Origin: Thermoplasmatales archaeon
GTDB taxonomy: Archaea; Thermoplasmatota; Thermoplasmata; Thermoplasmatales; Thermoplasmataceae
DNA length: 64,000 nt
Direction of reading: 5' to 3'
Assembly (NCBI GenBank): GCA_026127925.1
Contig: JAJSLM010000003.1
Location: 1 to 64,000, forward strand
Shown here piece after piece: positions 1 through 64,000 of this stretch; position 1 is the stretch's first letter, and every line of letters begins with the position of its first letter. The notes beneath the pieces were generated by a model. The model saw nothing but the letters and a program-made list of their open reading frames with translations. It ran no database searches and was not told the origin of the DNA. A program made the position numbers and the translations under genes.

Positions 1-129
1 AAAGGCATGGAGAAACTGAAGGAAATCATAAATGTAGGGAGGGGCACTCCCGAATTCACGCCCGTGGAGATTGGAGCTCTGCCAGCAATGGTAACTCCGG
101 TCACTGAAACGGGAAGCCCCCTGCGTTAG
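1..129 (+). CDS. tnpB: TnpB (IS200/IS605 family) C-terminal end, partial
   Basis: The last 42 codons of an open frame enter from the left edge and stop at a TAG at 127-129. The peptide reads GTPEFTPVE and then ETGSPLR at its end. This matches the unstructured C-terminal tail common in archaeal IS1341/IS605 TnpB proteins (GTPE-TPVE ... EAGSPR). TnpB is the RNA-guided nuclease of these transposons. The RuvC and zinc-ribbon parts would lie to the left of the window and cannot be judged, so it is unknown whether the gene is intact. The stop codon lies inside the hairpin of the element's right end, the usual architecture. Confidence 0.7.
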   Translation, partial: KGMEKLKEIINVGRGTPEFTPVEIGALPAMVTPVTETGSPLR

Positions 130-146
130 CTGGGGGAGGATGTCAC
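1..146 (+). mobile_element. Right end of an IS200/IS605-type element
   Basis: Directly after the TnpB tail there is a subterminal hairpin: CCCCC at 117-121 pairs with GGGGG at 132-136. Two more pairs lie inside it (GC 123-124 with GC 129-130) around a GTTA loop. It is followed by GAGGATGTCAC ending at 146. A G-rich hairpin arm followed by GGATGTCAC is typical of archaeal IS605-group right ends. The boundary at 146 is inferred from that resemblance. The left end is outside the window. Confidence 0.62.
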
Positions 147-207
147 TAGTATGCCCTTATAGGTCAATGCGCGATCTCAAAATACTAGTTTACAATATAC
201 TTCAATT

Positions 208-1035
208 ATGACAAGCGGAAAACCTGAGGTTCACCTTTTGTCTGATGGTAATTTTTCTCTTGACCCAGGTGCTTACTTTGGCATAGTTCCGAGACCGTTG
301 TGGGGAAAACGTTTTTCTCTTGACGCAAGAGGACGCGTAATTCTCTCACTTAATGTTTTACTTGTCCGTGGGGAGAGATACAACGCACTCGTAGATTCTG
401 GGATTGGCCATATGGCTAACGAAAAACTTTCTAATATATTTGAAGTAAAGGAGAATCAAAGATTTGTTAAGGACATAGAGAAATACGTCAAGCCTGATAA
501 GGTCGATTATATCTTGCAGTCTCATCTTCATTTTGATCATTCGGGGAATTCATTCGTTAAGAACCAGGATGGAGAATTCTTGTTTAAAAATGCTAAGATT
601 GTTGTACAGAAAAAAGAGTTGAACGCATTTCGTAAGCCAGATGAGTTCACAAAAGGAAATTACATGTCGGGCAACTCAAAAATACCTGCTTCCAGAATCA
701 TATCCGTTGAGGGATCTAAAAGAATTAATTCTGATCTGCGCGTCATTCTTACCGGTGGCCATTCTCAGGGGCACCAGGTTATAGTTATTGGTTCTCCAGG
801 TAATGAATTCATATACTTCGGTGATCTTATTCCGTCCGCATTTCATATAAAATTGCCTTACGTAACCGCTATCGACATAGAACCCCTTGAAACCGTGAGA
901 ATGAAGAAACTCCTGATCAGGAAGGCTATCCGCGATCATGCGATTTGTATATTCAATCATGACGGTGAAATACCTGCGGGTTACATATCCGGCGATCCAG
1001 AAAATCCTAAATTGGAGTCCGTAACTCTTCAATAA
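208..1035 (+). CDS. MBL-fold metallo-hydrolase
   Basis: A 275-residue metallo-beta-lactamase-fold hydrolase. The metal motif H-L-H-F-D-H is at residues 106-111. Further expected ligands appear in GGHSQGH (about 183-189), in FGD (about 208) and in FNHDG near the C-terminus. The strand-rich start and DSG-G motif near residue 63 fit the lactonase-like subgroup (AHL-lactonase and similar), but the substrate cannot be told from sequence. No signal peptide is seen, so it is probably cytosolic. It is monocistronic and converges on the PhoU-like gene 19 nt away. The ATG at 208 is the first in frame after the IS end; there is no clear Shine-Dalgarno, which suggests a short leader. Confidence 0.85.
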   Translation: MTSGKPEVHLLSDGNFSLDPGAYFGIVPRPLWGKRFSLDARGRVILSLNVLLVRGERYNALVDSGIGHMANEKLSNIFEVKENQRFVKDIEKYVKPDKVDYILQSHLHFDHSGNSFVKNQDGEFLFKNAKIVVQKKELNAFRKPDEFTKGNYMSGNSKIPASRIISVEGSKRINSDLRVILTGGHSQGHQVIVIGSPGNEFIYFGDLIPSAFHIKLPYVTAIDIEPLETVRMKKLLIRKAIRDHAICIFNHDGEIPAGYISGDPENPKLESVTLQ

Positions 1036-1054
1036 TTTCAAAAGAGATTTAAGG

Positions 1055-2041
1055 CTATTTGTCACCGATCGTTATTTCATTTCTTTCTCCAAGCAACAGG
1101 TCCATTGCCAGTTCTGCAATATCTGTGGAATAAAGACCAATCCTGAGGATTTCCTCGGAAATTGAAGACACAACATTCGATTGCCTTTCGCTTCTTGCTT
1201 CGTCCATGAGTTTGTCTTTCATCTCTATGATGCTCGCTTTCTTCTCGATCAACCCATTCAAAATATTAAATCTGCGGGAATAAAATGCTTCTACGGATTC
1301 ATTGAATAACCCCAGAGACTCTTTAAGATAGTCAACAATACCGCTTGGACTGGTCTTATCACTTGGGGCCTTGGATTTCCAGATTTTGCATATGTTTACG
1401 GTATGATCCGCTAACCTTTCTAAAATTCTTGAGAAAATGAGGTAATAAACTGCGTTGTTGCCCTCTTCGGTACCCGCTCTAACCTCCCGGTAAAGATAAT
1501 ATAAATATCTGTCAACCTCGTCATCTCTCTCTATAACGTTCTCCAATAATCTGACTTCTGAATTTTCTATACCGGTTATGGTATCATTGATCATGGCCTC
1601 GACATTCAGGGACATTCTTCTTACTGCTTTAGAGAGGGGGAAAGAAGATGAATCGAGAACATTCTGCAGCGTTATGGAGTTTGATGATTCCTCAAATATC
1701 TCTATCCCCATTACGAGTCTTGAGAATTTCTTTATGACCTCTCTTAGTTCTTCATCGAGGTAATCCTTGCTGCCAATCACTAAAGTATTGAATCCAGAAA
1801 TATATACTGAAATGAGAATTCTTTGGAATTCATTCACATTTATTTGATCGTTGATCATGATCTTCTTTGAAATTTCAACCTTCTTTGGATGCCCGCTCGA
1901 TAACTGAAGAGAGTCGTCCAGTTCGGATATGATGATCTCGCTTCCTCTCTGAAGATTGTTACTTCTTATCCATTTCGACGGCAGCGAAATAATATATGTA
2001 GATCCGCCTGTTAACTGTAATCTTCTTGTAAATGTAACCAT
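1055..2041 (-). CDS. PhoU-like regulator with AbrB-type N-terminus
   Basis: A 328-residue archaeal PhoU-family protein. The first ~45 residues form a SpoVT/AbrB-like swapped-hairpin segment (RRLQLTGGSTYIISLPSKW). The rest is a helical PhoU-type region with the acidic motif ERDDEVDRYLYYLYREV around residues 165-185, which in PhoU proteins carries metal-binding acidic residues. Homologues are thought to regulate phosphate uptake, but no pst genes are in this window. The AbrB part suggests DNA binding. A TATA box about 25 nt upstream of the ATG implies a leaderless transcript. Confidence 0.85.
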   Translation of the reverse strand: MVTFTRRLQLTGGSTYIISLPSKWIRSNNLQRGSEIIISELDDSLQLSSGHPKKVEISKKIMINDQINVNEFQRILISVYISGFNTLVIGSKDYLDEELREVIKKFSRLVMGIEIFEESSNSITLQNVLDSSSFPLSKAVRRMSLNVEAMINDTITGIENSEVRLLENVIERDDEVDRYLYYLYREVRAGTEEGNNAVYYLIFSRILERLADHTVNICKIWKSKAPSDKTSPSGIVDYLKESLGLFNESVEAFYSRRFNILNGLIEKKASIIEMKDKLMDEARSERQSNVVSSISEEILRIGLYSTDIAELAMDLLLGERNEITIGDK

Positions 2042-2061
2042 ATAAATAGAATAACTCCAAT

Positions 2062-2073
2062 CTATATATATTT
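2062..2073 (-). promoter_or_regulatory. TATA box of the PhoU-like gene
   Basis: On the minus strand an A/T run reading AAATATATATAGA lies 22-32 nt before the ATG at 2041. This is the normal archaeal TATA-to-start distance, so transcription would begin at or next to the start codon. Confidence 0.55.
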
Positions 2074-2148
2074 TTCACATTACTAAATATACTACATATA
2101 AGGTCACGTTATCAATGTAGTACTCGTGTGCATGGCCTATATATGGTT

Positions 2149-2685
2149 CTATCGCAGTAATTTCGCAAGCAAAAACTCTGAATACGGTTTCCCTTCAAAG
2201 AAGTAAGAATCCCTCTGATACCCTTCTATGGCGAATCCATTTTTGATTAGTACCTTCAGAGAAGCTGGATTGTATTCCAGGACCTTCGTATGAAGTCGGT
2301 TCATGTTCAGGCTATCTCTGGAATAGTCACATATCAGGGATAACGCAGTGGTTGCTATCCCTCGATTTCTGAAGTCTTTCGAAATCCAGTAGCCTACATG
2401 TGCACTTCTGTTAGCGGTGTCTATATCACTCAGTCCAATCACGCCAGTAAAAGTGCACTCAAACAATATCTTAAAGTCTATGGAAAAAACTTCTTTCCCC
2501 GATTCTCTTTGTTTCTCTATAAAGTAGAGACCGTCGCTCTCTGTGTATGGAAATGGGAAGGAATGTCCTCCTATATTTCTGTATATCTCATAATCACTGG
2601 CATTTTTTGCGATAACTGCTGCATCTTCTTTTCTAAGATCATTTGTAAGTTCTATCTGATCAGATTTAAGCGACAGTAACTTCAT
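2149..2685 (-). CDS. GNAT-family N-acetyltransferase (RimJ/RimL-like)
   Basis: A 178-residue GNAT protein of the RimJ/RimL type that acetylates amino groups of proteins or small molecules with acetyl-CoA. The acetyl-CoA loop R-N-R-G-I-A is at about residues 107-112, preceded by the strand GYWI. The ending NPASLKVLIKNGF-EGYQRD is the usual motif of this subgroup (N-SIxVLEKxGF-xEG). Its target is unknown. It is a single gene between the PhoU-like gene and a membrane protein, all on the minus strand with separate promoters likely. Confidence 0.85.
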   Translation of the reverse strand: MKLLSLKSDQIELTNDLRKEDAAVIAKNASDYEIYRNIGGHSFPFPYTESDGLYFIEKQRESGKEVFSIDFKILFECTFTGVIGLSDIDTANRSAHVGYWISKDFRNRGIATTALSLICDYSRDSLNMNRLHTKVLEYNPASLKVLIKNGFAIEGYQRDSYFFEGKPYSEFLLAKLLR

Positions 2686-2770
2686 GCGCCGAAATCCATA
2701 GCATATATTTAGAATTATTATGCGTCAGTTTTGAGGAGACTATCCAATACGGGTGAATATCTGCTGTAAG

Positions 2771-3589
2771 TCATGGGTTGGAAGGGGGCTGCAAGGGAGG
2801 CGGGGAATATGGTGGCTGATTTACAGGCGGTGTCTGTTGTGGAGGAACCCTGGATTTTGATATAGATCTTGCAAGGAATACTCCGACAGCGAATATGACA
2901 TAGAGAATCAGCACCGCTATGAGATAGTCGGATACAACTACAAGGACATAAATGGAATAAGGTGAAGCGGTCAAAGGACCTTCAACGGGGGTAGTGTATA
3001 TTACTGTTGTACTGTTGCTGATGCTTACATTGTATCCATAAATCCCAGAAGGCAAACTGGAGACATTGAAGCTGAATTCTTTTGCAGTACTTGATATATT
3101 TTTCATCGGTGACATCTCTGAATACGTCACGATCTTATATGCTGTTGAATTCCCAGAGGCTGTAATATTCACGGATAAAGTTGTGAAGTTTAAACTCGCA
3201 ATATCACTTGAATTAATGATTATGTCGTAATGGTAGGGTCCTTTCTGGCCGGAAAACGGACTTACTGATACTGTAGCATTTGTGTTGGATTTGGACGTGC
3301 CGTGAATCATGTCATAAGTTAAAACAGGATGGGCACTGACAGTTACACCAGTCACTATTCCTCCAATGATAAGCATGAAAGCGACAAGTACAATCGCCCC
3401 TCCAAGCAACCTTAACTTTATTCTCCAGAGGCCAGTAAAATGAAATACAAAAAATATCACTACAGGAATAAGGAAAATTAAATCGGATATTGTGTATAAG
3501 GACGCGTACCATACTCCTACGGATGCCAAGGTGGCAATTATCGGAGCGGAAATCCGGTTATTCTTTACTATCCAGCTATCTGGATTCAT
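2771..3589 (-). CDS. Membrane protein with external domain and Pro-rich tail
   Basis: I do not recognise a family. The 272-residue form starting at 3589 has three hydrophobic segments in its first 100 residues. An extracytoplasmic stretch of about 130 residues with many N-x-S/T sequons follows, then one more membrane segment and a proline-rich cytoplasmic tail (about 45% Pro in the last 25 residues). The frame is open 33 codons further upstream. I chose the ATG at 3589 because a TATA-like ATTATATATG lies about 30 nt before it and overlaps the next ATG upstream. The sequons suggest a surface-exposed glycoprotein. Confidence 0.6.
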   Translation of the reverse strand: MNPDSWIVKNNRISAPIIATLASVGVWYASLYTISDLIFLIPVVIFFVFHFTGLWRIKLRLLGGAIVLVAFMLIIGGIVTGVTVSAHPVLTYDMIHGTSKSNTNATVSVSPFSGQKGPYHYDIIINSSDIASLNFTTLSVNITASGNSTAYKIVTYSEMSPMKNISSTAKEFSFNVSSLPSGIYGYNVSISNSTTVIYTTPVEGPLTASPYSIYVLVVVSDYLIAVLILYVIFAVGVFLARSISKSRVPPQQTPPVNQPPYSPPPLQPPSNP

Positions 3590-3759
3590 GCCACCTAAAT
3601 CCCAATCACACATATATAATGAATTCCATGACATGTGGCAGCGTGAAGGCAATTTCCTGATTTTTCTCAGGCTTCGCTCTCTAAGCACACGGGTTAGTAT
3701 TTACATAGAGTTATGCGAATAATTTTTATAAGGGCGAGAAATAGTGACTTGGTGGTTCG

Positions 3760-3933
3760 ATGGCCCATTTAAGGGATCTTGAAAAGTATGAAGAAAATGC
3801 ACTTGCTCAATGTACCGATCCAACTTACAGAGAAAAATTAAGAAAATGGGTGCAGAAAAAAAAAGCACCTATTAATGATTTTGATCTGAAAAAGCTAAAA
3901 GACAAGATTGAAAAACATGCCAGAAATATGTGA
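3760..3933 (+). CDS. Small basic protein, 57 residues, unknown
   Basis: An ORF of 57 codons beginning MAHLRDLEKYEENAL. It has a good ribosome site (GGTGG at 3751-3755, four nt before the ATG) and a TATA box (TTTTTATAAG) at 3723-3732. The product is highly charged and helical: 14 Lys, no hydrophobic segment, one Cys. It ends nine nt before the TTG start of the CinA-like gene, so the two are probably co-transcribed. The function is unknown. Promoter, ribosome site and close coupling argue that it is real despite its size. Confidence 0.6.
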   Translation: MAHLRDLEKYEENALAQCTDPTYREKLRKWVQKKKAPINDFDLKKLKDKIEKHARNM

Positions 3934-3942
3934 TCGATCAAG

Positions 3943-4710
3943 TTGAGAGCTTCAATAATCACAATAGGAAATGAAATTCTTAAGGGAAAAACTGTAAACA
4001 CGAATTTTGCTTACATTGGAAGTGCGTTGACAAATGCCGGATATGATGTTTGGCGTGGAATCATTGTACGAGATATCGCAGATGAAATTGGATTCGCGTT
4101 AAAGATTGCGCTTGATTCGAGTGATTTAATCGTTACGAGCGGAGGGTTAGGCCCAACCTATGATGACATGACGCTTTTAAGCATAGCAAATGCACTCAGT
4201 TTGAGCCTCGTTCTTAACGAAGAAGCTCTTGAAATGATAAAGGACAAATATAAGAATCTAAACATACCAATCACTGATCAAAGAAGAAAAATGGCAATGT
4301 TACCTGAGGGATCTTATCCTTTACCGAATCCTGTTGGTACAGCCCCTGGCGTATTCATAAGCTATAATAACAAAGCAATAGTATGCCTACCTGGCGTTCC
4401 TGCAGAGATGAAGGGAATTCTTGATCTAGCGATGGATAAACTTAAATCATCCGGAAAAAGTTATGTGGAAAAGACCGTAAGGCTGCGTGGCATCATGGAA
4501 AGTGCTATCGCCCCTCTTATCGAGGAAGAAATGAAACTGTGGGGAAATAAAGTGTATATCAAAAGCCATCCCGGTTCTATAGAGGTATCAAACCCTTACC
4601 TAGACATAGAAGTCTCGTCACATCTTGATTCCAGAGAAGAGGCTGAAAAAGACGTGGATTCCGTGTTGAACGAGATAATAAGTAAATACAAATCCTATAT
4701 AGGGAAATAA
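3943..4710 (+). CDS. CinA-like molybdopterin-binding domain protein
   Basis: A 255-residue protein of the MoCF/CinA N-terminal domain family (a MoeA/MogA-like fold). Typical motifs are TIGNEILKGKTVNTN at residues 7-21, TSGGLGPTYDDMT at about 64-76, and the loop LPGVPAEMKGI at about 153-163. Single-domain archaeal members lack the nicotinamide-nucleotide amidase domain of bacterial CinA and are linked to nucleotide pyrophosphatase-type or unknown roles. The start is a TTG nine nt after the stop of the small upstream ORF. It ends in a convergent region with a T8 run at 4769-4776. Confidence 0.85.
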   Translation: MRASIITIGNEILKGKTVNTNFAYIGSALTNAGYDVWRGIIVRDIADEIGFALKIALDSSDLIVTSGGLGPTYDDMTLLSIANALSLSLVLNEEALEMIKDKYKNLNIPITDQRRKMAMLPEGSYPLPNPVGTAPGVFISYNNKAIVCLPGVPAEMKGILDLAMDKLKSSGKSYVEKTVRLRGIMESAIAPLIEEEMKLWGNKVYIKSHPGSIEVSNPYLDIEVSSHLDSREEAEKDVDSVLNEIISKYKSYIGK

Positions 4711-4854
4711 AGTAGGATATGTTGGCGAGTTCCTATTAGGCTTCCCAAATAATTAAAGAGATTGAGCCTTTTTTTTACTATTAAAAACTGTAATCTCGGA
4801 AATTTCATTTATAATCTACATTGGAGTGGTACATTTTGCTTCACTGTTCGTGGA

Positions 4855-5889
4855 CTAATGCGCACCCGGCGGAAAAACCACGTTGTCAAAATCCCTGTAT
4901 CTTTTGTCCTCAAAACGCAGATAATCCGGATTTATCCCTCGATCTACCGCCATATAGTAGGCCAAGTAATACATTTGTACCATGTATGTAAAGGGAAAAT
5001 ATGCGGCCATTGAGACCTCGTTCACGTCCAGAGAATAGCTGCCATCTCCATTCACGACCAGAGTGCGCGTGTCTGTATATTCACAAGCCTTGACTATTTG
5101 GGATGCTCTTTTCTTGTCAACCTCCGAATCAATTATTATAACGAGAGAATTCTTGTCGATAACCGAAGTGCAGCCATGATTGAATTCTTCAAGTTCTATA
5201 CCTTCTGCGTGAAGGTGTGTTGCTTCCTTTAACTTTTGAGCGATCTCTCTAGCCGCGATGAAGTTTGGACCAGAACCAAGAACAAAGACATCTTTGACAT
5301 AGTCAAGATTTTTTGATATTTCTGCAATCTCCTTGTCACTTGAGTTAACCTCTCGCTCCACTATGTTGTGCAATTCTTTCCGATCATATTCTATTTCGCC
5401 AAACTCGCTGGCTATTTCCAAAGAAGCAAACGCATTATCAAAGAATGCTTTTGTATTGCAAAGGGAGCGATCGGGAGAATTTATGATTATTGAATCCTCC
5501 GCTGCTTTGGTCAGCGGAGTTTCTTCAAAGTGAGTGACTGCGACCGTTCGAACTTGATCTCTATATTTTTTAACAGCGTCTACAGTCGATTTGGTTTTTC
5601 CTGTATGAGAAAAAGCGATGAGTGTACCTTTTGGGGGATAAAAGTGTTCCATTTCGTAAGCCTGGATAGATTTCCATTTTTTGGGTGTTTCATAGAGCAC
5701 CTGTGCACCAACTGTCGCCGAATGAAATGCGGTCCCATTTCCGGTAAAATACAGTTCGTCGCTTAAAAAATGGAGATCAGTATTTTGTAACACGGATAGG
5801 GTTGCCTGAATTCCCTTTGGTATCTCCTTTATCATATCGTACATTACATAAGGCGGTTTGTCTCTATGTTCAGGAAGATCATCGGTCAT
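4855..5889 (-). CDS. Double SIS-domain sugar isomerase (GlmS/GlmD-like)
   Basis: A 344-residue protein with two tandem SIS phosphosugar-binding domains. The first has GNGTAFHSA and FSHTGKT-ST (residues about 51-120); the second has LGSGPNFIAAREIAQKLKE and AEGIELEEFNHG (about 210-250). This is the isomerase half of glucosamine-6-phosphate synthase without the glutaminase domain. Archaeal relatives act as glucosamine-6-phosphate deaminases/isomerases or in amino-sugar metabolism. The E-x-x-HG motif near 240 matches the catalytic region of the isomerase family. The direction of the reaction cannot be read from sequence. Confidence 0.85.
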   Translation of the reverse strand: MTDDLPEHRDKPPYVMYDMIKEIPKGIQATLSVLQNTDLHFLSDELYFTGNGTAFHSATVGAQVLYETPKKWKSIQAYEMEHFYPPKGTLIAFSHTGKTKSTVDAVKKYRDQVRTVAVTHFEETPLTKAAEDSIIINSPDRSLCNTKAFFDNAFASLEIASEFGEIEYDRKELHNIVEREVNSSDKEIAEISKNLDYVKDVFVLGSGPNFIAAREIAQKLKEATHLHAEGIELEEFNHGCTSVIDKNSLVIIIDSEVDKKRASQIVKACEYTDTRTLVVNGDGSYSLDVNEVSMAAYFPFTYMVQMYYLAYYMAVDRGINPDYLRFEDKRYRDFDNVVFPPGAH

Positions 5890-5996
5890 AATACGTTAAG
5901 AATAATATGCAATTTAACACTTGCGCGAAAAAAGGATCATAGTAATTCCATTCCGGTGAAATCGTGACACATTGAATGATGTAGAATAAAGCGATC

Positions 5997-6263
5997 TCAG
6001 GATTCGGCCCTTGGTTCTGGTCTTTTTCCTGGTGTATCGTCTTCTGTCCCTGGTAAAGGGGTTATCATGTTTATCACAACTGATTCTACATCGCTTCTCA
6101 GTTTCATTAAATGTTCTATGGAAACTTCCCGTCTGTTTGCCTCCTCGCAAATAGCCTTCGCATCCTCGCCTTCAATAATCTCCCTATTTTCACCTGCATA
6201 CCTTCCTGGTCCTACTGATTTATAGATTACCGTTAACCTGTTGATTTTTGAGCAGTCATACAT
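5997..6263 (-). CDS. Hypothetical protein, 88 residues
   Basis: A short ORF with natural-looking composition: an N-terminal beta-like stretch (LTVIYKSVGPGRYAGENRE), then a helical part (DAKAICEEANRREVSIEHLMKLRSDVES) and a disordered, charged tail. No family is recognised. Its upstream region lies between it and the divergently transcribed FAH-family gene. An alternative frame covers part of the same DNA (5914-6150, minus) but has poorer composition. Moderate confidence that this is a gene. Confidence 0.45.
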   Translation of the reverse strand: MYDCSKINRLTVIYKSVGPGRYAGENREIIEGEDAKAICEEANRREVSIEHLMKLRSDVESVVINMITPLPGTEDDTPGKRPEPRAES

Positions 6264-6464
6264 ACCTGGGAAATGTCAAGAGTCTTTATTTCTATTTCGC
6301 TGTTTTGCCCCAGCATAATGACTTTACTTGGCGATTTAAGGATCTAAAGGTAGAAATCTCTCATTCAGATGACGGGGCCTTTGAAATGGGAAATTTGGCA
6401 ACACTAAATAAGAGAAAAAAGGATAACGCATACGATAAGTATGAATATTTTAAAGAATAAGAAA

Positions 6465-7286
6465 ATGGGTAAGAGTGTTACAGTTATTGAGCAGAACGGT
6501 GCGTTTTATGATCTGAAAGATACAAAAATCGCATCTGAACCTACGGTACAACTGATAGAAGATGGGGCGGATCTCGGTTCATTAATAGGTGATAAGGTTA
6601 AAGGAGAAATAACGTATGATCTACCAGTAATTCCTAGAAAGATGTTCCTTCCGGCACTCAATTTCAAGAGTCATGTATCCGAATCAAATTCTACAAAGTC
6701 CGCCAATCCATACTTTTTCACAAAATTCCAAAATGCCCTTGTTCCCAATGGAGGAAGCGTTGTCAAGCCAAGGGGAATCTCCCGCTTCGATTATGAGGGG
6801 GAAATCGGCATAATCATCGGAAAGAAAGGAAAATATCTCAGTCGGGAAGAGGCTTTGGAATATGTTTTTGGATACACGATTGTAGACGACGTGAGCATCA
6901 GGGACTACCAGATGAATACCGATCCATCGTATGGAAAAGATTTTGTCATGGGTAAATGTGCAGACACAGCCCTGCCCATTGGTCCATGGATCACAACTGC
7001 TGATAGCATAAATTTCAACAATTGTGTTATCACAACATATGTTAACGGCGAGCTAAGACAGAACGGATCTGTAAATGACATGATCTTTTCCGTCGGGGAG
7101 CTTATTTCAAGAATTTCACAAATCGTAACACTGGAACCTGGCGATCTTATCTCCACAGGAACACCTTCCGGAGTGGCTGAGCACTCCTCAAGACGTTTCC
7201 TCTCTCCCGGAGATGTCGTGGAAATTGAGGTAGCAGGCATTGGTTCACTGAAACATAAAATAATTGACGATACATACACCAGATAA
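6465..7286 (+). CDS. Fumarylacetoacetate hydrolase (FAH) family enzyme
   Basis: A 273-residue FAH-domain protein starting at the ATG at 6465; an upstream in-frame ATG at 6441 is possible. The metal-binding signature is present: FDYEGEIGIIIGKKG (two Glu) around residue 105-120 and YTIVDDVSIRDYQ (Asp) about 135-147. The closing STGTPSGV and PGD-V--EV-GIG motifs are also there. Family members cleave or decarboxylate 2,4-diketo acids such as acylpyruvates and 2-keto-3-deoxy-sugar acids. This copy is nearer the short acylpyruvase/2-hydroxyhepta-dienedioate group than the operon copy at 22.3 kb. Its TAA overlaps the ATG of the HerA-like gene. Confidence 0.85.
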   Translation: MGKSVTVIEQNGAFYDLKDTKIASEPTVQLIEDGADLGSLIGDKVKGEITYDLPVIPRKMFLPALNFKSHVSESNSTKSANPYFFTKFQNALVPNGGSVVKPRGISRFDYEGEIGIIIGKKGKYLSREEALEYVFGYTIVDDVSIRDYQMNTDPSYGKDFVMGKCADTALPIGPWITTADSINFNNCVITTYVNGELRQNGSVNDMIFSVGELISRISQIVTLEPGDLISTGTPSGVAEHSSRRFLSPGDVVEIEVAGIGSLKHKIIDDTYTR

Positions 7287-9220
7287 TGAACTACCGTCAT
7301 GACAGAATAATATCGTATTCTCCAGATTTTTTCTTTTCCGACTTGGGAATATTACTAGGGCATTCAGTTACTGGAAAAGATGTTTTTTTAAATCCTGATG
7401 CACTGAGAAGGCATCTTGTAGTTCTAGGAAAAACCGGTACAGGTAAATCAAACATCCTTAAGAGGATCGTGAGTGAAATTATTGACAAGAAACTGGGATC
7501 GGTTGTCATTCTTGATCCTCATGGGAATATGGCTAGAAGCCTTGCGTGCAGATATGTGGATTCTACCATGGTACTCTCACCCAGATCTGTATTTTCCGGA
7601 ATTCGACAGAAGTCAATAACACTTAACCCGCTTCAAATCAAGGGAGAGCAAAACGATCCGTCCGTAATTGGTGGCTGGGTGAGGGACGCATTTTCTTCTG
7701 AAAACACACTTTCGCAGGGAACATGGGGGCCAAGACTGGAACTGATATTCACCTCTGTCATGAACGAACTTATCCTCTCGAAGGACGATGCTAATCTTGC
7801 CGATCTCCTAGATCTCCTAGCAAATCCTTCTAAAATGAGGCTTTTTTTGAAAGTCATAAAGAACGACAACCTCAGGCAATTCCTCAAGTCCCAGATGGCT
7901 GATTGGCGTGGTTGGAATCAATATGTTGCCAGTTCGATAAACAAGTTACTGCCAGTAATTGCAGATGAAGGCTTAAAAAATATTGCTTCGGGAAGATTGG
8001 ATTCAACGGATTTGCTCGAGTTCTTACAGAGTGGTTCAAAGATTCTTATTCCGGAAATATGGAAGGAAGTTACCTCTGAGGAAAATTACAGAATTATTTC
8101 TGTGCTTCTTATTCTCAAACTCTGGACTTCAAGGATCTATGATATCAAAGAGCGCATTCCTATATACATAGTAGTGGATGAGGCACAGCTTCTCTCCGAG
8201 AACGTACTTGATAGGTTGCTCAGAGAAGGCAGGAAATTTGGATTTCACATTATAATGGCAACCCAGTTTATCGGAAAATACAATGACAGGATCATGGAGA
8301 CTGTAAAAGGAAATGCCTCCAATTTTATTTCCTTTTCAGTATCGGATGACGAAGCCAGAACAATTTCAAGGAATTTCTTTTCGGACCCTGTTTCTACGCA
8401 ACTCTTCCATGTTCTCACCTCACAATCAATTCACAAATGCGTTCTCTGGTCTCAAAGAGAGACTGGTATTTCAGGCCCGTTATCTGTTGTACCTGAGCTA
8501 TGTGGTATCAAGGATGATTTGGAGTCCTTCAATCGCTTGCGTGAAGAAAGCATTGAGAAATATGGCACTAATATAGAAAAAGATGAGGAGCCCCTCCTAG
8601 ATCTTCACGAACATATTCTTGACCAGTTTGAAATATTCCTGAAGGATCACAAGATTCAGCTGGAGCGTGGCATAAAGATTAACGGTCTTGTTCCGGACGG
8701 CATTTTTTATTATGGTGGCACAAGGTTTATCGCAGAAGTAGAAGTTTCTGACATAGTAAATAAGAGCCGGATTCGGGAAAAACTGTACAATTACTATGAT
8801 CACAAGATTGTGTTTCTTGTTCCGTCAGGGTTTCATTCAAATGTTTTAGAGACGCTTTTGTCCGAAAGAAACATTGATTCTCTAATTAAAAGAAAGGGAA
8901 AAAATGCGCTATCTTCCGTCATGAATTTTTCCATTGTGGAAGTTAGTGATACTTCCTCAATTTTTGGATTGAATTTTCATAAACCCCTCGATCTTGAAGA
9001 TCTTCTTAAAGGCTCGGCAGTATTGACTCTTAACAATCTGCCTTTTCCGGAGATAAGGAAATTTTTACTGAGCGAAATGGTCACCCAGAACAGAAATGCA
9101 ATTGAGTATCCGTCGAATAAAATAATGGAAATATTTGGAGAGGAAAACGCCACGTTATTTCGGGAGAGATTCGTAGGTAACGACGACACCATTAATATTG
9201 CGGCAATACTTATTGATTAG
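7286..9220 (+). CDS. HerA-like ATPase with nuclease-like C-terminal region
   Basis: A 644-residue hexameric-type ATPase of the HerA/FtsK superfamily. Walker A is GKTGTGKS at residues 48-55. The strand after it ends in ILDPHGN, typical of HerA/TraG proteins. Walker B is IYIVVDEAQ near 293-301, followed by a REGRKFG sensor/arginine region. Past the ATPase core, residues about 440-540 hold a PD-(D/E)xK-like pattern: P470-D471, then E484-V-E486 on a strand, followed by a helix and another strand (KIVFLVPS). This suggests a degenerate or ExE-type nuclease domain. It overlaps the FAH gene by TAATG and abuts the next gene. Classical herA sits with nurA, mre11 and rad50; none is seen here. Confidence 0.8.
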   Translation: MNYRHDRIISYSPDFFFSDLGILLGHSVTGKDVFLNPDALRRHLVVLGKTGTGKSNILKRIVSEIIDKKLGSVVILDPHGNMARSLACRYVDSTMVLSPRSVFSGIRQKSITLNPLQIKGEQNDPSVIGGWVRDAFSSENTLSQGTWGPRLELIFTSVMNELILSKDDANLADLLDLLANPSKMRLFLKVIKNDNLRQFLKSQMADWRGWNQYVASSINKLLPVIADEGLKNIASGRLDSTDLLEFLQSGSKILIPEIWKEVTSEENYRIISVLLILKLWTSRIYDIKERIPIYIVVDEAQLLSENVLDRLLREGRKFGFHIIMATQFIGKYNDRIMETVKGNASNFISFSVSDDEARTISRNFFSDPVSTQLFHVLTSQSIHKCVLWSQRETGISGPLSVVPELCGIKDDLESFNRLREESIEKYGTNIEKDEEPLLDLHEHILDQFEIFLKDHKIQLERGIKINGLVPDGIFYYGGTRFIAEVEVSDIVNKSRIREKLYNYYDHKIVFLVPSGFHSNVLETLLSERNIDSLIKRKGKNALSSVMNFSIVEVSDTSSIFGLNFHKPLDLEDLLKGSAVLTLNNLPFPEIRKFLLSEMVTQNRNAIEYPSNKIMEIFGEENATLFRERFVGNDDTINIAAILID

Positions 9221-10141
9221 GTGCAGAACTTGAATCTCAGTTCTTTTAGAGAGCTAGATGAAATTAGATTACCGTTTCCACGCGTTGAACCAGTCGATAT
9301 GGCTATCTCCGATATTTCTTTCCGCCCTGAGGGTACCAGATGGTGCAGCCTTCGGTTCACAGTAAGGCAAAACGGAATTGAATACAGAATTAAGGAATTC
9401 TTCCTTGATTGGTTCTTCCTTGGATTTCCAAAATCATTGATGAAAAATTTTGCTGAATCGTACTCGCAAATAACGGATAAAGAGATCAATGATTTCATTG
9501 CCTTCATCGGGAATGACTATAAGAGTATGCACGCCCTGAGTTCTTTTGTATACGGTACGCAGGTGGAAATCGAGACACAATCCTGCGAACCGAAGGATAT
9601 TGTCGAAGTGTTTTCAAATCTTAGAGTTAATGAAGTGGATTTACAGAGACTTAATGGTTCACAGTACGTAGATCGTTCGTTTTTTGCCAAAGGGAGACAC
9701 GGTGACTGGTTTGAAGGCGAAAGGATTAGCAGAGTTCACTGGCAAAGATCGGAATATAGGCCATTAATAGCCAACGGCAAAACACTATCTCCAAGCGGCC
9801 TGGGATCTCTGCCCGTTGCCGGGAAAGAGCAGCGCATTCTGGTGTTGGAGGAAGACAATTTTCATAGGTGTGTCTGGTTAGAAATCACAGATCGCGAAAT
9901 AAAAATCCCATACGCTTTTTATAAACTCCGGCCTGGAAATTATCTTTACGATAATTTTAGTAATGGGGGAGGCACCCGTAGGGTGACAAAATTGTGCCGA
10001 AGAAATACCGGACCCTGTGTAGCACAGTTTGAGTACGACGGTAAGGTAGTTACAATTGGTTTTTCTGCGGGATTCAACGAGAGCGATGTAATCTCGCTTA
10101 TCGATCAGGCCGACGCAGTAATTGATATGGCGCTAGGATGA
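9221..10141 (+). CDS. Unknown protein coupled to the HerA-like ATPase
   Basis: A 306-residue protein with a GTG start immediately after the TAG of the HerA-like gene, so the two are translated together. I see no known domain. The N-terminal half is mixed alpha/beta with aromatic-rich FFLDWFFLGFP. The C-terminal half is beta-rich, with a repeated Trp/His/Arg-rich part (GRHGDWFEGERISRVHWQR) and two cysteines near 267 and 274. The position suggests a partner such as NurA, but the NurA motif (DGS near the N-terminus) is not clear. Its 3' end overlaps the convergent UDG gene by nine nt. Confidence 0.7.
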   Translation: MQNLNLSSFRELDEIRLPFPRVEPVDMAISDISFRPEGTRWCSLRFTVRQNGIEYRIKEFFLDWFFLGFPKSLMKNFAESYSQITDKEINDFIAFIGNDYKSMHALSSFVYGTQVEIETQSCEPKDIVEVFSNLRVNEVDLQRLNGSQYVDRSFFAKGRHGDWFEGERISRVHWQRSEYRPLIANGKTLSPSGLGSLPVAGKEQRILVLEEDNFHRCVWLEITDREIKIPYAFYKLRPGNYLYDNFSNGGGTRRVTKLCRRNTGPCVAQFEYDGKVVTIGFSAGFNESDVISLIDQADAVIDMALG

Positions 10142-10825
10142 GGTCTCATATTCTGCATATGTCTTGGCTTTTCTCAGTATATCTGTGAATTGTTCTTTTG
10201 TAATTTTTCCTGTATTCACATTCCTGGGACTTGGATGATAGACGCAATATATCCTTATTTTTCCGTAAGAATAGAACTTTCCATTTTTAAAAATATTCCT
10301 GTTTCTAGTAGTGCCTTGTTTTCTAAAAAGCGCGTCCACTGCGTCGAATGCGATTTTTCCCAGGCACACTATTGATCTTAAATTTTTCATGAGCCGTAAC
10401 TCATTATCCAGATATACGGAGCAGTTTTTGATCTCGTCGTTAGTTGGTTTATTGTCCGGTGGGACGCATTTAACAGCCGCTGTGATAAACATTCCATTGT
10501 ACACCAGGCCGTCGTTCTTTGAAACAGACGTGGGTTTGTTTGAAAGCTTGAGTGAATAGAGGCATGAAAAGAGAAAATCTGAGCTCTTATCTCCAGTAAA
10601 GACTCTCCCCGTTCGGTTTCCGCCACTGGCAGCTGGGGCGAGACCGACGATGAGCAACTTTCCATTTATATCCCCGTAACCGGGAACGGGTTTTCTCCAA
10701 AATTCGACCCTCTCATACTTCTTGCTATCTAATAGGCAGGTTTCCCTAAATGATACAAGCCTGGGGCAGAGTTTACAGGATACTATCTTTTTCTCGAGGT
10801 TGTCAATATTTGCATATAACCGCAT
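10133..10825 (-). CDS. udgB: Uracil-DNA glycosylase, family 5 (UDGb type)
   Basis: A 230-residue 4Fe-4S uracil-DNA glycosylase that starts base-excision repair of deaminated DNA. Motif 1 is GLAPAASGGNRTGR (residues 71-84), with Ala where family 4 has Glu. Motif 2 is HPSPRNVNTGK near 197-207. Cluster cysteines are in CKLC (17-20) and at about positions 115 and 134. Family 5 enzymes act on uracil, hypoxanthine and similar bases in thermophiles. The monocistronic gene converges on the HerA-partner gene. Confidence 0.88.
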   Translation of the reverse strand: MRLYANIDNLEKKIVSCKLCPRLVSFRETCLLDSKKYERVEFWRKPVPGYGDINGKLLIVGLAPAASGGNRTGRVFTGDKSSDFLFSCLYSLKLSNKPTSVSKNDGLVYNGMFITAAVKCVPPDNKPTNDEIKNCSVYLDNELRLMKNLRSIVCLGKIAFDAVDALFRKQGTTRNRNIFKNGKFYSYGKIRIYCVYHPSPRNVNTGKITKEQFTDILRKAKTYAEYETSS

Positions 10826-11087
10826 AATATAGTACAGCGATCACACACATCAGTATGTAATTTGTCTTTGAAATCAACGTGGCTCAAAAAGTGTAAAAAG
10901 TATATCTATTTAGGGAACAATTGATCTAGAACCTTAACGTATCTTGTAGGGCAGTAAACAAATAAGATCAAAAAGCACAATTATATGATGGGCTAAAATA
11001 AATATACCTAGTTACTGAGAGATACGCTCTATCACGGTATTTCCAATAATTATTATACCCGTTTGTGATATTTATCATGCGGTTTGT

Positions 11088-12974
11088 ATGAATCTTATAG
11101 ACCAAATCCTTACCGGCAAATCTGGTGAACGTTTATTTTTATTAGGCAACGAGGCGATTTCAAGGGGATTGCTTGAGGCTGGTGTCAAGGTCGCGACAAC
11201 TTATCCAGGTACACCATCCAGTGAAATTGGCGATGTACTTTCTCAGATTGCTAAACGGGCAGGTATGTACTTCGAATTTTCCGTAAACGAGAAAGTTGCG
11301 GTTGAGATGGCATTTTCTGGGAGCGTGTCTGGTCTCAGATCGTTTGTATTCATGAAACATGTAGGCCTGAACGTTGCTTCTGACAGTTTCATGAGTACGG
11401 TATACTCTGGAGCAAAAGCGGGTTTTGTAATAATGTCTGCTGATGATCCCTCAATGTTCTCATCCCAGAACGAACAGGATAACAGGGAATATTCAAAGCT
11501 TGCGCATATTCCAATGATTGAACCTTCAAATCCGCAGGAGGCTAAGGATTTCCTTAAGACTGCTTACGAGGTCTCTGAGAAATTCAATATACCTGTTCTT
11601 TTCCGGACAACAACCAGGGTGAGTCACCAGAGAGCAACAGTGGAATTGTCTAAAATACCAGACACTTCGCTGACCAAGGGTATGTTTGTTTATGATAAGG
11701 GAGACTATGTAGACCTTCCCTCAAATTCATATTTTCTCAAAGAGAAATTAGTTAAGAAGATGCAGGAAATTGAGAAATTTTCGAACACTTTAGATATAAA
11801 CAAACTAGTCGACAATGGAGCCAGCGATGTCGGCGTAATAACATCCGGTGAAGCCTACAATACACTCATGGATTCCCTTAATGAAAATGATCTGCGAGCA
11901 GATATATTCAAAATAGGCATGACAAACCCACTTCCATCTTCCACCTTGTTAAATTTTCTGAATACGCATGAAAGAATTATTGTTGTGGAGGAGCTAGACG
12001 ATTTCCTCGAGGAAAGGGTAAGGGCCCTTGCACAGGAAAATGGCCTATCCAAAAAGATTTATGGAAAAATGGACGGGTATTTTCCCTACAGCCATGAGTA
12101 CAACTCTGACATCGTTTCGCTGGGCCTTTCCAAGATTCTGGGTTTCGACTTTAAAATTCCACAACCCATGGTTGAAATTTCGGATCTTCCAAAGAGGCTT
12201 CCTGTCCTCTGTCCCGGTTGCCCTCACAGGGCCACGTTCTACGCGGTCAGGAGGGCTGTGAAAATGGCGAAACTTGACGGTGTTGTTTATTCATCGGATA
12301 TCGGATGTTATTCACTGGGCTCATATCCCCCTTTTGAAATGGCTGACACTATGCTGGCTATGGGGGCCTCTGTAGGCGTCGCAACGGGACTTGCGAAAGC
12401 AACAGATCAACGTATAATATCATTCATAGGTGATTCGACATTTTTCCATTCCGGTATACCTGCCATCATTGACGCAGTGAGGAACAAATCTGTAATGACG
12501 CTTATCGTACTGGACAACAGAACCACAGCAATGACAGGCCAGCAGCCAAATCCTGGAGTCCCAATCAACGGAATGGGTGATTCATCTTATGAAGAATCCA
12601 TAGAAAATATTGTAAGGGCACTTGGTGTTGTAAACGTTGTAACTGTCGACCCGTATGATTTGAAGAGCACTCTGCTCGCAGTTTCTTCGGCCTTGAGGTA
12701 TGAAGGCATATCCGTTGTGATTGCAAAGAGAGAATGCGCTATACTTAGAGACAATCGCATGAGGAAAGAGAGAACATGGAAGACGTTTGAGATCGATCAG
12801 GATAAGTGTACAAAATGCATGCGATGCGTGACAACTTTTTCATGTCCTGCAATTTACGTAGATAAGGGATCAGTAAAAATTAATCCAACACTCTGTGACG
12901 GATGTGGGGTCTGTGCAGAAGCTTATGTATGTCCATACAGGGCAATCAAGGAGGTCGTTCCAGTTGCAGACTAA
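11088..12974 (+). CDS. iorA: Indolepyruvate:ferredoxin oxidoreductase, alpha subunit
   Basis: A 628-residue thiamine-diphosphate enzyme subunit. With IorB it oxidatively decarboxylates aryl-pyruvates from Trp, Phe and Tyr transamination to aryl-acetyl-CoA, reducing ferredoxin. The N-terminal domain has TYPGTPSSEIGD; the ThDP motif is GDSTFFHSG (about 446-454). Two 4Fe-4S motifs end the protein: C-x2-C-x2-C-x5-C and C-x2-C-x2-C-x4-C (about 573-620). A TATA-like TTATTATACCC lies about 30 nt before the ATG. It overlaps iorB by 11 nt. Confidence 0.93.
   Translation: MNLIDQILTGKSGERLFLLGNEAISRGLLEAGVKVATTYPGTPSSEIGDVLSQIAKRAGMYFEFSVNEKVAVEMAFSGSVSGLRSFVFMKHVGLNVASDSFMSTVYSGAKAGFVIMSADDPSMFSSQNEQDNREYSKLAHIPMIEPSNPQEAKDFLKTAYEVSEKFNIPVLFRTTTRVSHQRATVELSKIPDTSLTKGMFVYDKGDYVDLPSNSYFLKEKLVKKMQEIEKFSNTLDINKLVDNGASDVGVITSGEAYNTLMDSLNENDLRADIFKIGMTNPLPSSTLLNFLNTHERIIVVEELDDFLEERVRALAQENGLSKKIYGKMDGYFPYSHEYNSDIVSLGLSKILGFDFKIPQPMVEISDLPKRLPVLCPGCPHRATFYAVRRAVKMAKLDGVVYSSDIGCYSLGSYPPFEMADTMLAMGASVGVATGLAKATDQRIISFIGDSTFFHSGIPAIIDAVRNKSVMTLIVLDNRTTAMTGQQPNPGVPINGMGDSSYEESIENIVRALGVVNVVTVDPYDLKSTLLAVSSALRYEGISVVIAKRECAILRDNRMRKERTWKTFEIDQDKCTKCMRCVTTFSCPAIYVDKGSVKINPTLCDGCGVCAEAYVCPYRAIKEVVPVAD
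12949..12955 (+). promoter_or_regulatory. Strong ribosome site deciding the iorB TTG start
   Basis: AGGAGGT inside the 3' end of iorA, eight nt before the TTG at 12964. Few other genes in the window have so complete an anti-16S match, which fits internal initiation within a polycistronic message. Confidence 0.75.
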
Positions 12975-13584
12975 TATTATTATCGCTGGAGTTGGCGGCC
13001 AGGGTGTCATCACTGCGGGCTATTTGATAGCTGATACGTTATCCAGTAAAGGCCAAAATGTGGTCATGTCAGAAATCCACGGTTTGGCACAGCGTGGTGG
13101 TTCAGTAACCGTTGAGCTCAGGATAGGGGACGTTTACAGCCCGATTATTCCGCAGGGCAAGGTAGACATAGTTATGGGGTTCGAACCTATTGAAGCGGTT
13201 AGGGCAGCGTATAGGGGCCATAAAGACACATATGTGCTGATAAATTCCGAAAAACAGGTTCCTGTATCGTTAAGCATGAAGGCAATGGAGTATCCATCGG
13301 ACGATTTTATTTCTCGCAAGCTCCTAGATTTCAAGCGTGTGGTATTTCTCGATGCTTCCTCTATGGCTATTGAAGCTGGGAGTGTACGTGCAGTGAATAC
13401 AGTAATGATAGGGGCTGCTCTGGCTTCATCTATTCTCCCAATTTCCTTAGAAGACCTGGAAATTTCACTTTCAAAAAGATTTGAGAGGAAACTTCTTGAT
13501 ATAAACAAAAAAGCTCTTCAGTTAGGAATAGAGTATGCGCGAAATAAGCTTGAGAGCAATGTAAAAATTCCAGAATATCTCTAA
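12964..13584 (+). CDS. iorB: Indolepyruvate:ferredoxin oxidoreductase, beta subunit
   Basis: A 206-residue gamma-type oxidoreductase subunit. The N-terminal GVGGQGVITAG is the family hallmark, followed by EIHGLAQRGGSV. The frame is open further upstream, but the TTG at 12964 is chosen. It lies eight nt after a near-perfect ribosome site (AGGAGGT at 12949-12955) and gives the usual N-terminus just before the GVGGQG strand. It overlaps the end of iorA by 11 nt, which implies translational coupling in the heterodimer. Confidence 0.92.
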   Translation: MQTNIIIAGVGGQGVITAGYLIADTLSSKGQNVVMSEIHGLAQRGGSVTVELRIGDVYSPIIPQGKVDIVMGFEPIEAVRAAYRGHKDTYVLINSEKQVPVSLSMKAMEYPSDDFISRKLLDFKRVVFLDASSMAIEAGSVRAVNTVMIGAALASSILPISLEDLEISLSKRFERKLLDINKKALQLGIEYARNKLESNVKIPEYL

Positions 13585-13649
13585 AAACAACTCATTGTAG
13601 TATAAATTAAAAGTTGAATTTTTATAATACTGCTTAAAAAACCATTCCT

Positions 13650-14084
13650 CTAGAAACCGCAAATAGGCGTAGCGAGGATCAACAAGTGGGAGCTAGTTAT
13701 TGATATCCCTAGTATAAGGCCGATGATGAAGAGTATTACAAACGTAACTACCACGACGAGTATGGCAATAAGGAATCCTCCTAGAATGCCTGTCCTGAAG
13801 ATAGACCCATAGAGGGCACTTAGTATTAGTATGGATATTATGATAGCAATGAAGTCTCCTAAGACCGGGCCAATTATGAACGATAAGCCAACAGCAAATA
13901 TGAAATAGAAAATCGAGAATATTATCGGACCAAGCAAAGCAGCCAAAAGAGCCCTCCCAAACGTGGCTCTCTTACCCGTGACAATCTTAGCAGCAACCCA
14001 GATAAAGAATGCAGAAATGGCCCAGGATACTATGAAAGCTACGATTAAAGTTAAAATTCCTGCAATCGAAGTAGCAATACCCAT
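13650..14084 (-). CDS. Small integral membrane protein, four TM segments
   Basis: A 144-residue, almost wholly hydrophobic protein with about four membrane helices at residues 6-36, 44-75, 76-100 and 102-135. A short cytoplasmic basic loop (KIVTGKRATFGRALLAALLG) separates the first two. This layout resembles small archaeal membrane proteins with a K-R-A-x(n)-G-RAL loop, but I cannot name a family or function. It converges on iorB with 65 nt between. Confidence 0.7.
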   Translation of the reverse strand: MGIATSIAGILTLIVAFIVSWAISAFFIWVAAKIVTGKRATFGRALLAALLGPIIFSIFYFIFAVGLSFIIGPVLGDFIAIIISILILSALYGSIFRTGILGGFLIAILVVVVTFVILFIIGLILGISITSSHLLILATPICGF

Positions 14085-14369
14085 ATAGTGCTCGTCAACA
14101 ACAGATCCTATAAAAATCTTTCACTTGCCTATTTTATGAAAGGAATCTGAGATGTTTGGAGATTCAATAAAATTAGATCTCTAAATGATACAGCTTAATT
14201 TTTTAATTGGACGCTTTTAACTTGGCCGTATTTCAATTGATACCGATTTATCTATATGCATGTCTGTGGTTCCAATTATGTGTTCTTGAGAGATACAAAG
14301 GTAAAGAGAGAATTCAACTGGACGAAGAATAAAAATAAAATAATGTAAATATTAAAGAAAAAAAGAAGA

Positions 14370-16142
14370 TTAATCCGCGCTTTCTGTCAACGCTATGCTT
14401 CTATCAACAGCTTTTACAACGTCATAATTCTTTACAGAGGTTTTCAATGCCCATATATAGAATATTATGGCTGCTATAATTTCGATAAACCAGTCAACTG
14501 GGATAGTGGGATAACCTGGAATTGCCAATCTATTGACAGGTCCGTACTCTCCAAAATAAAGAAGAACGAGATTGAAAACAATGAAAGTTATGACCCATGC
14601 CCCTGACTTGAGATCGTCACGGAAATTTCTCCCTTTTGCATAGCCGTATAGTAATATGCCTGCAAGTATAATTATCAATAGAGCGTAACCACCGTATGGG
14701 TCCGCACTTGTTATCAAGCTGCCAGCACCCCAGTATACCATAAGGGCCGAAACTATGAAGGCTACCGGAGCGATAATACCATAGGCAGGAAGCTTAAAAG
14801 GGCGATTTAGATTCGGGTGTGCTTTTCTAAATGTGGAAAGAGCTATTGGGCCTATTATATAAGAAAATACCCCAGTTGTGGTTACGATTGAAGTTAATGC
14901 TGACCACGCACCACCAACAGATGATACTAAGTATCCAATGCCGGCAAGTAAGAGCAGTATAATTGTGACTATGAGCGTAATGATAATCCTAAAGGCAGGG
15001 ACTCTGTACTTTGTATGTACAGCAAAGAAATTCTTTGTGAGATATCCCTCTTTCGCAGTACCGTAGAGAACTCTTGCTGTAGAACCCATGTACTGACTTA
15101 ATGTCCCTGTCGGGCTGACCGCGCCGTCTATTATTAATAATATTCCTAATAAACCCATTCCAAGGCCAACAGCTTCAAAGAAGAAAGGAAAAGACGACAT
15201 GGTAACACTCGATGTTAGTCCAGCCCAGTCTCCAGGCATTACTCCAGCGGTTCCAAAAGCGGCACTGTTCCATTTTATGCCTCCTATGAACGCTATTTGA
15301 AGCAAAGTGTACATTCCTATTCCTGTGAGAGTGACAGCAATTAATGCCCTCCATATGTCTTTCCCAGGTGACTTTGCCTCGGCAGCCATCTCAACTGGTT
15401 GACGAAATCCTAGGTATGCAAATACTACGCCGGTAGCAGGAATAGCAGTAAAAACTGGATCTATACCATAAGGCATGAATCCCCCAGTCAAATGCGTAAA
15501 ATTAGATCCAAGCCCGTGTGAAAGACCAACAACTAGGAGCAACGCGATTGCCAGCGGCGGTATTATTAGTTTCCAAATGGTCATACCAAAGTTTGTCTTT
15601 ATGAGTCCTCTCAGGCCAATGTAATTCACGTAGAAGAAAACTGCTGACAAAGCTACAGCTATTCCAACACCCAAAAAGGATGGTATCCCTGAAGAATTCA
15701 TAAGTACTATCGTGCTGCTTGGGTAATAATAACTTACTGCACCTTGAAGAACTGATACTACGGCAACAGCTTCAACAGCCGGCACAGCTATGTATGTTAA
15801 TATAGTGCTCCATGCAATTATCGACGCAGCCACTCCTCCGTGAGTGAAATTAGCATATCTCGCAGCGCCTCCAGCAATTGGAACTGCTGTTGCAATCTCT
15901 GACCACACGAGGGCAATAATCAAAATAAATATGCCGCCTATTATCCAAGACAGTATAGACGCTGGACCTGCCGCACCCGACGTCAGATAACTTCCGAACA
16001 GCCATCCCGATCCTATTACCGCAGTTATACCCGCAAAGTAGAGATCTCTAAAACGCATACCCCTTCTCAATTTATTCGATTCTGGTTCTGTTGCTACATA
16101 CTCTTTAGGCACTCTATTGTTCACCTTGTTAAACGTTACCAA
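14370..16142 (-). CDS. APC-superfamily amino acid permease
   Basis: A 590-residue transporter with about 12-14 membrane helices. The first helix carries the substrate-binding glycine motif AVIGSGWLFGS, preceded by a ~35-residue polar N-terminus, and helix 6 has AYLGFRQPVEMAAEAKSPGKDIWRA. Both are typical of the APC/AAT group, which moves amino acids with protons or by exchange. Import of amino acids fits the catabolic genes nearby. The start is a TTG at 16142; a later ATG at 16058 would remove most of the N-terminal tail and is less likely. Confidence 0.88.
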   Translation of the reverse strand: MVTFNKVNNRVPKEYVATEPESNKLRRGMRFRDLYFAGITAVIGSGWLFGSYLTSGAAGPASILSWIIGGIFILIIALVWSEIATAVPIAGGAARYANFTHGGVAASIIAWSTILTYIAVPAVEAVAVVSVLQGAVSYYYPSSTIVLMNSSGIPSFLGVGIAVALSAVFFYVNYIGLRGLIKTNFGMTIWKLIIPPLAIALLLVVGLSHGLGSNFTHLTGGFMPYGIDPVFTAIPATGVVFAYLGFRQPVEMAAEAKSPGKDIWRALIAVTLTGIGMYTLLQIAFIGGIKWNSAAFGTAGVMPGDWAGLTSSVTMSSFPFFFEAVGLGMGLLGILLIIDGAVSPTGTLSQYMGSTARVLYGTAKEGYLTKNFFAVHTKYRVPAFRIIITLIVTIILLLLAGIGYLVSSVGGAWSALTSIVTTTGVFSYIIGPIALSTFRKAHPNLNRPFKLPAYGIIAPVAFIVSALMVYWGAGSLITSADPYGGYALLIIILAGILLYGYAKGRNFRDDLKSGAWVITFIVFNLVLLYFGEYGPVNRLAIPGYPTIPVDWFIEIIAAIIFYIWALKTSVKNYDVVKAVDRSIALTESAD

Positions 16143-16611
16143 CTATCATTATTTAAATTTTTCCTTCAATATTTCGTCTTTCTCAATAGAATAAATAATA
16201 TTTATAGCCAAATAATGAACAAAACTTTTTCTTTAAATTGCACCAAATAAAAGTATAACATCCTTATATGACATAGAAATTGAATAATATAAATCTACAT
16301 TTCGAAGATTTTATGGATATATTATAGACTCAAGACGTTTCGCTTCATGTGATTTCTAGTTATCTATTTCGTTTATTTTTTAATAAAATGACCAGAATAA
16401 TTGGTACGAGCTCAATGAACAAGATGGCAATCATGATTAAGGAAGGGATACCTAGACGACATGTTTGAGAAATGCATAGACTTGTTCTTAGTAAGGAAAG
16501 ATAGAATAGTCAAATAAATTCTTGTAAGAACCCTGTAACCAAGATATCTGTACAAGTTATTGGAGTCTGATATATGGAAAAATTAAATGCTTTAAGAAAA
16601 TGTTTTCACAA
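16143..16611. other. AT-rich intergenic gap with no convincing gene
   Basis: 469 bp between the divergently placed start of the permease and the 3' end of the aquaporin gene. It contains several A/T runs that could be TATA boxes and two short frames (about 26 and 18 codons near 16387-16510). These look like random or decayed sequence. No tRNA cloverleaf or clear inverted repeat was found. Confidence 0.5.
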
Positions 16612-17331
16612 TCAATTCGTCGGAGAGTAATGAATCCTTCCTTTCTCATGGTACATGAACTTGTACGAGAGAGCTCCAAGAGACCCGCCTATAATTGGTG
16701 CTACCCAGTATATCCATTGATAATATTGCCCTTTGAACAGAATTCCGGATAGGACCGCAGGTCCGAACGACCTTGCAGGATTAATTGATCCTCCGCTCAC
16801 TGTTACTAGAATATATATCATTATGGCTACGTAAATACCTATTACCACTGCTATTATCGCTGTATTATTGGTCCTAGACGTTACGCCCATTATGGTCCAC
16901 AGGAAGAAGAAAGTCATAATAAATTCTCCTGCAAAAGCGATCCAGGGCCCTCTGACTCCAGGGATAGTGGCTCCGAATTGCACCGAATTGGCAACATTGT
17001 AACCGAATAATAGGCCTATTGTCGCTGAAGCCATAACTGCGCCTATCAGTTGAGCTACGATGTACTGAATTACATGTTTGCCTGGAAATCTGCCAACTAC
17101 GAACATAGCAATAGTCACAGCCGGATTGACGTGTCCACCAGAGATGTTTGCTACTGCCATTATTCCAATAGAGATACCTAGACCGAAAGTTGTAGCCAAA
17201 AAGAACGTCGTAGATGGGTTTAGTGTTGAATGGAATGCAGCTATAAAAGCTACAACGCTACCCGGTCCGAAAAGGACGAAAATGTATGTTCCAACTAACT
17301 CTGCTAATGATTTTCTTATTATGTCTGTCAT
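16612..17331 (-). CDS. MIP-family aquaporin / glycerol facilitator
   Basis: A 239-residue, six-helix channel with both half-helix signatures: GHVNPAVT (about residue 67) and GGSINPARSFGPA (about 186). The Arg after the second NPA, part of the selectivity filter, is kept. The length and the NPARSFGP motif resemble AqpM/AqpZ-type water channels more than glycerol facilitators, which usually have NPARD. The frame extends 12 codons upstream, but the ATG at 17331 is preferred because TTTTTATAG lies about 25 nt before it. Confidence 0.9.
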   Translation of the reverse strand: MTDIIRKSLAELVGTYIFVLFGPGSVVAFIAAFHSTLNPSTTFFLATTFGLGISIGIMAVANISGGHVNPAVTIAMFVVGRFPGKHVIQYIVAQLIGAVMASATIGLLFGYNVANSVQFGATIPGVRGPWIAFAGEFIMTFFFLWTIMGVTSRTNNTAIIAVVIGIYVAIMIYILVTVSGGSINPARSFGPAVLSGILFKGQYYQWIYWVAPIIGGSLGALSYKFMYHEKGRIHYSPTN

Positions 17332-17345
17332 TGCCCCATCGCATA

Positions 17346-17355
17346 TTTTGGTACT
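17346..17355 (-). promoter_or_regulatory. TATA box of the aquaporin gene
   Basis: Minus-strand TTTTTATAGT centred about 20-25 nt before the ATG at 17331. It lies inside the longer open frame and therefore supports the shorter start. Confidence 0.5.
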
Positions 17356-17517
17356 ATAAAAATACATTTATGTATGTGAAATAAAATTATTAATTATAGA
17401 TAAATTATCAATAGCATAATTTTGTGTCATTCATATTTAAGAAAATCCTGGAAAAAATTTGCATAAAACAACAAAAGGTATTTATATCATCATTGGTTAT
17501 ATTTTTTAGGTGAACTA

Positions 17518-18207
17518 ATGCAAGCACAAGGAGATTTCTATTCTGAAGTTTACGATTTTGTCAAGAAGCATGCTGCTACGAACAATGATTTTATAAATCG
17601 CTTTTCGCGGGGAGAGATTTCAGATACCGAATTTAAAAGGTTTTCTGAAGAATTCTATCACTTTACCAGAGAATGGCCATCTATCCTGTCGGTTCTTTTG
17701 GTGAATACTCCAAACGAAGAAGATGCTGAAAATCTCACATCTATACTTGTCTCAGAACTTGGAGATGGCAGTCCGAAGAAGAGGCATGAATTGCTTTATA
17801 GAGCATACCTTAGAAGTCTTGATATCGAACCCGCTAAGATTGTCAAGCAGGCACAATTACGAACAACTAAGGCATGGCTGGATGGAATGAGAGAGTATTT
17901 TTCCGGGGACCATTTTGAGGGACTGGGTGCAGAATTTGGACTTGAAAACATGGCTATTCCAATGTGGGACAAACTCTTGTCCGGATTCGAAATATGGAAA
18001 AAGAAGCACCCCGAATACGCGGGCATGGATCTGAAGTATTTTACATTTCACCGGGAAATAGAGGAGCACCATGAGGATGCCATGGAAAACGTCCTCGGAG
18101 TTCATAAAAATGATCCGGATGCTAGAGAAAAATTCTTCCGTGGAGCTGATGGCATACTGAAATTGGAAGAACAGTTTTGGCTAGGTCTTTCGGATAGTAG
18201 AAACTGA
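17518..18207 (+). CDS. Heme-oxygenase-like iron enzyme (TenA/PqqC-type fold)
   Basis: A 229-residue all-helical protein of the TenA/PqqC/CADD superfamily. Family hallmarks are an aromatic EFYHFTREWP motif (about 45-54), SELGDGSPKKRHELLYRAYL (about 81-100), EFGLENMAIPMWDKLL and a late FHREIEEHHED. The spaced Glu and His residues (E..H, E, H..E..H) match the pattern of non-heme di-iron oxidases of this fold, so an oxidase role is likelier than thiaminase. The substrate is unknown. It has a TATA box (TATTTATATC) at about 17479 and a ribosome site AGGTGA six nt before the ATG, and it heads a likely transcript with two phosphatases. Confidence 0.78.
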   Translation: MQAQGDFYSEVYDFVKKHAATNNDFINRFSRGEISDTEFKRFSEEFYHFTREWPSILSVLLVNTPNEEDAENLTSILVSELGDGSPKKRHELLYRAYLRSLDIEPAKIVKQAQLRTTKAWLDGMREYFSGDHFEGLGAEFGLENMAIPMWDKLLSGFEIWKKKHPEYAGMDLKYFTFHREIEEHHEDAMENVLGVHKNDPDAREKFFRGADGILKLEEQFWLGLSDSRN

Positions 18208-18218
18208 TTTATCCTTTT

Positions 18219-18881
18219 TTGTATTCGTGGACAGTGAACACGGAAGTTAAAGAACTATTTCTAATGCGCCACGCGCAAACAGATTCTAATATAGATGGTG
18301 GGTGGCCACTAGAAAGTGATCCTCTCAACAATTATGGAAGGCAGCAGGCGCTTCAGGCAGCTTCTGTTGTAAAGTCTATTTTTCCTGATGTTATTTTGAG
18401 TAGCGATTCATTGCGCGCCATTCAGACTGCTGAGTTAATATCAAATGGATGGTTTGCTAAGAGCATTCTGCATAACCCTTTGTTCAGAGAAATTGATGGC
18501 GGTAAGTTAAAGGGCATGAGTCACGAAGAAATAAAGAGACAGTATCCAAATTTCGCCGATTCTAGGGGAATCCCAAAGGGAAGCCTTGATCCAATATTTG
18601 GCACTGAAAAGATAATCGAGTTTGCCAAAAGAGTTCAGAGCGCAATCTCTTACGTTACAAACGCATGGCCAGGTTCGAAAGTATTAATAGTAACACACGG
18701 TGCTTTCATAAGAATGTTTTATGAACTCAACGGAATTCCGACTTTTGATGATGAAGAGTATCTTTTTAACTGCTCGATCGCTGGTTTTAAAAAGAATTCG
18801 GAAAACTGGACTCTCAGTTTCAGGTATAACGCCTATACTAAAGAGGTGTGGTCATCAGAAGATTTCACGGCAAGGATATGA
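18219..18881 (+). CDS. Histidine phosphatase (phosphoglycerate mutase-like) 1
   Basis: A 220-residue histidine-phosphatase-superfamily protein. The phosphate-accepting His sits in LMRHAQTDSN (residues 16-25). The second half has SDSLRAIQTAELIS and VTHGAFIRMF, the usual R and H of the pocket. Such enzymes act as broad phosphatases, phosphoglycerate mutases or alpha-ribazole phosphatases; the substrate is not predictable. It begins 11 nt after the di-iron enzyme, at a TTG (18219) or possibly the GTG at 18234. Confidence 0.85.
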   Translation: MYSWTVNTEVKELFLMRHAQTDSNIDGGWPLESDPLNNYGRQQALQAASVVKSIFPDVILSSDSLRAIQTAELISNGWFAKSILHNPLFREIDGGKLKGMSHEEIKRQYPNFADSRGIPKGSLDPIFGTEKIIEFAKRVQSAISYVTNAWPGSKVLIVTHGAFIRMFYELNGIPTFDDEEYLFNCSIAGFKKNSENWTLSFRYNAYTKEVWSSEDFTARI

Positions 18882-18902
18882 ATTATTGCTTGATCTTAAT
18901 TT

Positions 18903-19523
18903 ATGATGCTGGTTAATATGCAGGATCTGGATCGGTTAAATGACGGAAATATATTCCTGATGAGGCATGCCCAGACGGAATTGAATGCTCTAGGTCTGTG
19001 GCAGTGCTGGCAGGACGAATCCCTGAATATTCTTGGCATAATGCAGGCCGAAAACAGTAAGAATATTGTTAGCGGAATTAACCCTGAAGTCATAGTAAGC
19101 AGTGATCTTAAGCGGGCAAGAGAAACCGCTGAGATAGTAGCCAAAGAATTAGGAATAGAAGTAAAAGTCGACAAAAGATTGAGGGAACGGAATTGCGGCC
19201 CGGTACAAGGGCTAACCAGTAGTCAAATTAGGGAACGCTTCGGCATCGACTTCGCAACTATCCTTTCGGACCAGATAGATCATCTCCCTGGAGTTGAAAA
19301 GTCAAGAGATTTTACTTTTAGAGTTAATAAAACGGTTGATGATCTGTATCGGGAATTCGAGAATAAGAGAATTTTGATTGTCACTCACGGCGGATTTCAA
19401 AGATCGTTTTATGAAACTCACCTGCCCTTGGGGTATTCAAAAAGAACGTTCACCAATTGCTCTATAACAGGCTACAAAAAGGACAACGGAACTTGGAAAC
19501 TCGTATATATGAAAATTCCGTAG
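18903..19523 (+). CDS. Histidine phosphatase (phosphoglycerate mutase-like) 2
   Basis: A 206-residue paralogue of the upstream gene, 21 nt downstream of it. The catalytic motif is LMRHAQTELN (about residues 19-28), followed by SSDLKRARETAEIVAKELG, the conserved Glu in RERNCGPVQG, and VTHGGFQRSF. The Arg-x-x-x-Glu arrangement after helix 2 fits a catalytic phosphatase better than the first copy does. The two share the ending (NCSI-G-KK) and probably arose by tandem duplication. Start codon choice among ATG 18903, 18906 and 18918 is open. Confidence 0.85.
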   Translation: MMLVNMQDLDRLNDGNIFLMRHAQTELNALGLWQCWQDESLNILGIMQAENSKNIVSGINPEVIVSSDLKRARETAEIVAKELGIEVKVDKRLRERNCGPVQGLTSSQIRERFGIDFATILSDQIDHLPGVEKSRDFTFRVNKTVDDLYREFENKRILIVTHGGFQRSFYETHLPLGYSKRTFTNCSITGYKKDNGTWKLVYMKIP

Positions 19524-19679
19524 GTATACCGAAGCTTGCATCTCAGGATTTCTAGCAATCCAGTATAATGTGTAGACGTTCGTAGATTTAAATTTAGGCG
19601 CTTTCTCGCTGAAGTCTACAGGTTTTGCTGCGGTCAACTTACTCCATACTTTCATATAATTTTATGAATTCTCCTAGGC

Positions 19680-20108
19680 ATGCAACATTTTTTGGATAGG
19701 AGAGAACTTTTTCTAAAGATTGAGAAGAACGAATCCGTGCAGAATGAGATTTTGGGTGCTCTCAACCTTTATGAGATCATGAGTGGCGAGGTAACATTTG
19801 CGATAGGCATGATTCGGAACCTGGAAGTAGGCTACTTTGACGGTAAAGAGTATCTTAAAAAGATGTATCCTGAAAATTTGGAAATCGTATCTTTCCATGG
19901 AAGTATAGCCGAGAACGAACCAAGGTTGCACATCCACTGCGCTGGTGCGAATAAGGATCATTCTGTCGTGGGTGGGCATTTCTTTTCCGGTGTAGCAGAT
20001 CCTCTGTTAGAGGTAAAGATCACAAAATTTGACGGAATAAAACTTGGAAGAGAGAAGAATCCTGCGTCGGGCCTTAGCGAACTAACCATACTTCGTTCAA
20101 AGCATTGA
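19680..20108 (+). CDS. PPC-domain (DUF296) protein
   Basis: A 142-residue protein with the plant-and-prokaryote-conserved PPC/DUF296 fold. It has the strand FLKIEKNESV-NEI, then GAL and the core RLHIHCAGANKDHSVVGGHFFSGVADPLLEVKI (described by its H-x-H ... GGH metal-type histidines at residues about 84-102). In plants the domain works with AT-hooks, but prokaryotic stand-alone forms are of unknown function and often trimeric. The 3' end overlaps the convergent iron-dehydrogenase-like gene by 12 nt. Confidence 0.8.
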   Translation: MQHFLDRRELFLKIEKNESVQNEILGALNLYEIMSGEVTFAIGMIRNLEVGYFDGKEYLKKMYPENLEIVSFHGSIAENEPRLHIHCAGANKDHSVVGGHFFSGVADPLLEVKITKFDGIKLGREKNPASGLSELTILRSKH

Positions 20109-21122
20109 CGTCAGTATACTTCTGATATTATCATCGGTCCCCTTTATTTTTGATATTATGTAATCCAGATCCTTTTCGCTTATTTCATAATCGGTGAGCG
20201 TATGCGTTAGACCAAGACTGCTGATGAAAGACTCGACATACCTCGCGAAGGCTGCAGCCAATTCATTAACGTTTGATCCCTCATAACCAAGTTCTTTTGC
20301 GATCATTGCCAGAGGCTCTGGTTTCGACAGAGCATAATGTCTTAGCACGGAAGGGAGGGTTATGCAGCTTGTTATACCATGTGGAATATTCCATTTTGCT
20401 CCAATGATCTTTCCAATGTTGTGGCTTAGCCCCATAGGGGCATCATAAACCTCAAAATATGAATACCAGGCGGCTAGCTGACATTGAAACCTTGAGAATT
20501 CTGATTTGAGGCCCAGGTTGCCAAACAGCATTTTAATCGACTTTATAGCAAAGGTCCTTGCTATATCGCTTTCTCCGTTAGAGATAACGGTCTCTATACT
20601 GTGATCCAGGGCTCTTATGCCTGTCGATCTCCACAGATCTTCCGGGGTTTCCACTGTCGCCTTTGGGTCGAGGAATATATACTGCGGAGTAAGGGCCTTA
20701 TTTCTAACACCTACCTTCTCGTCTCCGATTGTGTAGCCGGCTATATGGGAGAATTCGGCGGCGGAAAGCGTGGTGGGAATAGCGATCTGCTCCAATGATT
20801 TGTAATAATACCTTGCAGTCTTTGCAGCGTCTATTACACTTCCACCCCCTATTGAAATGATAATATCACAGTTGTTATTCCTGATCAGTTCAACAGCATG
20901 CTCCACCTCCTCCATCGGGGAATGTTGTGTCACCTCCTTGAATTCTGTAACCGGGAAATCAAGTCTTGAAATGAAATTCTGATAGAAATTTGTGAGCGAC
21001 ACGGAGTGGTTAGTCATAAGCATGATTCTTGAAGGTTGAATTTCCTCTAGCAACCTCCTGATTTCGTCTGTCGAATTGGGTCCAGCGTATACTGATTTTA
21101 TAGGAAGGTAGTTATAGATCAT
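20097..21122 (-). CDS. Maleylacetate-reductase-like Fe-ADH family protein
   Basis: A 341-residue member of the iron-alcohol-dehydrogenase/DHQ-like fold. The NAD(P) loop is SIGGGSVIDAAK (about 91-102). The segment PTTLSAAEFSHIAGYT and the ending GLSHNIGKIIGAKWNIPHG resemble maleylacetate reductases. The usual metal ligand Asp (D-A-L-x-H) is Arg here (R-A-L-D-H), while three His positions remain. Maleylacetate reductases likewise lack the Asp and work without metal. It overlaps the homogentisate dioxygenase stop by ATGA and is the last gene of the aromatic operon. I infer it acts on the ring-cleavage product; glycerol-1-phosphate dehydrogenase is unlikely. Confidence 0.78.
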   Translation of the reverse strand: MIYNYLPIKSVYAGPNSTDEIRRLLEEIQPSRIMLMTNHSVSLTNFYQNFISRLDFPVTEFKEVTQHSPMEEVEHAVELIRNNNCDIIISIGGGSVIDAAKTARYYYKSLEQIAIPTTLSAAEFSHIAGYTIGDEKVGVRNKALTPQYIFLDPKATVETPEDLWRSTGIRALDHSIETVISNGESDIARTFAIKSIKMLFGNLGLKSEFSRFQCQLAAWYSYFEVYDAPMGLSHNIGKIIGAKWNIPHGITSCITLPSVLRHYALSKPEPLAMIAKELGYEGSNVNELAAAFARYVESFISSLGLTHTLTDYEISEKDLDYIISKIKGTDDNIRSILTSML

Positions 21123-22267
21123 TTATACCACGACTTCATGTATTCCCGATTTTCTATCTGTTCTGCTTTTTTTGTTATTCCAAGTGGGTCATATGCCTCT
21201 ATCATTACTGCAATCTCGTTCGTCTCTGTTTTGCCGATAGCACCCTCAACTGCGCCAGGTTGTGGACCATGGATCAGGCCTCTCACATGCAGCGTGATAG
21301 ATTCTTTTGATATGCCTTTCCTGCTCATGAAATCTCCGGAAGAGTAGAAAAGAACCTCGTCTGTATCTATGTTGCTGTGGTAATACGAGATCGGAATCGA
21401 ATGTGGATGAAAATCGAATTTCCGTGGTAAAAAGGTTCCTACCATGAAAGACTTTCCGCTGAATGTTTCATGCACTGGAGGCGGCATATGCAATTTGCCA
21501 ACAATTGGGGCCATAGAGTTTACGTTTATGGCGAATGGGTAGAGATAACCATCCCAGCCGACTACGTCCATTGGGCTCTCATCCCTTTCCTCAACAGCAT
21601 AATAACCCGTGTAGTCTACGTACACTTTATAGATATCGGTTCCTGATTTCTTCTCTTTGCTTAGAACGGGATATCTTATATCGCGGCTATAATATGGAGA
21701 ACCTTCCTTTATCTGGCCATAGACATTCAGGTATCTCGGTGGTATTCCTATTCTCTCGGAGGATTCGAGGAAGAAAACCACAAGATCACTGGAGTAATCA
21801 ATACCATACGTTGTGCCCTTAGGTACATAAACATAATCCCCCGATGAAAAGCTCAGATCACCAAACACGGATCTCAGAGTCCCGCTTCCTTCGTGAATGA
21901 AGAAGAGTTGATCGGTGAGTGCGCTCCTGAAAAGATCATTGAACTTTTCAGCTGGTTTCGTTATACCAATGTACACCCTTGAATTCACCAGCAGATACTG
22001 CCTTCCTGTAAGGAAATTGCCCTCTCTGTTTAGTTTCAAACCGTCAAGGTGTCTATGCATAAATTCCTTATTTACTGCAACAGGGACGTTTACCTTCTCC
22101 TCTCTTCTTAAGTTCTTAATGCGGGTGGGTTCGTTCTTATGATAAATAAGAGAGTACGGACCATCAAAGCTTTCCTCTCCAAAAAGTTCTTCTCTCAATA
22201 AATTCTCCCTGCTCTTATACGTGTGTCGAGATTCTGGCATCTCGCCCTGTTTCACATAAAATACCAT
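21119..22267 (-). CDS. hmgA: Homogentisate 1,2-dioxygenase
   Basis: A 382-residue double-cupin ring-cleavage dioxygenase that opens homogentisate to maleylacetoacetate with Fe(II) and O2. The N-terminal cupin has FFIHEGSGTLRS-FG and GDYVYVPKGT. The metal site lies in PHSIPISYYHSNIDTDEVLFY and LIHGPQPGA (His, Glu, His). It is shorter than the bacterial enzyme (about 430), losing loops. It follows FAH by 10 nt and is coupled by ATGA to the reductase-like gene. Confidence 0.9.
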   Translation of the reverse strand: MVFYVKQGEMPESRHTYKSRENLLREELFGEESFDGPYSLIYHKNEPTRIKNLRREEKVNVPVAVNKEFMHRHLDGLKLNREGNFLTGRQYLLVNSRVYIGITKPAEKFNDLFRSALTDQLFFIHEGSGTLRSVFGDLSFSSGDYVYVPKGTTYGIDYSSDLVVFFLESSERIGIPPRYLNVYGQIKEGSPYYSRDIRYPVLSKEKKSGTDIYKVYVDYTGYYAVEERDESPMDVVGWDGYLYPFAINVNSMAPIVGKLHMPPPVHETFSGKSFMVGTFLPRKFDFHPHSIPISYYHSNIDTDEVLFYSSGDFMSRKGISKESITLHVRGLIHGPQPGAVEGAIGKTETNEIAVMIEAYDPLGITKKAEQIENREYMKSWYK

Positions 22268-22277
22268 TCAGTTCACC

Positions 22278-23171
22278 TCAAATAATTTCACTTTCAAGTT
22301 CACCTAAATATTCGGACTTGAATTTTATCCTGTTCCCTCTTGACAGCCATCCATATTTATCAGATCCGAGTTCAAGGATACATCCACCCGGTACAGTCCC
22401 ACTCATGATTATGTCCCCGGTCTTAAGTTCTACCTCCTTCGATGCCCACTCTATCAACTGAGGGAAAGTCCAGTGCATGTTCATTATATTTGTTCTTGTA
22501 TACAGCTTGCCATTTACTGTTGCGGCGACAGTGCAATCTATGCGAAAATTTCTGTCAGTGTGCCTCAGTACTTCGTCTGACGTTGTAATCGTTTTTCCAA
22601 AGGAGGTTGCGAAATCCTTGCTCTTTGAAGGTCCGAGTCCAATTTTCATTTCCTTTCTCTGCTGATCCCTCGCACTCCAGTCGCTTGCTAGCGTAAAACC
22701 CAGAATATGGTTCCAGGCCTCATCTGCCCTGATGTTTTTGCCATCTTTTCCTATAACCGCAGCAATCTCAAGTTCGTAGTCAAGTTCACTGGAAAAGCTT
22801 GGATAATTAATCTTGGCATCACCAGGAAAGACCGAGGAATTCCCGGAATAGTAGTAAGCTGGAAATTCATACCATTCCTCTGCCATGTCCAGGCCGCGTA
22901 ATTTTCTTGCAGTTCTAACGTGTTCCTCAAATGCATAGAAATCTCTTATCTGTCCGATCTTGGGAATAGGAAGAAGAAATGAATCGGGAGCAATCCCACG
23001 GAGTTTATCGGTTTGCTGGGTAATGTCTGTATGAGTCTTGTTCATAATCAAATCGAAGTAGTTATCGTCTGTTAGTTCCGTTCCATATATATCCGCGATG
23101 TCAAAAAACTCGTTACCTTTCTCTACAACGGTGTGCTGTGCCTTTCCAGAAATAACTCTCGCAATTTTCAT
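22278..23171 (-). CDS. Fumarylacetoacetase-like hydrolase
   Basis: A 297-residue FAH-fold enzyme. Metal ligands lie in LDYELEIAAVIGKDG (Glu, Glu) and TLASDWSARDQQ (Asp). The segment SARDQQ...GLGPSKSKDFATSFG and the final SGTVPGGCILELG resemble true fumarylacetoacetases more than acylpyruvases, although the protein lacks the ~120-residue N-terminal domain of the eukaryotic enzyme. Expected reaction: cleavage of the 2,4-diketo acid to acetoacetate plus a C4 acid. It sits between the HPPD and homogentisate dioxygenase genes with 10-nt gaps on each side. Confidence 0.88.
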   Translation of the reverse strand: MKIARVISGKAQHTVVEKGNEFFDIADIYGTELTDDNYFDLIMNKTHTDITQQTDKLRGIAPDSFLLPIPKIGQIRDFYAFEEHVRTARKLRGLDMAEEWYEFPAYYYSGNSSVFPGDAKINYPSFSSELDYELEIAAVIGKDGKNIRADEAWNHILGFTLASDWSARDQQRKEMKIGLGPSKSKDFATSFGKTITTSDEVLRHTDRNFRIDCTVAATVNGKLYTRTNIMNMHWTFPQLIEWASKEVELKTGDIIMSGTVPGGCILELGSDKYGWLSRGNRIKFKSEYLGELESEII

Positions 23172-23181
23172 TAGACACCCT

Positions 23182-24267
23182 TTACAGATTCCCTCTTCTT
23201 TCCTGCTCTCTTTCTATGGATTTGAAGAGTTCCTTGAAGTTTCCAGCACCAAATGATTTAGCCCCTTTCCTTTGTATAATTTCATAGAAGAATGTTGGTC
23301 TATCTCCTATTGGTTTCGTAAAAATTTGAAGCAGATATCCGTGCTCATCAACATCCACAAGAATATTGAGATCTCTAAGGGTATCAACATTTTCATCAAG
23401 TTTGCCAACGCGTTCCTTTAAAGTTTCGTAGTAGGACGGAGGAGTATAGAGGAATTCAACACCGTTTTTCTTCAGCTCGCTCACGGTTTTGATTATATTA
23501 TTCGTGGATAGTGCAATATGCTGAACACCCGGAGAGTTATAATAGTCAAGGTATTCCTGAATCTGTGACTTTTTAAGCCCGATCGCGGGTTCATTCAAAG
23601 GATATATGATCTTCCCGTCACCGTACTGAACGACTTTTGATTTTAGAGCAGAATATTCCGTGCTTATCTGCTTGTCATCGAAGCTGATCAGCTGATTAAA
23701 ACCCATCCCTTTTATGTAATAGTTTACCCATGGATCCATCTTGTTTTCTTCCACGTTTCCCACTACATGGTCGACTTTATGGAGGCCGGTAGATTTGTTT
23801 TTAATTTCCACCAGTTCAAAACCAGGCGGGGCTTCAGATTCATATTCTCCAGTGTCCAAGAGCGAGTGTATGGTTTCACCGTAGGTTGAGAGTTCGGCTT
23901 TTTTTAGTACGCCGTTTCCGGTCTTCAGGTTCTGCTGTGATTTAATCTTAACGACATTCTTCTGTCTCAGGAATTCCAATGTATCATCCAGATTTTCCAC
24001 TGTCATTGAAATATCCTTTACCCCGTCACCGTGCAATCTTACATGATCTGCTATCGGTGTATCAGGACCAAGGAAGCTCGTGAAAGTCAATCTTACGTTT
24101 CCCTGCTCGAGAAGGTACGATACCCGATCCCTTACACCGGTCTCCGGACCGGCATAGGCTTTCAGTTGAAAGCCAAAGGCTTTTTCATGGTAATAAGCCC
24201 ACTGCCTAGCTGATCCGACGTAAAATTCTATCGAGTTTATTGAATCAAAAAGGTTTTCGTTATCCAT
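23182..24267 (-). CDS. hpd: 4-Hydroxyphenylpyruvate dioxygenase
   Basis: A 361-residue two-domain VOC-fold, Fe(II)-dependent dioxygenase that converts 4-hydroxyphenylpyruvate to homogentisate. The iron ligands are His in LHKVDHVVGNV (about 164), His in PGVQHIALST (about 245) and Glu in FFYEIIQRKGA (about 327). The signature LLQIFTKPIGDRPTFFYE is well kept. First gene of the operon: a TATA-like stretch lies in the 230-bp divergent region to the chlorite-dismutase-like gene. Confidence 0.93.
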   Translation of the reverse strand: MDNENLFDSINSIEFYVGSARQWAYYHEKAFGFQLKAYAGPETGVRDRVSYLLEQGNVRLTFTSFLGPDTPIADHVRLHGDGVKDISMTVENLDDTLEFLRQKNVVKIKSQQNLKTGNGVLKKAELSTYGETIHSLLDTGEYESEAPPGFELVEIKNKSTGLHKVDHVVGNVEENKMDPWVNYYIKGMGFNQLISFDDKQISTEYSALKSKVVQYGDGKIIYPLNEPAIGLKKSQIQEYLDYYNSPGVQHIALSTNNIIKTVSELKKNGVEFLYTPPSYYETLKERVGKLDENVDTLRDLNILVDVDEHGYLLQIFTKPIGDRPTFFYEIIQRKGAKSFGAGNFKELFKSIEREQERRGNL

Positions 24268-24496
24268 AAAATAACATGCTGATTCGGTTATATAATATTA
24301 TCTAATTAGCGTGATATTTTATATCATGCCTTGGCGTATGTTCTTCATTTGTTTCTTATACTCTTGCAATTCCCATAGGCGTGAGGTGCGGAGTGCTATC
24401 TTGTTCTGAGTTTTTCAGAGATACACTATCGGCATCAGTCACGGTCGACAAGAAAGTGAAAATAATAGAAACGCAATACACCAGAGGGTAATCATA

Positions 24497-25171
24497 ATGG
24501 ATAACGGTTCAGTGTATGTTGTAGTTTATTCTTTCAAGTTCAACAAATCGTTCTGGCGAATGGAAGAGGAAGAAAAAAAGCGTGTCTTAAAAAATACTTC
24601 ATTGATCTTTTCGGGCGTAAGAAAGAAATTGAACCATCTTAAGATTTACACCTGTTCCAGGCACGATGCTGATATACTGTTCTGGGGTTCTTCAAGAAAC
24701 GCCGAGGGTTTGCAGCTTCTAAAGCGTAATATCCAGGAAAACTTTGGCGGGTTTGGACACCTGAGTTACAGTCTAATATCGATATACGAACCATCGCCTT
24801 ATCTTCACAAGGGAAAGCAACCTGAGAATGTATTCGACCAGGCACCGCTCAAGCACTTCGTCGCATACCCAATGAGTAAAACCCCTGAATGGTACCTGAT
24901 TCCATATGATGAGCGGAAAAAGATCATGGAAGAGCACATAAGAATGGCCACTACAAATCCGGAGGGCGAAGGAATTCGTTCCTTCACGACCTATTCATTT
25001 GGTCTTGGTGATCAGGAGTTTGTGGTCATGTATGAGGTAGATGATCTTATGAAATGGTCTCATGTTACTGGAAAATTGCGAGAGGCTACAGCGAGAAAAT
25101 GGATTATAAAGGAGGAACCAATATTTGTTGGAGATTACATCAGTTCCTTCGATGAAATCGGTACTATGTGA
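24497..25171 (+). CDS. Chlorite-dismutase-family protein (HemQ-like)
   Basis: A 224-residue protein of the Cld/HemQ dimeric alpha-beta barrel family. The most conserved block is FVAYPMSKTPEWYLIPYDERKKIMEEH (residues about 116-142; the His is the expected heme ligand), followed by SFTTYSFGLGDQEFVV. Non-chlorite-reducing members such as HemQ decarboxylate coproheme to heme b. Catalytic chlorite dismutation normally needs an Arg in the distal pocket that I cannot place. No heme genes are adjacent; thiI is 28 nt downstream. Confidence 0.85.
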   Translation: MDNGSVYVVVYSFKFNKSFWRMEEEEKKRVLKNTSLIFSGVRKKLNHLKIYTCSRHDADILFWGSSRNAEGLQLLKRNIQENFGGFGHLSYSLISIYEPSPYLHKGKQPENVFDQAPLKHFVAYPMSKTPEWYLIPYDERKKIMEEHIRMATTNPEGEGIRSFTTYSFGLGDQEFVVMYEVDDLMKWSHVTGKLREATARKWIIKEEPIFVGDYISSFDEIGTM

Positions 25172-25199
25172 ATTGCGTCAGTGGAAGGTAAAGTCTTAA

Positions 25200-26660
25200 A
25201 TGTATACACTTGTCAGGTACTCTGAGATCGGTCTTAAGGGAGACTATGCGAGAAAACGCATGGAAAATCTCCTGAAACGAAATATAGCGAAGTCCCTCGA
25301 ATCAAACGGATGCGGAGCTTCCATACACTCGGAGAGAGGGCGCATTTTCGTGGAATCTGATGGTCCAGAGAACAAAGTGAATTTTTCTCTGTCTCATACG
25401 TTCGGAGTAAAATCCTACTCTCATGTTAATCGCTTTGAATTTACTAATCTCGAAGATCTAACCGGAAAAGTTTCAAGTACCTATTCCTCCATCGTCAATG
25501 GGAAGAAATTTGCTATAAGGGCCAGATGCGTTGGAATTCATACCTTTGGTTCGCGCGAGCTAAGCATAAAAGCAGGAGAAGAACTTTTTCCATTCTCATC
25601 AGGTGTCGATCTTGAAAAACCTGATGTCGAGATTTACATCGAAGTCAGGGATGGTGTTGCTTATACCTTCACAGAAATTATTCCTGGCCCAGGAGGTCTG
25701 CCCCTCGGATCAGAATCTAGGATGGTGGCTCTTGTTTCCGGTGGTATAGATTCTCCAGTTGCGAGCTGGTTCATGATGAAGAGAGGATCGCCGGTCGATT
25801 TTGTTTTCCTTGCTTTGGCACATCCTGTTGATACGGTTGATTTCTTGAGAACCATAAAATCGCTTGTTAAGGAATGGTCATATGGAACGGACCCGTTAAT
25901 ACATATAGTGGACGGGACAAAGGTTGTTACCGAACTGGCCTACGGCACTAATTACAGAGTTCCGGGCCTAACTTACAAGCGTATACTGTACCGAATAGCC
26001 GAATCAATCGCAAAGGAAGTGGGTGCAAAGGGCATAGTCACTGGGGAATCTCTCGGACAGGTATCTTCGCAGACACCAGATAATCTTTTATCTATAAACG
26101 CAACGATAGATTTCCCTATATACCGCCCCCTTATAGGTTTCGACAAGGACGAAACTACGAGCTTGGCTCGGAAGATTGGGACATACGTCGAGGATACGCA
26201 TGGTGAATTCTGCGCACTCTTTAGCAGCAAACCAGTAACAACTTCCAAGCCGACGGACATAAATGGCGATATGGATCGTTTCGGCGATCTTTCTGCTGTT
26301 ATCAATTCTGAAAAAATATACCGTGCGAGCCAGATAGATGATCTGTTGACGCTGTTCAAAACGGAGGAATTTAATATACCGGAACCTAGACCCGATTCTA
26401 TAATTGTTGATCTCAGGTCAATGGAACAATTCAAGGGATGGCACTTTCCTGGTTCCTTCAATGTACCTGCAGACAAGATCGGGGATTTTATCCAGGAGCA
26501 TGGACAAAATAGAAATTATGTTTTTTACTGTCAGAAGGGCCTTCAGAGTGCCTTTATAGCAAGCAAGTTGAGAAGTGAGGGATTTAACTCCAACTATATA
26601 GCTATTAATAAACTAATGAAGACACAGGACGTGAAGCATGCTGAACAAAAATTAGGGTAA
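25200..26660 (+). CDS. thiI: tRNA 4-thiouridine synthetase ThiI with rhodanese domain
   Basis: A 486-residue protein. Residues about 1-165 are the ferredoxin-like/THUMP RNA-binding part. The PP-loop SGGIDSPVASW is at about 179-189 and activates U8 of tRNA by adenylation. A conserved Cys lies in EFCALFSSKPVTT (about 338). Residues about 385-486 form a rhodanese domain with the persulfide Cys in FYCQKGLQS. The rhodanese fusion is the E. coli arrangement; many archaeal ThiI proteins lack it. The product supports tRNA thiolation, possibly also thiazole synthesis. Confidence 0.92.
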   Translation: MYTLVRYSEIGLKGDYARKRMENLLKRNIAKSLESNGCGASIHSERGRIFVESDGPENKVNFSLSHTFGVKSYSHVNRFEFTNLEDLTGKVSSTYSSIVNGKKFAIRARCVGIHTFGSRELSIKAGEELFPFSSGVDLEKPDVEIYIEVRDGVAYTFTEIIPGPGGLPLGSESRMVALVSGGIDSPVASWFMMKRGSPVDFVFLALAHPVDTVDFLRTIKSLVKEWSYGTDPLIHIVDGTKVVTELAYGTNYRVPGLTYKRILYRIAESIAKEVGAKGIVTGESLGQVSSQTPDNLLSINATIDFPIYRPLIGFDKDETTSLARKIGTYVEDTHGEFCALFSSKPVTTSKPTDINGDMDRFGDLSAVINSEKIYRASQIDDLLTLFKTEEFNIPEPRPDSIIVDLRSMEQFKGWHFPGSFNVPADKIGDFIQEHGQNRNYVFYCQKGLQSAFIASKLRSEGFNSNYIAINKLMKTQDVKHAEQKLG

Positions 26661-26661
26661 T

Positions 26662-27678
26662 TTATTTAATTCCGGATCTTTCCATGTATATTATTGAATC
26701 GCACCCTTTTAATCCGTCCTTTGGAATTCTTGCGAATATGTCAGATGCAACCCTGAATCCCACAATGAACTTCCCCTCGGAGTGAAAGATCTTCTGCACA
26801 TCGCTGAAGCTCTTCTCCTTATATTGGGCGGCATCTATCTCCTTGATGTCTATGTCGTTTTTCCCTGAAAGTATCTGTAAAAGCAGGTCAGACATTCCCG
26901 GTGTAAAAACCGACTTAGATATTACCGATGAAGAAAGCGCACCTCTGACAACAACCTCATCTATACCGGCATCCTTGGCATTAATCGCGCTTTCTGGAGT
27001 CAATATTTCGGCTATCACATTTACCTTTGGGTTAATTTTTTTGATTTTCATCCCTGCAACTATTGTAAGAGCGTCTATTTCGGAAGCCTCCCTGCTTTCA
27101 GTTAGCTTGCTAGCAAGAAGTATGATCGAATTGCACTTCATTATTCCGGCTCTCTTCAGATCCGATTCGTTCAGGGCACTTCCTCGGACATAGTCAAAGT
27201 CCAGTTCCCGATCCTTTATCTCTGTATCTGAGAGCATAACGATCGGATAGCCTTTTTCCATAAGATCAAGCACTACTTGCTTACCTGTTGAATCGTAATT
27301 GCATATTATAACATGATTTTTTTCTTTCACGATAACACCTTCTAATCTTCTCTTCAAGTTATTGTCTATCAAACTTGCCGCAAGAGAACTTAACATGAAT
27401 CCTAAACTCCCTATACCGAAAATCATTATGAATATTGCATTTGTTCGGCCGAGATATCCAACTACAGGGGTATCACCGTATCCAACCGTTGTTATCGTCT
27501 GCATAGTCCACCACAAACTCGTAAACAACGAATGTATGCCAGAGCCAGGCAGGTTTCGCTCGATAAAGTATTCAGAAAACGTCGCGTATACGATGACTAT
27601 GATCGAAGCTAAAGCCGCAGCACCGATCCCTCTTTTCAGAATCTTCCTTACGCGTCTTAATAATACAGGGAGTAACAT
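26662..27678 (-). CDS. Two-TM potassium channel with RCK (TrkA-N/C) domain
   Basis: A 338-residue MthK-like channel. Two membrane helices (about 18-38 and 70-100) flank the pore helix and the selectivity filter TTVGYGD (residues about 62-68). A TrkA-N Rossmann domain follows (HVIICNYDSTGKQVVLDLMEKGY). Here the usual G-x-G-x-x-G is altered to N-Y-D-S-T-G, suggesting nucleotide binding may be lost. Then comes a TrkA-C-like end. Role: regulated K+ flux in the cell membrane. It converges on thiI with one base between. Confidence 0.88.
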   Translation of the reverse strand: MLLPVLLRRVRKILKRGIGAAALASIIVIVYATFSEYFIERNLPGSGIHSLFTSLWWTMQTITTVGYGDTPVVGYLGRTNAIFIMIFGIGSLGFMLSSLAASLIDNNLKRRLEGVIVKEKNHVIICNYDSTGKQVVLDLMEKGYPIVMLSDTEIKDRELDFDYVRGSALNESDLKRAGIMKCNSIILLASKLTESREASEIDALTIVAGMKIKKINPKVNVIAEILTPESAINAKDAGIDEVVVRGALSSSVISKSVFTPGMSDLLLQILSGKNDIDIKEIDAAQYKEKSFSDVQKIFHSEGKFIVGFRVASDIFARIPKDGLKGCDSIIYMERSGIK

Positions 27679-27707
27679 TTAGTTGTTCTGTAAGGAGATG
27701 TTTTATG

Positions 27708-28898
27708 TTATTTTAAATTTAAAGGTCCATCATGCTTTTTTTTCTTTGTATTTTTTATAATTGAGACTGAGGGAACACCAAGCAGGGGACTTATTAGTGA
27801 AGACCTTTGGCCTAGCAGCGATAATCTTTGGTTTATGTAGTCTTTTGTAACGGTACTATTTTCATCGGTTCCAGGTATTTCTGCCCCGGATAGAATACCT
27901 ACAACAAGCGGACTCAGCTGTTTTGATAAATTCTGGCAGCCGGCATAGAGGAAATCAAAAGCCTTCATTGACGTGAGTATCTCTATATTCTTCACTTTCA
28001 ACGAGAGAAGTGCTAACCGGTACTTTGAAATGAAATTAATGCCGAGTTCTAGCTGGTTGGCAATTGAATGAATGGCATCCAGATTAAGGCCGCTAAGGAG
28101 ATCTTGATTCCCGGTAATCTCAACACTTTGCACTTCGTCTTTATAGAACACCTTTAGGTCTTTCTTAATCGTTTGGGCGCTTTCAATAATTATCTTTGAA
28201 GCCATCTCGTCATTCTGGAATTCGAGAGTCAATAAATCTTGCGTTAGCGTCGCTCTGTTTAGATAATAGGGGTCGAATTTTTCAAAATCCAATGCAACCT
28301 TTTTGCTCAACCATTTTTTGCCAGCTCTCACTGGTATTCGCAATCCCTTTGAAAGTTTTGATCCTGTAGATTTATTCCTTAAAAATTCGACCTGCGATGT
28401 GTCAAGAGAATACTGGTAATCTATGTTGTTTTTGCAGTTAATTGTTTGTTCGGCGCCATATTTACCATCGGAAAACCGACATACTATTTCCGAAGAATCT
28501 ATCACAAAGGGATCATTCAAAAGGAAATTCTGTAATATGGTCTTGATTTTCTGGACGTAACCGTCGCATTCCCGTTGCTTATTCGAGATCTGCTTATCGA
28601 TATCGGCCATAAGGGAGGAAAGGTAGTCACCAAGTGTGGAATCCAGGAAACTTGAAATCTTGCTCTTGTATGGAAGGAATATCTCAATTTTTTCCTTTTC
28701 ATAATAGGTCTTGAGAATCTTTTCAAGGTCATCAGATAATTTTTTTTCCTTTGTCAGGTAATTCTGTTTGATTTCTGTCAGGGACGAATATTCATTCAAG
28801 CAGTTGCCGTAACCATCAGAAAGTTTAACAGATTCAACTAGATCCTCAAGAATGCTTTTCAGAAGGACAGCACTATTTTCCTGATCTTTGGTATTCAT
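27708..28898 (-). CDS. Unknown alpha-helical protein, 396 residues
   Basis: No family recognised. Residues about 1-120 are strongly helical with heptad-like spacing (TEIKQNYLTKEKKLSDDLEKIL...). A middle beta-containing part follows with a three-Cys stretch around 108, 164 and 180. Residues 300-380 contain hydrophobic helices. A basic tail ends it (NTKKKKHDG). No signal peptide or membrane segment is convincing. It is monocistronic, with the promoter region shared back-to-back with citrate synthase. Confidence 0.65.
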   Translation of the reverse strand: MNTKDQENSAVLLKSILEDLVESVKLSDGYGNCLNEYSSLTEIKQNYLTKEKKLSDDLEKILKTYYEKEKIEIFLPYKSKISSFLDSTLGDYLSSLMADIDKQISNKQRECDGYVQKIKTILQNFLLNDPFVIDSSEIVCRFSDGKYGAEQTINCKNNIDYQYSLDTSQVEFLRNKSTGSKLSKGLRIPVRAGKKWLSKKVALDFEKFDPYYLNRATLTQDLLTLEFQNDEMASKIIIESAQTIKKDLKVFYKDEVQSVEITGNQDLLSGLNLDAIHSIANQLELGINFISKYRLALLSLKVKNIEILTSMKAFDFLYAGCQNLSKQLSPLVVGILSGAEIPGTDENSTVTKDYINQRLSLLGQRSSLISPLLGVPSVSIIKNTKKKKHDGPLNLK

Positions 28899-29057
28899 AA
28901 AATCATTACGTAAGCATCATATATAAATTTTTACGGGCGAAAATGATAGGAACTTCATTCTTTGGTGAGTCCATTCTATTGAACAAAATATGCGATTTCA
29001 TTAAATATCATGGAAGTCTTAATTAATTTAGACGCGATAATGATAAAGTTGATTTAA

Positions 29058-30212
29058 ATGACGTCATCAAATCAAGAAAATGTACAATTCTCTAAGGGTC
29101 TAGAAGGTATTGTTGCGGCTGAATCCAGTGTTGGCTATGTAGACGGGCTTGCTGGAAAACTAGTCTATCGTGGCTACGACGTGAACACATTAGTAGAAAA
29201 TTGCGACTATGAAGAAGTTTCCTATCTACTTCTGAATGGTGAGTTGCCAAACACAGACCAGTACAAAAACTACTCAGAATCTCTGAGGAAAAAGAGACAA
29301 CTTGATAATGACACTCTGAACCTGATAAAGGATTTGAAAGATACCCACCCAATGTCTGCCCTCCGCACAGTGATCTCTTTTATCGGAGCACGTGACAATC
29401 GGTCCATAGAACCGGATCTAGAAACACAGAAAAATATCAGCATAGACCTGATTGCAAAAATTCCATCTGTTGTTGCAGCCATAAACAGAGCACATAATTC
29501 CAAAGAATTTATCCCACCAGATGACGATTTGTCTTTTTCATCCAACTTCTTTTACCAGGCTCTTGGTAGGAGGCCGGATAAGGATGAAGCCAAAATGATC
29601 GACGAAGCCCTAATTCTTCATGCAGACCATGGAATGAACGCTTCTACTTTTACGTCAATGGTAGTAATATCAACACTATCCGACATGTATTCTGCTGTGA
29701 CAGCTGCGATATCATCTCTAAAGGGCCCGCTACACGGTGGTGCGAATGAGCGAGCCCTGGCCTTGATTCAGCGCGTGGGCAATCCAGAAAACGCCGAAAA
29801 AGTAATCTCAAATATGATCGCAAGCAAGGAAAAGATTATGGGGTTCGGTCATCGCGTCTATAAAGTTTATGATCCGCGTGCGAAGATCCTTAAGAAATTC
29901 GTCGAAACTGTCACCACAAAGAATGGCCAAGAGAATCTTTTCCAGACTGCTGAAAGGATCGAGAATATAATGACGCAAACGCTTGGTTCTAAGGGCATAT
30001 TCCCGAATGTAGACTTTTATTCCGGCTTGCTGTATTATTCTGTTGGTTTTGATCCGAGTATCTTTACGCCTATATTCGCAGTCGGAAGAATCTCAGGATG
30101 GACAGCACGATCCCTGGAATATCTTAGTGACAACAAGATATTCCGCCCCAGAGGATTGTATGTTGGCAACAAGGGACCTAAGGAATTCGTACCTATTGAT
30201 GACCGACAATAG
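29058..30212 (+). CDS. gltA: Citrate synthase
   Basis: A 384-residue type I-like citrate synthase condensing acetyl-CoA and oxaloacetate. Catalytic residues lie in GPLHGGANE (His), GFGHRVYK (His) and NVDFYSG (Asp). The acetyl-CoA/arginine motif AVGRISGWTA is near the end. It resembles Thermoplasma-type dimeric enzymes in size. The coding region overlaps nob1 by 14 nt, so citrate synthase, nob1 and the cyclase gene form one transcript. Confidence 0.95.
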   Translation: MTSSNQENVQFSKGLEGIVAAESSVGYVDGLAGKLVYRGYDVNTLVENCDYEEVSYLLLNGELPNTDQYKNYSESLRKKRQLDNDTLNLIKDLKDTHPMSALRTVISFIGARDNRSIEPDLETQKNISIDLIAKIPSVVAAINRAHNSKEFIPPDDDLSFSSNFFYQALGRRPDKDEAKMIDEALILHADHGMNASTFTSMVVISTLSDMYSAVTAAISSLKGPLHGGANERALALIQRVGNPENAEKVISNMIASKEKIMGFGHRVYKVYDPRAKILKKFVETVTTKNGQENLFQTAERIENIMTQTLGSKGIFPNVDFYSGLLYYSVGFDPSIFTPIFAVGRISGWTARSLEYLSDNKIFRPRGLYVGNKGPKEFVPIDDRQ

Positions 30213-30723
30213 TCACATTGATTTGCAAAAAGGGAAAACGTATGTGCTTGACACTTCCGCGATCTTTTCCGGAAAATTTAACCTCTCGGAGGGGAACTTC
30301 CTTATCTCAAGGAATGTCATCAACGAGATAAAACTCGGCAAAGTCTCTCGTCTACTTAACATGAGCATTTCGAGTCTCAGGGTAGTCATCCCAAGCGATA
30401 AGACAATTATTGCAGTTAAAGCCGCTGCTAAGGAAACCGGTGATTTGCAAGAGCTTAGTGACACGGATATAGGATTAATAGCTATTGCACTCGAGACAGA
30501 CTCTACGCTGGTAACAGACGATTTTGCAATGGAAAACGTAGCAAATTTTCTTGGAATAAAATTTGAAGGCGCTGATCTAAAAAAGATTGGCTATAAAATC
30601 ACATGGGGGTACAGGTGCACGGGTTGCGGGCAGAGGTTCAGTGAATATTCCGATGCTTGTCCGATTTGCGGACATCGGCTAAAGCGGTTTGCCAAAAAAT
30701 ATAAAGCAATTAGAAATGACTGA
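30199..30723 (+). CDS. nob1: rRNA maturation endonuclease Nob1
   Basis: A 174-residue protein with a PIN nuclease domain followed by a zinc ribbon. PIN acidic residues: LDTSAIFSG (Asp, residue about 17), INEIK (Glu), and DTDIGLIAIA plus TDDFAME (Asp pairs, about 93-120). The ribbon is YRCTGCGQRFSEYSDACPICGH (two C-x2-C). Nob1 cuts the 3' end of pre-16S rRNA. The frame is open further upstream, inside citrate synthase, but the ATG at 30199 gives the normal start just before the PIN strand. Confidence 0.9.
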   Translation: MTDNSHIDLQKGKTYVLDTSAIFSGKFNLSEGNFLISRNVINEIKLGKVSRLLNMSISSLRVVIPSDKTIIAVKAAAKETGDLQELSDTDIGLIAIALETDSTLVTDDFAMENVANFLGIKFEGADLKKIGYKITWGYRCTGCGQRFSEYSDACPICGHRLKRFAKKYKAIRND

Positions 30724-30725
30724 GT

Positions 30726-31316
30726 ATGAAAGATATATCAATACCATTGGAATGGAGCATGCTAACTTACCCTGGGGATGCCAGGTTTGAAGAGTACCCT
30801 TACATGACACACGAGAAGAACGGAGTTCACATAACAAGATTAATAATGGAAACTCACTCTGGAACGCATTTTGACGCACCATTTCACGCGATCCCGGGAG
30901 GCAAGACAGCCGGCTCAATCAATATTGAAAGCCTTATAGGGCCAGCTTCAGTCATCGAGGTGAAAGGAGACCGAATTTCAGCCAAGGACATACCCGATGA
31001 TGTTGAGAAGAGGGTACTGTTCAAGACAAAAAACTCTGGCATGTACGACACATTCCACACGGATTTCTGCTACATAGCCGAGGACGCAGCAAACAGGCTC
31101 GTCGACTTGAAAGTGGATGCAGTTGGTATAGATTACCTTTCCATCGAGCAATTTGGTACAAAGGGCATGAAAGTCCACAAGATATTGTTGAGCAAAAACA
31201 TAGTTATAATTGAAGGGTTGAACCTTTTAAATGTTAAGCCTGGTAAATACGAACTTCTGTGCCTTCCTTTAAAGATGGACTATGATGGCGCATTATGCCG
31301 TGCGGTATTAAGGTGA
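30726..31316 (+). CDS. Cyclase-family (kynurenine formamidase-like) hydrolase
   Basis: A 196-residue member of the KynB/cyclase family. The metal-binding motif HSGTHFDAPFH is at about residues 41-51. A zinc-type loop follows in the remainder (VGIDYLSIEQFG), and the short NIVIIEGLNLLNV motif is common to the family. Members hydrolyse N-formylkynurenine or similar amides and lactones. A formamidase role fits amino acid breakdown but is not proven. Two nt after nob1. Confidence 0.85.
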   Translation: MKDISIPLEWSMLTYPGDARFEEYPYMTHEKNGVHITRLIMETHSGTHFDAPFHAIPGGKTAGSINIESLIGPASVIEVKGDRISAKDIPDDVEKRVLFKTKNSGMYDTFHTDFCYIAEDAANRLVDLKVDAVGIDYLSIEQFGTKGMKVHKILLSKNIVIIEGLNLLNVKPGKYELLCLPLKMDYDGALCRAVLR

Positions 31317-31367
31317 TGGAATAAATTTTTCATCGTTTAAAGTTATGATTATTTATAATTTTAATAT

Positions 31368-32123
31368 TTACTGTTCCATTCTTGGAGCTAACAGAAAAGA
31401 TCCGCTAATGATTGTCGCGTCCCCGGATCTTGGGATCCCGAACTTAAATTCTATAGTAAGTGGGTAATCATCTTTGAAGCCCAGCTTCAGATCCTCCGAG
31501 CTTGACAGTGATTTTATGAGTTTCAAGAGATATTCGAGTGGATATGAGCTCTTCACCGGGTTGGGGCATTTGATTTCCTTCAGCAGATCCTTTGTGAGGA
31601 TCAGCTCGGATTCCTCTGAATCTGATATGGATCTTGCCCTGAAGTCATCCGGGGATAGCATAAACCTGATCGAATCTGAAACATCCTCTGCAGCTTTTAG
31701 TCCTTTCTCAAGTTCCGGTTTAGCCACAACAACATAAGATTCGGAAGAAATTTGTGGAACCCTTGGGGTAAAAACAGTGTTGTTATCCAGCAGCGATACG
31801 CTTTTTATTATGTTGTTTAACTCAAATTTCAGCTTCTCTTTTTCCTTGATCATAGTAACGGTGTCATTAGAGTTTGCAAGTTTTATAATGGATTTTAGTT
31901 TTTCAATATCCATGGATATCTCCTCTTCGCTATCCACCTGAAAATCCAGGAATACTTCCTTTGGTACATCTATGCTTATCATCGCTACATGTGCAGGATC
32001 AACCGCCTTGACGGATAACCCATTGGCATCAAGCTTGAACTTTGCCTCATTCACAACAGTATTTAGCAGATCAGCAATTTCCTTCAAATTTTTTATTGAT
32101 ATAGTCATTCTAGTAGTCGACAT
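31368..32123 (-). CDS. pcn: Proliferating cell nuclear antigen (sliding clamp)
   Basis: A 251-residue PCNA, the processivity clamp for DNA polymerase. The N-terminal domain has ANGLSVKAVDPAHVAMISIDVP, followed by the interdomain-connecting loop and the second half with similar fold. The C-terminus (SGSFLLAPRME) is normal. The length is the standard for archaeal PCNA, and one copy here suggests a homotrimer. It converges on the cyclase gene. Confidence 0.96.
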   Translation of the reverse strand: MSTTRMTISIKNLKEIADLLNTVVNEAKFKLDANGLSVKAVDPAHVAMISIDVPKEVFLDFQVDSEEEISMDIEKLKSIIKLANSNDTVTMIKEKEKLKFELNNIIKSVSLLDNNTVFTPRVPQISSESYVVVAKPELEKGLKAAEDVSDSIRFMLSPDDFRARSISDSEESELILTKDLLKEIKCPNPVKSSYPLEYLLKLIKSLSSSEDLKLGFKDDYPLTIEFKFGIPRSGDATIISGSFLLAPRMEQ

Positions 32124-32270
32124 CAGATCACTCGTTTAAGTTAGAAGTAATAGACAGACGGTTAATTAAAACTTTGCAGGCGTTTAGTTTCTCAATATCA
32201 TTTCTGTTATACCTCAAATATGTTGTGAATATGGAAAAAGTGAATAAGGCGGAAACAATGGCATAAAATA

Positions 32271-33425
32271 TTGAGGGATGTAATAATAGTCGGGGCTGGT
32301 CCAGCCGGATCGTACCTTGGATATGTACTGTCTAGTTCCGGTCTTGATGTTTTAAATCTGGAAGAGCACGAGGAGATTGGAAGGCCGGTTGAGTGTACCG
32401 GAGTAGTTACGAAAAGGATTCTTGATTATGTCGATACAAAATCCATCGCTAATCGAGTGCATGGTGCAGATGTCTATTTTGGTGATAAACATCCACTTCA
32501 TATAGCAAAGAATGAGGAGACCCTGATCATATACAGGGACTCTTTTGATAAAGATGCGGCAGGTATGTCCATATCCGCCGGGACGGATATGAGGCTCGGT
32601 TCACGTGTGCGCTCTGTAAAACGCTTAAAAGAATCAGTTGAAGTTGAATATAACCAACTTGGCGAAACTAAGACGGAATCAGCAAAAATTATTGTCGGTG
32701 CAGATGGGGCGAACAGCATTGTTAGGAAGGAATTGTTCGGCACATTTCCAAAACGCGTTATATCGACTTACCAGATTGATTATGCTCACAGAATGGTCGA
32801 TCAGGATTCTGTTTCCGTATTTCTCGGGTCGAAGTTTTCCCATGGGTTTTTTGGTTGGGCTGTTCCCACAGGGCCGATCTCGAGGGTTGGCCTGGGTACG
32901 GTCGGAGGTGGTGCAAAAAATTACATCGCAGCTTTACAGTCCATGCTCGGAGCCGGGCAAATAATAACGGTAACGGGCGGGCCCATACCTATATCTTATC
33001 TTGGCAAGACTTACTCTGATCGATCTATCTTGGTAGGGGACGCGGCGGGAATAGTCAAGCCTCTTACAGGCGGAGGGATATACACCGGCCTTGTATCTGC
33101 TAAGCATGCATCAGCAACGATCCTGAATGCGTTTGAAAATAACAATTTCGGAGAATCTTTCCTTTCAAGTTATGAGCGATCATGGAAAAAGGACATAGGG
33201 AAAGAGCTGTTTGTTGATGGAATCGTCCAGAGAGTATTCGCTTCACTCAGTGATCGGTCCCTGAACAGGCTCTTCTCGGTTTTATCGGATCCCAAGATGA
33301 TCGACACAATAAACAGGCTTGGGGACATAGATTATCCGTCTGGATTGATTGTCCGCTCCCTGCTGAGCCATCCATCTTTGGTGTTTAATTTATTCAAGGA
33401 ACTATCCGGGCCGAATCGCTACTGA
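32271..33425 (+). CDS. Geranylgeranyl reductase (archaeal lipid saturation)
   Basis: A 384-residue FAD-dependent geranylgeranyl reductase. The FAD fold is GAGPAGSYLG at residues 8-17, the Pro-Val motif is GRPVECTGVV, and the C-terminal FAD motif is LVGDAAGIVKPLTGGG (about 253-268). It saturates the prenyl chains of archaeal ether lipids, with digeranylgeranylglycerophospholipid as the usual substrate. The TTG at 32271 is the only possible start, because a stop codon precedes it in frame. Its 3' end overlaps the tgtA gene by 32 nt. Confidence 0.9.
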   Translation: MRDVIIVGAGPAGSYLGYVLSSSGLDVLNLEEHEEIGRPVECTGVVTKRILDYVDTKSIANRVHGADVYFGDKHPLHIAKNEETLIIYRDSFDKDAAGMSISAGTDMRLGSRVRSVKRLKESVEVEYNQLGETKTESAKIIVGADGANSIVRKELFGTFPKRVISTYQIDYAHRMVDQDSVSVFLGSKFSHGFFGWAVPTGPISRVGLGTVGGGAKNYIAALQSMLGAGQIITVTGGPIPISYLGKTYSDRSILVGDAAGIVKPLTGGGIYTGLVSAKHASATILNAFENNNFGESFLSSYERSWKKDIGKELFVDGIVQRVFASLSDRSLNRLFSVLSDPKMIDTINRLGDIDYPSGLIVRSLLSHPSLVFNLFKELSGPNRY

Positions 33426-35373
33426 TCTCTGATCCACTGTTCATGTCAGATGTGGAATGAAGAACCTTTACCGCAATTCCTTTCCTGTAATTGCGCATCT
33501 CCCAGCCAGATGAGGCGCTCTTGCCACATGCAAGAAGGTTATCCTCTTGGTCTACAACAAGGACCTCGTTTCCCGCAATTATCTTGGGGTCCTTATCAAT
33601 AACAAACTTGAAGAACACATTGTATCCTTTCCTGTTAAACGGGGCGCTGTCATCATTCACTATCACTCTGTGTCGTGGAAACTCTGATGCTTCATGAAGC
33701 CTTCTTGCCCCTTCGATTGTGAGAGTGAAGAATCCATCCCTTGCGCGAAGAGTGGCAAGAAGTGTAGAATCAAGCAGTACCGAGCGTATCCTTCCCGTAT
33801 TTTTTGAAACCGTGACTGCGGTCCCGTCCGGAAAAATATTCTCTCCAGTGCCTAGGCCGAACTGATAATCGGCAACACGTCTTACCTTTTTGATGTTATA
33901 ATTCTCTATGATCTTAGGTATGCTCTCATTTTTTTGATCTCCGACATCCTCTGACGCGGTCAGTTCTTGCAATTCAAAAACATCTCCGATCGTTTTTCCG
34001 TCTTTCGAAGGATCATATGAGGAAACAACCTGCTCCACAGGGAATGTGCTCTCAAGCTCGACCGGGACGTAAATCCCGTTCCATGAAGCAAATATACTGC
34101 CATCTGCCTGTTGATATGTTCTGGCATATTCCGGGCCCATTGAGAATCCGGGTGATAGGTTGTAACCTTTGAGTACATAATTTTTTGCGCTTGATGCCGT
34201 AACCGCTTCCGAGAATTCTTTGAGTCTCTGTACAATTGGGTGATTCCTGCTGTAGTCATCGAAATAGAAAAATGTTGATTTTTTAGACAATTCCTGGAAT
34301 TTCTCAAGCTCTTTTCTGTATTCCAGTATTTTTAGGAATGCCCTGAAAAGGAATGGATGAGTCCTTGCTTTTGACTCCGCATATTGCCACAGCGTCTGTT
34401 CGTAAATGCATTCCTTTATACTGCTGAGCTCATTGAATATGGCTTTAAGGTTATGCAGTGCAAGAGCCTCAAATCTGTCCTTTGAATTAAGCCCCTGGAG
34501 CTCCTTTATCGTATATCTGTCTCTAAGCGGGCTCCAGAATGGGAGAATTGAAATTTTAGAGAGTTCCTTTGAACCTGAAGGGAATAGCATGCGGTCATCT
34601 TTCGCATATTTTACGTAAGATGCAGAATCAAAAGCGTCAACACCCAGGAGGACAGAGAGCGCCATGAACATCGGATGCCCCCCACCAAACAGATGAACGG
34701 GCTTGGAGAAGTCCGATCGAATTTTCGAGTTTATGATTATTTCTGCAGTCAAATCATACCGGTATGATTCCATCAAGGGGACGACTCCACCAACAGGGAG
34801 GTATCCCGCCCGTGATTTGCTCATGAGTTCCGCTGAAAGGCGCCTGAGATCGGGAAACGTCGATCCCTGTATGGGCCCAGCCAAAATCGATGTTCCGAGA
34901 TCACCGATTTCCTCAAGCCTCTTCTTCGTCTCGACTACAGCGTACTCTGCTTTCTCTCGCGAAAACCCCGGTTCAGAGAAAATGTCAAGGATCGTTATTA
35001 TGTCGCTCCCTATCAGTTTTTGATAGTTTACAATGTCTTCGTTCGAATATTCAATGTCAGAATAAACATGTGACTGGAAAGTCCCAGAATCGGTCATTAT
35101 TGGGCCATCGTAGTCAAGAAGGTAGTGCAATCCGTATTTCCTGGCAGCCTCGTCGAGTTTCGGTGTTCTCCTGATGATATATGAGTTAGTTATAAGGGCT
35201 TCTGCGCCCATGCCAGTCATCTGCTTTATCGTCAATACTGGGATGTTCGGGTTGATCACAGGCATGAACGATGGTGTCTCTACGGTCCCATGTGCAGTCT
35301 CAAATTTTGCAATTCTTGCAAGTCCGTCACGCTCTTCAACTTCCAGATCACCGATCATCTTCCGCCCATTCAC
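33394..35373 (-). CDS. tgtA: Archaeosine tRNA-guanine transglycosylase
   Basis: A 659-residue enzyme that exchanges guanine-15 of tRNA for preQ0. The N-terminal TIM barrel has TDSGTFQSH (catalytic Asp, about residues 94-102), LAGPIQGS, VGGVVPLMES and GVDAFDSASYVKYA, which holds the nucleophilic Asp (about 248). The PUA domain at the end binds the acceptor arm. The zinc-site cysteines normally found just after the barrel are missing: the corresponding stretch reads SILPFWSPLRDRYT, although the His of LHNL remains. Coupled to the ABCE1 gene by a four-nt overlap. Confidence 0.92.
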   Translation of the reverse strand: MNGRKMIGDLEVEERDGLARIAKFETAHGTVETPSFMPVINPNIPVLTIKQMTGMGAEALITNSYIIRRTPKLDEAARKYGLHYLLDYDGPIMTDSGTFQSHVYSDIEYSNEDIVNYQKLIGSDIITILDIFSEPGFSREKAEYAVVETKKRLEEIGDLGTSILAGPIQGSTFPDLRRLSAELMSKSRAGYLPVGGVVPLMESYRYDLTAEIIINSKIRSDFSKPVHLFGGGHPMFMALSVLLGVDAFDSASYVKYAKDDRMLFPSGSKELSKISILPFWSPLRDRYTIKELQGLNSKDRFEALALHNLKAIFNELSSIKECIYEQTLWQYAESKARTHPFLFRAFLKILEYRKELEKFQELSKKSTFFYFDDYSRNHPIVQRLKEFSEAVTASSAKNYVLKGYNLSPGFSMGPEYARTYQQADGSIFASWNGIYVPVELESTFPVEQVVSSYDPSKDGKTIGDVFELQELTASEDVGDQKNESIPKIIENYNIKKVRRVADYQFGLGTGENIFPDGTAVTVSKNTGRIRSVLLDSTLLATLRARDGFFTLTIEGARRLHEASEFPRHRVIVNDDSAPFNRKGYNVFFKFVIDKDPKIIAGNEVLVVDQEDNLLACGKSASSGWEMRNYRKGIAVKVLHSTSDMNSGSEISSDSARIVP

Positions 35374-37142
35374 TCCGCATAATAATAGTTGCCGCTCTCT
35401 TTCTGTTCCTTGTCGAGCCTGCTGTTCGGCTTGTTAATCCTGGGCCGCATTGTAAGGGCGTCCCTTCGGAACGTTATCTCTATCTCTTTAAGGAAGGCAT
35501 TCATGCCCTGGGTCATCGGCATGGGCCCAAAAGCGTCTCCTTCAATGCCCTGGGTTCCCGTAAATATCATGAGCTCATCAGAAATGAGATCAATGAAGTA
35601 AACGTCATGATCGATGACCAATGCACCTTTCTTGTTGTTTTCCATAACTCTTTTGATAACCTTGGCAGCGAGCATTCTGTAAGCACTGTCGAGGTGTGCG
35701 GATGGTTCATCCAGAATATACAGGTCGGCGTCGCGCGAAAGTGTGAGGCATATGGACATTCTCTGAAGTTCTCCGCCAGACAGATCCTGCACATTTTCAT
35801 CATACAGGGATTCTATGTCAAGCGGATGAATGATCTCATTCCTTACGAATGCATTCTCCATGTCTTCCTTAAGTACCGAATGAAACAGGGAAAGGACGGT
35901 GCCGTCATAGTCTGTAGATATGTACTGTGGCTTGTAAGATATTCTGACCGGATTCGAAAGAGTTCCTTCGTAATCCTTTATCACGCCCGCCAGGATCTTT
36001 GCGAAGGTGGATTTCCCCAGAGCATTTCGCCCCAGAACTCCAACAACGTGTGTGTTCTTCAGGGATCCTGCCGAAACGTTGAGCCTGAAATTTCCGAGGT
36101 TAATTTTCAGATCAGTCCATGAAGAAAGGTCTATACCGGTTGTATCGCGTTTTGAGGATTTTTTCTGAAAACTTATTGCATAATTTCGGATTCTAACATT
36201 CTCCTCGCGAAGATAACCCTCCAGGAACGAATTTATTGCTTTATTGGATGTCCTGGGTTCGCTGACAATTCCGTAAGCTCCAGGCTGACCATAAACAATG
36301 TGAGCATTGTCCGCCATCCAGTCCATTATGGCCAAATCGTGCTCAACAACAAAAACAATCTTGGAAGCTGAGAGTTTCTGTATCAACCCTGCTACGCGGA
36401 GCCTTTCGGAGATATCCAGGTAGGAAGTTGTCTCATCGAAAAGATATATGTCCCCGTCTTTCATCAGTGCCCTCCCCACGGCAAGTTTTTGAAGCTCCCC
36501 TCCAGAACAGTAGCTTACATCCTTATCCAGGGATTCCGCAAGTCCCAGCGATGAAACTATTTCATCAAACAATTTTTGCGGATCATCTCTCTTGAGGATT
36601 TCGCCGATGGTTCCAGAAGTAACTTTCGGAATCAGATCCACATTCTGGTCCTTAAGAACCGCGACATGATTTCCATCATAAAGGTCCCTGAAGTAGTCAC
36701 CGAGAACGGATCCAGCAAACTTCCGGACGACGTTCTCTTTGCTCGGCTTCTCCTCATAATTTCCAAAATTTGGGATAATCACGCCAGAAAGTATCTTCAA
36801 CGTGGTGCTTTTGCCCAGGGCATTCTGCCCAAGAATTGCGGAAACTTTACCCTTTAACGGTATAGGAAGAGAATACAGGCGAAAAGAATTGAGTCCATAC
36901 TGATGACTTAGGTCCTTGTTCAGCTCATCCGGAAGCGTAATAATTTTTATGGCCCCAAAGGGGCAGCGGTGTACGCATATCCCACATCCAATGCATAAAG
37001 GCTCATTTATTATGGGCTGGGAATTTGGATCTGGAAACTCTATTGTTGGTGTCCCACTCCTAACTGGAGGACAATAATATTGACATTCGTGGTTGCATTT
37101 TTTAGGATGGCATCGTTCCCTATCAAGAACTGCGACGTGCAC
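35370..37142 (-). CDS. rli1: ABCE1/Rli1 ribosome recycling ATPase
   Basis: A 590-residue ABCE1. N-terminal ferredoxin-like domain with two 4Fe-4S clusters: C-H-P-K-K-C-N-H-E-C then C-x3-C-P, and CIGCGICVHRCP (residues about 10-60). Two ABC domains follow, each with Walker A (GQNALGKST and GRNALGKST), a signature (SGGELQKL and SGGELQRM) and Walker B. It splits post-termination ribosomes. The GTG start at 37142 precedes HVAVLDRERC. First gene of the pair with tgtA. Confidence 0.96.
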   Translation of the reverse strand: MHVAVLDRERCHPKKCNHECQYYCPPVRSGTPTIEFPDPNSQPIINEPLCIGCGICVHRCPFGAIKIITLPDELNKDLSHQYGLNSFRLYSLPIPLKGKVSAILGQNALGKSTTLKILSGVIIPNFGNYEEKPSKENVVRKFAGSVLGDYFRDLYDGNHVAVLKDQNVDLIPKVTSGTIGEILKRDDPQKLFDEIVSSLGLAESLDKDVSYCSGGELQKLAVGRALMKDGDIYLFDETTSYLDISERLRVAGLIQKLSASKIVFVVEHDLAIMDWMADNAHIVYGQPGAYGIVSEPRTSNKAINSFLEGYLREENVRIRNYAISFQKKSSKRDTTGIDLSSWTDLKINLGNFRLNVSAGSLKNTHVVGVLGRNALGKSTFAKILAGVIKDYEGTLSNPVRISYKPQYISTDYDGTVLSLFHSVLKEDMENAFVRNEIIHPLDIESLYDENVQDLSGGELQRMSICLTLSRDADLYILDEPSAHLDSAYRMLAAKVIKRVMENNKKGALVIDHDVYFIDLISDELMIFTGTQGIEGDAFGPMPMTQGMNAFLKEIEITFRRDALTMRPRINKPNSRLDKEQKESGNYYYAE

Positions 37143-37151
37143 CTGTATCCC

Positions 37152-37577
37152 TTAATTCGGTTTCCAGTACTCGTCCGGAATTTCCTCGTATATCTGTGAC
37201 GCGTCGCTCTTCTCTATGACTGCGATGGGCGTCTTCATTTTTGACAATCGGATTATATGAGGAACATTGAGAATCCAGTAATGTATTCTCCATTCCCTAC
37301 CGTCGTACAGGGTTGTTTCCTCTCGTTCAGTTTGAAGAACGCCAATGTCCTCCATGGTATAAAATGAATCTCTATCCTCAGGTTCGAGCATGTTGTCAAT
37401 GACCCTGTCACTATAACCGAAGAAATTTATTAAATGCTCTGCAGCATCAACGGCCTCCTCCTCATTCATGACCCTGTTCTGGAGACTTAATCCCTTGCTG
37501 ATTGCAATAGCCAATTCCTTAAGGTTCGTATAGTTTCGCTTAATATTTTTATCGTTATTATTAACCATGTTAATCAT
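37152..37577 (-). CDS. Unknown protein, 141 residues, next to ABCE1
   Basis: A soluble, acidic helical protein with no recognised family, although the composition is normal. Notable blocks are EEEAVDAAEHLINFFGYSDRVIDNM, a mid motif TEREETTLYDGREWRIHYWILN and a C-terminal YEEIPDEYWKPN. Nine nt separate it from the ABCE1 gene, so all three genes, this one, ABCE1 and tgtA, are probably one operon. It could be a translation-related partner but nothing proves it. Confidence 0.65.
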   Translation of the reverse strand: MINMVNNNDKNIKRNYTNLKELAIAISKGLSLQNRVMNEEEAVDAAEHLINFFGYSDRVIDNMLEPEDRDSFYTMEDIGVLQTEREETTLYDGREWRIHYWILNVPHIIRLSKMKTPIAVIEKSDASQIYEEIPDEYWKPN

Positions 37578-37776
37578 TCTTTTTCAATACTTAGCAAGCA
37601 TAAGTAATTGCAAATCACTTTATAAACTTGTTTAAAAAAAAGTTGCTTTTTCTTCCATTTAGTCCAATGATGGATCGAGTCCTGTCGGTATTGAATTTTA
37701 CTTACCAAATATTAAAAATGTTTAAATCCATGAAACTGTATTCGATAAAGATGAGCGCTGACTAAACAATTTTATT

Positions 37777-39666
37777 CTATATGTAAGAATTTTCTTTCTG
37801 ATATCCAGGGGATACAGAATCGAAGAAGTTCTGGATATCCTTTAAAGGATCCTTGCTTAGCATCATGTCCGGTACATATTTCCTGAAATAAGAGGCACGA
37901 CGGTCCAATATAACAGAGGCACCTACATCATTTTCTCCTCTTATCAGTCTTCCAAGCGTTTGCCTGATCTTTATTGACGTTGGAAAAGTGACGGAATAAA
38001 GCCACCCGTTTCCGTACTTGTGCTCATAATACGAGTAAAGTGATTTTTGTTTTGCGTCCGGTTTTGGGTACGGCAGACCTACCATGATCACAAGCTGAAG
38101 TTGTTCCCCAGGAAAATTCATGCCTTCAGATATCCTTCCACCCATTACGGCAAAGAGAGGTTCCTGGCCGTTCCTGAATCTCTGTATTGTGGACATCAAT
38201 GCATCCTGTCTCATTTCCCTCGATTCCGATATATAATCAAAATGGAATTTCATGCTGGTTATTCTCTGCATGACATTGTATGATGTGAAAAAAACAATGG
38301 TCTTCTTCCTTAGCCCGTTAATCAAGTTTTCTAAGATGTCGTGTATTTTTTGTGTCTCAAGAGCGTCTAGTTCCTCATATTTTGTTGAGACCGAGTCATA
38401 GTAGAAAATCCTCCTGTTGTTCGTAGGAAAGACATTTCTTATCGCCATTGATCTCATGTTTGTGAACCCGGTAATGTTTGAATAAACATCAAATGGCGCA
38501 AGAGTACCTGACATGTGTATCGTCTTCGATTTCATGAGTGGTTCAAGTATCGCCGTAGGTTCAATGCAGAACGCCTCTATTTTTACGGTGTCCTTAAGTG
38601 ACAAGATCGCGATGTATTTTTCGTCCTCCATCAATTTCCAATTGAGGAGCCGTGAACCAAGCGTGTATACATGCGACCTTGGTACCTTGCCGTCTTTTTC
38701 CTTGTGATCCAATATATTCTCCCCGAAATCGGCAAAAAGTGATGAAAGGTACCAGAACGTATCTGGATTCATCTTGTTGCTTATCGCTACATAGTCGGAA
38801 AGATCGGAGAACTTGATCTTCGCCTCATCACGTTCGTTCAGAAAGTCCCTTTGCATATCAAGCAAGGCATTCCTGAGCATTTCACAGAAGTCTGTAGGTT
38901 TAATTCTCTTTACTAGCTCGATATCCCCAAATTCGTGAGCTTCTTTTTCCGCCAGGTTAATCATGTTGAGAGTTATGCTGAATGATGACGCCGATCTGGC
39001 GATATCAGGAAGGTTATGCGCTTCATCAAGGATTATGATAAGATCTTCCCTTGATACGCCCCATCTGGAAAGAAACCTTTCCGCAACTTCAGGATTCAGG
39101 AAATATGAGTAAGGTGATATCACTAAATCTGCCTTAGATGCATTAAATTTTAACGCTTCGTAAGGACAGACGTTGTGCCTGATTCCATAAGCCAGAAATT
39201 CTTCAGCTGTTGGAATAGTGGTAAAAATAAGATTTGAGATTTGATCAGAGAACACATTATCATTGAAATATTCACACGCACTCTTCAGGCCAGACATTAC
39301 TTTCTTTTTTCTGTCGTTGCAAAACCTTGAGAGCGATTCCGGAGAAAAGTTCTCATCAGTCTCAAGATCACGCGAGAGAAGGCAGAGATTCTGTCTGCCC
39401 TGCATCGGAACCGCACGCATTCTAAATTCTTCTGGGATCTTTCGCAACTCCGATATTATTTGCTCTTGCTGGGAGTTCGTCCTGGTTAGGTAAACAATCT
39501 TCTTCCCGCTACTTTTGGCAATTTTGATCGCTGCTATGAGTGCAATAATTGTTTTTCCGGATCCGGTTGGAGATTCTATCGAAACCGAATTAGAAATCTT
39601 TAGGGATTCCGTTATGAACCTGATAAGATCGTTTTGGTATCCTCTTAGTTCGTGTTCATCCGTCAC
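37777..39666 (-). CDS. xpd: XPD/Rad3-type iron-sulfur DNA helicase
   Basis: A 629-residue superfamily 2 helicase. Walker A SPTGSGKTIIA (about residues 31-41), four cluster cysteines between 95 and 180 (NLCLL, FCND, ACEYF, VCPYEA), DEAH box ILDEAHNLPD (about 218-227), and motif VI GRLIRGENDVG near 578-588. It unwinds DNA 5' to 3' in repair and related processes. Its ATG overlaps the last codons of the TPR gene by four nt. Confidence 0.93.
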   Translation of the reverse strand: MTDEHELRGYQNDLIRFITESLKISNSVSIESPTGSGKTIIALIAAIKIAKSSGKKIVYLTRTNSQQEQIISELRKIPEEFRMRAVPMQGRQNLCLLSRDLETDENFSPESLSRFCNDRKKKVMSGLKSACEYFNDNVFSDQISNLIFTTIPTAEEFLAYGIRHNVCPYEALKFNASKADLVISPYSYFLNPEVAERFLSRWGVSREDLIIILDEAHNLPDIARSASSFSITLNMINLAEKEAHEFGDIELVKRIKPTDFCEMLRNALLDMQRDFLNERDEAKIKFSDLSDYVAISNKMNPDTFWYLSSLFADFGENILDHKEKDGKVPRSHVYTLGSRLLNWKLMEDEKYIAILSLKDTVKIEAFCIEPTAILEPLMKSKTIHMSGTLAPFDVYSNITGFTNMRSMAIRNVFPTNNRRIFYYDSVSTKYEELDALETQKIHDILENLINGLRKKTIVFFTSYNVMQRITSMKFHFDYISESREMRQDALMSTIQRFRNGQEPLFAVMGGRISEGMNFPGEQLQLVIMVGLPYPKPDAKQKSLYSYYEHKYGNGWLYSVTFPTSIKIRQTLGRLIRGENDVGASVILDRRASYFRKYVPDMMLSKDPLKDIQNFFDSVSPGYQKENSYI

Positions 39667-40382
39667 ATACTCTCACTTTTATCGCTTTGCAATTTGCCTT
39701 CAAGATATTCTATCCTTTCTCTTGTAGCGGATATGTCTGTGGATAATTCTTCCGCTTCCTTTAACAGCGATATGGCGTCATTTATCTTTCCAAGTTGTTC
39801 GAGTGCAAGTGATTTATCAAGATAGTACTGGTAGTTGCCAGGGGAAAGCGCGATGGCTTTGTCCATGAGCAACGAAGCATCCTCAAATTTTTCAAGTTTC
39901 ATTAACAACTCAAATTTCCTATAAAGAAAAATCTGATCCGAGGAATTCAGTGAAATCGCTTTGTCAAAATCATTCATCGCCTCGGTGTATCTTCCTGCCC
40001 TCCAGTAGGCGTTTCCTCTATTGTAGTAATAATCTGGGATGTCATTTTCGATAGAGATTGCCTTCGAAATGTTCTCTACGGCCTCTCGCGTCTTTCCGAT
40101 GTCATCGTAAGCGGATCCAAGTGCATTATAATAATCTGCAATTTCTGGGTCAAGTTCAATAGATTTCGTGTAGTCTTTGATGGACTGATCAAACATTTTC
40201 ATGGAATAATAAGCCAGTCCTCTGTTGAAGTAAAAATCTGGCTCGTTGCTGATCAATTTTATTGCCTTTGTGAACTCCTTAATTGCCTCTGCATATTTCT
40301 TAAGATTAAAATAAGAAATCCCGCGTTCGTTATAATCGTCTGCCATTTCCGACACTGACATTTTTCCGTAGTTTTCTGTCAC
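39663..40382 (-). CDS. TPR-repeat protein
   Basis: A 239-residue protein made of about six tetratricopeptide repeats. Each has the W/Y-G-Y-P pattern (YFNLKKYAEAIKEFTKAI, FYFNRGLAYYSMKMFDQ, YYNALGSAYDDIGKTREA, and so on). TPR proteins serve as scaffolds for protein-protein contact. It is the upstream gene of the XPD pair with an ATGA overlap, so a functional link with the helicase is possible. No signal peptide. Confidence 0.85.
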   Translation of the reverse strand: MTENYGKMSVSEMADDYNERGISYFNLKKYAEAIKEFTKAIKLISNEPDFYFNRGLAYYSMKMFDQSIKDYTKSIELDPEIADYYNALGSAYDDIGKTREAVENISKAISIENDIPDYYYNRGNAYWRAGRYTEAMNDFDKAISLNSSDQIFLYRKFELLMKLEKFEDASLLMDKAIALSPGNYQYYLDKSLALEQLGKINDAISLLKEAEELSTDISATRERIEYLEGKLQSDKSESM

Positions 40383-40491
40383 AAAGGTGTAGTAAGCTAT
40401 TCTATATTATCTTAATCATTCGTTCGAGCATCCATGGAATGGGCAGCAATGGGCATTCCATCCGAGAAAGCGCATACGTTGATCATGGAGT

Positions 40492-41136
40492 TCAAAAAAG
40501 TTTGCTGTTCATGAGACGTGATACGAGAGTTTTATATGTTTTCCACTTTGTCCTTACTATCCCTGAGAGGTCTGTCCCATTCTTCAGCGATTCCTGAATA
40601 AATTTAATCGTTCTAGGATCGGACGGGTAGCCCGAGCCCATCGTTCCATATCTCTCTTCGATCGCCTTCACTTCCCGATCCCTTATGACCTTTGAGATTA
40701 TGGATGCAGCCGAGACTACCGGATAGACCTCATCTGCCTTGTGTGCAGACACAACCTTCCTTCCTGTTTCAGACTCTATCAATCTACCGAGCCTTCCAGG
40801 ATTAACGTCAAACGAATCCACATATACTGTACATTCATCCGGAGACATCCTGGCAAGGGATACATAGCTCAATTGTTCTATGTAATTCAGGTTTTCGGTA
40901 TCCATCAGTAAATTTAGCTGGGCTGCTGTTATGATTTCCGTCTTAATGATCTCCGCATGGGCCATAATCTCCGTATATAATCGCTCCCTTGCTATTGGGC
41001 TAAGCTTCTTCGAATCTTTAACCCCGAGTCCTGCAAGGACATCATTATTTCCGCATACAATCGTTACGACAAGAGGCCCGATTACTGGACCCCTGCCGGC
41101 TTCATCGATTCCGCAGGATATGTTTTCAGAGGACAT
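40492..41136 (-). CDS. rnhB: Ribonuclease HII
   Basis: A 214-residue RNase HII that cuts RNA in RNA-DNA hybrids. The catalytic DEAGRGPVIGPLVV is at residues 10-23 (Asp, Glu). A second Asp lies in VYVDSFDVN (about 105) and a third in HKADEVYPVVSAASI (about 134). The size and order match archaeal rnhB. Gene lies alone, 35 nt after the prenyl synthase gene. Confidence 0.95.
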   Translation of the reverse strand: MSSENISCGIDEAGRGPVIGPLVVTIVCGNNDVLAGLGVKDSKKLSPIARERLYTEIMAHAEIIKTEIITAAQLNLLMDTENLNYIEQLSYVSLARMSPDECTVYVDSFDVNPGRLGRLIESETGRKVVSAHKADEVYPVVSAASIISKVIRDREVKAIEERYGTMGSGYPSDPRTIKFIQESLKNGTDLSGIVRTKWKTYKTLVSRLMNSKLF

Positions 41137-41171
41137 TTAGCATCAGTGACCAAAACAGAATTTGACTGCTA

Positions 41172-42263
41172 TTAATTCTTTCTATCTATGACGTAGTACG
41201 CAAGGCCTTTCAGAAAATCCTTTACTTGCCTATCACCGTTGATCATGGATAAGTATTCTATAGCTTTATCAGACATGTTTCTCACGATTTTCAATGAATA
41301 ATCATAGGATCCTGTGTCTACGACAATCTTCTTAAGACGTTCAAAATCCATATCCGAAACATTGCCCGAACTCAAGCATTTGTGGATGAAAGCACGATCC
41401 TTATCATTCGATCTCTCCAGGGCTTTAAGCATTAAAAGCGTCTTCTTTCCCTCGTTTACGTCGCTCTTTATCGATTTGCCAGTTTCGTCTTCCTTTCCAA
41501 AGAGTCCCAGAATGTCGTCATAAACCTGGAATGCCGTCCCGAGTAAAGAGCCGTAATAACTTAGAGGAGCCAGATTCTCATTTGTTCCTGAAAGGATCGC
41601 ACCGAGCATGAGTGGCCCTTCGATGGTGTACTTTGCGGTCTTGTATATGTGCATTCTGAAAAGGTCGTTCTGCTTGAAGTTCTTGTTGTAAGCCGAATCT
41701 ATATCTATCAATTGCCCGTAACCTGTCGTTTCTATTATGTCGGAAAGTAACAAATTTGCCCGGATCAGGTTTTCAGCTTCCAGACCACTGGTAAGAAGTG
41801 CCTTATGGGCAAGAGCATCCGCAAGATCCCCCGCTATGATCGCGATGTTTTGTGAAACACGGTTGGCGATTTCAGGTTCTGCATTTACGAGCGATCTTGC
41901 TCTGACATATAAACTCGGTTTTCCTCGTCGTGTTTCGCTCTGATCCATGATGTCGTCGTGTATGAGGAGATAACTCTGGGCAAGCTCTATAGATATAGCA
42001 GCTCTGAATATGCGATCATCAGCTTTTCTAAACAATCTGTAACCCATTATTACGAAAATAGGTCGTAGGCGTTTGCCTCCGGAAAGGGTGAACTCCGTAA
42101 TCAATTTTGAGACAGATTTTCCGATACTGTCTAGATTTTTTGGAATACACTCATCGAAAAAAGACTCTATTTCCTGGTCAATTCTAAAGCGAAGCTCCTT
42201 AATTATTGCCATAGGATACTGATCTTGCATAGCTTTATCTAATAGAAAATCAGCAGATAGCAT
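41172..42263 (-). CDS. idsA: Polyprenyl diphosphate synthase (geranylgeranyl type)
   Basis: A 363-residue trans-prenyltransferase. The first aspartate-rich motif is HDDIMDQSETRRGKPS (about 96-111) and the second is VYDDILGLFG (about 243). It builds C15-C20 prenyl diphosphates for archaeal lipids, the substrate of the geranylgeranyl reductase farther left. The bulky-residue pattern before the first motif that sets chain length (YLLIHDD) is consistent with C20. Monocistronic. Confidence 0.9.
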   Translation of the reverse strand: MLSADFLLDKAMQDQYPMAIIKELRFRIDQEIESFFDECIPKNLDSIGKSVSKLITEFTLSGGKRLRPIFVIMGYRLFRKADDRIFRAAISIELAQSYLLIHDDIMDQSETRRGKPSLYVRARSLVNAEPEIANRVSQNIAIIAGDLADALAHKALLTSGLEAENLIRANLLLSDIIETTGYGQLIDIDSAYNKNFKQNDLFRMHIYKTAKYTIEGPLMLGAILSGTNENLAPLSYYGSLLGTAFQVYDDILGLFGKEDETGKSIKSDVNEGKKTLLMLKALERSNDKDRAFIHKCLSSGNVSDMDFERLKKIVVDTGSYDYSLKIVRNMSDKAIEYLSMINGDRQVKDFLKGLAYYVIDRKN

Positions 42264-42490
42264 TTAAAGATCATGGTCAATTGCTAGCGATAACAGTCTA
42301 TGTTAATTTTGGTTGCAAACGATTTTTTTCTTGCTTAGCGACCTTTTATTCCAGAGTAGGCCAATTGCATGGAAATGGTTCTTTAATAGGGTCCATTTTA
42401 TCAGAATTGAAATTGAACAACGTCATTTAATGCACATAAGAATGTACGGTCTTTTCCTTTAGCAAACGGAATTGAGCGAACGGGCAAAGA

Positions 42491-42500
42491 AATTTATTTT
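42491..42500 (+). promoter_or_regulatory. TATA box of the ArsA-like gene
   Basis: AATTTATTTT about 20-29 nt before the ATG at 42520. The spacing supports transcription starting at this ATG. Confidence 0.45.
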
Positions 42501-42519
42501 AGCCTGTGTTCTTCATGAA

Positions 42520-43290
42520 ATGATAACGGCATTTGTCGGCAAAGGAGGCGTCGGAAAAACTTCCATTGCCTCCGCATATGCACTCAATCTTTCCGAGAAA
42601 TCAAAAACGCTTCTTGTTTCCACTGATTTCATGAGTTCGCTTTCGTACATTTTTACCGAAGCCGTGAAAAACTTGGACGTAATGACTCTCAGTGAAAGTG
42701 AAGTTTCTGAGATGTGGAAATCCGCTTACGGAGAGGAGGTTTATTCAATAGTGAGTGAATTTGTCGACACAGATCGATCTATACTGGATCATATAGCAAC
42801 GAGTCCTGGCGTAGCGGAAGAATTCATTATCAGCAAGATAACAGATCTTGACGATTCGGATTCATACAAAAACATTGTCTGGGATACTCCCGCCTCCTCG
42901 TCAACGATGCACCTGCTCAAGGTAGAGAGAGAATTTTATGAGCACCTTGGAAGAGACATAAAATTCGTTCTTAGGATTAAATCCGGGATAAGCAAGGATC
43001 GTGCAATCAAGATTATAAAGAGCTGGCAGGATCTATCAGCAAGGGTATGGAATACCCTCCAGAAATCAAGATTCGTTTTGGTAACAACTCCTGACGAACT
43101 TAGCGTGCTGCAGAGTGCAGAGATAGAAAGCGATCTTGAGACAATGGGGCTTTCTGCTCAACAACACATATGTAACAGGTTCATGAATAACAGGATGAGC
43201 GGGTATAGATGCGACATCAATATCGGTGAATTCTCCGGTAACTCAAGAGAAGTCATCGAAAAAATCCGCCCGAATCTTTATTCGCTTTGA
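42520..43290 (+). CDS. ArsA/Get3-like P-loop ATPase
   Basis: A 256-residue member of the deviant-Walker-A ATPases (GKGGVGKT at residues 7-14). The following LVSTDFMSSLSYIF replaces the LVSTDPAHSLSD of ArsA, and DTPASSSTMHLL stands where ArsA has DTAPTGHTLRLL. The single ATPase domain is shorter than typical ArsA (about 320-400) and has no hydrophobic methionine-rich helix pair that I can see, so TA-protein targeting is doubtful. The ATG at 42520 is preferred over the upstream TTG: AATTTATTTT (42491-42500) lies 20-30 nt before it. Confidence 0.78.
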   Translation: MITAFVGKGGVGKTSIASAYALNLSEKSKTLLVSTDFMSSLSYIFTEAVKNLDVMTLSESEVSEMWKSAYGEEVYSIVSEFVDTDRSILDHIATSPGVAEEFIISKITDLDDSDSYKNIVWDTPASSSTMHLLKVEREFYEHLGRDIKFVLRIKSGISKDRAIKIIKSWQDLSARVWNTLQKSRFVLVTTPDELSVLQSAEIESDLETMGLSAQQHICNRFMNNRMSGYRCDINIGEFSGNSREVIEKIRPNLYSL

Positions 43291-43327
43291 AATGAAGAAA
43301 ATGGTGCTTGGCGCACAGACACAACAA

Positions 43328-44269
43328 TTACTTATCTTCATCGTGAAGGATCGCATCAACAACGCTGTAGATATCCACGCCACCTTTTAGCAGGGTCTTG
43401 CTATTCTTTTGTTCTGAGAGAAATGTATTCATTTTTCTTTCAAAAGTTCTCCTAAGTTCTTCCATAGCGACTACTTTCAGTTCTTTCCTTATTATCTCCT
43501 CTTTCGCACTGTCGTTAGCCTGAATGTAATCCATGTGCGCGCCTATTCTGGAAATTAACTCCTCATATCCAGTTCCGTCTAAAGAATTAACTCCTAAAAC
43601 TGGTATTTTCCATCCCTTTTGCGGGGACATAGCTAGGGTGTCCTGTATGTCCTTCAGTGCGATGTAAGCACCCGGAAGATCGATCTTGTTTACAACAAAT
43701 ATACTGGCTATCTCCATGATGCCCGCTTTCAATGCTTGGATCTGATCACCAAGACCAGGTCCGAGAACTACCACTACCGTATGTGCAAGATTCACAACCT
43801 CTATGTCTGATTGGCCAGCTCCGACTGTCTCAACAATTATGTAATCTGATCCTCCAGCATCGAGTATTTTGACTGTTTCCCAGATAGAGGCGGTGAGTCC
43901 GCCCTCCATACCCCTGGAAGCGATGCTTCTCATGAAAATACCGTTCCTTGCAAGAGATTCCTGCATCCTTATTCTGTTACCGAGAAATGCACCGCCGGAG
44001 AACGGACTGGAAGCATCTATGGCAACGATAGAGACGCGTTTCCCGGGCTTTGCAATCATCTCAGCTAGATGGCCTATCATGGTACTCTTCCCTATTCCCG
44101 GCGGTCCGGTTATTCCTACAATATGAGCATTTCCGATGTTTTTGTAAATCTTCTCCATAAGAATCCTGGAAATTTCTGAACCTGGTTCTCCTTCCACAAT
44201 AGAGATTGCCCTGGAGATCGAGGTTTTATCTCCACGGAGAATGCCACTTATTATTTCATTTATTTTCAA
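43328..44269 (-). CDS. meaB: MeaB/ArgK GTPase, methylmalonyl-CoA mutase chaperone
   Basis: A 313-residue G3E-family GTPase that protects and reloads methylmalonyl-CoA mutase. P-loop GITGPPGIGKST (about 51-62); switch region AIDASSPFSGGAFLGNRIRMQ; base motif VNKIDL near 193. The C-terminal helical tail is a dimer arm. Last gene of the mutase operon, four nt after the small subunit. Confidence 0.92.
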   Translation of the reverse strand: MKINEIISGILRGDKTSISRAISIVEGEPGSEISRILMEKIYKNIGNAHIVGITGPPGIGKSTMIGHLAEMIAKPGKRVSIVAIDASSPFSGGAFLGNRIRMQESLARNGIFMRSIASRGMEGGLTASIWETVKILDAGGSDYIIVETVGAGQSDIEVVNLAHTVVVVLGPGLGDQIQALKAGIMEIASIFVVNKIDLPGAYIALKDIQDTLAMSPQKGWKIPVLGVNSLDGTGYEELISRIGAHMDYIQANDSAKEEIIRKELKVVAMEELRRTFERKMNTFLSEQKNSKTLLKGGVDIYSVVDAILHDEDK

Positions 44270-44273
44270 GAAA

Positions 44274-44717
44274 TCACGCCATCTTCAGCTTTCTGGCCTC
44301 TTGGGCTCTTTTTTTGACATGCTCTATAATTACGGAAAGGGGTGTTCCTGGCCCATAATTTCCTGTGATACCCATTTTCTCGAGTTTGGGTTTGTCCTCA
44401 TCAGGGATCGTGCCTCCCCCGACAACGGCAATGTCCTTAATGCCACGTTTCTTCATGATATCTATCACCTTCTTGAAAACAGTGAGATGGGCTCCATTGA
44501 GCAGGCTAAGCGCAATTACATCGACGTCTTCGTTTACTGCAATTTCAACTACGTCTTCAGGCTTCGGAAGCAATCCCGGGTATATGACCTCCATTCCTGC
44601 GTCCCTGAACGCCTTGGAGAGCACAAATATTCCCCTATCATGCCCATCAATCCCGGGCTTGGCCAGAAGGACCTTTATAGGCCGATCCTTAAACAATGAT
44701 TGGTTCTTTCCATTCAC
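44274..44717 (-). CDS. Methylmalonyl-CoA mutase, B12-binding subunit
   Basis: A 147-residue cobalamin-binding domain (DxHxxG type): KPGIDGHDRGIFVLS contains the cobalt-ligand His, and VVGGGTIP follows near the end. It is the separate C-terminal half of the split mutase. The frame opens at 44771 within the large-subunit gene. The likely start is the GTG at 44717 or the TTG at 44696. Both overlap the 3' end of the large subunit (stop at 44689), so coupling is expected. Confidence 0.85.
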   Translation of the reverse strand: MNGKNQSLFKDRPIKVLLAKPGIDGHDRGIFVLSKAFRDAGMEVIYPGLLPKPEDVVEIAVNEDVDVIALSLLNGAHLTVFKKVIDIMKKRGIKDIAVVGGGTIPDEDKPKLEKMGITGNYGPGTPLSVIIEHVKKRAQEARKLKMA

Positions 44718-46410
44718 CGAAGATCTTTCTCCCAACGTTTGATATTTCTTCGAGCGTGGCATAAGCTTCAACAGCTTTCATGATGTAAGGGAACGTATTT
44801 TCATTTTCGGTTTTCATGGCGTTTTCCAGATCAAGCAAAGTTTTCTGCACATGAGCCTCGTTCCTTTTGCTTTTTACGTTCCTAAGCCGCGTAACCTGAG
44901 CCTTCTCGGCATTCTTGCTTATTCTCAGAATACTTATGGGCTTCTCATTTTCCTCGACATATCTGTTTGCTCCAACCATTGTCTCCTTGCCCTGCTCAAG
45001 CCTTATCTGTCTTTTATAAGATGTTGCAGCTATTTCCTTCTGTATGTAACCCTTTTTTACAGCCTCGAGTATCCCCCCAAGTCTGTCGATCTCATAAAAG
45101 TACCTGTATGTTTCCTCAACCATCCTGTCAGTTAGCCACTCAAGGTAGTACGATCCACCGAGTGGGTCGATGACATCGGGTATTCCGCTTTCCTCGGATA
45201 TTATCTGCTGGGTCCTGAGGGCAACCTTAACTGCATCCTCGGATGGAAGTGCCCATGCTTCGTCGTATGAGTTTGTATGAAGACTCTGTGTTCCACCAAG
45301 AACCGCTGCCATTGCCTCTATCGTTGTCCTCACTATGTTGTTAAGAGGTTGCTGCCAAGTTAGGGTATATCCTGATGTCTGTGTATGGAACTTAAGGCCA
45401 AGACTCCTCTTGTCCGTTACTCCGTATTTCTCCTTTAGGACTTCCGCCCATATTCTTCTTGCTGCGCGAAGCTTAGCAATTTCCTCAAAAAAGTTTATGG
45501 ACGAATTGAAAAAGAATGAAAGTCTTGGTGCAAATCTATCGATTTCAAGACCTGCTTGAAGGCCGAGGTCCACGTAGAAAAAACCGTCTGCGAGCGTAAA
45601 AGCTAATTCCTGAAGTGCACTTGCACCAGCTTCCCTTATATGGTATCCGGATATGCTTATATAATTCCATTTTGGCATGTTGTTTGTGCAGAATACCATC
45701 ATGTCCCTAATCAGTCTTATGTGCGCTTCTGGTGGGTATATCCATTCCTTTTGTGCTATATATTCTTTGAGAATGTCTGCCTGGACAGTGCCCGCGAGTC
45801 TTTCTATAGGAATGTTTTTTTTCTGGGCTACAACTGCGTACATTGCGGTGAGAACCGCAGCAGGGGCATTTATGGTCATGGATGTACTCACTTTTGAGAG
45901 ATCGATTCCTTTGAAAATGATCTCCATGTCCTTCAAGGATGACACGTTTACGCCGCATTTCCCAACCTCGCCCTCAGCCCTTTCATTGGTGCAGTCGTAA
46001 CCGTAGAGAGTGGGCATGTCAAAAGCTATACTGAGTCCGGTTTCTCCATGTTTTATCAAATATCTTAACCGATGGTTTGTGTCCTCTGGAGTACCGAAAC
46101 CAGAAAACATTCTCATTGTCCATCGTTTTCCCCTGTACATGTTAGGATATATGCCTCGAGTAAAGGGGTATTCACCAGGCATCCCTAACCTCTTCTTTTC
46201 ATAATCGCTCGGAATGTCTTCGGATGAGTAAATCTCCTTCAGGTCAAAACTCGATGAATTCGTATATTCTGTGGGTGAAAAATGTGTCTTTTCATTCCAA
46301 GGATTCAATGTTCTTTTCTTCCAAGTGTCATAATCTTTATTGAAACCCGCCTTTGATCGCTCCATCTCTTCCAACTTTTTTTGCCAGAAAGATTTAGTTT
46401 TGGATGGCAT
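44689..46410 (-). CDS. Methylmalonyl-CoA mutase, large (catalytic) subunit
   Basis: A 573-residue TIM-barrel mutase subunit binding methylmalonyl-CoA/succinyl-CoA. Key stretches: PFTRGIYPNMYRGKRWTMRMFSGFG (about 73-97), the Tyr in YGYDCTNE, and HTQTSGYTLTWQQP (about 349-362). It connects propionyl-CoA products of amino acid and odd-chain breakdown with succinyl-CoA. First gene of a three-gene operon with the B12 subunit and MeaB. No epimerase gene is near. Confidence 0.95.
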   Translation of the reverse strand: MPSKTKSFWQKKLEEMERSKAGFNKDYDTWKKRTLNPWNEKTHFSPTEYTNSSSFDLKEIYSSEDIPSDYEKKRLGMPGEYPFTRGIYPNMYRGKRWTMRMFSGFGTPEDTNHRLRYLIKHGETGLSIAFDMPTLYGYDCTNERAEGEVGKCGVNVSSLKDMEIIFKGIDLSKVSTSMTINAPAAVLTAMYAVVAQKKNIPIERLAGTVQADILKEYIAQKEWIYPPEAHIRLIRDMMVFCTNNMPKWNYISISGYHIREAGASALQELAFTLADGFFYVDLGLQAGLEIDRFAPRLSFFFNSSINFFEEIAKLRAARRIWAEVLKEKYGVTDKRSLGLKFHTQTSGYTLTWQQPLNNIVRTTIEAMAAVLGGTQSLHTNSYDEAWALPSEDAVKVALRTQQIISEESGIPDVIDPLGGSYYLEWLTDRMVEETYRYFYEIDRLGGILEAVKKGYIQKEIAATSYKRQIRLEQGKETMVGANRYVEENEKPISILRISKNAEKAQVTRLRNVKSKRNEAHVQKTLLDLENAMKTENENTFPYIMKAVEAYATLEEISNVGRKIFGEWKEPIIV

Positions 46411-46594
46411 AATATCATTAATTAATTTTCGGTTTAATACGTTATCGGTGACATCCTCCTAAAATTCTATGAAGGTTGTCATGGATGTTCTTGATTAAAG
46501 TGATGGAATTTTCTTAAATTGCAGTTTTCAATGCGGGGAATAATAGAGTCATCTCTTTGCCTTGAAAAAATTAAACTTTAAAAAATCCAGATAA

Positions 46595-47116
46595 TCACCA
46601 GTAGTCCTTATTTATTAAGTCATCGTAAAGATTAGTGAGATAATTTTTCATATCCAGCTCCCTGTCGGTAAGCACTCTGAGAGCATTTGTTACCTGGAGA
46701 CCTTTATATTCTTCAGCCATCAAAGAGAATATCTTACTGAAATCGTTTGACATTTTCATCGCAAATATCAGTACACTTCTCAAATCATTTGGGTCTGTTT
46801 CGTCCGAATCTTCTGCAATGATGTGATCAAGCATTTCGTAGTCAACTGGCTGGGAATCTGGTGAGAGTTCGTCTAGGGAACCTGTTTCTATAGCAGATTT
46901 AATGAGTTCAGTATCCTCTTTCTCGGAATTTTCAACTTTAGTCAATATTTTCCTTACATGATCCAGAGATGATTCTTGGTACATTTTATGGTACTGATTT
47001 ATCAATTTTAATTTTAGCTTTATTACACGTTGAAATATCTCATTGGTCAGATCTTTCTGTGATCTACCGGATATTGACTTAGGTTTTTGGTTCTCGTGGC
47101 TTATCATTACAATCAA
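46595..47116 (-). CDS. Unknown helical protein, possibly ferritin-like
   Basis: A 173-residue, highly acidic and nearly all-helical protein. The last 60 residues (FAMKMSNDFSKIFSLMAEEYKG...LRVLTDRELDMKNYLTNLYDDL) have the helix spacing and Glu/Asp pattern seen in degenerate rubrerythrin/ferritin-like domains, but no complete E-x2-H site. No family is assigned. It has its own promoter region (about 175 bp to the epimerase). Confidence 0.6.
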   Translation of the reverse strand: MIVMISHENQKPKSISGRSQKDLTNEIFQRVIKLKLKLINQYHKMYQESSLDHVRKILTKVENSEKEDTELIKSAIETGSLDELSPDSQPVDYEMLDHIIAEDSDETDPNDLRSVLIFAMKMSNDFSKIFSLMAEEYKGLQVTNALRVLTDRELDMKNYLTNLYDDLINKDYW

Positions 47117-47291
47117 CGAATGGTTTCACCTTAATAAGTATTTCCATGGAAATTTCTACACCTATAAATATTATATATAGGTTTTTAGAGCAAATGGTCA
47201 TTTGATAGAGAAGTTAACCTGAACCGCAAAAGAATACGCTGAATGTAAAGTCATTGAACATGTTTTAATCATAGTTAGCAATTACTTTTTC

Positions 47292-47942
47292 GTGAAAGTT
47301 TCGCCATCATTGATATCTTCGCGTTTGGAGCAGTTAGAAAATCAAATCTCTGAGTGCGATAGTGCCGGTGCTTATAGTTATCACGTGGACGTTATGGATG
47401 GCCATTTCGTTCCAAATATAACCGTTGGATCTGATTTTGTAAAGGCAGTGCGACGATGCACGGCAAAGCCGATTGAGGCACATTTAATGATCGAGCGGCC
47501 CGATCACTATTATAAAAGCTTCATAGATGCCGGAGCAGACATACTAACTGTCCATTCCGAGTGTTTGGTGGATTTTGTCGATCTTCGGAAGAAAATTTAT
47601 GCGGAAGGCAAAAAAATGGGTATTGCAGTGAATCCGGAGACTCGAATTTCGGATATTCTCCCAGATTTTTATGGTGCAGAACTTCTGGTCATCATGTCTG
47701 TTCACCCCGGATTCTCATACCAAAAGTTCCTAGATTATGTAAAACCAAAAATTTCTGAATCTAGACAGATAATTGATGAGCGCGGCCTCGGGATTCAGAT
47801 TGAGATTGATGGCGGAGTGAATGATGTTACAGGGAATGAGTGTGCAAAACTAGGCGCGGACATCCTTGTTTCCGCATCATATATATTCTCGAATGGGATT
47901 AAAGAACCTATTCAGGCGCTTAAATCCTTGCCAAAGGCTTGA
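47292..47942 (+). CDS. rpe: Ribulose-phosphate 3-epimerase
   Basis: A 216-residue TIM-barrel epimerase interconverting ribulose-5-phosphate and xylulose-5-phosphate. Signatures are VDVMDGHFVPNITVG (residues about 28-42), EAHLMIERPDHY, SVHPGFSYQKF (about 139-149) and EIDGGVND (about 174-181), each holding the metal-binding His and Asp residues. The GTG at 47292 is the start. Supports pentose phosphate supply. Monocistronic. Confidence 0.93.
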   Translation: MKVSPSLISSRLEQLENQISECDSAGAYSYHVDVMDGHFVPNITVGSDFVKAVRRCTAKPIEAHLMIERPDHYYKSFIDAGADILTVHSECLVDFVDLRKKIYAEGKKMGIAVNPETRISDILPDFYGAELLVIMSVHPGFSYQKFLDYVKPKISESRQIIDERGLGIQIEIDGGVNDVTGNECAKLGADILVSASYIFSNGIKEPIQALKSLPKA

Positions 47943-48005
47943 ATTTACATCTGAGACCAAGAAAAATTCAATAGTTAATTTCTTATATCTACTTTTAGTG
48001 GTTAT

Positions 48006-48917
48006 ATGAAAATAATTGTTGCGAAAAAAACTGATTTAAATGAAATACCAGCTACTGCAATAAGGCTAGATATTGCTTGGAAACTTTTCCTTCCAAATTC
48101 CTTTGGCCAAATACCAACGGGAGGCAATGATAGAGACTTCATGTCTCTTACGAATTTTTTGTGGAACGAACTTGGTAAATTCAGCGGACGCCTAAGGAAG
48201 GACCTCCCTGAAAAGTTATGGATTATGGTTCCTGATCTTGACAATGCTGGATTCAGGTATGTGGAACGCATTGCTTCTATGTGGTCTGATGAAGTCAAGG
48301 AATACCGTGCACCTGATGGTAACGTTCCATCAGAAAAGGAGGCATGGATTCCCCCTACCACCGATGTTTTTTCGGACGAATCGCTGTTCCCGGAAGAGGA
48401 GGCGTTGACACTGAAGGAGCCGGAAGGCACGACAAGGTTTCTCATGCCTCTGCTCGGAATGGGGCGGGCATTTATGCGAACCTACTGGATTGGAAAAGAC
48501 AGCACTTATTCAAGACTCCATAGTCATTCTGCCGTTGATGAATACTACCTTGTTTTGAACGGTCAAGGAACTTTGCGCATGGGCGGGAAGGAGATTTCCA
48601 TGAAACCAGGTATGCTTATTTCTAAACCGACAGGGCCAGATATGACAAGTCAGTTTATTGCAGACAGAGGAGAGGAACTAAAAATTCTCGATATAGAGGT
48701 ATGGCCTGATGCGACCAGGACTGCAAAAGATTTAGTTTATTATCCCGATCATAATGAGATTCTTCTTCGTGGCATAGGCTGGTCAAATTCGCTGCCTTAT
48801 GAATCAATAATGAGTGCGAAAGATCTGGATGAAAATTATGATCTTGGGTATACCAGGAACGAAGATGGATCATGGAGTCCAAAAGATGTGCCGGGCATGA
48901 AGCGAAGGGAAAAATAA
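48006..48917 (+). CDS. Cupin-domain protein, 303 residues
   Basis: The C-terminal half holds one cupin: LHSHSAVDEYYLVLNGQGTLRMGG (H-x-H and Glu, about residues 174-197). A PGMLISKPTGPDM segment follows where the third His is missing. The first ~160 residues contain a PTGGNDRDFMSLTNF block and Trp-rich helices that I do not recognise. It may bind metal for sugar or small-molecule chemistry, but the substrate is unknown. It converges on the MDR gene. Confidence 0.7.
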   Translation: MKIIVAKKTDLNEIPATAIRLDIAWKLFLPNSFGQIPTGGNDRDFMSLTNFLWNELGKFSGRLRKDLPEKLWIMVPDLDNAGFRYVERIASMWSDEVKEYRAPDGNVPSEKEAWIPPTTDVFSDESLFPEEEALTLKEPEGTTRFLMPLLGMGRAFMRTYWIGKDSTYSRLHSHSAVDEYYLVLNGQGTLRMGGKEISMKPGMLISKPTGPDMTSQFIADRGEELKILDIEVWPDATRTAKDLVYYPDHNEILLRGIGWSNSLPYESIMSAKDLDENYDLGYTRNEDGSWSPKDVPGMKRREK

Positions 48918-48922
48918 AAATG

Positions 48923-49921
48923 TCACTTTTTCATATTTATTAGGATTCTTCCCTCATGTCTTTTCTGGAAGTCCGAAAGAGCTTGTTTTAATTCGCTAAT
49001 CGGGTACTCCTTGAATTTTTTTATCCGCAATTGGTAATCGCGGGCAATAGAAATTATTTCGTGAAGATCTTTCCTTGTTCCGCCGGTTGAGCCAACGATT
49101 GTTGTTTCTCTGGAATAAATCTTTGATATGTCAAGCGAAGCTTCTTTCCCAGTTTGAATTCCAAATGTCACCAATCTTCCTGAGACGGATAAATGCTTCG
49201 ACGATTCATCCCAAAATTCTGAGCCAAGAGAATTTACCACTATATCCGCAGTGAGATCTTGAGGCACACTTTTTGTACTGAATACCTCGTCGCATCCAAA
49301 GGACTTAATCCATAGGTTCCTAGAAACGCCATATACGTGCATTCCCATAATTTTCGCAAACTGAACAATAAACATTCCAGTATTCCCTGAAGCCCCATAT
49401 ACAAGAATCGATTCTCCGCTTCTTGCACTTACGCGTTTCAGAGCATGGTAGGCAGTTAGTCCAGCAACGGGAAGACTAGCGGCTACGTCCTCATCCAAAT
49501 AATCCTCCATTTTGAAAAGATTCTTTTCTGGAACAGAAACGTATTCCTGGTAACCCCCGTCCGTGATTACGCCCCAAATTCCGCCATTTATGCAGAGGTG
49601 TTCCCTGTTTGTGATGCACTTTTCACAAGTGCCGTCAAAGACTCTGTTGTATATTATGACTCGATCTCCTCTGTTTATTAACTTGCCATCTGTTACTGCT
49701 GTCCCAATCACTTCTGTACCCGGGACATGTGGTATAGGACTAATATTGTATATAAGTTTACCATTAATTAGGTTATAATCTACGGGATTCAAGCCCCCTT
49801 TATCCACTTGTATCAGCACGTCCCCGGTCGCTATCGACGGCATATCCTTTTCTGTTACCCTTAAATGTTCATTACCAAATTCTGGACCTATAGTTGCAGC
49901 TTTCATTATATTCTGATTCAA
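48923..49921 (-). CDS. Medium-chain (MDR) zinc-type oxidoreductase
   Basis: A 332-residue member of the alcohol dehydrogenase/quinone reductase family. The Rossmann motif is VYGASGNTGMFIVQFAK (about 171-187). A structural-zinc-like cluster (C-E-K-C ... C at about 96-107) has three cysteines. The usual catalytic Cys-Gly near residue 40 is replaced by GGLNPVDYNLI, which is the quinone reductase/crotonyl-CoA reductase pattern. Substrate unclear; ketone or enoyl substrates are possible. Confidence 0.82.
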   Translation of the reverse strand: MNQNIMKAATIGPEFGNEHLRVTEKDMPSIATGDVLIQVDKGGLNPVDYNLINGKLIYNISPIPHVPGTEVIGTAVTDGKLINRGDRVIIYNRVFDGTCEKCITNREHLCINGGIWGVITDGGYQEYVSVPEKNLFKMEDYLDEDVAASLPVAGLTAYHALKRVSARSGESILVYGASGNTGMFIVQFAKIMGMHVYGVSRNLWIKSFGCDEVFSTKSVPQDLTADIVVNSLGSEFWDESSKHLSVSGRLVTFGIQTGKEASLDISKIYSRETTIVGSTGGTRKDLHEIISIARDYQLRIKKFKEYPISELKQALSDFQKRHEGRILINMKK

Positions 49922-50260
49922 CTCTGATTTAAAAGAGTTATTGATAAAGCTAAGCTTTTATTTTTTAGAATGGTAGGAAGTATTCCGATCATTTGTGAAG
50001 ATATGCCCAAGATCTTTTGGCAGCCATTAACTCAAATTCTGCTTTTGTTCTAAAGTGGAATAAATCTGTGATTTTTACTCTTGCCAACGATTTTTTCTTT
50101 CCATTGTTGTGAAATTCTCCTATGGAGGTTGACCATGACTTGTTTTCACTAGAGCATTATGTTTTTGATCTAAAGAGGTTCGAATTTTAGCTCTAAATAG
50201 CCTAAGGAAAATTCATCTATACATTTTTATTGTGCTTTTGTTTACCTCAATTGATATCTT
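49922..50260. other. Intergenic gap between MDR gene and xerA
   Basis: 339 bp without a supported gene. TATA-like ATTTTTATTG at about 50222-50231 lies 30-40 nt before the xerA TTG. I searched the gap for an 11-6-11 imperfect palindrome (a dif site) and saw none that is convincing. Confidence 0.5.
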
Positions 50261-51115
50261 TTGCGCGACATTAATTTCAATAAAGACATTGAAAATTTTC
50301 GTTCGTATATGATCGGTGAGCGAAAAAGTCCCTACACGGTTAAGGAATATTCCTTTCTTGTCTCTCTTTTCCTCAATTTCGTCAAAAAGAAGCCCGAGCA
50401 ATGTACATCTGCTGATATTGAACGTTTCAAGCACTTTGTCTCCGTGGAGAAGAAATATAAAAAAACCAGTCAGTATTTAGCTATAAAAGCCATAAGGTTT
50501 TTTTTTAAGTCGAGATCGGTTGTACCTCCTTTGAATCTTACGGCTCCGCAGAGACCCGTGCATATGCCTTCATACCTGAACGAGAGTGAAGCAAGGACAC
50601 TTATCACATTTTCAAAGAATGACCTTAAAGCAAATCTGATTATCAATATACTCGCATATACTGGTATTCGCGTCGGGGAACTTTGTAAATTAAACATACA
50701 GGATGTTGATGTTGAGGAAGGCGTGATACGGATACGGTCTGGCAAAGGGGATAAGGATAGAATTGTCATAATGCCCTCCGAATGTAAAGAGATCTTGGAT
50801 CAGTATCTCATGAAGAGATATGATGCAGTTGGCGATCCTGAGCCATTGATTCTCAGTCGGAGAGGAAGAAGGTATGATTCTTCTTCAATTGAGCGCCTTG
50901 TAAAGGGAACCGCAGAAAAAGCAGGTATAAGAAAAAAGGTCACACCTCACGTATTAAGGCACACCTTTGCCACATCGGTTCTCAGAAATGGGGGCGACAT
51001 ACGGTTTATACAGCAGATACTGGGGCATGCAAGCGTAGCCACAACCCAGATTTATACTCATGTTGACGACAGTATGCTAAGAGAAATGTACAATAAACAT
51101 AAACCGAAATATTAA
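50261..51115 (+). CDS. xerA: Tyrosine recombinase XerA
   Basis: A 284-residue tyrosine recombinase of the Xer type. The N-terminal SAM-like core-binding domain is followed by the catalytic set Arg (TGIRVGEL, about 138-145), Lys (GKGDKDR), His-x-x-Arg (HVLRHTFAT, about 229-237), His (LGHASVATTQIYTH) and the Tyr near 263. Archaeal XerA resolves chromosome dimers at dif with a single protein. A TTG start at 50261 is the first codon. No adjacent attachment site or integrated element was seen, so it is probably the housekeeping copy. Confidence 0.9.
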   Translation: MRDINFNKDIENFRSYMIGERKSPYTVKEYSFLVSLFLNFVKKKPEQCTSADIERFKHFVSVEKKYKKTSQYLAIKAIRFFFKSRSVVPPLNLTAPQRPVHMPSYLNESEARTLITFSKNDLKANLIINILAYTGIRVGELCKLNIQDVDVEEGVIRIRSGKGDKDRIVIMPSECKEILDQYLMKRYDAVGDPEPLILSRRGRRYDSSSIERLVKGTAEKAGIRKKVTPHVLRHTFATSVLRNGGDIRFIQQILGHASVATTQIYTHVDDSMLREMYNKHKPKY

Positions 51116-51272
51116 GCGTGAAAGTCTGAGGTATGAAGCAAAAATTACTAAGTGAAATCCCTCTATTTATATCTTTGTTCTCCTCCATCCCTATATTCAC
51201 ATCTGGACACTTTTCCAATCGGATTAGTTTTTTATACACTAATTCAATTAGCTTCCTTCAGGTACAAACATA

Positions 51273-54200
51273 ATGTATACATATAGTGATAACGAAAGGA
51301 CGGAGAATTTATCAATCTGGGTCCAGAAGCATGTTGAATACATAGTAGTTGGAATTCTTATGGTATTCTACCTATTTGTGTCCAATTATTTTGCATGGGG
51401 CCCTACGTTTGTAACAGGTGGTGGGATCGCTGTTCTGCCCACATCAGGTGGAAGTGATCCATATTACAACTGGATGAACATTGTTTACTTTATTACATAT
51501 CATCACTGGATAGTATTCGATCCGAGGATGAACTACCCTATCGGAACCATAAACCCTAGGAATCCTTTCTTTCACATGCTTGTTATAGTTGTAGCTGAGA
51601 CCTTTGGCCCGATATTCCATGTCGGTGTAGAAACAGTGGCATTCTATGCATTTGAGGAACTTGACGCAGCCTTCGGCGCAATAATGATAATTCCTGTTTA
51701 CCTAATTGGAAAGGAAATTTTTGGCAGGCGTGGGGGCCTTATCGGGGCTTTCCTCTTCGCAATCATGTCAGTGAATCTCTCCGCTGGTGTTCTCTCTGAC
51801 GGAAGGATGCACACTCCAGAACTACTCTTTGCGTTATTCGTAATATATTTCTACATAAAGGCCATGAAGGCTACGAAACCAACTTATTTGCTTGATAAGA
51901 TAGGTAATGCTCGTTCATTAGGATCAAATCTAGTTAACTTTTATCGAAACAATCGAGTAGCTGTTGTTTATGTAATGCTCGCTGGAGCTTCTCTGGGTGG
52001 CTTAATGCTTTCATGGCAGGGCTATGCCTACATCGAAGCGATAGTATTGATATATGTCGCTGTTCAGATTCTTACCAACTTGATAGTTAAGAAACCAAGC
52101 GGTTATCTCACATTCTATACCATAATTTTCATAGCGATAGGTTTCGCAATGGGCGCCTATTATTACCAAATATTAGGTGAAGGACCACAATGGTACAACA
52201 CAGAGTTGCTTCTTGGCGTGATTATCATAGGCTTTGCTGTTCTAATGAATCTTATCAGCCGCAGGCCATGGATATTAATAATCCCCGCACTTATCCTCGC
52301 TGCCGGACTTGCCATTGTTGGTCTTGCGCACTTTTACCCGTCACTTCTGGTGAAAGTATTAGGTGGTTATGGTTACTTTATAAAAAGCAGGGTATATACA
52401 ACCATAGCTGAGGCTTCAGGGGTAACAATATCAACCCTTGGTTCCTACATAAGTGGTTATGGTGGGGCGGAGTTTATCTTAGGTCTATCTGGTTTAGGTT
52501 ATGTGATCTATAAATTCCTAAAGACACGTTCAGAACTCATGCTCTTCTTTGCAATTTTTTCCATAGTTTCAATTTTCATGAGTTTTGAATCTTTCAAGTT
52601 TAATATAGATGTCGCCCCTGTGTATGCAATATTAACTGCTGGACTTCTCGTTTATTTCATTGGAATAGTGAGGTTGCAGGATCTAAAGAAAAGACGCGTT
52701 AGTTCAGAGATGTCGCCAGCTAAAAGTATAAGAGGGAATATAAAGGGCTTGCAGGTTGCCTTTGTTGTGCTTGTCGTTATTGCTCTTGTTGTTCCTTCTG
52801 GATTATCTACTGTGTCATCTGGTATTCCCACAAATAACGCTGGTCATGTAAATAGTGAACTTGCATCTGCGCTGCCTTCATTCTTTGGGTTGAACGCAAG
52901 CACGATTGCATTTGCTGGAGCTTCCGGTCTATCGATAGTAAATAAGACAGATCCACAGGTTCAATCATTCTTATGGCTTGCCGGTCAGAACAAGAACGTG
53001 CCATTTGATAAACGACCTGCGTACCTTTCCTGGTGGGACTACGGATTTCAGGAAATGTATCAGGGGCAACATCCCACCGTGGCGGACGATTTCCAGCAGG
53101 GGTATGAAGTCGCTGGGCAGGTACTTCTAGCGCAGAATCAGAGCCAGATATTGTCTTTATATATTGCGCGTGTCATACAGGGAAATTATGTAAACAACAG
53201 TAATAGTTTTAGCAGCAATGTCAAAAACACGCTCATTCAGTACCTTGGAAACGCAGAGTACAAAAATGTACTTGGAGTATCACAAAATCCAGGTAGTTAC
53301 ACATCAATAGTATTGTCTGATCCATCACTGTACGGTAATTTTATTCCCCAGATTTCGAGCGCCAACGTTTATTTTGCCTATCTTAATGGTCAATTATCAT
53401 CAAAATATTCGCTTCAATCGCTGAATGATCTATATCAACAGCTTATCTCTGAGACCGGTTATAACATAGAGTATAATCAGATAACAGTCGGATCGTCTGG
53501 GCTCTTTCCGATCTCTGCTAGTGATCCAGGTATATTTTATGCACCTGCTTTTCTAACCGATTATCAGTCATATGACTACCAGGGTGAAGTAGTTCCATAT
53601 CCATTTTATAACATTATAGCCACCACTTCTAACGGAACGTTTCCACTGAATCAAACTCCGAAGGACGCCACAATTACTGGAACTAATATTTCCTATACCC
53701 AGAGTTTTTACAACTCAAGCATATATCGATTTACCATAGGTTATCCACCTTCGGTGGTCGGTTTAACAAGCGGAATACCTGGAGTCAGCACTGGTAATTC
53801 GAGTTATCCGGTTATGCCTGCGTGGAATATGAGTAACTTCGAAATTGTCTATTCTTCCAGTTATTACAATCCGTACAAAGATTACCAGAATCATCTTTCC
53901 GCTGGAAAATACATACCACTTGAACAAGCGTACAAATTGTACAAGGAAAATAATGGAACAGTTGTCTTATTTCCTCCGGCTGTTGACCTCGTTAGTGTCA
54001 ATAATGAATGGGATCCGATAGTTTCATATTACCCTGGAGCCATTGTTCAGGGTAAAGTTGTCTCTGGAGACGGGAGACCTGCACCAGGCGTATATGTTAC
54101 GCTCTTCGACCAATATGGTATTCCGCACGAAGTCGTGAAGACAAATGCATCTGGAGAGTACAAGTTGAATGCTGTTCCTGGAAACGATACGCTTCTATTT

Positions 54201-57200
54201 TCCACCGGGAAATACAACACTTTGGAGCTTTCCGGGAGCTCAACGATAGCTTCTTACAGTCTGAATGTGAGCAATTCACAGGCTGAACGGACAAACAGCT
54301 CTATAAACGTTACAACCGGACTCCCTGGCTACTATATTATCAAGAATCTTACCTTACCCGAAGATTCAGTACGCGGTACTATTGGCCTAACTTACTCTTC
54401 ATCTAACTCAAATTCGGCTGCCATACCCTTTAACAGCGGGACACTAATATTCAAGAACAGCACATACAACAACAGTTTTAACATAACCGTTTCTAATGGG
54501 TATTTTGAGAAATTGAATGTACCCCCTGAAACCTACAACATTTCTCTCGTTTCTGCAGGAGATTACTACCATAATATTGGAAACGTGAGCGTGGTGGCAA
54601 ATTCTACTACAACCAAAAATATTACCGTGATTCTTGATCGTATATTAGCCAAAATCTCTATTGGTTCAATTGGGATCTCCGGTATTCCTCTAAATATCAC
54701 AACGACAAACGGCTTAATTGTAAAGCAGGTAGTTTCAGATTCCAATGGCACAGCTACTGCCTGGGTCACCCCAGGTAATTATTCTGTTTTCGCTGGGAAC
54801 TCGTCGATAATGTCAATGGTAGGGCAAGTGTCATTTTCGACATGGGGTAAAAACTATACCTCAGATTATTCTCTTTCTCCAGCAGTGCGTGTTGTTATTA
54901 TTCCTGGTCATGCCATTTCAGGAAATGCTAACGTAGAGCTTCTCAAGAACGGAAAAATGTCCGCTAACGTAACTGCTGAGAAGAGCAGCAATGGATCCTT
55001 CGTGGCAAATGTACCGATTGGTGTATACACCATATATGCTACGAATCACGCTGCGAATGGTAATTATTCATACCTGAAGACTATTGATATTAGAGCGAAT
55101 TCCTCCTTCAATTTGGCAGGGAAATGGCAGAAGTCAAGCTTTGTAAATCTTTCCTCGCATAGTCCAGGGGTATCCACAGCCTATGTTGGTGATTACGAGA
55201 TAATGAATTCTTCAGCTATGATCTCGTTTCCTTTCACATCCACTATTCCGCTCACTGTTCAGATACCAATAGGAATGTACAGTTTTTCAGTACTTGCTTC
55301 TACTTCGAATGGAACGGTGTACGGTAATGTTATTAACTCCGTCGGGCCATTCGTGAAAATAAGTATAACTGCTGTAAAATCTAATTACGTCAATGTAACA
55401 GCTATAAACTCAATGTCGTCTAGAAACTATACGGCCACTCCTTCTGGTCTTGTTGTTCTTTATTCTTCTTCTGGTTTACCTGTATCATTTGGAAATCTTT
55501 CCTCTGGCGCGTTCTCATTGTTGTATCCCGGTATTTCCCTAAACGGCATGTACGTCCGTTATCTTAGTTCCAGCTTCCATTCGCAAGAGATCAACGTGAA
55601 AAGCCGCTCAGTTTCATTCGGAGCAAGCCCTATTGTAACTTCTGGTTCTTTGCATTTCATCGATCCAGAAGTGAGTCCAAACGGTACCAAGGTTGCATTA
55701 TATAATTCCGGGGCTAACTTCTCTGCAACGATCCAAAATAATAATATTACATTCGATCTTATTAATTCTGGAATTCCAGTAGGCGTATACTATATTGCAG
55801 TTGAAGGAATAAAGTCCGGTTTCTTGGCAGATAACCCTGTTATCGGAGTCAATGAAGGAAGATCGCCTCTCTCCAACCATACATTATCGAATTTCGGGTC
55901 CGTTAAAGCAAACGGATCGACGACCACGAACATCTATTATCTTAATGGCACAGAAGTGAGTTCGCCTGAACAGCTGATCTTCGGGCAATATTACGTTTAT
56001 GCATATTCCTCGACTGAAGGTGTAAACATCTCTCTGGTCAATGTTAATGGTTTCATATCATTCTCCCCAAAATATAATCCCTATGCACAGTTAAATCTAA
56101 GTAACACTCTCGGAAATAATCAGGGAACGTATCTTCTCGTTGGTAACGGATTTGGCATATCTCTTTCTTCTGGATCTACTCCTGTACCTTTAGGGTATTA
56201 TTCAGTAGTGTATCATGGAAGAATGGCAAATTCATCTGGATCCTATTCGCTAGCTGGCACAATCCAAGTTTATGTGACTAAGAACACATTTGTATCTGTT
56301 CCGGTCTTAGCTAAGCCAATGCTCACAACAGTAAAAGGTGTATTGTCATTCAACGGAGTAGCATCTAGCTTAAGCACTATAGTGTTTTATTCGGCAAATT
56401 ACACCAAGGTGGCAAATACCAATATTGCAGGTGAGTATTCTGTTTCGTTGGCTACTTCAAACTACACGGTGTACGTTCAGGACAACAGTCTAGATTCTGC
56501 ATTTTTACAGAACCTAGCGATATCTCCTTTTACCAGCAGTCTAAGTTATAACATTAGTATGCAACCTGCTTACAAGGTCAAGGTTTATGTGACCTTGGGG
56601 ACATCCACAATTAATAATAATGTAACACTATCAACCAATCTGGGCAGTAACTATATGTTCAATAGTTCACGTGTATCGCTTCTGCTCCCGTATGGGACAT
56701 ACACTTTTGAAACATCCTTCTCCAGTTCCATGGTTGCTGCTAACAATTCGTCCATATCTGTCGCTTACAGTGCGTCGTCAACAACTCTTATTAATTCACC
56801 AAGTTCTGTTTTCTTGAACATGCAAATAATACCAAAGACGGACTTTAAGTTAACACCAGAGCAACATAAGCCTAATATCACACCGAAGGTACCATTTAGT
56901 TATAAATTTTCGATTCAAAATACAGGCAATGTTGCAGAGTTCATTAAACTGAGCTCAGGGGCGACAGGCTGGACAGCTACTTTTAACACATCTACAATGA
57001 ATCTCGAACCCGGCCAAATTGCAAACGTGACTGGTAATTTCAGCGATGTGGGAAATGTCGCTTATGGCAACAATTCCGTACCCATCAGCGTAACTTATTC
57101 TAACTCAACCAAATCATATACCCTCCCTGTATTCGTTAATGAATTCCTATCCTATTCCGTTCATAAGTCCCCTGAATCTATGGTTGGGGGAAAATTAGAC

Positions 57201-57635
57201 ATTCCCGTGGTTCTGAATAATACTGGGAATGCTAAAATTACTTTAAATTTCAGGATCATTGATCCAACATACATTACGAACAGATCATGGACTCCATTAT
57301 TGGAGATCAACAATGTAACATCAAATTCCACAACGGTTAATTATGATTCCAGTACGGTTCTAAATGTTCTGTTGAAGCCTTCGAATAATAGTTCTCCCAT
57401 CTATAATTTTAATTTCAATATTGAAATTTACAATAAAACCGTCGGGTATCAGAATCAGACCTTGAGTGTGGTACATCTGGGGTCGATCCAGGTGGGTTCA
57501 CATGTCACCGGGAATAAGATCATATCTAATTATACTGGAAATCCCTACGAGGCACTTTACACAGGGCTAATTGTTATAGCTGTTGCAGTTGTTGCCGGGT
57601 TCGTTGTTACAATCTTAAGAGGTAGGAAGAGATGA
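51273..57635 (+). CDS. aglB: Giant oligosaccharyltransferase AglB with external Ig-like repeats
   Basis: A 2120-residue STT3/AglB. Residues about 25-510 hold about 13 membrane helices. The first catalytic Asp is D62 in GSDPYYN, the TIXE motif is TIAE at 377-380 and WWDYG is at 587-591, so the enzyme should transfer lipid-linked glycans to Asn. Normal AglB ends near 800-1000. Here, from about residue 920, a carboxypeptidase-regulatory-like segment (GKVVSGDGRPAPGVYVTLFD) begins. It is followed by a long run of beta-rich repeats and two NEW3/CARDB-like domains (about 1880-2080: NTGNVAEFIKL and NTGNAKITLNF), one last membrane helix and a basic tail. Sequons are very frequent. TATA TTTTTATACA at about 51228. 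Confidence 0.93.
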   Translation: MYTYSDNERTENLSIWVQKHVEYIVVGILMVFYLFVSNYFAWGPTFVTGGGIAVLPTSGGSDPYYNWMNIVYFITYHHWIVFDPRMNYPIGTINPRNPFFHMLVIVVAETFGPIFHVGVETVAFYAFEELDAAFGAIMIIPVYLIGKEIFGRRGGLIGAFLFAIMSVNLSAGVLSDGRMHTPELLFALFVIYFYIKAMKATKPTYLLDKIGNARSLGSNLVNFYRNNRVAVVYVMLAGASLGGLMLSWQGYAYIEAIVLIYVAVQILTNLIVKKPSGYLTFYTIIFIAIGFAMGAYYYQILGEGPQWYNTELLLGVIIIGFAVLMNLISRRPWILIIPALILAAGLAIVGLAHFYPSLLVKVLGGYGYFIKSRVYTTIAEASGVTISTLGSYISGYGGAEFILGLSGLGYVIYKFLKTRSELMLFFAIFSIVSIFMSFESFKFNIDVAPVYAILTAGLLVYFIGIVRLQDLKKRRVSSEMSPAKSIRGNIKGLQVAFVVLVVIALVVPSGLSTVSSGIPTNNAGHVNSELASALPSFFGLNASTIAFAGASGLSIVNKTDPQVQSFLWLAGQNKNVPFDKRPAYLSWWDYGFQEMYQGQHPTVADDFQQGYEVAGQVLLAQNQSQILSLYIARVIQGNYVNNSNSFSSNVKNTLIQYLGNAEYKNVLGVSQNPGSYTSIVLSDPSLYGNFIPQISSANVYFAYLNGQLSSKYSLQSLNDLYQQLISETGYNIEYNQITVGSSGLFPISASDPGIFYAPAFLTDYQSYDYQGEVVPYPFYNIIATTSNGTFPLNQTPKDATITGTNISYTQSFYNSSIYRFTIGYPPSVVGLTSGIPGVSTGNSSYPVMPAWNMSNFEIVYSSSYYNPYKDYQNHLSAGKYIPLEQAYKLYKENNGTVVLFPPAVDLVSVNNEWDPIVSYYPGAIVQGKVVSGDGRPAPGVYVTLFDQYGIPHEVVKTNASGEYKLNAVPGNDTLLFSTGKYNTLELSGSSTIASYSLNVSNSQAERTNSSINVTTGLPGYYIIKNLTLPEDSVRGTIGLTYSSSNSNSAAIPFNSGTLIFKNSTYNNSFNITVSNGYFEKLNVPPETYNISLVSAGDYYHNIGNVSVVANSTTTKNITVILDRILAKISIGSIGISGIPLNITTTNGLIVKQVVSDSNGTATAWVTPGNYSVFAGNSSIMSMVGQVSFSTWGKNYTSDYSLSPAVRVVIIPGHAISGNANVELLKNGKMSANVTAEKSSNGSFVANVPIGVYTIYATNHAANGNYSYLKTIDIRANSSFNLAGKWQKSSFVNLSSHSPGVSTAYVGDYEIMNSSAMISFPFTSTIPLTVQIPIGMYSFSVLASTSNGTVYGNVINSVGPFVKISITAVKSNYVNVTAINSMSSRNYTATPSGLVVLYSSSGLPVSFGNLSSGAFSLLYPGISLNGMYVRYLSSSFHSQEINVKSRSVSFGASPIVTSGSLHFIDPEVSPNGTKVALYNSGANFSATIQNNNITFDLINSGIPVGVYYIAVEGIKSGFLADNPVIGVNEGRSPLSNHTLSNFGSVKANGSTTTNIYYLNGTEVSSPEQLIFGQYYVYAYSSTEGVNISLVNVNGFISFSPKYNPYAQLNLSNTLGNNQGTYLLVGNGFGISLSSGSTPVPLGYYSVVYHGRMANSSGSYSLAGTIQVYVTKNTFVSVPVLAKPMLTTVKGVLSFNGVASSLSTIVFYSANYTKVANTNIAGEYSVSLATSNYTVYVQDNSLDSAFLQNLAISPFTSSLSYNISMQPAYKVKVYVTLGTSTINNNVTLSTNLGSNYMFNSSRVSLLLPYGTYTFETSFSSSMVAANNSSISVAYSASSTTLINSPSSVFLNMQIIPKTDFKLTPEQHKPNITPKVPFSYKFSIQNTGNVAEFIKLSSGATGWTATFNTSTMNLEPGQIANVTGNFSDVGNVAYGNNSVPISVTYSNSTKSYTLPVFVNEFLSYSVHKSPESMVGGKLDIPVVLNNTGNAKITLNFRIIDPTYITNRSWTPLLEINNVTSNSTTVNYDSSTVLNVLLKPSNNSSPIYNFNFNIEIYNKTVGYQNQTLSVVHLGSIQVGSHVTGNKIISNYTGNPYEALYTGLIVIAVAVVAGFVVTILRGRKR

Positions 57636-58411
57636 AGAAAGTTATTTTGGCACTCATTGTTGTAATGATACTCCTGGGATCATCTCTTCTGGTTGTGTCC
57701 AATGCATCTGGTTACGCTCCTCCGCTTGCCTCCACTCTCACGCTTCCATCATATATCGGTGAAGGGCAGAACTTTACGCTTTACGTGAACGACACAACCG
57801 GATTCTCCAATTATTCAGTAACTGTTTACATAGCAGGCCAGAATATGACTGGGGCAAGCCCATCATTTTCCTATCACAACACTTCAAAGTCTCCGAATTT
57901 CGCTATTAACTTTAAGGCTCCATTTTATGCCCAAACTTTGCACATGCAGGTGTTCTCAACAGGAAATTATAACGGTAAAACAGTTAGTTCTCCGAAGTAT
58001 AATACGAGCATAAAGGTCATTGCGCCGATTACATTTGTTGTATCTGTCAGTAATCCTGGAACCGGTTATGTAAAGAATCTGACAATAGATTTTTACATGG
58101 ATAGTACTCAAGTGCATTCGGAAGTCATTTCATCACTAGGTCCCGGAAGCTCGGTTAACGTGACATACAACTATACAAATCCCGCAATTTCAAACGGAGT
58201 CCATACACTAGGTGTGTCTACTTCGAATCCTTTGATTGAAATTAATGGTAAGACCGGGCTCGTGACCATAAAGTTCTATTACGGATCGCCTCCAAACTAT
58301 ACCTGGATATATTATGTAGCAGCCGTCGTTGCGGTATTCATGGCTCTCCTCGCGTATTCCGCCGGCAGAAGAAATAAACCAAAGGTTTCGAAACCCAAGT
58401 GGAAAACGTAA
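57632..58411 (+). CDS. Secreted CARDB-like protein anchored by C-terminal helix
   Basis: A 259-residue protein coupled to aglB by an ATGA overlap. It has a signal peptide (KKVILALIVVMILLGSSLLVVSNASG, residues 2-27), then two beta-sandwich-like parts rich in N-x-S/T sequons, the second with the CARDB-type FVVSVSNPGTGYVKNLTIDFYMD. A membrane helix (about 223-243) and a Lys-rich tail follow. It resembles the terminal part of AglB's extension. It could be an accessory subunit of the oligosaccharyltransferase or a substrate; the coupling favours an accessory role. Confidence 0.75.
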   Translation: MKKVILALIVVMILLGSSLLVVSNASGYAPPLASTLTLPSYIGEGQNFTLYVNDTTGFSNYSVTVYIAGQNMTGASPSFSYHNTSKSPNFAINFKAPFYAQTLHMQVFSTGNYNGKTVSSPKYNTSIKVIAPITFVVSVSNPGTGYVKNLTIDFYMDSTQVHSEVISSLGPGSSVNVTYNYTNPAISNGVHTLGVSTSNPLIEINGKTGLVTIKFYYGSPPNYTWIYYVAAVVAVFMALLAYSAGRRNKPKVSKPKWKT

Positions 58412-58691
58412 CATTTTTCCTGGATATTCTTATAATGCGAATTAGAAAAGTTATTGATGAATGGCTAACGATACAGTATAATGATCATACAGTTTGTGGA
58501 TTGATCGAAACGGATCTAATTTGAAGTTAGGGTGGAACATTTTAAGATCCATACTATTGGAATTCTGTGAGTCAAGCCGATATGGTCGCGAAGTTCAACA
58601 ATAATCATCATCCTATTTTATGGATAAGTGACCACCCGTCAATTATACAGATGTTCCCTTAACCAAAAGAATGGAAAGGCAAAGCGTAGAA

Positions 58692-59354
58692 TCAGTTTTG
58701 AGACGCCATAATGGCTCTTCTTAATGTGATGAATTCACGATCATAAGCATCTTTTCTGTGTATCCCATTTTGAATTTCTGGAGAAATTCTATAGTTTTCT
58801 TCAACGCCTGCTATTCGCGCTGCAGATAATGCATTGTCATGTAATTTATGAGGAAAGCTTGTGTATTTTTCGTCCACTACCTTCACATGTATATCCTTTT
58901 CAGACAGCAATCGCCTTATGTAGTCTCTGTTAGGGATATCCCCATTGCCCATCTTGACTTCTAAAAATTCATATTTGTACTCGTAGATAATTCCTGTAAT
59001 GTCTTCCAGCAGTTTTTCTGGGCTTGAACATTCGTAGGCTTCCGTTAGTATTCCGTCCGCAAGTATCGCTATTCCCGGATACGGTCCTGGATCAATTCCT
59101 ATGAATAATTCACGAAAGGAATTCTTCAGGAAGAGAGCTGGCAATGCTTTTCTAAGTCCTTCTCTCGGGGTATCTGCTTTAAACTGGATTTCAGAGCATT
59201 CTTGATCCTTGGACGAACTTAGGACGGCTTTTACATCGGGGGGAACGTTTTGTAGGTCTATAAGGCTCGCAAAAGGGAGATTCCATCTCCTCAACAACTG
59301 GATTGAATCGTGGTAAAATTTGAAATCATGGGTAAAAACCCCAACCCTAGGCAT
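58692..59354 (-). CDS. RuvC-like (RNase H fold) protein, uncharacterised
   Basis: A 220-residue protein with a central RNase-H-like/RuvC pattern: ELFIGIDPGPYPGIAIL (first Asp, about 92), LEVKMGNGDIPNR (Glu on a strand, about 136), then KVVDEKYTS (Asp/Glu) and LHDNALSAARIAG (Asp, about 175). The first ~80 residues are a separate alpha/beta part (VGVFTHDFKFYHDSIQLLRRW). This order fits RuvC/Hjc-like resolvases or the DUF460-type nucleases, but I cannot name the family. A short basic C-terminal tail follows. Function as a nuclease is inferred from residues only. Confidence 0.7.
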   Translation of the reverse strand: MPRVGVFTHDFKFYHDSIQLLRRWNLPFASLIDLQNVPPDVKAVLSSSKDQECSEIQFKADTPREGLRKALPALFLKNSFRELFIGIDPGPYPGIAILADGILTEAYECSSPEKLLEDITGIIYEYKYEFLEVKMGNGDIPNRDYIRRLLSEKDIHVKVVDEKYTSFPHKLHDNALSAARIAGVEENYRISPEIQNGIHRKDAYDREFITLRRAIMASQN

Positions 59355-59653
59355 TCAACATATAATTCTTCATTGGATTAAAGGTTTTGTGGAAGTTTCT
59401 TTAAAATTTTGAGGGGTAAACCGGATAACTGGATCAGAGATCGTATCGCAAATGTGAGCTTAGATATGTTATTGCATGAACATTTTCACATTGTTAAACT
59501 TGAGTTCATACTAAATTTAATTTTGCTCTTACTCTGTTTCTGAAATTAGTGCCTTTTACTTTCACTCTTTAGGTGAATTCTCTTGGAACTATCCTAGTAC
59601 CAACGCGCATTCGGTCAACTTATTGCCAAATAAGAACAGATTCGTGATGTTAA

Positions 59654-59701
59654 CTCGTGAATAACGGCTCACTTAGTGAATCATTCATCTATCTCGTGAA
59701 T
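59654..59701. repeat. Three short direct repeats, about 20-bp spacing
   Basis: CTCGTGAAT at 59654-59662 and 59693-59701 are identical, with TTAGTGAAT at 59673-59681 in between; starts are 19 and 20 bp apart. A related TTCGTGAT is at 59641. About two helical turns separate the copies, the pattern of a protein-binding array. Confidence 0.45.
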
Positions 59702-59741
59702 GGTCCATTGGCTCGAACCCGGCAGGATAGGACAAGAACAT

Positions 59742-59771
59742 TACCCCCGAAAATGGATTGGGGTATTTTTT
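59742..59771 (+). terminator. Hairpin plus T-run, terminator-like
   Basis: TACCCC at 59742-59747 pairs with GGGGTA at 59760-59765 around a 12-nt loop, immediately followed by six T. The T-run follows the hairpin only on the plus strand, where no known gene ends nearby, so it may close an unannotated transcript. Confidence 0.4.
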
Positions 59772-59880
59772 AACATTCATGGACTGATGTTTTGTTAAAG
59801 AGTAATTCCCATTCGTCCCGTAATATTCAATCAGTGTACTTCGACTCGCTACTTTGTGTAATTGAACCAAATGTGGAAAT

Positions 59881-61227
59881 TCAAGTAGTTTCCCGATGCC
59901 CTAGCTGACCGCCTATGATATTGTTAGCGATTTCTATAAACTGTTTCTCTTTTCCTCGTGGTATAATCGCCCCGGCTGCAATATCGTGTCCCCCACCACT
60001 GCCGCCTACCTGGGAAGCTGATTCTTTCATTACTGTGGAGAGGTTTAACCCTCGACTTAAAAGCGGCCTAGCAGCCCTGGAACTTATTTTAGTGTCGCTA
60101 TCGCCAACATTAATGCCAACGAGCGGCTTGTCTTGTTTTAGGACGTAAAGGGTTAGTATGCCGCTAATTGCACCTGTCATCTCCTGCTCGGGAGCATAAA
60201 AATACCTTACATTTTTTTCCTCAAAAATTTCTTTAAAGACACGATAGGTATATTCAATGAGTTTTGACTTGTAGATTTTCCAATTATTTATCATAGCATC
60301 CTGTAAGCCTTTTTCGCCGAGGAAGTAACCAACTGGGACTCCGTTTTCACCAAGCTTCGAATTTCCATCTATGATTGTGGAGAGTTCTTTTGACGAGAAA
60401 CCGAGATCCCGGAAGAAGAAGATGTCACTTTCAAGATACTTTATGCTCTCCGACGAAACACCCTGTTGGAGCAGTCGAAGAGCAAGGAATTCAAACAATT
60501 TCTTTGAGTCTGAATCTGTTATTGAATTCAAGGCGATGCTCGGGTCCAAGCCAATGCCTTCTAGCGCTGTTTTTACGTTTTCCGGTTTTCCCGAGAGGTT
60601 GTAAATGAAAGGATCGATAGAGAAAGTAAGTGCATCCCCTATATTTTCGCCCTCAAGGTTCAATGGGTGTTTTTCCTCGAGAGATTTTCCATAGTGTTCA
60701 ACAATAGTGGCATTCAGACCCCTAAAACCACCTATGTCCTGTTTATCAGCTATTAGTCCGGCAATCATGAATGGCAATAGATCGGAATTTTTCTCGCTGA
60801 TGGCGAGGGCCATGAGAAAAGACATCGTTGCGCCACATGCTTCCCTGGTTCCGTCTACGCCATAATCACGTGCGTTGATATTCAGACCCTTGAACTCGCT
60901 TTTCTTGTAGAAATGATGATCTAGTATGACGATGTTATCAAACTCAGGAATAAATTGCGCCTGATCTGATCCCGCATCCGCTATTACGGTAAAAATGTCA
61001 GAGGATTCCTGAACTTTTCTTCTGAAGCCATCTGGGTCAAGGGATTTTATGAAGCTAAGATCAAATTCAATCCCGCTTCTCTTCAGTACATTGCACAGAA
61101 TAATGCCAGATGATGCTCCGTCACCGTCATTATGGACTAAAACTCTTATTCTTTCATTCTCTAGTATTTTTTTTGAACCTTCTTTTAAAACGCTATAGAA
61201 TTCGGAGCTAATGATGTCTTTTAGCAT
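59881..61227 (-). CDS. Archaeal RecJ-like DHH phosphoesterase
   Basis: A 448-residue DHH-superfamily protein. Metal site motifs: VHNDGDGASSG (residues about 31-41), VIADAGSDQ (about 80-88), ILDHHF (about 101-106) and the DHHA1 glycine-rich end VGGSGGGHDIAAGA. Archaeal members include the GAN nuclease and Cdc45-like RecJ proteins tied to the replisome or repair. The three Asp motifs are intact, so catalysis is likely. Ten nt after rps15 in a probable operon. Confidence 0.88.
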   Translation of the reverse strand: MLKDIISSEFYSVLKEGSKKILENERIRVLVHNDGDGASSGIILCNVLKRSGIEFDLSFIKSLDPDGFRRKVQESSDIFTVIADAGSDQAQFIPEFDNIVILDHHFYKKSEFKGLNINARDYGVDGTREACGATMSFLMALAISEKNSDLLPFMIAGLIADKQDIGGFRGLNATIVEHYGKSLEEKHPLNLEGENIGDALTFSIDPFIYNLSGKPENVKTALEGIGLDPSIALNSITDSDSKKLFEFLALRLLQQGVSSESIKYLESDIFFFRDLGFSSKELSTIIDGNSKLGENGVPVGYFLGEKGLQDAMINNWKIYKSKLIEYTYRVFKEIFEEKNVRYFYAPEQEMTGAISGILTLYVLKQDKPLVGINVGDSDTKISSRAARPLLSRGLNLSTVMKESASQVGGSGGGHDIAAGAIIPRGKEKQFIEIANNIIGGQLGHRETT

Positions 61228-61237
61228 TAAAGATACT

Positions 61238-61675
61238 TCAAAGCACTCTGTTTAGATTCCACTCTTCAGGAAGGTAGCCCTCTCTTTTGTAATATTTAAC
61301 AAGTCTGAGGATTTTTGCCATGATAAGTCCTTGACCACGTATATTGCTCTGATCCTTTCTATTCACTTCAGTATGCGCCTTGACATTTTTGTATCTCTTG
61401 ATGAGACTCATAAGATCCTCAGGAACTGGATCTGAAAGATTGTTTTCCTTAAATATCGTGTTCAATTTGGCTCCCAGTTCTGTTCTAGTTCCTGGTACCG
61501 CGTACTGATCACGTAATCTTACGCCTATAACGGAATTCGTAAGTCCACTTTTCTTTAAATCCACTGCAGTCTTGATTATCTCGTCATTTGTAAGCTGGCT
61601 TATTTTACCCTCTTCTGGTGTGTGTAACCTTCTTGACTTCGATTTTCCCCTTTTTCGTGTGTGCATTCTTGACAT
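61238..61675 (-). CDS. rps15: 30S ribosomal protein S15 (S13e type)
   Basis: A 145-residue archaeal S15. The basic N-terminus MSRMHTRKRGKSKSRR, the central SVIGVRLRDQYAVPG and the end RLVKYYKREGYLP-EW are the family's well known motifs. It binds 16S rRNA helices 20-22 in the platform. The gene is directly followed by the DHH protein, a common archaeal arrangement. Confidence 0.97.
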   Translation of the reverse strand: MSRMHTRKRGKSKSRRLHTPEEGKISQLTNDEIIKTAVDLKKSGLTNSVIGVRLRDQYAVPGTRTELGAKLNTIFKENNLSDPVPEDLMSLIKRYKNVKAHTEVNRKDQSNIRGQGLIMAKILRLVKYYKREGYLPEEWNLNRVL

Positions 61676-61800
61676 TTATCGCTCTCCTAACGAACCGTGA
61701 TTCATATTTATTAATTTAACTTTCGCGTAAAAAAAAGTAAGGACGCATCCCTTCATTAATAAATCATGTAAAATTTGAAAGAAAAAGATTTTTGATCCTC

Positions 61801-62013
61801 TCACTTAGGATTTTCATAAAAGTTCGTCATCTTAACTCTTTTTCCCTCACTGTCATAAAAGAATGTGCCTTCTTTTTCATCAAGGGCTAACTTGTGGTGC
61901 CCATCGCAATACGGTTTGTTTTCTGAAAGACCGCATCCACAAAGATGCAACTCCTGATCGCCCACTTTAACAATGTATGGTCTGTTTCTCTCATGTAATA
62001 CAAGTCTAGACAT
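61801..62013 (-). CDS. CDGSH iron-sulfur domain protein
   Basis: A 70-residue protein with the 2Fe-2S mitoNEET-type motif C-x-C-x2-S-x3-P-x-C-D-G-H-H (residues about 25-40: three Cys plus His). The preceding HERNRPYIVKVGDQELHLCGC is typical of small prokaryotic CDGSH proteins. It may carry electrons or clusters; partners are unknown. Monocistronic, in a lone position before the EF-1alpha promoter region. Confidence 0.9.
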   Translation of the reverse strand: MSRLVLHERNRPYIVKVGDQELHLCGCGLSENKPYCDGHHKLALDEKEGTFFYDSEGKRVKMTNFYENPK

Positions 62014-62294
62014 TTTTAATCTATCAATAATAGAATAATGGATAATAACATTTTCTAAGACTCTTTCGATCTATCGAAGAATCGGTTCTCAGCGATGAAA
62101 ACGAATCTTGGAAGGTGCAAATCGCGGTTTACTATTGATCACCTTGGTATGCAGCCTTTTACTAGCTTGGTTAAGCTTATTCTTTCAAAAAGAATTCCCA
62201 GAAATACCACCTTCATGTCAGCATTTCCTGATGAATTCTATGGGTGGGTGCGAAAAAAAGTGTTTATATGCATCACGTTTCACTCCTCTTTATG

Positions 62295-62417
62295 ATGCGG
62301 CTAAATTTTGAGTCATTTTGCCTTTCAATAAAACTCAAACTGGGGGAAAAAATCCACCATCATTTTTCGCTTCAATTAAGAATAGTTTCGCAAATAATAC
62401 TCCTCGTAAACCGATAA
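62295..62417 (+). CDS. Candidate leaderless small ORF, 40 residues
   Basis: ATG at 62295 and TAA at 62415-62417. The frame encodes a 40-residue peptide with MRLNF at the start and a hydrophobic end (IVSQIILLVNR). The case rests on position: a good TATA box (TTTATATG, 62263-62270, with an A-rich BRE before it) places the transcription start at the ATG. The composition does not prove coding, and a non-coding leader transcript is equally possible. Confidence 0.25.
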   Translation: MRLNFESFCLSIKLKLGEKIHHHFSLQLRIVSQIILLVNR

Positions 62418-62429
62418 GTTGAAAAAAGT

Positions 62430-62438
62430 CTATATATA
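62430..62438 (+). promoter_or_regulatory. TATA box of the EF-1alpha/S10 operon
   Basis: CTATATATA preceded by the purine-rich BRE-like GAAAAAAGT. Transcription is expected to start near 62462, leaving a leader of about 45 nt with AGGTGA near 62491 before the ATG at 62506, unlike the leaderless genes elsewhere in the window. Confidence 0.65.
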
Positions 62439-62505
62439 GTCCAAGCAATCTCGGTTAAAATTGGGAATAATTCCAATTACTCAAAAAATCTAGGTGAAAT
62501 GTAAA

Positions 62506-63780
62506 ATGGCACAGCAGAAACCACACATAAATTTGGTTACAATAGGACACGTTGATCATGGAAAATCCACACTTGTAGGGCGTCTGCTCTTCGAGCACGG
62601 GGAGGTTCCACAGCACATTATCGACGAGTACAAGAAAGAAGCCGATGAGAAGGGAAAGGCGACATTCGAGTTCGCTTGGGTGATGGATCGCTTTAAGGAA
62701 GAGAGAGAAAGAGGAGTTACAATCGATCTTGCCCATAGGAAATTCGAAACGTCAAAGTATTATTTTACGCTGATCGACGCTCCCGGCCACAGGGACTTTG
62801 TTAAGAACATGATTACAGGGACAAGCCAGGCTGACGCTGCCATGCTTGTTGTGTCGGCAAGGGAAGGAGAGGGTGTAATGGCTCAGACAAGAGAACACGT
62901 CTTCCTTTCCAGAACACTTGGCGTTCAGCAATTGATCGTTCTTATAAACAAGATGGATGCGACGCAGCCGCCATATTCGCAGAAGAGGTACGATGAGGTC
63001 AAGGCAGAGATAGAGAAATTGCTTAAATCTGTTGGATATAAAGACATTCCGATAATACCGATCAGCGGATACAAAGGCGACAATATTGTAAAGAAATCAG
63101 ATAACTTGAAATGGTTCAGTGGCCCTACACTTCTGGAAGCTCTTGATGCTCTGAAAGTTCCAGATAAACCAACAAACAAACCGTTGAGGCTCCCTGTTCA
63201 GGATGTTTATTCAATCACTGGTATCGGAACAGTTCCGGTAGGACGAATTGAGACTGGTATCCTTAAGGTTAACGATAAGGTCATATTTGAGCCAGCTGAC
63301 AAGCAGGGTGAAGTTAAATCAATAGAAATGCACCATGAACCTATGCAACAGGCCGAGCCTGGAGATAACGTAGGTTTTAACGTGAGGGGCATAGCAAAGA
63401 ACGACGTTAAGAGAGGAGACGTTTGCGGTGTTCTGTCGAGTCCACCCACGGTCGTCAAAGGATTCACAGCGCAGATCGTGGTCCTGAATCATCCGAGTGT
63501 GATAGCAGCAGGTTATAAGCCGGTCTTTCATGTCCATACAACCCAGATAGCGTGCCGCTTCGAGGAAATAGTAAAAACACTCAATCCCAAGGATGGAACA
63601 ACACTCAAGGATCATCCAGACTACATACAGACAGGTGACATTGCTATAGTTAAGATCGTTCCAGACAAGCCATTCGTAATAGAAAAGGTATCTGAATTCC
63701 CTCAGCTTGGAAGATTTGCTATTAGGGATATGGGTCAGACTGTCGCCGCCGGTCAATGCATTGACCTTGAAGTAAAATAA
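62506..63780 (+). CDS. tuf: Translation elongation factor EF-1alpha
   Basis: A 424-residue aEF-1alpha carrying aminoacyl-tRNA to the ribosome. The ATG at 62506 follows a ribosome site (AGGTGA at about 62491-62496) by nine nt; a GTG at 62494 within the site is unlikely. P-loop GHVDHGKST (residues about 14-22), switch DAPGHRDF (about 91), NKMDA (about 150) and C-terminal beta-barrels are standard for archaea. Eleven nt after the stop, S10 begins. Confidence 0.97.
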
Positions 63781-63791
63781 GGCGATTAATT

Positions 63792-64000
63792 ATGGCATCA
63801 TATAGTGCAAGGATTTCCTTGAGTGGTACAGAACATAACGTATTGGACCTAGTTTGCAACGAAATAAAGGGTATCGCAAGCAGAACGGGCGTCGAGATCC
63901 ATGGTCCGATTCCTCTCCCGACAAAGAGATTAGTTGTTCCGGTCAGGAAGAGCCCCGATGGAGAAGGCTCTTCTACGTGGGACAGATGGGAAATGAGAGT
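63792..64000 (+). CDS. rps10: 30S ribosomal protein S10, partial
   Basis: The first ~69 codons of an S10: [24 protein letters not shown] and the loop [25 protein letters not shown] are the typical archaeal motifs. The frame runs off the right edge. The tuf-rps10 pair is the common archaeal order, and a purine-rich site (AAGGCGAT) precedes the ATG by a few bases. Confidence 0.95.

What the first reader, a model, noticed from the sequence alone, without database searches (positions are those of the whole stretch)
51273..57635. Giant AglB with an ~1200-residue external beta-repeat extension
Sequence: catalytic core motifs are intact (D62, TIAE 377-380, WWDYG 587-591). The chain then continues to 2120 residues with carboxypeptidase-regulatory-like, Ig-like and NEW3/CARDB-like domains, ending in a membrane helix and a basic tail. 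Known AglB/STT3 proteins are about 600-1000 residues. Inference: a wall-less, acid-living cell may use the extension as a glycosylated cell-surface scaffold, or to hold substrates near the active site. The many sequons suggest that the enzyme glycosylates itself.
Basis: partly seen in the sequence, partly recalled or inferred. Interest (0 to 1): 0.72.

Follow-up and report, generated by a model that had tools for sequence, protein, structure and literature searches.

The report
Giant sugar-transfer enzyme with coupled partner
The cell's only enzyme for attaching sugar chains to exported proteins carries a thousand-residue outer arm that is anchored back in the membrane and is made together with a small membrane protein; this pair is conserved across a whole class of archaea, in acid-loving species and methanogens alike, so archaeal sugar-transfer enzymes may not always work as single proteins.

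Summary
Window 51273-57635 is one intact 2120-codon ORF: a complete AglB/STT3 oligosaccharyltransferase, then ~1,070 residues of beta-sandwich domains, a C-terminal membrane helix and a basic tail. It is not an assembly artefact: about 47 homologues from other species are single ORFs of 2,050-2,200 aa, including two closed genomes. The acid or wall-less explanation fails. The giant form runs through the class, methanogens included, and recurs in other classes, where some AglBs reach ~3,200 aa. Sequons in the arm are twice the chance number in all homologues, so glycosylation of the arm is likely but unproven. The main addition: the next gene (57632-58411; signal peptide, CARDB domain, membrane helix, basic tail) overlaps the aglB stop by 4 nt. 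A homologue occurs in 199 of 201 genomes of the class. It lies directly downstream of aglB wherever contigs allow a check, and is the only neighbour still beside aglB outside the order. An Acidiplasma-type lineage deleted ~700 residues of mid-arm but kept both arm ends and the partner. Best reading: a two-chain oligosaccharyltransferase whose anchored arm and partner form an extracytoplasmic platform, analogous to eukaryotic accessory subunits but not shown homologous. Complex formation and function are inferred.

The parts
51273..57635 (+). giant aglB, 2120 codons plus stop; the only OST gene in the genome
51273..54032 (+). catalytic core, residues 1-920 (multi-spanning GT-C domain plus C-terminal globular domain)
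   Evidence: PF02516, TIGR04154 partial match, AF2 model with Foldseek hit to AfAglB 7e9s E 1.8e-21
51456..51458 (+). D62, first acidic catalytic motif (GGSD)
   Evidence: invariant in 30 homologues
52401..52412 (+). TIAE motif, residues 377-380
   Evidence: T377 and E380 invariant
53031..53045 (+). WWDYG motif, residues 587-591
   Evidence: invariant
54045..54227 (+). carboxypeptidase-regulatory-like (prealbumin-like) domain, residues 925-985
   Evidence: PF13620 E 2.5e-12; in 29 of 29 members scanned
54045..54797 (+). proximal beta module, residues ~925-1175, kept even in some short AglBs and in Acidiplasma-type forms
   Evidence: A2 profile 1-250 matches short AglBs of f44 and f51; profile 1-279 kept in L036/L037
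54333..56927 (+). divergent beta-sandwich array, residues ~1021-1885
   Evidence: AF2 model pLDDT 83; Foldseek finds generic alpha-2-macroglobulin/integrin Ig arrays
56928..57527 (+). terminal NEW3/CARDB-like beta domains, residues ~1886-2085
   Evidence: profile match to partner CARDB protein, hhalign E 1.5e-6; kept in Acidiplasma-type forms
57561..57632 (+). C-terminal membrane helix (~2097-2115) and basic tail
   Evidence: hydropathy, AF2 helix, tail 45% pairwise identity vs 26% for the arm
57632..57635 (+). 4-nt overlap (ATGA) of aglB stop with partner start
   Evidence: exactly 4-nt overlap in 45 of 66 loci, start codon chosen by rule
57632..58411 (+). partner gene, 259 aa: signal peptide, beta region with CARDB (residues 120-198), membrane helix (~226-244), basic tail (..PKWKT)
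   Evidence: PF07705 E 9.6e-9, hydropathy, alignment A4; 199 of 201 class genomes

Best explanation
The window encodes the cell's only oligosaccharyltransferase as a two-gene unit. AglB has an ordinary catalytic core, a proximal beta module, and a ~1,000-residue beta-sandwich arm whose far end returns to the membrane through a single helix with a basic tail. The next gene, translationally coupled to aglB, makes a small single-span protein with an exported CARDB/Ig-like part and a short basic cytosolic tail. I propose that this partner is a dedicated subunit that docks on the membrane-anchored end of the arm, so that arm and partner build an extracytoplasmic platform beside the active site, and probably beside the Sec channel, which keeps emerging unfolded acceptor chains within reach; the arm itself is heavily N-glycosylated by the enzyme. 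Shown here: ORF integrity, domain order, membrane-anchor prediction, sequon enrichment, class-wide conservation of the arm and of the coupled partner. Inferred: physical complex, translocon proximity, acceptor holding, occupancy of sequons.
For: Intact OST core. Arm collinear and constant in length (1048 +/- 23 aa in 48 homologues) despite 26% pairwise identity, with a better conserved C-terminal anchor (45%). Partner in 199/201 genomes of the class; same-strand and adjacent in 90 of 98 genomes checked, 4 exceptions being contig breaks and 4 explained by partial core matches or over-long ORF starts. Partner is the only window neighbour retained beside aglB outside the order: partner profile hits in 14 of 15 such loci (the 15th is cut by a contig end), the other nine neighbours in 0 of 15. 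4-nt stop/start overlap in 45/66. Sequon excess in arm (z 5.9) and in partner (9 vs 4.2, z 3.0). Natural deletion: L036/L037/L040 (1433-1454 aa) lack most of A2 profile ~280-1018 but keep the proximal module, terminal domain, membrane helix and partner. Short AglBs lack the C-terminal helix, and no partner is seen beside them in the limited flanks held.
Against: No interaction or activity was measured. The other giant-AglB groups outside the class differ: in f33/f41 (3,120-3,320 aa) and f25/f34 no partner is seen next to aglB in the loci read, so the arm does not strictly need this partner. CARDB domains are common in archaeal exported proteins. Operon conservation shows co-expression, not contact. 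The mid-arm tolerates a ~700-residue deletion, so a precise reach is not essential.
Confidence: 0.55

Rival explanations
1. The arm is mainly a glycosylated surface scaffold or shield (pseudo-S-layer) fused to the enzyme, and the partner is another surface protein expressed with it.
For: All-beta exported array, strong sequon enrichment, generic surface-protein folds.
Against: It is fused to a single-copy enzyme, probably too scarce for a coat (inference); its length is constant although its sequence diverges; the class includes methanogens and is not limited to wall-less acidophiles; Acidiplasma-type forms dropped most of the array yet kept anchor and partner.
Confidence: 0.2
2. Arm and partner form a translocon-docking module functionally like the eukaryotic NOMO (prealbumin-domain array with one C-terminal helix) and TRAP alpha/beta (Ig-like domain, helix, basic ribosome-contacting tail), coupling N-glycosylation to protein export.
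For: Top PDB profile hit of the arm is NOMO2 (E 9.6e-10); same architecture class; NOMO prealbumin domains and the TRAP C-tail are described in PMC11186639. Partner tail motif PKW[K/R] in 29 of 38 members.
Against: The NOMO score is a sum of weak domain matches (best domain i-Evalues 0.0018 and 0.025); only single members of 29 hit NOMO Pfam models, with E above 0.005, while CarboxypepD_reg hits all; no NOMO among the 50 best Foldseek hits; no TRAP chain in the PDB search with the partner profile.
Confidence: 0.2
3. The arm is a slowly drifting, largely neutral accretion of repeat domains, and gene adjacency is only inherited operon structure.
For: Low sequence conservation, internal domain duplications, deletion in an Acidiplasma-type lineage.
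Against: Near-constant length, conserved anchor, sequon enrichment in every homologue, and retention of the partner but no other neighbour across the class.
Confidence: 0.12
4. Assembly or frame-merging artefact joining AglB to a separate surface protein.
For: None in the window; aglB is split by frameshifts only in a few assemblies such as L038, L051, L062.
Against: About 47 other-species homologues are single ORFs of the same length, two in closed genomes; conserved across the junction; even base composition along the ORF.
Confidence: 0.01

Closest known systems
Archaeal oligosaccharyltransferase AglB (A. fulgidus AglB-L, PDB 3waj/5gmy/7e9s)
   Same: Catalytic fold and motifs; Foldseek E 1.8e-21, profile E 2e-25.
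   Different: Characterised AglBs are 754-1054 aa (PMC5131992) with only small peripheral units (PMC3703281); here a ~1,070-residue anchored arm and a coupled second gene.
TIGR04154 archaeo_STT3 (archaeosortase A-associated)
   Same: Matches residues 24-514, E 4.7e-51.
   Different: 174 bits against a cut-off of 450, so not a member of that subfamily.
NOMO, subunit of the BOS complex of the eukaryotic multipass translocon
   Same: Array of prealbumin-like domains followed by one C-terminal membrane helix; best PDB profile hit.
   Different: Not fused to an OST; sequence similarity is at the level of the common carboxypeptidase-regulatory domain clan.
TRAP alpha/beta and ribophorin I (accessory subunits at the eukaryotic translocon/OST)
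   Same: Partner has the same plan: signal peptide, beta-sandwich, one helix, basic cytosolic tail.
   Different: No detectable sequence relation; partner is a CARDB-domain protein.
CARDB domain proteins (PF07705)
   Same: Partner hits PF07705 in 33 of 38 members.
   Different: This subfamily is single-copy in the window's genome and tied to aglB.

Membership tests
AglB/STT3 oligosaccharyltransferase | Multi-spanning GT-C membrane domain of STT3 type | tested here: met
   PF02516 above gathering score; Foldseek to AfAglB E 1.8e-21
AglB/STT3 oligosaccharyltransferase | Acidic catalytic residues and TIxE-type motif | tested here: met
   D62, T377, E380 invariant
AglB/STT3 oligosaccharyltransferase | WWDYG sequon-binding motif | tested here: met
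   W587-G591 invariant in 30 homologues
AglB/STT3 oligosaccharyltransferase | DK/MI/DM motif of the Ser/Thr pocket | tested here: inconclusive
   Most homologues carry a D in 'DHxLFP'; the window protein has TVGSSGLFP instead; motif not assignable without a structure
AglB/STT3 oligosaccharyltransferase | Glycan transfer activity | not testable with these tools
   needs enzymology
TIGR04154 archaeo_STT3 subfamily | Score at or above 450 bits | tested here: not met
   174.1 bits
NOMO (BOS complex) | Prealbumin-like domain array with a single C-terminal membrane helix | tested here: met
   AF2 model and domain scan; an analogy of plan only
NOMO (BOS complex) | Family-specific sequence or fold similarity | tested here: not met
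   per-domain i-Evalues 0.0018/0.025; only single members of 29 weakly hit NOMO models; no NOMO among top Foldseek hits
TRAP alpha/beta or ribophorin I/OST48 (for the partner) | Sequence similarity to solved subunits | tested here: not met
   Partner profile finds only CARDB domains significantly in the PDB
CARDB domain proteins (for the partner) | PF07705 above gathering score | tested here: met
   35.8 vs 22.7 bits

The most novel reading that the evidence does not exclude
In the class Thermoplasmata the oligosaccharyltransferase is an obligate two-subunit complex with a membrane-anchored arm, a prokaryotic multi-subunit OST that evolved accessory machinery independently of eukaryotes, or from a shared archaeal translocon toolkit, to couple N-glycosylation to secretion.
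Probability: 0.45. Interest if true: 0.78.

Novelty: new variant of a known kind. Interest (0 to 1): 0.6.

Why it matters
Characterised archaeal OSTs are treated as single proteins. A giant anchored form with a translationally coupled partner, kept across a class that includes methanogens and extreme acidophiles, predicts the first dedicated OST accessory subunit in these archaea and gives a defined pair of genes to test. It also offers a natural deletion series (1.43-kaa Acidiplasma-type, 2.1-kaa, ~3.2-kaa forms) for asking what large extracytoplasmic OST parts do. In the open-access papers searched, AglB is listed for Thermoplasmatales (PMC3750248, PMC5155288, PMC10354927), but no passage found describes the size, arm or partner.

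Tried and rejected
Frame-merging artefact: rejected. Acidophile-specific or wall-less-specific trait: rejected by distribution. NOMO homology: the first E-value (9.6e-10) looked striking, but the alignments show weak matches summed over repeats, and Pfam gives generic CarboxypepD_reg, so it is kept only as an analogy. Foldseek of the arm: only generic Ig/macroglobulin arrays, TM-scores below 0.2, uninformative for function. Stand-alone arm gene in short-AglB lineages (a split version): none found in 8 genomes. Mirror-tree test of partner against AglB segments: positive but no segment stands out (partial correlations 0.36-0.50, 25 loci), so not used. Partner sequence search in PDB: only CARDB NMR/crystal domains are significant. 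The window's XerA, ADH and other upstream genes: not conserved near aglB.
Full report
OBSERVATION. The ORF at 51273-57635 is real and intact: 2120 codons from ATG, no internal stop. It is single-copy in the genome. The catalytic half is a normal AglB: PF02516 above its gathering score, partial match to TIGR04154 (E 4.7e-51 but far under that subfamily's cut-off), and an AF2 model whose best PDB match is A. fulgidus AglB (7e9s, E 1.8e-21). D62, T377, E380 and WWDYG 587-591 are invariant in 30 homologues. The DK/MI-type pocket motif cannot be assigned: most homologues have 'DHxLFP', the window protein has an insertion and no Asp there.

NOT AN ARTEFACT. A scan of one genome per species returned 62 loci. 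Counting the window's own gene, 48 hold a single complete ORF of 2,053-2,201 aa that aligns end to end, including the complete genomes of Ferroplasma acidarmanus Fer1 (L057) and ASS_A1 (L021). Identity is ~50% through residue 1020, ~25% from 1021 to 2100, and 45% again in the C-terminal helix and tail. So the carboxypeptidase-regulatory-like domain at 925-985 is part of the conserved enzyme and the divergent arm starts near 1020. Base composition is even along the ORF.

THE ARM. AF2 on residues 925-2120 with 45 homologues gives an all-beta array (pLDDT 83, pTM 0.50) ending in a helix 1167-1195 of the model, i.e. residues 2091-2119. Foldseek finds only generic arrays (alpha-2-macroglobulin, integrin, low TM-scores). 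Pfam across 29 members: CarboxypepD_reg in all, SdrD_B in 11, bMG3 in 9, two NOMO models in one member each. The arm length is nearly constant, 1048 +/- 23 aa, with 26% pairwise identity. N-x-S/T sequons number 54 against 27.4 +/- 4.5 expected from shuffles; in 48 homologues the mean z is 6.7 and the forward:reverse ratio is 2561:1423; the membrane domain shows no excess (2 vs 1.9). This supports glycosylation of the arm but does not show it.

DISTRIBUTION. A profile of residues 1-1020 found AglB in 382 of 391 genomes of the phylum. The class of the window has frames of 2,000-2,400 aa in nearly all families, with the arm profile matching along its length. The mcrA-bearing family f6 has more diverged AglBs of 1,860-1,917 aa, and f7 and f8, whose sampled members also carry mcrA, have 2,100-2,300 aa. 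Other classes: f24, f25, f34 2,370-2,440 aa; f33 and f41 3,120-3,320 aa, with an extra N-terminal membrane block in the member read in full (L112), and often rhodopsin genes, so probably Poseidoniales (my inference). One clade of families (f21, f22, f31, f32, f44 and others) has AglBs of 1,010-1,430 aa; the five complete ones checked lack the C-terminal helix. A tree of the core (quick method, midpoint root for drawing) puts giant forms on several sides of this short clade, so the giant form is old; whether the short clade is ancestral or a loss depends on the root, which I could not place. This removes the acid or wall-less explanation.

A NATURAL DELETION. An Acidiplasma-type lineage (L036, L037, L040; 1,433-1,454 aa) lacks most of profile positions ~280-1018 of the arm but keeps the proximal module, the terminal domain, the C-terminal helix and the downstream gene. 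The ends of the arm matter more than its middle.

THE PARTNER GENE. The next gene (57632-58411, 259 aa) starts inside the aglB stop (ATGA). It has a signal peptide, a CARDB domain (PF07705, 35.8 bits against 22.7), a membrane helix and a basic tail. Of 66 loci with a partner, the overlap is exactly 4 nt in 45 and the gap is within -4 to +62 in all but two, both with frameshifted aglB (start codons chosen by rule). A profile of the partner hits 199 of 201 genomes of the class. From the coordinate tables, 90 of 98 genomes have it adjacent on the same strand; 4 exceptions are contig breaks and 4 are partial core matches or over-long ORF starts. Outside the order, partner profile hits lie beside aglB in 14 of 15 loci read (the 15th is cut by a contig end), while the other nine window neighbours tested lie beside it in 0 of 15. 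It also lies after aglB in f24 (L111) and, by coordinates, in f38, but not in f25, f34 or f33 loci read. In 29 of 38 aligned members the cytosolic tail carries PKW[K/R].

MECHANISM. Shown: a bona fide OST core, an arm predicted to be tethered at both ends, enrichment of sequons, a coupled single-span partner with class-wide linkage. Inferred: that the partner binds the anchored end of the arm, that both form an extracytoplasmic platform beside the active site and the protein-export channel, and that this helps to catch acceptor chains. A pure surface-scaffold role is less likely because the arm is fused to a single-copy enzyme and its middle can be lost.

COMPARISON. In plan the arm resembles NOMO of the eukaryotic multipass translocon, and the partner resembles TRAP alpha/beta. 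NOMO is the best PDB profile hit of the arm (E 9.6e-10), but the alignments are weak summed repeats and family-specific tests fail; the partner has no detectable relation to TRAP or ribophorin chains. I therefore file AglB as an AglB/STT3 family member with a new architecture and the partner as a CARDB protein, and call the eukaryotic likeness an analogy. OST1 and OST3/6 homologues are reported only from TACK and Asgard archaea and eukaryotes, TRAP from Asgard archaea and eukaryotes (PMC11417166). I found no open-access description of this arm or partner; subscription papers were not searchable.

LIMITS.

Noticed in passing
L112, L113 (family f33), L117-L127 (f41): AglB frames of 3,120-3,320 aa; in L112, read in full, a ~360-residue extra N-terminal membrane block precedes the core and a C-terminal helix follows prealbumin/NEW3-like repeats; probably Poseidoniales. 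No CARDB partner next door in L112/L113; a different, larger gene follows aglB.
   Followed up: partly
L036, L037, L040: Acidiplasma-type AglBs lack about 700 residues of mid-arm but keep the anchor and partner gene.
   Followed up: yes
L038:8980-15325: E-plasma aglB is split into two overlapping frames (1233 and 916 aa) near 12574-12681: sequencing error or a natural split.
   Followed up: partly
window 53457-53540: The 'DHxLFP' stretch of the presumed Ser/Thr pocket is replaced by TVGSSGLFP in the window protein and altered in a few relatives.
   Followed up: partly
window 50261-51115: XerA-like tyrosine recombinase directly upstream of aglB; not conserved there in relatives.
   Followed up: partly
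window 58692-61675: Oppositely oriented block (220-aa protein, RecJ-like/DHH protein, 145-aa protein) stays downstream of the aglB pair across Thermoplasmatales but not in other families of the class.
   Followed up: partly
L139, L141, L143 (family f6, mcrA-positive): Methanogen AglB cores sit on a very long branch (1.96) yet still have frames of 1,860-1,917 aa and, by coordinates, the partner gene next door.
   Followed up: partly
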